This document shows, in pieces, positions 1 through 11,108 of a DNA stretch of 11,108 nucleotides; the first letter of the stretch is position 1, and every line of letters starts with the position of its first letter. A program made the position numbers and the translations under genes. Source of the stretch: Anaerolineales bacterium (GTDB lineage Bacteria > Chloroflexota > Anaerolineae > Anaerolineales > VGOW01). The stretch spans positions 4,614 through 15,721 of the forward strand of contig CAKKQG010000291.1 of NCBI GenBank assembly GCA_919901875.1. Reading direction: 5' to 3'. The notes below the pieces were generated by a model. The model had not been told where the DNA came from and did not search any database. It worked only from the letters and a program-made list of their open reading frames with translations.

Positions 1-107
1 GGAATACTGTAAAGGTTCGTTATCCTGATCCAAAAAGCCAAACACAAAATCGCTACACCCGCGAGGAGAAACATACCGCGCTGCCATGACAGAGTCATCG
101 AACGCAT
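1..107 (-). CDS. N-terminal fragment of a membrane protein, possibly GT39/ArnT-like
   Basis: An open frame on the minus strand starts at ATG 107 (a second in-frame ATG is at 98) and runs off the left edge after 35 codons. It encodes a short polar start, then a hydrophobic run (FLLAGVAILCLAFWI, about residues 13-27), then RITNLYSIP. A first membrane helix followed by an R-x-x-N-L-x-S-I-P motif is how many dolichyl-phosphate-mannose mannosyltransferase (GT39/ArnT-like) multispanning proteins begin. That resemblance is from memory and rests on few residues. The start lies 18 bases downstream of the mtnA stop on the same strand, so the two may be co-transcribed. No strong Shine-Dalgarno is seen. 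It could be any multispanning membrane protein, or a chance open frame. Confidence 0.5.
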   Translation of the reverse strand, partial: MRSMTLSWQRGMFLLAGVAILCLAFWIRITNLYSI

Positions 108-125
108 CTCAAGAACGAACATGAT

Positions 126-1166
126 CTACGGCTGCACTGCCTTCCTCAACCCTTCCTCAAACGGCGGATACACCACACCATTCTCGGTCACAATAGCGGT
201 TACATATTTATTCGGTGTCACATCAAACGCCGGGTTGCGCGCGGTGATGCCTTCGGGCGTGACTCGCTCGCCATTGAATTGCAGGTTCAACACTTCGTCC
301 ATGGGTCGCTCTTCAATTGGAATGTGTGAGCCATCGGGGAGAGAGAGATCAACAGTGGAAGTCGGCGCAACGGAGTAAAAGGGGATGCCGTTTTCTTTCG
401 CCAACACCGCAAGTTGATACGTGCCGATCTTATTCGCCACGTCGCCATTGGCAGTGATGCGGTCAGCCCCAACAAAAACGCCCTTCACCTTACCCGAGCG
501 CATGAAGTGACCGGCGGCTGTGTCGGCGATGAGATCAAACGGTATATTTAAATTCTTAAGTTCCCACGCGGTCAGCCGCGCCCCCTGAAGTCGTGGGCGA
601 GTCTCATCCACGAAGACGTGAATCTTTTTTCCTTGCTCGTGCGCCATGCGGATCACGCCGAGCGCAGTTCCATAATCCACAACGGCCAGCGCGCCGGTGT
701 TGCAATGATGCAAAACCGAATCGCCATCGTGGATCAACGCCGCGCCATGTTTCGCCATGCGGATGTTGATCTCCACATCTTCATCCGCCATCTTTTGCGC
801 TTCGGCTAAAACAGAGGAGCGGATGTCGTCAACATTTTTCAAAACCAAACCGCGCGCATATTTCATCACGCGATCCGTTGCCCACTTCAAGTTAACGGCT
901 GTGGGTCGCGCCTCATCTAAAATTTTCTTCGCCTGATCCAGATCGATCAACAAACTGTCTCGATCTGTCGCCGGACTCTGCTGCGCGGCGAGTGCCATGC
1001 CAAACGCCGCCGTCACTCCGATTGCTGGAGCGCCGCGCACTACCATCTCGGTGATCGCTTTTGTCACATCGTGGTAATCACGATAGGCGATCACTTCAAA
1101 GCGCGAAGGCAAGAGGCGTTGATCAATTAAGTGGAGAGCGTTGTTTTTCCATTCGACGGTTCGCAT
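126..1166 (-). CDS. mtnA: S-methyl-5-thioribose-1-phosphate isomerase
   Basis: Cytoplasmic enzyme of the methionine salvage pathway. It converts 5-methylthioribose-1-phosphate to 5-methylthioribulose-1-phosphate. With the start at 1166 the product is 346 aa, the usual length for MtnA, and begins [20 protein letters not shown] as family members do. Visible family motifs are RGAPAIG (about 44-50), the catalytic cysteine in HCNTGAL (Cys155), [18 protein letters not shown], and the catalytic aspartate in [11 protein letters not shown] (Asp235), followed by [12 protein letters not shown] and IEERP. An in-frame ATG at 1232 would add 22 residues. I reject it because it lies inside the predicted -10 box and the extension does not resemble the family. 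AAGG about 8 bases before 1166 may serve as the ribosome site. No other methionine-salvage gene is in the window. It is related to eIF2B-alpha-like proteins, but the Cys/Asp pair favours true MtnA. Confidence 0.95.
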
Positions 1167-1230
1167 AGCATGAGCCTTACACAAAAAACGCCCTCGACGT
1201 TCCGAGAGCGATTCAGTTGCAATGCGCGGC

Positions 1231-1259
1231 ATGGTAACATAGTGACCTTATGTTGTCAA
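1231..1259 (-). promoter_or_regulatory. Predicted sigma-70-type promoter of mtnA
   Basis: On the minus strand TTGACA (1259-1254, a perfect -35) is followed after 17 bases by TACCAT (1236-1231, four of six matches to TATAAT). Transcription would begin near 1224 and leave a leader of about 58 bases before the mtnA start at 1166. The -35 box overlaps codons 2-4 of the divergent gene starting at 1250, so regulation of the two genes may be linked. Confidence 0.55.
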
Positions 1260-3730
1260 AACAATTAGCCGATGCAGTTAAAACTGCACCTACAAGAAAC
1301 GCAAAGCCCACCTACGTGGGCTGCCTTAAGGTAGTCGCCGTAGGGCGACTTCGCGTTTTTGTTGCCGCGACTTTAGTCGCCGCGATCCTCACCGCCTGTT
1401 CGCCGAATCAGATCGCGCAGCTGCTTGCCTCGCCCACGCCGCCGAAAACGGCAACCCCGACACTCACGCCCACGCGGACACCGACGGCAACACCGACGAT
1501 CACGCCGACTCCCCAACCCGCGGCGCGAATCCAAGAAGCCGATCACGAACTGTTCAACGGAAATTGGGATCGGGCGATCACACTCTATCAATCCGCTCTC
1601 AACGCCAACGGCGGCAACGACATCAGCGCTGCGGCGCGATTCGGAATCGCCTTCACGCGCTTGCAAGCAAATCAACTCGACGCGGCGTTGGGCGAGTTCA
1701 TTCAATTCATTCAAGTCTATCCCACCAATGCGCGGATCGCCGAAGCGCACTTCCACATTGGATCGATATACCAAGTGAAAGGTGATTGGGGGAACGCCAT
1801 CAAAAATTACGAGCGTTATCTCACGCTCAAACCCAACGTGATCGATTCGTATATTTGGGAGCGCATCGGACGATGTTATATCGAGTGGGGCAAATACGAT
1901 CAAGCGGCAGAGGCATACTCGCAAGCGATCCTCGTTGAACGCTCCGCGAGTCTATTGCCGCTCGTCGAGAAAAAAGCCGAAGCCCTGCGCGCCAGAAAAG
2001 ATTACGCCGGCGCGATTGCGCTTTACGATTTAACCGCCAGCAGCTCAACGTCGCGCTTCACGTTAGCGCGCATGGACATCTTACGCGGGCAAGCCGAAAT
2101 TCTGCGCGGCAACTCCAAAGCGGCATACACCCATTGGCAACACGCCGTTGACAGCTACCCCGAAAGTTATGATTCATATCAGGCGATCATCGCGCTCCTT
2201 GACGCCGGCATTAAACAAAATGAATTACAACGCGCCATCATCAACTACAACGCCAGCCAATTTGCCAACACGCTCGCCTCGTTAGATCGTTACTTCGCTT
2301 CGACGACTCAGCCCGAAGCCAAAGCGTATTACTACGCCGCCCTCACTCATCGCGCGTTGGGGCGCACGCAATCGGCGATACAACGTTTTCAAGATGTGAT
2401 TGATAAATATCCCGATGACACATTATGGAATGATGCCTGGCAAGAGAAAGCCTACACCCAATGGGGCTGGGCAGATGATTACAACGGCGCGGTGGATACC
2501 CTGACGCGCTTCGCCGAAGTTGCGCCGACTCATCCCGGCGCAACCGCCAACCTCTATGAAGCAGGTCGCATCGCCGAGCGCGGAAATAATTTAACTCGCG
2601 CGATTCAAATTTGGTCGAGCCTCAACATTAAATATCCCGACTCGTCTTACGCGCCCGAAGGATCGTTCTTCGCCGCTGTGACTCTCTATCGCACCAACGA
2701 TCTCGCCTCAGCCATCAAACAATTTGAGATCGCCGCGACTCATCCAAAGTCGGATGCAGAACGACGCGCCGCCTCTTGGTTGTGGATTGGAAAAATTAAA
2801 AAGGCACTGGGCGACAAGTCGGCAAGTGAAGCCTTCGTTCAAGGTGTCGCCGCCGATGCGGGCGGTTACTATTCACTCCGTTCAGCCGAACTGCGCGATG
2901 GCAAAACACCCTTCACGTCATCACGCTACGATTTTTCGTTTGACTATCAAAAAGAAAAGAACGAAGCCGAGAAATGGTTAGCGGCAAAACTTAACCTCCC
3001 GAATGTCAACAACACCAACGTGTTGAACGATAAGCGCTGGGTTCGCGCCAAAGAATTATGGACGCTCAACTTAACCGCCGAATCTAAAGAAGAGTTCACC
3101 GCGCTGCGCACAGCTTACATCAAAGATGCTGTAGCGTTGTATCAGATGTCGTTGGCGATGCGTGATCTCGGCGTATACACCCAAGCCATTCGTGCCATGC
3201 GCTCTAGCATTGACGCCCTCGGCATCACGGATACATTCAGCGTGCCGCCCTTCTTCACCCACATCCGTTTCGGTCCCTATTATTCCGATTTGATCATTAA
3301 GGCGTCTAACGATTACAATCTCGACCCGCTCTTTGTGTTAGCCTTGATGCGGCAGGAAAGTTTATTTGAGAGCGTGGCAGTGTCTTCGGCGGCGGCGCAG
3401 GGGTTGATGCAAATTATTCCGCCGACGGGCGATTGGATCTCCAAGCAGATCAAATGGCAAAATTATCAAGTGCGTGATCTGCAGCGCCACTATATCAATG
3501 TCGAGTTCGGCGCATTTTATTTAGATCGTCAGCGCGATGACTTCAACGGCGATCTCTTCGCCGCCCTCGCCGCCTATAATGCCGGACCCGGCAACTCGGC
3601 AAAGTGGACGCCGATCAGCAAAGGCGATCCCGATCTATTTGTGGAAGTGATTCGGCTCGACCAACCGCGCGACTACGTGCGAAGTATTTACGAGTTTTAC
3701 TATATTTATAAAAATTTGTATGGAAAGTGA
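1250..3730 (+). CDS. TPR-repeat lipoprotein with C-terminal lytic transglycosylase (SLT) domain
   Basis: Predicted membrane-anchored peptidoglycan lytic transglycosylase, cleaving the MurNAc-GlcNAc bond with formation of an anhydro end. The hydrophobic segment VFVAATLVAAILTAC ends in a lipobox with Cys50. A Thr-Pro linker follows (about 61-91), with a PTPTP-type pattern. Helical TPR-type repeats then cover about residues 93-540 (for example DRAITLYQSAL, GNAIKNYERYLTLKP, DQAAEAYSQAI). The SLT domain is about 675-826, with the catalytic Glu703 in LMRQESLFESVAVSSAAAQG, then GLMQIIPPTG and ALAAYNAGPGN. The layout resembles Slt70-like enzymes. At 826 aa it is longer than most, because of the linker and repeats. 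The start is uncertain. ATG 1250 gives a long 34-residue n-region and has no clear Shine-Dalgarno, while GTG 1316 would give a more ordinary 27-residue signal peptide. The hairpin repeat at 1273-1380 forms part of this coding sequence. The epimerase follows after 3 bases. Confidence 0.92.
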   Translation: MLSKQLADAVKTAPTRNAKPTYVGCLKVVAVGRLRVFVAATLVAAILTACSPNQIAQLLASPTPPKTATPTLTPTRTPTATPTITPTPQPAARIQEADHELFNGNWDRAITLYQSALNANGGNDISAAARFGIAFTRLQANQLDAALGEFIQFIQVYPTNARIAEAHFHIGSIYQVKGDWGNAIKNYERYLTLKPNVIDSYIWERIGRCYIEWGKYDQAAEAYSQAILVERSASLLPLVEKKAEALRARKDYAGAIALYDLTASSSTSRFTLARMDILRGQAEILRGNSKAAYTHWQHAVDSYPESYDSYQAIIALLDAGIKQNELQRAIINYNASQFANTLASLDRYFASTTQPEAKAYYYAALTHRALGRTQSAIQRFQDVIDKYPDDTLWNDAWQEKAYTQWGWADDYNGAVDTLTRFAEVAPTHPGATANLYEAGRIAERGNNLTRAIQIWSSLNIKYPDSSYAPEGSFFAAVTLYRTNDLASAIKQFEIAATHPKSDAERRAASWLWIGKIKKALGDKSASEAFVQGVAADAGGYYSLRSAELRDGKTPFTSSRYDFSFDYQKEKNEAEKWLAAKLNLPNVNNTNVLNDKRWVRAKELWTLNLTAESKEEFTALRTAYIKDAVALYQMSLAMRDLGVYTQAIRAMRSSIDALGITDTFSVPPFFTHIRFGPYYSDLIIKASNDYNLDPLFVLALMRQESLFESVAVSSAAAQGLMQIIPPTGDWISKQIKWQNYQVRDLQRHYINVEFGAFYLDRQRDDFNGDLFAALAAYNAGPGNSAKWTPISKGDPDLFVEVIRLDQPRDYVRSIYEFYYIYKNLYGK
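1273..1380. repeat. Block of four tandem hairpins inside the 5' end of a coding gene
   Basis: Four consecutive short palindromes are visible. They are TGCAGTT/AACTGCA (1273-1279 and 1282-1288, loop 2), AGCCCAC/GTGGGCT (1305-1311 and 1316-1322, loop CTAC), AGTCGCC/GGCGACT (1333-1339 and 1344-1350, loop GTAG), and GCGACT/AGTCGC (1367-1372 and 1375-1380, loop TT). All stems are perfect. Hairpins 3 and 4 share the AGTCGC core. The look is that of a small interspersed palindromic repeat of the kind common in Chloroflexota and cyanobacteria. That family assignment is from memory. No clear target duplication was found at the borders. Confidence 0.75.
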
Positions 3731-3733
3731 AAA

Positions 3734-4687
3734 ATGCGTATTCTCATCACCGGCTCTAGCGGACAAATTGGAACAAACCTTGCGCTTCTGTTGGAGAAGC
3801 AAGGTCATTACGTCTTCGGGGTAGATAAACGACCCAACACTTGGACGAATGAAATTGAAACGTTGCTTCAAGATTTAAGCACCCCCTATCGCAACTTCAA
3901 AGGCGGCATCGGTCACGTCGAATACCCAAAAAACTTGGACATTGTGGTGCATCTGGCGGCGCACGCCAAAGTGCATGAGCTCGTCGAGCAGCCCGATCGC
4001 GCGCTAGAAAATATCACCATGACCTATAACGCTCTGGAGTTCTGCCGCCAAAACAACCTGCCGATCATTTTCAGCAGTTCGCGCGAAGTCTACGGCGACA
4101 TTCACCGTTACATCACCGAAGAATCACACGCCGACTTTGCCTTCACCGAGAGTCCGTATTCGGCGAGCAAAATTTCGGGTGAGGCGTTAATCTACTCTTA
4201 CGCCCAGTGCTACAACATGAAGTATCTGGTCTTTCGCTTTAGCAACGTATATGGGCGATTCGACAACGACATTGAACGGATGGAGCGTGTCATTCCGTTA
4301 TTCATTCGCAAGATCAAGAATCACGAACCGATCACCGTCTACGGCGAAAGCAAAGTGTTGGATTTTACGTACGTGGATGATTGCGTAGATGGGATCGCCA
4401 AAGGTGTTGAACTTTTAGTGAGCGGGCGCGATGCGAATCACACGATCAACTTGGCTTACGGGCAGGGCAACAGCTTGGTGACGATGGCAGAGTTCATCGG
4501 CGAAGCATTAGGAATCAAACCGAACATGACCATTGAACCGGCGCGCGTGGGCGAAGTGACTCACTATGTCGCCAACATTGGCAAGGCGCGTGCGTTGTTG
4601 AATTACGATCCGAAGACTCCGTTGAAAGAGGGGATTGAAAAGTCGGTGGCGTGGTCAACCGAGTGGTGGGAGAAGAACAAAAAGTGA
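3734..4687 (+). CDS. NAD-dependent epimerase/dehydratase (extended SDR, nucleotide-sugar type)
   Basis: A 317-aa extended short-chain dehydrogenase, the usual length for UDP-glucose 4-epimerase-like or nucleotide-sugar dehydratase enzymes. The N-terminal Rossmann motif TGSSGQIG (6-13) fits G-x-x-G-x-x-G. Asp31 at the end of the second strand favours NAD over NADP. The catalytic triad is visible as Ser114-116 in IIFSSSREVYGD and Y142-S-A-S-K146 in SPYSASKISGE. RFSNVYGR (168-175) and the C-terminal substrate region VYGESKVLDFTYVDDCVDG (202-220) are typical of the family. Substrate and product cannot be told from sequence. GGAAAG just before the start lies inside the last codons of the transglycosylase gene, and the gap is 3 bases. 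Translation coupling is therefore likely, and a role in envelope polysaccharide is plausible. Confidence 0.92.
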   Translation: MRILITGSSGQIGTNLALLLEKQGHYVFGVDKRPNTWTNEIETLLQDLSTPYRNFKGGIGHVEYPKNLDIVVHLAAHAKVHELVEQPDRALENITMTYNALEFCRQNNLPIIFSSSREVYGDIHRYITEESHADFAFTESPYSASKISGEALIYSYAQCYNMKYLVFRFSNVYGRFDNDIERMERVIPLFIRKIKNHEPITVYGESKVLDFTYVDDCVDGIAKGVELLVSGRDANHTINLAYGQGNSLVTMAEFIGEALGIKPNMTIEPARVGEVTHYVANIGKARALLNYDPKTPLKEGIEKSVAWSTEWWEKNKK

Positions 4688-4703
4688 TCAGTGATCGATA
4701 ATT

Positions 4704-4707
4704 GAGG
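4704..4707 (+). promoter_or_regulatory. Ribosome binding site selecting the toxin-like gene start
   Basis: GAGG at 4704-4707 lies 8 bases before ATG 4716 but only 2 bases before ATG 4710. It therefore favours the second ATG, giving a product two residues shorter. Confidence 0.6.
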
Positions 4708-4715
4708 AAATGAGT

Positions 4716-5252
4716 ATGCAAAAGTTAATGGGAATGATCGGCGTTTTTATTTTTGCGATCACAACAATGATTATCACCAGCCCATGTGAAATTGCTTTGC
4801 CAACTCTGTTTGGCAAAACAGTGATGTTTGTCAATCCATTTTGCAAAATAGAGACGTTTGCGATCTTTGCACAGCGAGGAAATGCGACTCAAACAACATC
4901 TGCTAAAAGCACAACACAGTCAACGAAAACAAATCAAACGGCAACACCCAAAGCAAAACCAGCAACTGCTCAACCAAGTGTTCGTCCGACAGTCAAATCA
5001 ACAAGCACGCAAACAGTTGTAACACCTCAACCGCCTATTCAACCGGGATACGATTATAATCAACCACCAGAGGGTGATTGGGAGTGGAGAGGTCCAAAGG
5101 ATAGCGGCGCGTGGTATAGCTCAAAAACGAATGAGTATCTTCGCAAAGACGACAAAAATCCAAGCCACGATGCTCATTATGATTGGCGATCACCTGATGG
5201 AAGTTGCTATCGAATTTATCTCGATGGCAGATTGGAGAAAAAAGAATGTTAG
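4716..5252 (+). CDS. Secreted protein with C-terminal domain resembling polymorphic toxin type 37 (Ntox37)
   Basis: A 178-aa product from ATG 4716. The N-terminus is a basic start plus hydrophobic segment (GMIGVFIFAITTMIITS, about 6-22), a signal peptide or anchor. A second less hydrophobic stretch reaches about residue 52. There is no lipobox, because the Cys in TSPC is not in a valid context. A low-complexity Thr/Lys/Pro/Gln linker spans about 55-115. The compact C-terminus (about 116-178) carries PPEGDWEWRG, GAWYSSKT, EYLRKDDKNP, HYDWRSPDG, YRIYLDGRLE. This order of motifs (PPEGWEWRG, G-x-W-x-N-x-K-T-G-E-x-L, DHP, H-W/Y-D-Y/W, RIFPDGR) is what I recall of the polymorphic toxin type 37 domain, a predicted nuclease-type toxin. 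The assignment is from memory and was not searched. The stop overlaps the next gene by 7 bases, the usual toxin then immunity layout. No secretion-system gene is present. It could instead be a harmless secreted protein. Confidence 0.65.
   Translation: MQKLMGMIGVFIFAITTMIITSPCEIALPTLFGKTVMFVNPFCKIETFAIFAQRGNATQTTSAKSTTQSTKTNQTATPKAKPATAQPSVRPTVKSTSTQTVVTPQPPIQPGYDYNQPPEGDWEWRGPKDSGAWYSSKTNEYLRKDDKNPSHDAHYDWRSPDGSCYRIYLDGRLEKKEC
5234..5237 (+). promoter_or_regulatory. Ribosome binding site selecting the start of the candidate immunity gene
   Basis: GGAG sits 8 bases before ATG 5246 and inside the end of the toxin-like gene. It decides against the in-frame ATG at 5204, which lies 42 bases upstream within the toxin domain. 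Confidence 0.7.
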
Positions 5253-5875
5253 AAGAAACTCAACTTGGGGCAGAGTCCTTTAGCTACATCCGATCACAAC
5301 TCGCGCTTGGTAAGACACTGGCAAAAAATATTTTGAAACACCACAGGATCGGATCGGGAAAATCTTTCGCTTACCTTTTACCAGATACTCCTACAACAAA
5401 AGTGATGCAGTTTAATGGTAGTGTATTGGACGGAGAATCTAACTCTTGGCAACCACGCGCTGATTTCGTTGCCCGATTCCTGAAATCCAACAAACGATCT
5501 TTAGTTGTGTTTGAAAATGTATATGCTGTTCCTACTGATACATGGATTCAAAGCAAAGGTGACGGTTTTGAATTCTTCTATTTTCAATCAGAAGTCTATC
5601 TTTTTTTGACCGCCCAAGATCAAATCGTCGAAAAAGTCATCGCAACTGCAAAAATATCTTCAGGGTATCCAAGCATTGGCATTCTGACAACACTTCCCAA
5701 TGAAGTGAAACTAATTCAGAATCACCAAAAAGTTACGGAGGAGTTTTTAGATCAGTTAGCGAAAAACACAGAGCATCTTTTAATCGGGGCTTACGACAAC
5801 GAAACACACATCATTTGGAGTCGTGTCACTGCTCCAGTCATGCGTCATGTCTCAACAGAGAAGGTAATTGCATGA
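5246..5875 (+). CDS. Unknown 209-aa protein in the immunity-gene position
   Basis: I do not recognise this family. The product is soluble-looking: no signal peptide, no membrane segment and no cysteine. It has a helical N-terminus (LGAESFSYIRSQLALGKTLAKN), strand-like middle stretches (RSLVVFENVYAVP, FEFFYFQSEVYLFL), a helix VTEEFLDQLAKN and a final strand HLLIGAYDNETHIIWSR. ATG 5246 overlaps the upstream stop in ATGTTAG, so translation is coupled to the toxin-like gene. This tight downstream overlap, the small cytoplasmic product and lack of family resemblance fit a cognate immunity protein, which is inference from context only. The stop overlaps a further ATG in ATGA (5872-5875). Base composition is A/T-richer than the flanking epimerase and solute-binding genes. 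GSGKS at residues 36-40 is not a real Walker A, since the first glycine is absent. Confidence 0.75.
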   Translation: MLEETQLGAESFSYIRSQLALGKTLAKNILKHHRIGSGKSFAYLLPDTPTTKVMQFNGSVLDGESNSWQPRADFVARFLKSNKRSLVVFENVYAVPTDTWIQSKGDGFEFFYFQSEVYLFLTAQDQIVEKVIATAKISSGYPSIGILTTLPNEVKLIQNHQKVTEEFLDQLAKNTEHLLIGAYDNETHIIWSRVTAPVMRHVSTEKVIA

Positions 5876-5968
5876 CCTCTACGTATCGCTAAACTTCAAA
5901 AAGAAATACAAACTTTCAGCGATGAGATTGAAAAGCTGAAAGTGGAATCAAAGCAAAAGGGTTGTTGA
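5872..5968 (+). pseudogene. Frameshifted mini-gene for a short coiled-coil peptide
   Basis: ATG 5872 overlaps the preceding stop as ATGA, but its frame ends after six codons (TAA 5890-5892). In the +1 frame, open from 5876 to TGA 5966-5968, the DNA reads a clear amphipathic helix. It starts RIAKLQKEIQTF (5882-5917), continues SDEIEKLKVESKQ and ends KGC, with heptad-like spacing of I, L, I, I and L. Loss of one base anywhere in 5876-5889 would give a continuous peptide of about 31 residues. The coil frame is also the frame of the upstream gene, separated from it by a single TGA. It could therefore be a cut-off C-terminus of that protein instead. A sequencing error is possible. GGAG for the next gene lies just after the stop. 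Confidence 0.5.
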
Positions 5969-5980
5969 AGGAGAGACTGT

Positions 5981-6358
5981 ATGGAAGAGAAAAAAGTCAT
6001 CACCGTCGAGATTGCGGAATTAAAAATTGCGACCGATCGTCTCTTTCGGCATTTAGAAGAGAAGGGCTTAAAGAAGGTTGAGTTGTCAGAGGATTTCTAT
6101 TGGCAAATTCCCCAAAAACAACTTTACGATATGAGGCACGAGCCAGCGTCTTTTACCGTGGGGCAACTCTATGACGATTTGAATGAGATACGCAAAACGC
6201 TTGACGGTAAGCATAATCCAATCTCATATCAGTTCGTGTGGTTAGCTTCTATTCTGCGCGCGATAGGCGAGAAGGGTATCTTCTCAATAATTCGGGGTAG
6301 GGGCAAGCCTTGCGCTTGCCCAACGGGGCGACCGCAAGGGTTCGCCCCTACATTTTGA
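5981..6358 (+). CDS. Small unknown protein with a transposon-derived C-terminus
   Basis: The function is not recognised. The start is well supported by GGAG at 5970-5973, 7 bases before ATG 5981. The present product is 125 aa. Residues 1-98 look like one compact acidic helical domain: MEEKKVITVEIAELKIATDR, LFRHLEEKGLKKVEL, DFYWQIPQKQLYD, FTVGQLYDDLNEIRKTLDG, YQFVWLASILRAIGEK. Residues 99-125 are encoded by the miniature element at 6276-6366. They are Gly/Arg/Pro-rich with two Cys and unlike the rest. Removing the element and one copy of the target duplication gives codons GTG ATT TCG TAG after GEK. The predicted ancestor is therefore 101 aa ending GEKVIS. The altered gene may still work, since only three native residues were replaced. 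It is co-directional with the toxin-like pair and ends at a strong terminator, so it is probably the last gene of that transcript. Confidence 0.8.
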   Translation: MEEKKVITVEIAELKIATDRLFRHLEEKGLKKVELSEDFYWQIPQKQLYDMRHEPASFTVGQLYDDLNEIRKTLDGKHNPISYQFVWLASILRAIGEKGIFSIIRGRGKPCACPTGRPQGFAPTF

Positions 6359-6374
6359 GAAGATACCGAGAAGG
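6268..6374. repeat. Target site duplication flanking the miniature element
   Basis: CGAGAAGG occurs at 6268-6275 and again at 6367-6374, directly abutting the inverted-repeat element at 6276-6366. If the outermost G/C pair is assigned to the element instead, the duplication shortens to GAGAAG (6 bp) and the terminal repeats lengthen to 13 bp. Both readings restore the same pre-insertion sequence. Confidence 0.85.
6276..6366. mobile_element. 91-bp miniature inverted-repeat element (MITE-like)
   Basis: Terminal inverted repeats are perfect over 12 bp: GTATCTTCTCAA (6276-6287) and TTGAGAAGATAC (6355-6366). Inside lies a second inverted pair GTAGGGGC/GCCCCTAC (6297-6304 and 6344-6351). It encloses two side hairpins, GGGCAAG/CTTGCCC (6301-6307 and 6315-6321) and GGGGCGA/TCGCCCC (6325-6331 and 6342-6348), so single strands could fold into a branched structure. 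It has no room for a transposase and would need one supplied in trans. A duplication of 6-8 bp fits several DDE transposase families, so the parent insertion sequence cannot be named. It interrupts the 3' end of the gene at 5981 but leaves an open frame through the element. Confidence 0.88.
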
Positions 6375-6389
6375 TGATTTCGTAGAATA

Positions 6390-6421
6390 AAAAACGTCCC
6401 GAACATGTTCGGGACGTTTTT
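6390..6421. terminator. Bidirectional rho-independent terminator
   Basis: A perfect 32-bp palindrome centred at 6405/6406 contains ACGTCCCGAAC and its complement. It is flanked by an A-run on the left and a T-run on the right, so each strand has a GC-rich hairpin followed by U residues. It sits between the convergent ends of the small gene (native stop 6383-6385, present stop 6358) and the solute-binding protein gene (stop at 6424), and can serve both. Confidence 0.92.
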
Positions 6422-6423
6422 GT

Positions 6424-8106
6424 TTAAGGCTGGGTATTGCTGATCACGCGGCGGGTGATGATGTACCAATCGTATAAATTGCTAAAACGATCACTGCGAT
6501 CCACGAGTGGACCCAGTTGAACGCCCCGCACTTTTTTGTCTACAGCATAGTTGAAGACGGGGTAGTAGAGCAAAATGGCAGGAGTCTGATCAACGAACTG
6601 CGTTTGAAAGGCGCGATAGAACTTGGCACGATCGGCATAAGAGGGCGTGACGCGAGCTTGTTCTAATATCTCGCTCATATTGCGGCTGTCGAAGCCCGAA
6701 AAATTTTGACCCGACTCGATCTGCGTTTGATGCCAGAACGGATAGGGATCGGGATCGGGCGAGTTGGCGAAGGTGAGATCGATCAGTGCGGCATCGTATT
6801 GCCGTGCATTAAGCGCATTGCGAATCTCAACAAGAGGTTTGAGATCAACTTTCGCTTGAATGCCGAGCTGCGCCCAGTTGTCGGTGACCCACTTGGCAAC
6901 AGCAGCATGAGTTGGATCGTTTGGCGCGAGCAGAGTAAAGGTGAATGGCTGGCGCGATTTTGTTCGGGCGTAATCGGGCGTGCCGGGTGCGCCTTGTGTC
7001 GGCTTCGCCCAACCGGCATCGGTCAACAATTGATCGGCACGGAGCGGATCGTAGGCAACAGGAATCAAATTGTTGTTGTAAGCCCATGTGCCGGGAAGGA
7101 TGGGTCCTGTAGCAACCAAAGCTTGACCTTGCAGGAGCGTATCCACCATGAGTTGGCGGTTGAAAGCGGCGAGCATCGCCTGACGAACTTTTTTATCTTG
7201 GAAGTGCGGCACAGTTTGACTCTTGTGATTCAAAAAGATCATGGTGTATTGCGGCAAGCGGCTGCTGTAGATAAGCGCGTTTGGATTCTTGAGAGTGAGT
7301 GAAAACGTTTCGGGCGTGAATTGGCTGATGCCTAGCACTTCACCTTTGGCAAACGCTTGATAGGCAGAGGTTTCGTCGGGGAAGAAACGCAGAAGAACTT
7401 GACTCAAGTAGTAGGGATGACCGGCGTTGGCTGAAAAAGGTTCGAGCTGCGCGGCAGTGACGGCGCCACCTTTGGATTCGAGTCGCGCCAACTTCATCGC
7501 GCCTGTGCCAATCGGTTCACGGTTAAAGGGGTGAGTCGGCAAATCTTTCGCGGTGACTCCGCGCAGAATATGTTCGGGCAATAATCCGACGGTGGTGTAA
7601 TCGAGAAAAGGCGCGAAGGGTTCAGATAAAATAAATTGAACGGTGCGCGGCGCGGGCGCAGAGACTTGAATCTTGCGCCACAAAGCGGCGACATCGGGCG
7701 CGCCGGGGAATTCGGGGTCCTGCATCAACCCAATCGTAAACAGCACATCGTTCTCGGTGACGGGTTGACCATCGTGCCACTGCAAACCGCTGCGCAAAAC
7801 AAAGGTGTAGGTGAGTCCATCGGCGCTCACCGCCCACGCCTCTGCCAGATCGGGAATGGGGAGTCCGTTGTCGTCGAATCGCATCAAGCCGCTGAAAATT
7901 AATTTATCGAGATCACGATCCACGGGGCTACCGCCATCCAGTAGGGGGTTTACTTTGTCAATGAACCCGACCACTGCTTCGGTGTGCGTGCCGCCTTGCG
8001 CCGCGACGACGGTGGTGGTGAGTCCTTGCGATTGCAAAAAGAGCAGCGCGCCGACAAGTCCTAGACCGGCAAGGGCGATGAGGAGTTGAATACGAATGTA
8101 TCTCAT
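6424..8106 (-). CDS. Family 5 extracellular solute-binding protein of a peptide-type ABC transporter
   Basis: A 560-aa substrate-binding protein of the oligopeptide/dipeptide (SBP_bac_5) class, acting outside the membrane to deliver peptides or other small solutes to an ABC permease. The N-terminus is MRYIRIQ followed by a hydrophobic segment (about 7-24), which serves as signal peptide or uncleaved anchor. No lipobox cysteine is visible. The family signature is clear at about 66-123: DLDKLIFSGLMRFDDNG, LAEAWAVSADGLTYTFVLRS, WHDGQPVTENDVLFT. LLPEHIL, the DKKVRQAMLAAFNRQLMV stretch and the NSPDPDPYPFWH stretch near the C-terminus fit the second lobe. The length is normal. No permease or ATPase gene is adjacent, so it is an orphan in this window. 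No Shine-Dalgarno precedes the start. A heptamer tandem repeat fills that position. Confidence 0.93.
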   Translation of the reverse strand: MRYIRIQLLIALAGLGLVGALLFLQSQGLTTTVVAAQGGTHTEAVVGFIDKVNPLLDGGSPVDRDLDKLIFSGLMRFDDNGLPIPDLAEAWAVSADGLTYTFVLRSGLQWHDGQPVTENDVLFTIGLMQDPEFPGAPDVAALWRKIQVSAPAPRTVQFILSEPFAPFLDYTTVGLLPEHILRGVTAKDLPTHPFNREPIGTGAMKLARLESKGGAVTAAQLEPFSANAGHPYYLSQVLLRFFPDETSAYQAFAKGEVLGISQFTPETFSLTLKNPNALIYSSRLPQYTMIFLNHKSQTVPHFQDKKVRQAMLAAFNRQLMVDTLLQGQALVATGPILPGTWAYNNNLIPVAYDPLRADQLLTDAGWAKPTQGAPGTPDYARTKSRQPFTFTLLAPNDPTHAAVAKWVTDNWAQLGIQAKVDLKPLVEIRNALNARQYDAALIDLTFANSPDPDPYPFWHQTQIESGQNFSGFDSRNMSEILEQARVTPSYADRAKFYRAFQTQFVDQTPAILLYYPVFNYAVDKKVRGVQLGPLVDRSDRFSNLYDWYIITRRVISNTQP

Positions 8107-8133
8107 TTTTGATTTTTGATTTCTGATTTCTGA
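8106..8133 (-). repeat. Four-copy heptamer tandem repeat abutting a start codon
   Basis: On the plus strand the units are TTTTTGA twice (8106-8119) then TTTCTGA twice (8120-8133). On the coding strand this is an A-rich leader of TCAGAAA and TCAAAAA units. It runs directly into the ATG of the solute-binding protein gene and shares its last base with the start codon. It occupies the place of a Shine-Dalgarno. Copy number could change by slippage and alter the leader length. Confidence 0.85.
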
Positions 8134-8148
8134 TTAAGCGTTGAGAAT

Positions 8149-8176
8149 AGTATACGCCAAATTAGAGGAATGTCCG
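8149..8176 (-). promoter_or_regulatory. Predicted promoter of the solute-binding protein gene
   Basis: On the minus strand CGGACA (8176-8171, four of six matches to TTGACA) is followed after 16 bases by TATACT (8154-8149, five of six matches to TATAAT). Transcription would start near 8142, leaving a leader of about 35 bases that contains the heptamer repeat. Confidence 0.5.
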
Positions 8177-8199
8177 ATTTCATTTACAGCAAAAAGATT

Positions 8200-8277
8200 T
8201 AATCGCAGAGCGCGCAGAGTTCGCGGAGAGTCAAAATGAATTTCTCAGCGTTCTCCGCGATCTCCGCGTTGAGATTC
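8200..8277. repeat. Imperfect inverted repeat built of 9-bp units
   Basis: The left half carries CGCAGAG-type units (8204-8228) and the right half CTCCGCG-type units at 9-bp spacing (8253-8270). The two halves are partly complementary. The best stem is TCGCGGAG (8221-8228) with CTCCGCGA (8253-8260). It lies between the solute-binding gene promoter and the secG terminator and holds no open frame of note. It resembles widespread GCAGAG/CTCTGC-type intergenic repeats of environmental bacteria. That resemblance is from memory. Confidence 0.6.
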
Positions 8278-8319
8278 GACGTAAGCCGACAAGTTACCCA
8301 ATCCAGCGAACCTTTAATT

Positions 8320-8352
8320 TAAACAAAACAGGACGCCCGATAGAGCATCCTG
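8320..8352 (-). terminator. Rho-independent terminator of secG
   Basis: On the minus strand the stem CAGGATGC/GCGTCCTG (8352-8345 and 8336-8329, one T:G wobble) with an 8-base loop is followed by a T-rich run (8328-8320). It begins about 30 bases after the secG stop. Confidence 0.75.
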
Positions 8353-8381
8353 ATTCGCAAGGCGTGATAGACGTTCCAAAA

Positions 8382-8618
8382 CTAGACTTGTTGATTGGTG
8401 ACGACGACGTTGATCACAGCGGTGACGAAGAAAGCGATGGCGAGGACGATGGTGATGTTGAACAACAATTTCTCCACGCCGCGCCGCGCGCGAAACACGC
8501 CGCCGCCTTCGCTGCCGCCACTCAGCCCGCCCAACCCGGCGCCTTTGCTCTGCAACACAATGGCGGCGATCAACGCGACTGACAAAATGATTTGAATGAT
8601 GTTGATATAGGTGCCCAC
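8382..8618 (-). CDS. secG: Preprotein translocase subunit SecG
   Basis: A 78-aa integral membrane protein, the non-essential SecYEG partner that aids SecA-driven export. The first helix is about 4-22 (INIIQIILSVALIAAIVLQ). The conserved LQSKGAGLGGLSGGSEGGG loop with FRARRG follows. The second helix is about 52-72 (LFNITIVLAIAFFVTAVINVV), and the length is typical. GTG 8618 is chosen because GGAG lies 7 bases upstream. A longer frame from 8720 would only translate the heptamer repeat. The antiporter gene lies 115 bases upstream on the same strand with no evident terminator, so co-transcription is possible. A terminator follows the stop. Confidence 0.94.
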   Translation of the reverse strand: MGTYINIIQIILSVALIAAIVLQSKGAGLGGLSGGSEGGGVFRARRGVEKLLFNITIVLAIAFFVTAVINVVVTNQQV

Positions 8619-8625
8619 AACGAAA

Positions 8626-8629
8626 CTCC
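8626..8629 (-). promoter_or_regulatory. Ribosome binding site that fixes the secG GTG start
   Basis: On the minus strand AAAGGAG precedes GTG 8618, with 7 bases between GGAG and the start codon. No comparable site precedes the upstream ATG at 8720. Confidence 0.8.
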
Positions 8630-8656
8630 TTTGGTGATGTCGGGCGGGATTATAGC

Positions 8657-8732
8657 ATAGCGGGTAGCGTATCGCGGATAGCGCATTGCATATCGCTATC
8701 CGCCATTTGCCATCAGCCATTTGCCATCCGCC
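8657..8732. repeat. Degenerate heptamer array with a central hairpin
   Basis: From 8657 the sequence runs in 7-bp steps: ATAGCGG, GTAGCGT, ATCGCGG, ATAGCGC, ATTGCAT. After a one-base slip it reverses polarity into ATCCGCC, ATTTGCC, ATCAGCC, ATTTGCC, ATCCGCC up to 8732, touching the antiporter stop codon (8734-8736). At the switch CGGATAGCG (8675-8683) pairs perfectly with CGCTATCCG (8694-8702) around a 10-base loop. It fills the gap between the antiporter and the secG ribosome site. Confidence 0.8.
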
Positions 8733-8733
8733 A

Positions 8734-9825
8734 TTACGCTGGCAAAAAGAAAAACGCCAACGCCAACATCACGTAGACCACCAACAAGTGCGCGCCTTCG
8801 AGCCAGTTGGTTTCGCCGTCGGTACTGACCAAGGAGGTAATGAACGAGGCAGCGATCACAGCGATCAATTCGAATTGATTAAAGTGCAGAGTGAGATAGG
8901 GCGGCTTGAAGAGTAAGCTGACAAATACCAACATGGGCGCGACGAACAAGGCGATCTGCAAGCTGGAGCCGACAGAAATTTCCACGCTCAAATCCATTTG
9001 ATTCTTCATTGCTACTTGCACGCCGACGATATGTTCGGCGACGTTGCCTACGATGGGGATCAGAACAATGCCCAAGAAGAATTCGGTGATGAAGGGAAAC
9101 TGTTTGACGATGGGCTCAACCGCGCCCACTAATAGTTCACTGAGGAAGACCACGCCCACTGTAGCCAACAACAAAACGATCACCGCTGTGCGAACTGACC
9201 ATAAATGTTTTGCGCCGTGAGCGTGTTCTGCCGAAGGGCGTGTGAGCGGCGTGTCGGAGCTTGATGATCGAAAAGCATAGATCATTCCTAAGGCGTAGAC
9301 GAAGATCATGCAGATCGCCACGCCCATGCTCAGCGCTTCAACGCCGACAGACGTATCGGGACCAATCGCGTCACTAAATAATGAGGGGATAGAAAGTGCC
9401 ACCATCGCCATCAGCAACATCGTGGAATTTTGTCCGGCGCGTACGCGATCAAATTTCTGCGAACCGTTTTTCAGCCCACCTAACAAGAGACTCGCGCCTA
9501 ACACCAAAAGCAGGTTGCCCAAAACTGAGCCGATGATGGACGCTTTGACCAGCTCGGTCAACCCTCGGCTGAGCGCGACAATGGTGATGATCAATTCTGC
9601 GGCGTTACCCAGCGTGGCATTGAGCAAACCGCCGATGCGCGGACCTGTTCGCTCGGCAAGCATCTCAGTGCTTTCGCCAATTAAGCCCGCCAACGGAATC
9701 AGGGCGACACAGGCAAGAAGGAACAGCGTGAGAGGCGGCATGTGGGTGAACTCGCCGATGATCGCTATCGGCGCGGCGATCAACAACCAGTAAAGTTTAT
9801 TCATCCGCAAAATTTTTTGCATCAT
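8734..9825 (-). CDS. cax: Ca2+/H+ (cation/proton) antiporter of the CaCA/CAX family
   Basis: A 363-aa inner-membrane exchanger of the Ca2+:cation antiporter superfamily, expelling Ca2+ or related cations in exchange for protons. About eleven hydrophobic segments are visible. The two family alpha-repeats are clear: GNAAELIITIVALSRG (73-88, Glu77) with SIIGSVLGNLLLVLGASLL, and GNVAEHIVGVQVAMKNQMDL (260-279, Glu264) with SVEISVGSSLQIALFVAP. A His- and Ser-containing acidic loop (about 186-208, SSSSDT to HAHGAKH) separates the halves, as in CAX proteins. The length is typical. The ATG at 9825 is preceded by GAGGAG with 8 bases of spacing, better than the ATG at 9822. The gene diverges from the kinase at 9991, and secG lies downstream on the same strand. 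Confidence 0.94.
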   Translation of the reverse strand: MMQKILRMNKLYWLLIAAPIAIIGEFTHMPPLTLFLLACVALIPLAGLIGESTEMLAERTGPRIGGLLNATLGNAAELIITIVALSRGLTELVKASIIGSVLGNLLLVLGASLLLGGLKNGSQKFDRVRAGQNSTMLLMAMVALSIPSLFSDAIGPDTSVGVEALSMGVAICMIFVYALGMIYAFRSSSSDTPLTRPSAEHAHGAKHLWSVRTAVIVLLLATVGVVFLSELLVGAVEPIVKQFPFITEFFLGIVLIPIVGNVAEHIVGVQVAMKNQMDLSVEISVGSSLQIALFVAPMLVFVSLLFKPPYLTLHFNQFELIAVIAASFITSLVSTDGETNWLEGAHLLVVYVMLALAFFFLPA

Positions 9826-9860
9826 GATTATTTCTCCTCATCAAGTAGTGCGGCGATTAT

Positions 9861-9974
9861 AGCGTATGGCAAATCGCAGATAGCGTATAGCAAATCGCAA
9901 ATAGCGTATAGCAAATCGCAGATAGCGATCCGCCATCTGCCATCCGCCATTCGCTATCCGCCACAAGCCATTCG
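9861..9974. repeat. 21-bp (3 x 7) tandem repeat array with inverted tail
   Basis: Three contiguous 21-bp units lie at 9861-9881, 9882-9902 and 9903-9923. Each is made of three heptamers: AGCGTAT, then AGCAAAT (GGCAAAT in unit 1), then CGCAGAT (CGCAAAT in unit 2). From about 9929 the same kind of heptamers appear in the opposite orientation (CGCCATC, TGCCATC, CGCCATT, CGCTATC) to about 9974. GATAGCG (9921-9927) can pair with CGCTATC (9952-9958). It fills most of the divergent region between the antiporter and the kinase. There are no spacers, so it is not a CRISPR array. Confidence 0.82.
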
Positions 9975-9977
9975 CTA

Positions 9978-9983
9978 TATAAT
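9978..9983 (+). promoter_or_regulatory. Predicted -10 box of a leaderless kinase transcript
   Basis: A perfect TATAAT ends 7 bases before the ATG at 9991, which would place transcription initiation at or within a base or two of the start codon. No Shine-Dalgarno and no convincing -35 box are seen. The heptamer repeat lies just upstream. Confidence 0.5.
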
Positions 9984-9990
9984 TTATTCC

Positions 9991-11108
9991 ATGCCCGAGG
10001 CATTGCTCAACAACCGTTATAAAGTCCTGGCTCAAATTGGCGCGGGAGGGATGTCACTCGTTTACAAAGCGCAGGACATGTCGCTGGGAAGAGTTGTGGC
10101 GATTAAGGTTCTGCGCGAGAGTTATACGCGCGATACGGAATTCTTGAATCGATTCCTACAAGAAGCGCGCGCCGCCGCCAACCTTGCCCACCCCAACATC
10201 GTCACCGTTCACGATTTCGGCGAAGACAGCGGACGCTATTACATCGTGATGGAATTCATCGAAGGGCAAACGCTTAAACAGATCGTCCGCGACGAAGCGC
10301 CACTTAATCTTGAACGCACAATAGAGTACGCCACGCAACTATGCGCCGGAGTGGGTTACGCCCATCGCGCCGGGCTGGTTCACTGCGATCTCAAACCGCA
10401 GAACATTATGATCACGCCCGAAGGTCGAGTCAAAGTAACCGACTTCGGCATCGCCCGCGCGCTCATTAGTATTCATCCACAAGAATCGAATGAGATCGTG
10501 TGGGGCAGCCCGCAATACTTCTCGCCCGAACAGGCAACCGGTAATGCGCCCACGCCGGCTTCGGATGTGTATTCCATCGGCATCATGTTGTACGAAATGT
10601 TGAGCGGACGTTTGCCGTTTCAATCCGAGACGCCAACACTGTTAGCGTTGATGCACGTCCGCGACGAAGTGCCATCGCTGTCGCTATACAACCCGGCCAT
10701 CCCCGATGCCATCGAGCGCATCATCAAAAAAGTTTTGTCGAAAGAACCCGCGCTGCGCTATCGCAATGCCGATCAACTCGGACACATTTTGCACTCGTAC
10801 GGTGAACGTGGAACGGATATGACGATGGGTCGGGTAGCCGTGGCGGTGACACCGTCGTCCACGCCGCAACCGGTTCGCCCTTCGCCATCTGCCACCACGC
10901 CCACGCGCCCATCAGTCTCTCATCGTACTCAACCCGCGCCGACCGTGATCAAACACATTGAGGAAGAAGAGGTGTACGGCGAAGAAGAGGAAGACGAGGG
11001 CATTGATTGGTTAGCCATTGTTCTGGGCGCGGTGGCGCTGGTCTCGGTGTTAGGATTGATTCCCCTGTGGTTGTTTGTCCTCATTCAATATAATCCGGCG
11101 CTGTTGCG
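9991..11108 (+). CDS. Membrane-anchored Ser/Thr protein kinase (Hanks type), 3' end outside the window
   Basis: An open frame from ATG 9991 runs off the right edge after 372 codons. The kinase domain spans about residues 9-265. It has the glycine loop IGAGGMSLVYKA (16-27), Lys39 in VVAIKVL, HCDLKPQN (131-138) with catalytic Asp133, DFGIAR (151-156) and GSPQYFSPEQ (172-181), then SDVYSIGIMLYEMLSG. The residue before Asp133 is Cys, so this is a non-RD kinase, as in several bacterial PknB-like proteins. A Pro/Ser/Thr linker follows (about 288-320), then an acidic patch EEEEVYGEEEEDEG (324-337), then a hydrophobic membrane segment (about 340-365). An extracellular sensor region probably follows beyond the window. 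It likely phosphorylates cytoplasmic targets in response to an envelope signal. No Shine-Dalgarno precedes the start. Confidence 0.93.
   Translation, partial: MPEALLNNRYKVLAQIGAGGMSLVYKAQDMSLGRVVAIKVLRESYTRDTEFLNRFLQEARAAANLAHPNIVTVHDFGEDSGRYYIVMEFIEGQTLKQIVRDEAPLNLERTIEYATQLCAGVGYAHRAGLVHCDLKPQNIMITPEGRVKVTDFGIARALISIHPQESNEIVWGSPQYFSPEQATGNAPTPASDVYSIGIMLYEMLSGRLPFQSETPTLLALMHVRDEVPSLSLYNPAIPDAIERIIKKVLSKEPALRYRNADQLGHILHSYGERGTDMTMGRVAVAVTPSSTPQPVRPSPSATTPTRPSVSHRTQPAPTVIKHIEEEEVYGEEEEDEGIDWLAIVLGAVALVSVLGLIPLWLFVLIQYNPALL

Follow-up and report, generated by a model that had tools for sequence, protein, structure and literature searches.

A 91-bp miniature element with the ends of an IS66-like insertion sequence and a new predicted C-terminus in an Anaerolineales genome

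The 91-bp element described here is best explained as a type II MITE belonging to an IS66-like element; it was inserted close to the stop codon, on its 5' side, in a small gene and gave the latter a new predicted C-terminus; we put the probability of this reading at about 0.9. The record of a tiny mobile element changing a predicted protein is unusually complete in this case, comprising the insertion scar, an uninterrupted relative of the gene, further copies of the element and an element of full size whose ends match. The window, i.e. the whole stretch of 11,108 nucleotides that was analysed, holds the following features at and around the insertion:

5981..6358, plus strand: open reading frame (ORF), a small gene of unknown function, 125 codons, read as 98 ancestral residues followed by a 27-residue element-derived tail
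6268..6275, no strand: left copy of the 8-bp target duplication CGAGAAGG, from the sequence and from the 8-bp duplications at other copies
6276..6366, plus strand: the 91-bp MITE, 100% identical over positions 1-91 to a copy in its own genome (G000:C180) and 99% identical to another (C460)
6276..6287, plus strand: left 12-bp terminal inverted repeat GTATCTTCTCAA, agreeing with the insertion sequence (IS) ends to 14 bp
6297..6351, no strand: inner palindromic repeat GTAGGGGC...GCCCCTAC, with matches elsewhere in the genome that cover about query positions 30-85
6355..6366, minus strand: right 12-bp terminal inverted repeat TTGAGAAGATAC, which the IS ends match over 12 bp and no further
6356..6358, plus strand: new stop codon TGA, within the right terminal repeat
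6367..6374, no strand: right copy of the target duplication CGAGAAGG, from the sequence
6374..6385, plus strand: former 3' end of the gene, now displaced: GTG ATT TCG TAG (V-I-S-stop), original frame retained; the relative P0001 ends V-V-S
6390..6421, no strand: perfect palindrome that runs into a series of T, by sequence resembling a terminator, between converging genes; the close relative G003 has a similar palindrome between the two neighbour genes

Structure of the element and its host gene

The terminal inverted repeats are perfect over 12 bp and the flanking duplication is perfect over 8 bp, and the original prediction of such an element between two copies of CGAGAAGG holds at every base. 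A perfect 12-bp inverted pair (at most 400 bp apart) together with a perfect 8-bp direct repeat occurs once in the window and in none of 300 dinucleotide-preserving shuffles of it, while the second 12-bp inverted pair of the window lacks a direct repeat and is of a kind found at a mean of 0.36 per shuffle. The G (6275) and C (6367) beside the repeats would also fit a 13-bp repeat with a 6-bp duplication; the boundary was placed at GTATC with an 8-bp duplication because the other copies fix it there. The element is short, non-coding and bounded by terminal repeats, as expected for a type II MITE. It has no gene of its own: the forward frames meet stops after 4, 7 and 26 codons and two reverse frames after 5 and 26 codons, the remaining reverse frame being without a stop. 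No match to the element was found in a phage collection, or to its 22-base right end among viral contigs. The inner palindrome is also dispersed alone (L013, L014, L016, L017, L019, L024, L025 and L027), there without terminal repeats and, by eye, without duplications.

The element starts after base 1 of codon 99 in a 101-codon gene, just before the stop, and the gene thereby enters the third forward frame of the element, which is the one with a stop after 26 codons. Translation of the ORF gives GIFSIIRGRGKPCACPTGRPQGFAPTF (27 residues) after the 98 old residues and then the TGA, the first codon of the tail being common to the target duplication and the element. The sequence thus bears out that the gene reads through the element for 27 residues, with the TGA in the right repeat ending the predicted tail. 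It also confirms the proposed 101-residue ancestor, since removal in silico of the element plus one CGAGAAGG yields ...GEK GTG ATT TCG TAG in 101 codons, exactly the length of the uninterrupted relative. The further claim that the insertion made a new predicted C-terminus without breaking the frame until its own stop is supported, and there is an addition to it. The footprint of 91 + 8 = 99 bp (33 codons) is a multiple of three, so the original frame resumes beyond the TGA as GAA GAT ACC GAG AAG GTG ATT TCG TAG.

The uninterrupted relative, P0001, was the one relative obtained in a protein search (4 member sequences, 9 contigs). Compared at the protein level, it keeps the start, has 101 residues and is identical to the window protein at 93 of residues 1-98. 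Its C-terminus is RAIGEKVVS, one I/V change away from the predicted GEKVIS; the expectation that relatives without the element end near GEKVIS therefore holds for the sole homologue found. Homologues carrying the same tail, which had been named as a possible objection, did not appear: a protein search with residues 84-125 gave one candidate and no protein at E <= 10.

It is also conceivable that ORF 5981-6358 is not a real gene and that no protein was rewritten. Apart from P0001 there is little to recognise it by: Pfam and NCBIfam profile searches gave no match up to E 0.1, a match was encoded solely by the own genome among 101 genomes (own plus 100 relatives), a scan of genome contigs with P0001 gave no further relative, and P0001 had no hit better than E 0.6 among PDB sequences. 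In addition, G003 lacks all three orphan ORFs (180, 223 and 125 aa) of the block 4690-6385 at the corresponding place (L252), a 3,980-bp stretch on which the two neighbour genes, for the epimerase (97% identical) and the solute-binding protein (94%), lie tail to tail with a palindrome between them. The absence of a gene is nevertheless unlikely, because P0001 retains the start, the predicted length and nearly all residues, the codon score is positive (0.149 per codon), and a Shine-Dalgarno-like GGAGAG lies 5 bases 5' of the ATG. The one relative and the codon score are what suggest that the gene is real.

Further along the window, 8643-8747 and 9859-9977 are arrays of a degenerate 14-bp unit in opposite orientation, and a similar stretch was seen by eye at about L252 175-250 in G003.

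Copies of the element and their placement relative to genes

Other copies of the element, whose presence had been proposed as a check, were found in its own genome and in other assemblies, many with 8-bp duplications of their own. We collected 109 copies bounded by both repeats in four assemblies (7 in G000, the own genome; 20 in G002; 5 in G003; 77 in Anaerolineae MAG-31), a number which is not a census, as loci were picked via element matches and both repeats were required with at most three mismatches in all. The length is 91 bp in 84 of the 109, and G002 holds a subfamily of 89-90 and 110-111 bp. Target duplications agree at 8/8 bases in 72 copies and at 7/8 in 17, hence at 7-8/8 in 89, with 6/8 or fewer in the other 20 (3 of the 7 own-genome copies, the other 4 being perfect). 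No two of the 109 copies have a flank in common, and duplication of the target at several independent sites is as expected for a type II MITE. The pairing of repeats at L122 (116 bp), counted among the 109, is probably accidental and the copy there truncated.

At E <= 1e-6, the element was matched in 4 of 61 genomes (own plus 60 relatives), all four in its own genus; G001, of the same genus, gave no element match in this search, and the matches listed for G004 are restricted to the inner palindrome. In a collection of species genomes, the exact 22-base right end was present in 83 stretches, of which 75 are from Anaerolineae MAG-31 (JACIWR01), 6 from JACRLA01, and 1 each from JANTHP01 and JAJRVO01. 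Examination of 80 of these stretches gave 79 paired short elements (91 bp in 74, a 7-8/8 duplication in 69). The own assembly (2.63 Mb, 484 contigs, 63.7% complete) has more copies at contig ends, and contigs L006, L010, L011 and L012 begin at or inside a copy; since several contigs start in this way, the element seems to break the assembly and its copy number is probably underestimated.

Some copies depart from the common form. The one at about L009 1501-1575 keeps the left terminal repeat (one mismatch), ends at the CCCCTAC of the palindrome and is flanked on both sides by TTTTTTCC, which is explained either by a one-ended insertion or by loss of an end after insertion. At L226 3229-3422 and L261 1326-1519, a 91-bp copy (7/8 duplication) lies beside or inside a larger repeat that has the same terminal repeat at its end and another GC-rich palindrome inside, and L263 and L264 have similar ends with other insides. 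The element ends thus seem to carry several unrelated palindromes.

The 89 copies with a 7-8/8 duplication gave ten gene-side cases with an insertion before the stop, the window among them. Two others, both in MAG-31, affect genes recognised by Pfam. At L228, a gene of the 2-oxoacid:ferredoxin oxidoreductase type goes from 511 to 516 codons (IIGELG to IIGEYLLNNLG), and at L199 a CbiQ-type gene goes from 272 to 269 codons with a new end, these lengths being partial since the gene runs off the locus start at its 5' side. L265 closely resembles the window case, having the frame and the 27-residue tail in common with it, but was dropped, since it runs antisense to a methyltransferase-like ORF and lacks a Pfam match; L205, also without one, was dropped as well. 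L051, L070, L115, L210 and L214, with codon scores of 0.075-0.1, were left out of the count of altered genes.

As to placement, 12 of 67 MAG-31 copies lie in predicted coding sequence, 40 are intergenic and 15 are at locus edges, against 82.4% coding for random positions in the same loci (gene calls by a simple codon-score caller). Insertions in coding sequence thus look mostly selected against. The intergenic copies have a median distance of 133 bp to the nearest gene 3' end, compared with 154 bp for random intergenic places.

These data bear on a possible function of the tail or the hairpin, for instance as an added stretch of protein or as a structure at the 3' end of the mRNA that alters its stability. 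A use of this sort would fit the strong hairpin where the coding region ends (z = -9.0 for 6268-6375 folded as DNA, against 200 shuffles), the frame open for 27 codons, and the two other genes altered at their 3' ends. We regard it as improbable all the same, given that the copy looks recent, that a long tail is not a surprising outcome when three of the six element frames read at least 26 codons, and that copies are so much rarer in predicted genes than random positions are. In a structure model built from two sequences (mean pLDDT 40.7), the confidence for the tail is too low to judge it. We infer that translation of the gene takes place and that its tail is tolerated without being of use, and the altered 3' ends look like outcomes that selection lets pass and not like the product of a programme.

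It is tempting to speculate that the 91-bp form owes its spread to a footprint that preserves the frame (91 + 8 = 99 bp); the element would then be tuned so that an insertion close to a gene end does no more than swap the C-terminus, and would be a recurrent supplier of new protein ends in this group of bacteria. One forward and one reverse frame of the element do give tails of 26-27 codons, and another reverse frame has no stop. We find this very unlikely, however, as a single founder accounts for the constant length equally well, G002 has forms of 90 and 111 bp that do not preserve the frame, and the copies are not clearly nearer to gene 3' ends than random intergenic positions are.

Relationship to an IS66-like insertion sequence

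An insertion sequence of full size with matching ends, as called for by the original prediction, was found in Anaerolineae MAG-31 and not in the element's own assembly. It is a 1,866-bp IS66-like element (L268 260-2125) with the ends GTATCTTCTCAATATT and GTATCTTCTCAATAGG, both starting GTATCTTCTCAATA, and is flanked twice by the 8-bp duplication AGTGACAT. A single open frame of 556 codons occupies 123-1790 of the 1,866 bp. The encoded transposase scores 49.2 bits with PF03050, above the cut-off of 23.1, and 119.8 bits with NCBIfam NF033517, under the equivalog cut-off of 180, for which reason the element is named IS66-like. Each IS end matches the left end of the MITE over 14 bp and the right end of the MITE over 12 bp; over 28 bp, the left end of the MITE and the right end of the IS agree at 24 positions, and the right end of the MITE agrees strictly over the 12 bp and at 19-20 of 28 in all. 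Only the ends are thus common to the two, as in type II MITEs. The interiors differ, the MITE having nothing of the 556-codon frame and a palindromic repeat instead.

Members of the IS66 family produce an 8-bp target duplication and have ends beginning with GTA, and classical members carry the accessory genes tnpA and tnpB upstream. The MAG-31 element shows the first two traits (GTATC, AGTGACAT), and its transposase frame leaves no room for the accessory genes; single-ORF IS66 elements are presumably the subgroup ISBst12. Among plasmids, 217 records are relatives of the transposase, all below 60% identity. Five were fetched, and four of them (Nostoc C052, Nostoc UHCC 0870, Dolichospermum and Allochromatium, 32-54% identity) have GTAnC..CTCA-type ends with perfect 8-bp duplications, the left ends being GTATCCGCTCA, GTATCGGCTCAATAA, GTATCGGCTCAATAA and GTAACTTCTCAATAA, while no ends were found for the fifth, from a Rhizobium plasmid. 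Judged from these sequences, the ends look like a trait of this transposase lineage. A search of six genomes for IS66 transposases gave nine stretches, two of them within the one 556-codon frame of MAG-31; there was none in the own assembly, which is 63.7% complete, or in G003, and the match in G002 is 29% identical to the MAG-31 transposase.

The partner families covered were PF01609, PF00872 and PF01610 and then IS66, which was tried last because the ends begin with GTA and the duplication is 8 bp. The 12-base end was searched with one mismatch in G000-G004 (and also exactly in G003 and G004), and in 38 regions around chosen matches, among the matches listed, end pairs 40-5,000 bp apart delimited short elements only. 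Transposase loci of PF01609 (21), PF00872 (1) and PF01610 (9) were rejected as partners as they had no such ends, many of the loci being cut by contig ends; the same end search did work on an ISL3 element in L160 (16-bp repeats, 8-bp duplication). A pattern meant to skip the usual copies had six matches in MAG-31, namely variant copies (L260, L265), element ends with other GC-rich palindromes (L261, L263, L264) and a chance-like match (L262), and it missed the IS itself because the IS has G at the same place.

On the preferred reading, the IS transposase, supplied in trans, would recognise the GTATCTTCTCAA ends. A staggered 8-bp cut across codons 96-99 of the 101-codon gene, followed by repair, would duplicate CGAGAAGG, and the left end would enter in the forward frame that is open over most of the element. 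Translation would then add 27 residues and end at the TGA in the right repeat, replacing V-I-S. The likeness of the ends points to the IS66-like transposase lineage as the probable mover of the window copy.

Alternatively, the element could be a REP-type (GTAG) palindrome moved by a RAYT or IS200-like tyrosine transposase and not an IS-end MITE. The inner GTAGGGGC...GCCCCTAC repeat is indeed found alone many times, and GTAG-tagged repeats are reported from Chloroflexi (PMC3733652), but the unit is bounded by 12-bp inverted repeats and 8-bp duplications (perfect in 72 of 109 copies) and an IS66-like element has the same ends, which makes such an origin highly improbable. Least credible is that the element came first, the 125-residue form being ancestral, and that the P0001 lineage lost it by precise excision: with two gene forms only, polarity is unreadable from a tree, but the duplication is an insertion scar, the tail is transposon sequence, and the complete identity of the window copy to another own-genome copy suggests recent arrival.

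The insertion reading connects a strongly amplified Anaerolineae MITE family with an IS66-like transposase lineage that also occurs in cyanobacteria, and mobilisation in trans is directly testable.

Comparison with known systems

The kind of event described here is already known from Rickettsia palindromic elements and from QMITE2 and enhC of Coxiella, and the window case leaves what is known in principle unchanged. Type II MITEs have only the end repeats in common with an IS, according to the review PMC10969869. The same review describes Rickettsia palindromic elements, which form in-frame fusions and resemble our element as short palindromic repeats read in frame inside genes; they differ in being about 150 bp long and in that nearly half of 44 reported R. 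conorii copies are in genes. Most copies of the present element, in contrast, avoid predicted genes, and the element is not read through as an internal insertion, since the TGA in its right repeat ends the protein.

GTAG-tagged REPs, as described in PMC3733652, are likewise GTAG-edged GC-rich palindromes and also occur in Chloroflexi. They are 20-40 bp long and linked to tyrosine transposases, and only the inner part of the 91-bp element is similar to them.

A parallel in outcome is EnhC of Coxiella burnetii, in which, according to PMC5896051, the 33 C-terminal residues presumably derive from QMITE2. In both cases a MITE at the 3' end of a gene provides the C-terminus, of 33 residues there and 27 here. 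QMITE2 is larger (150-190 bp) and has direct repeats of 7-11 nt. Its copy is present in both Coxiella strains, where the joining of gene and element depends on an indel, whereas in the window the insertion itself joins them.
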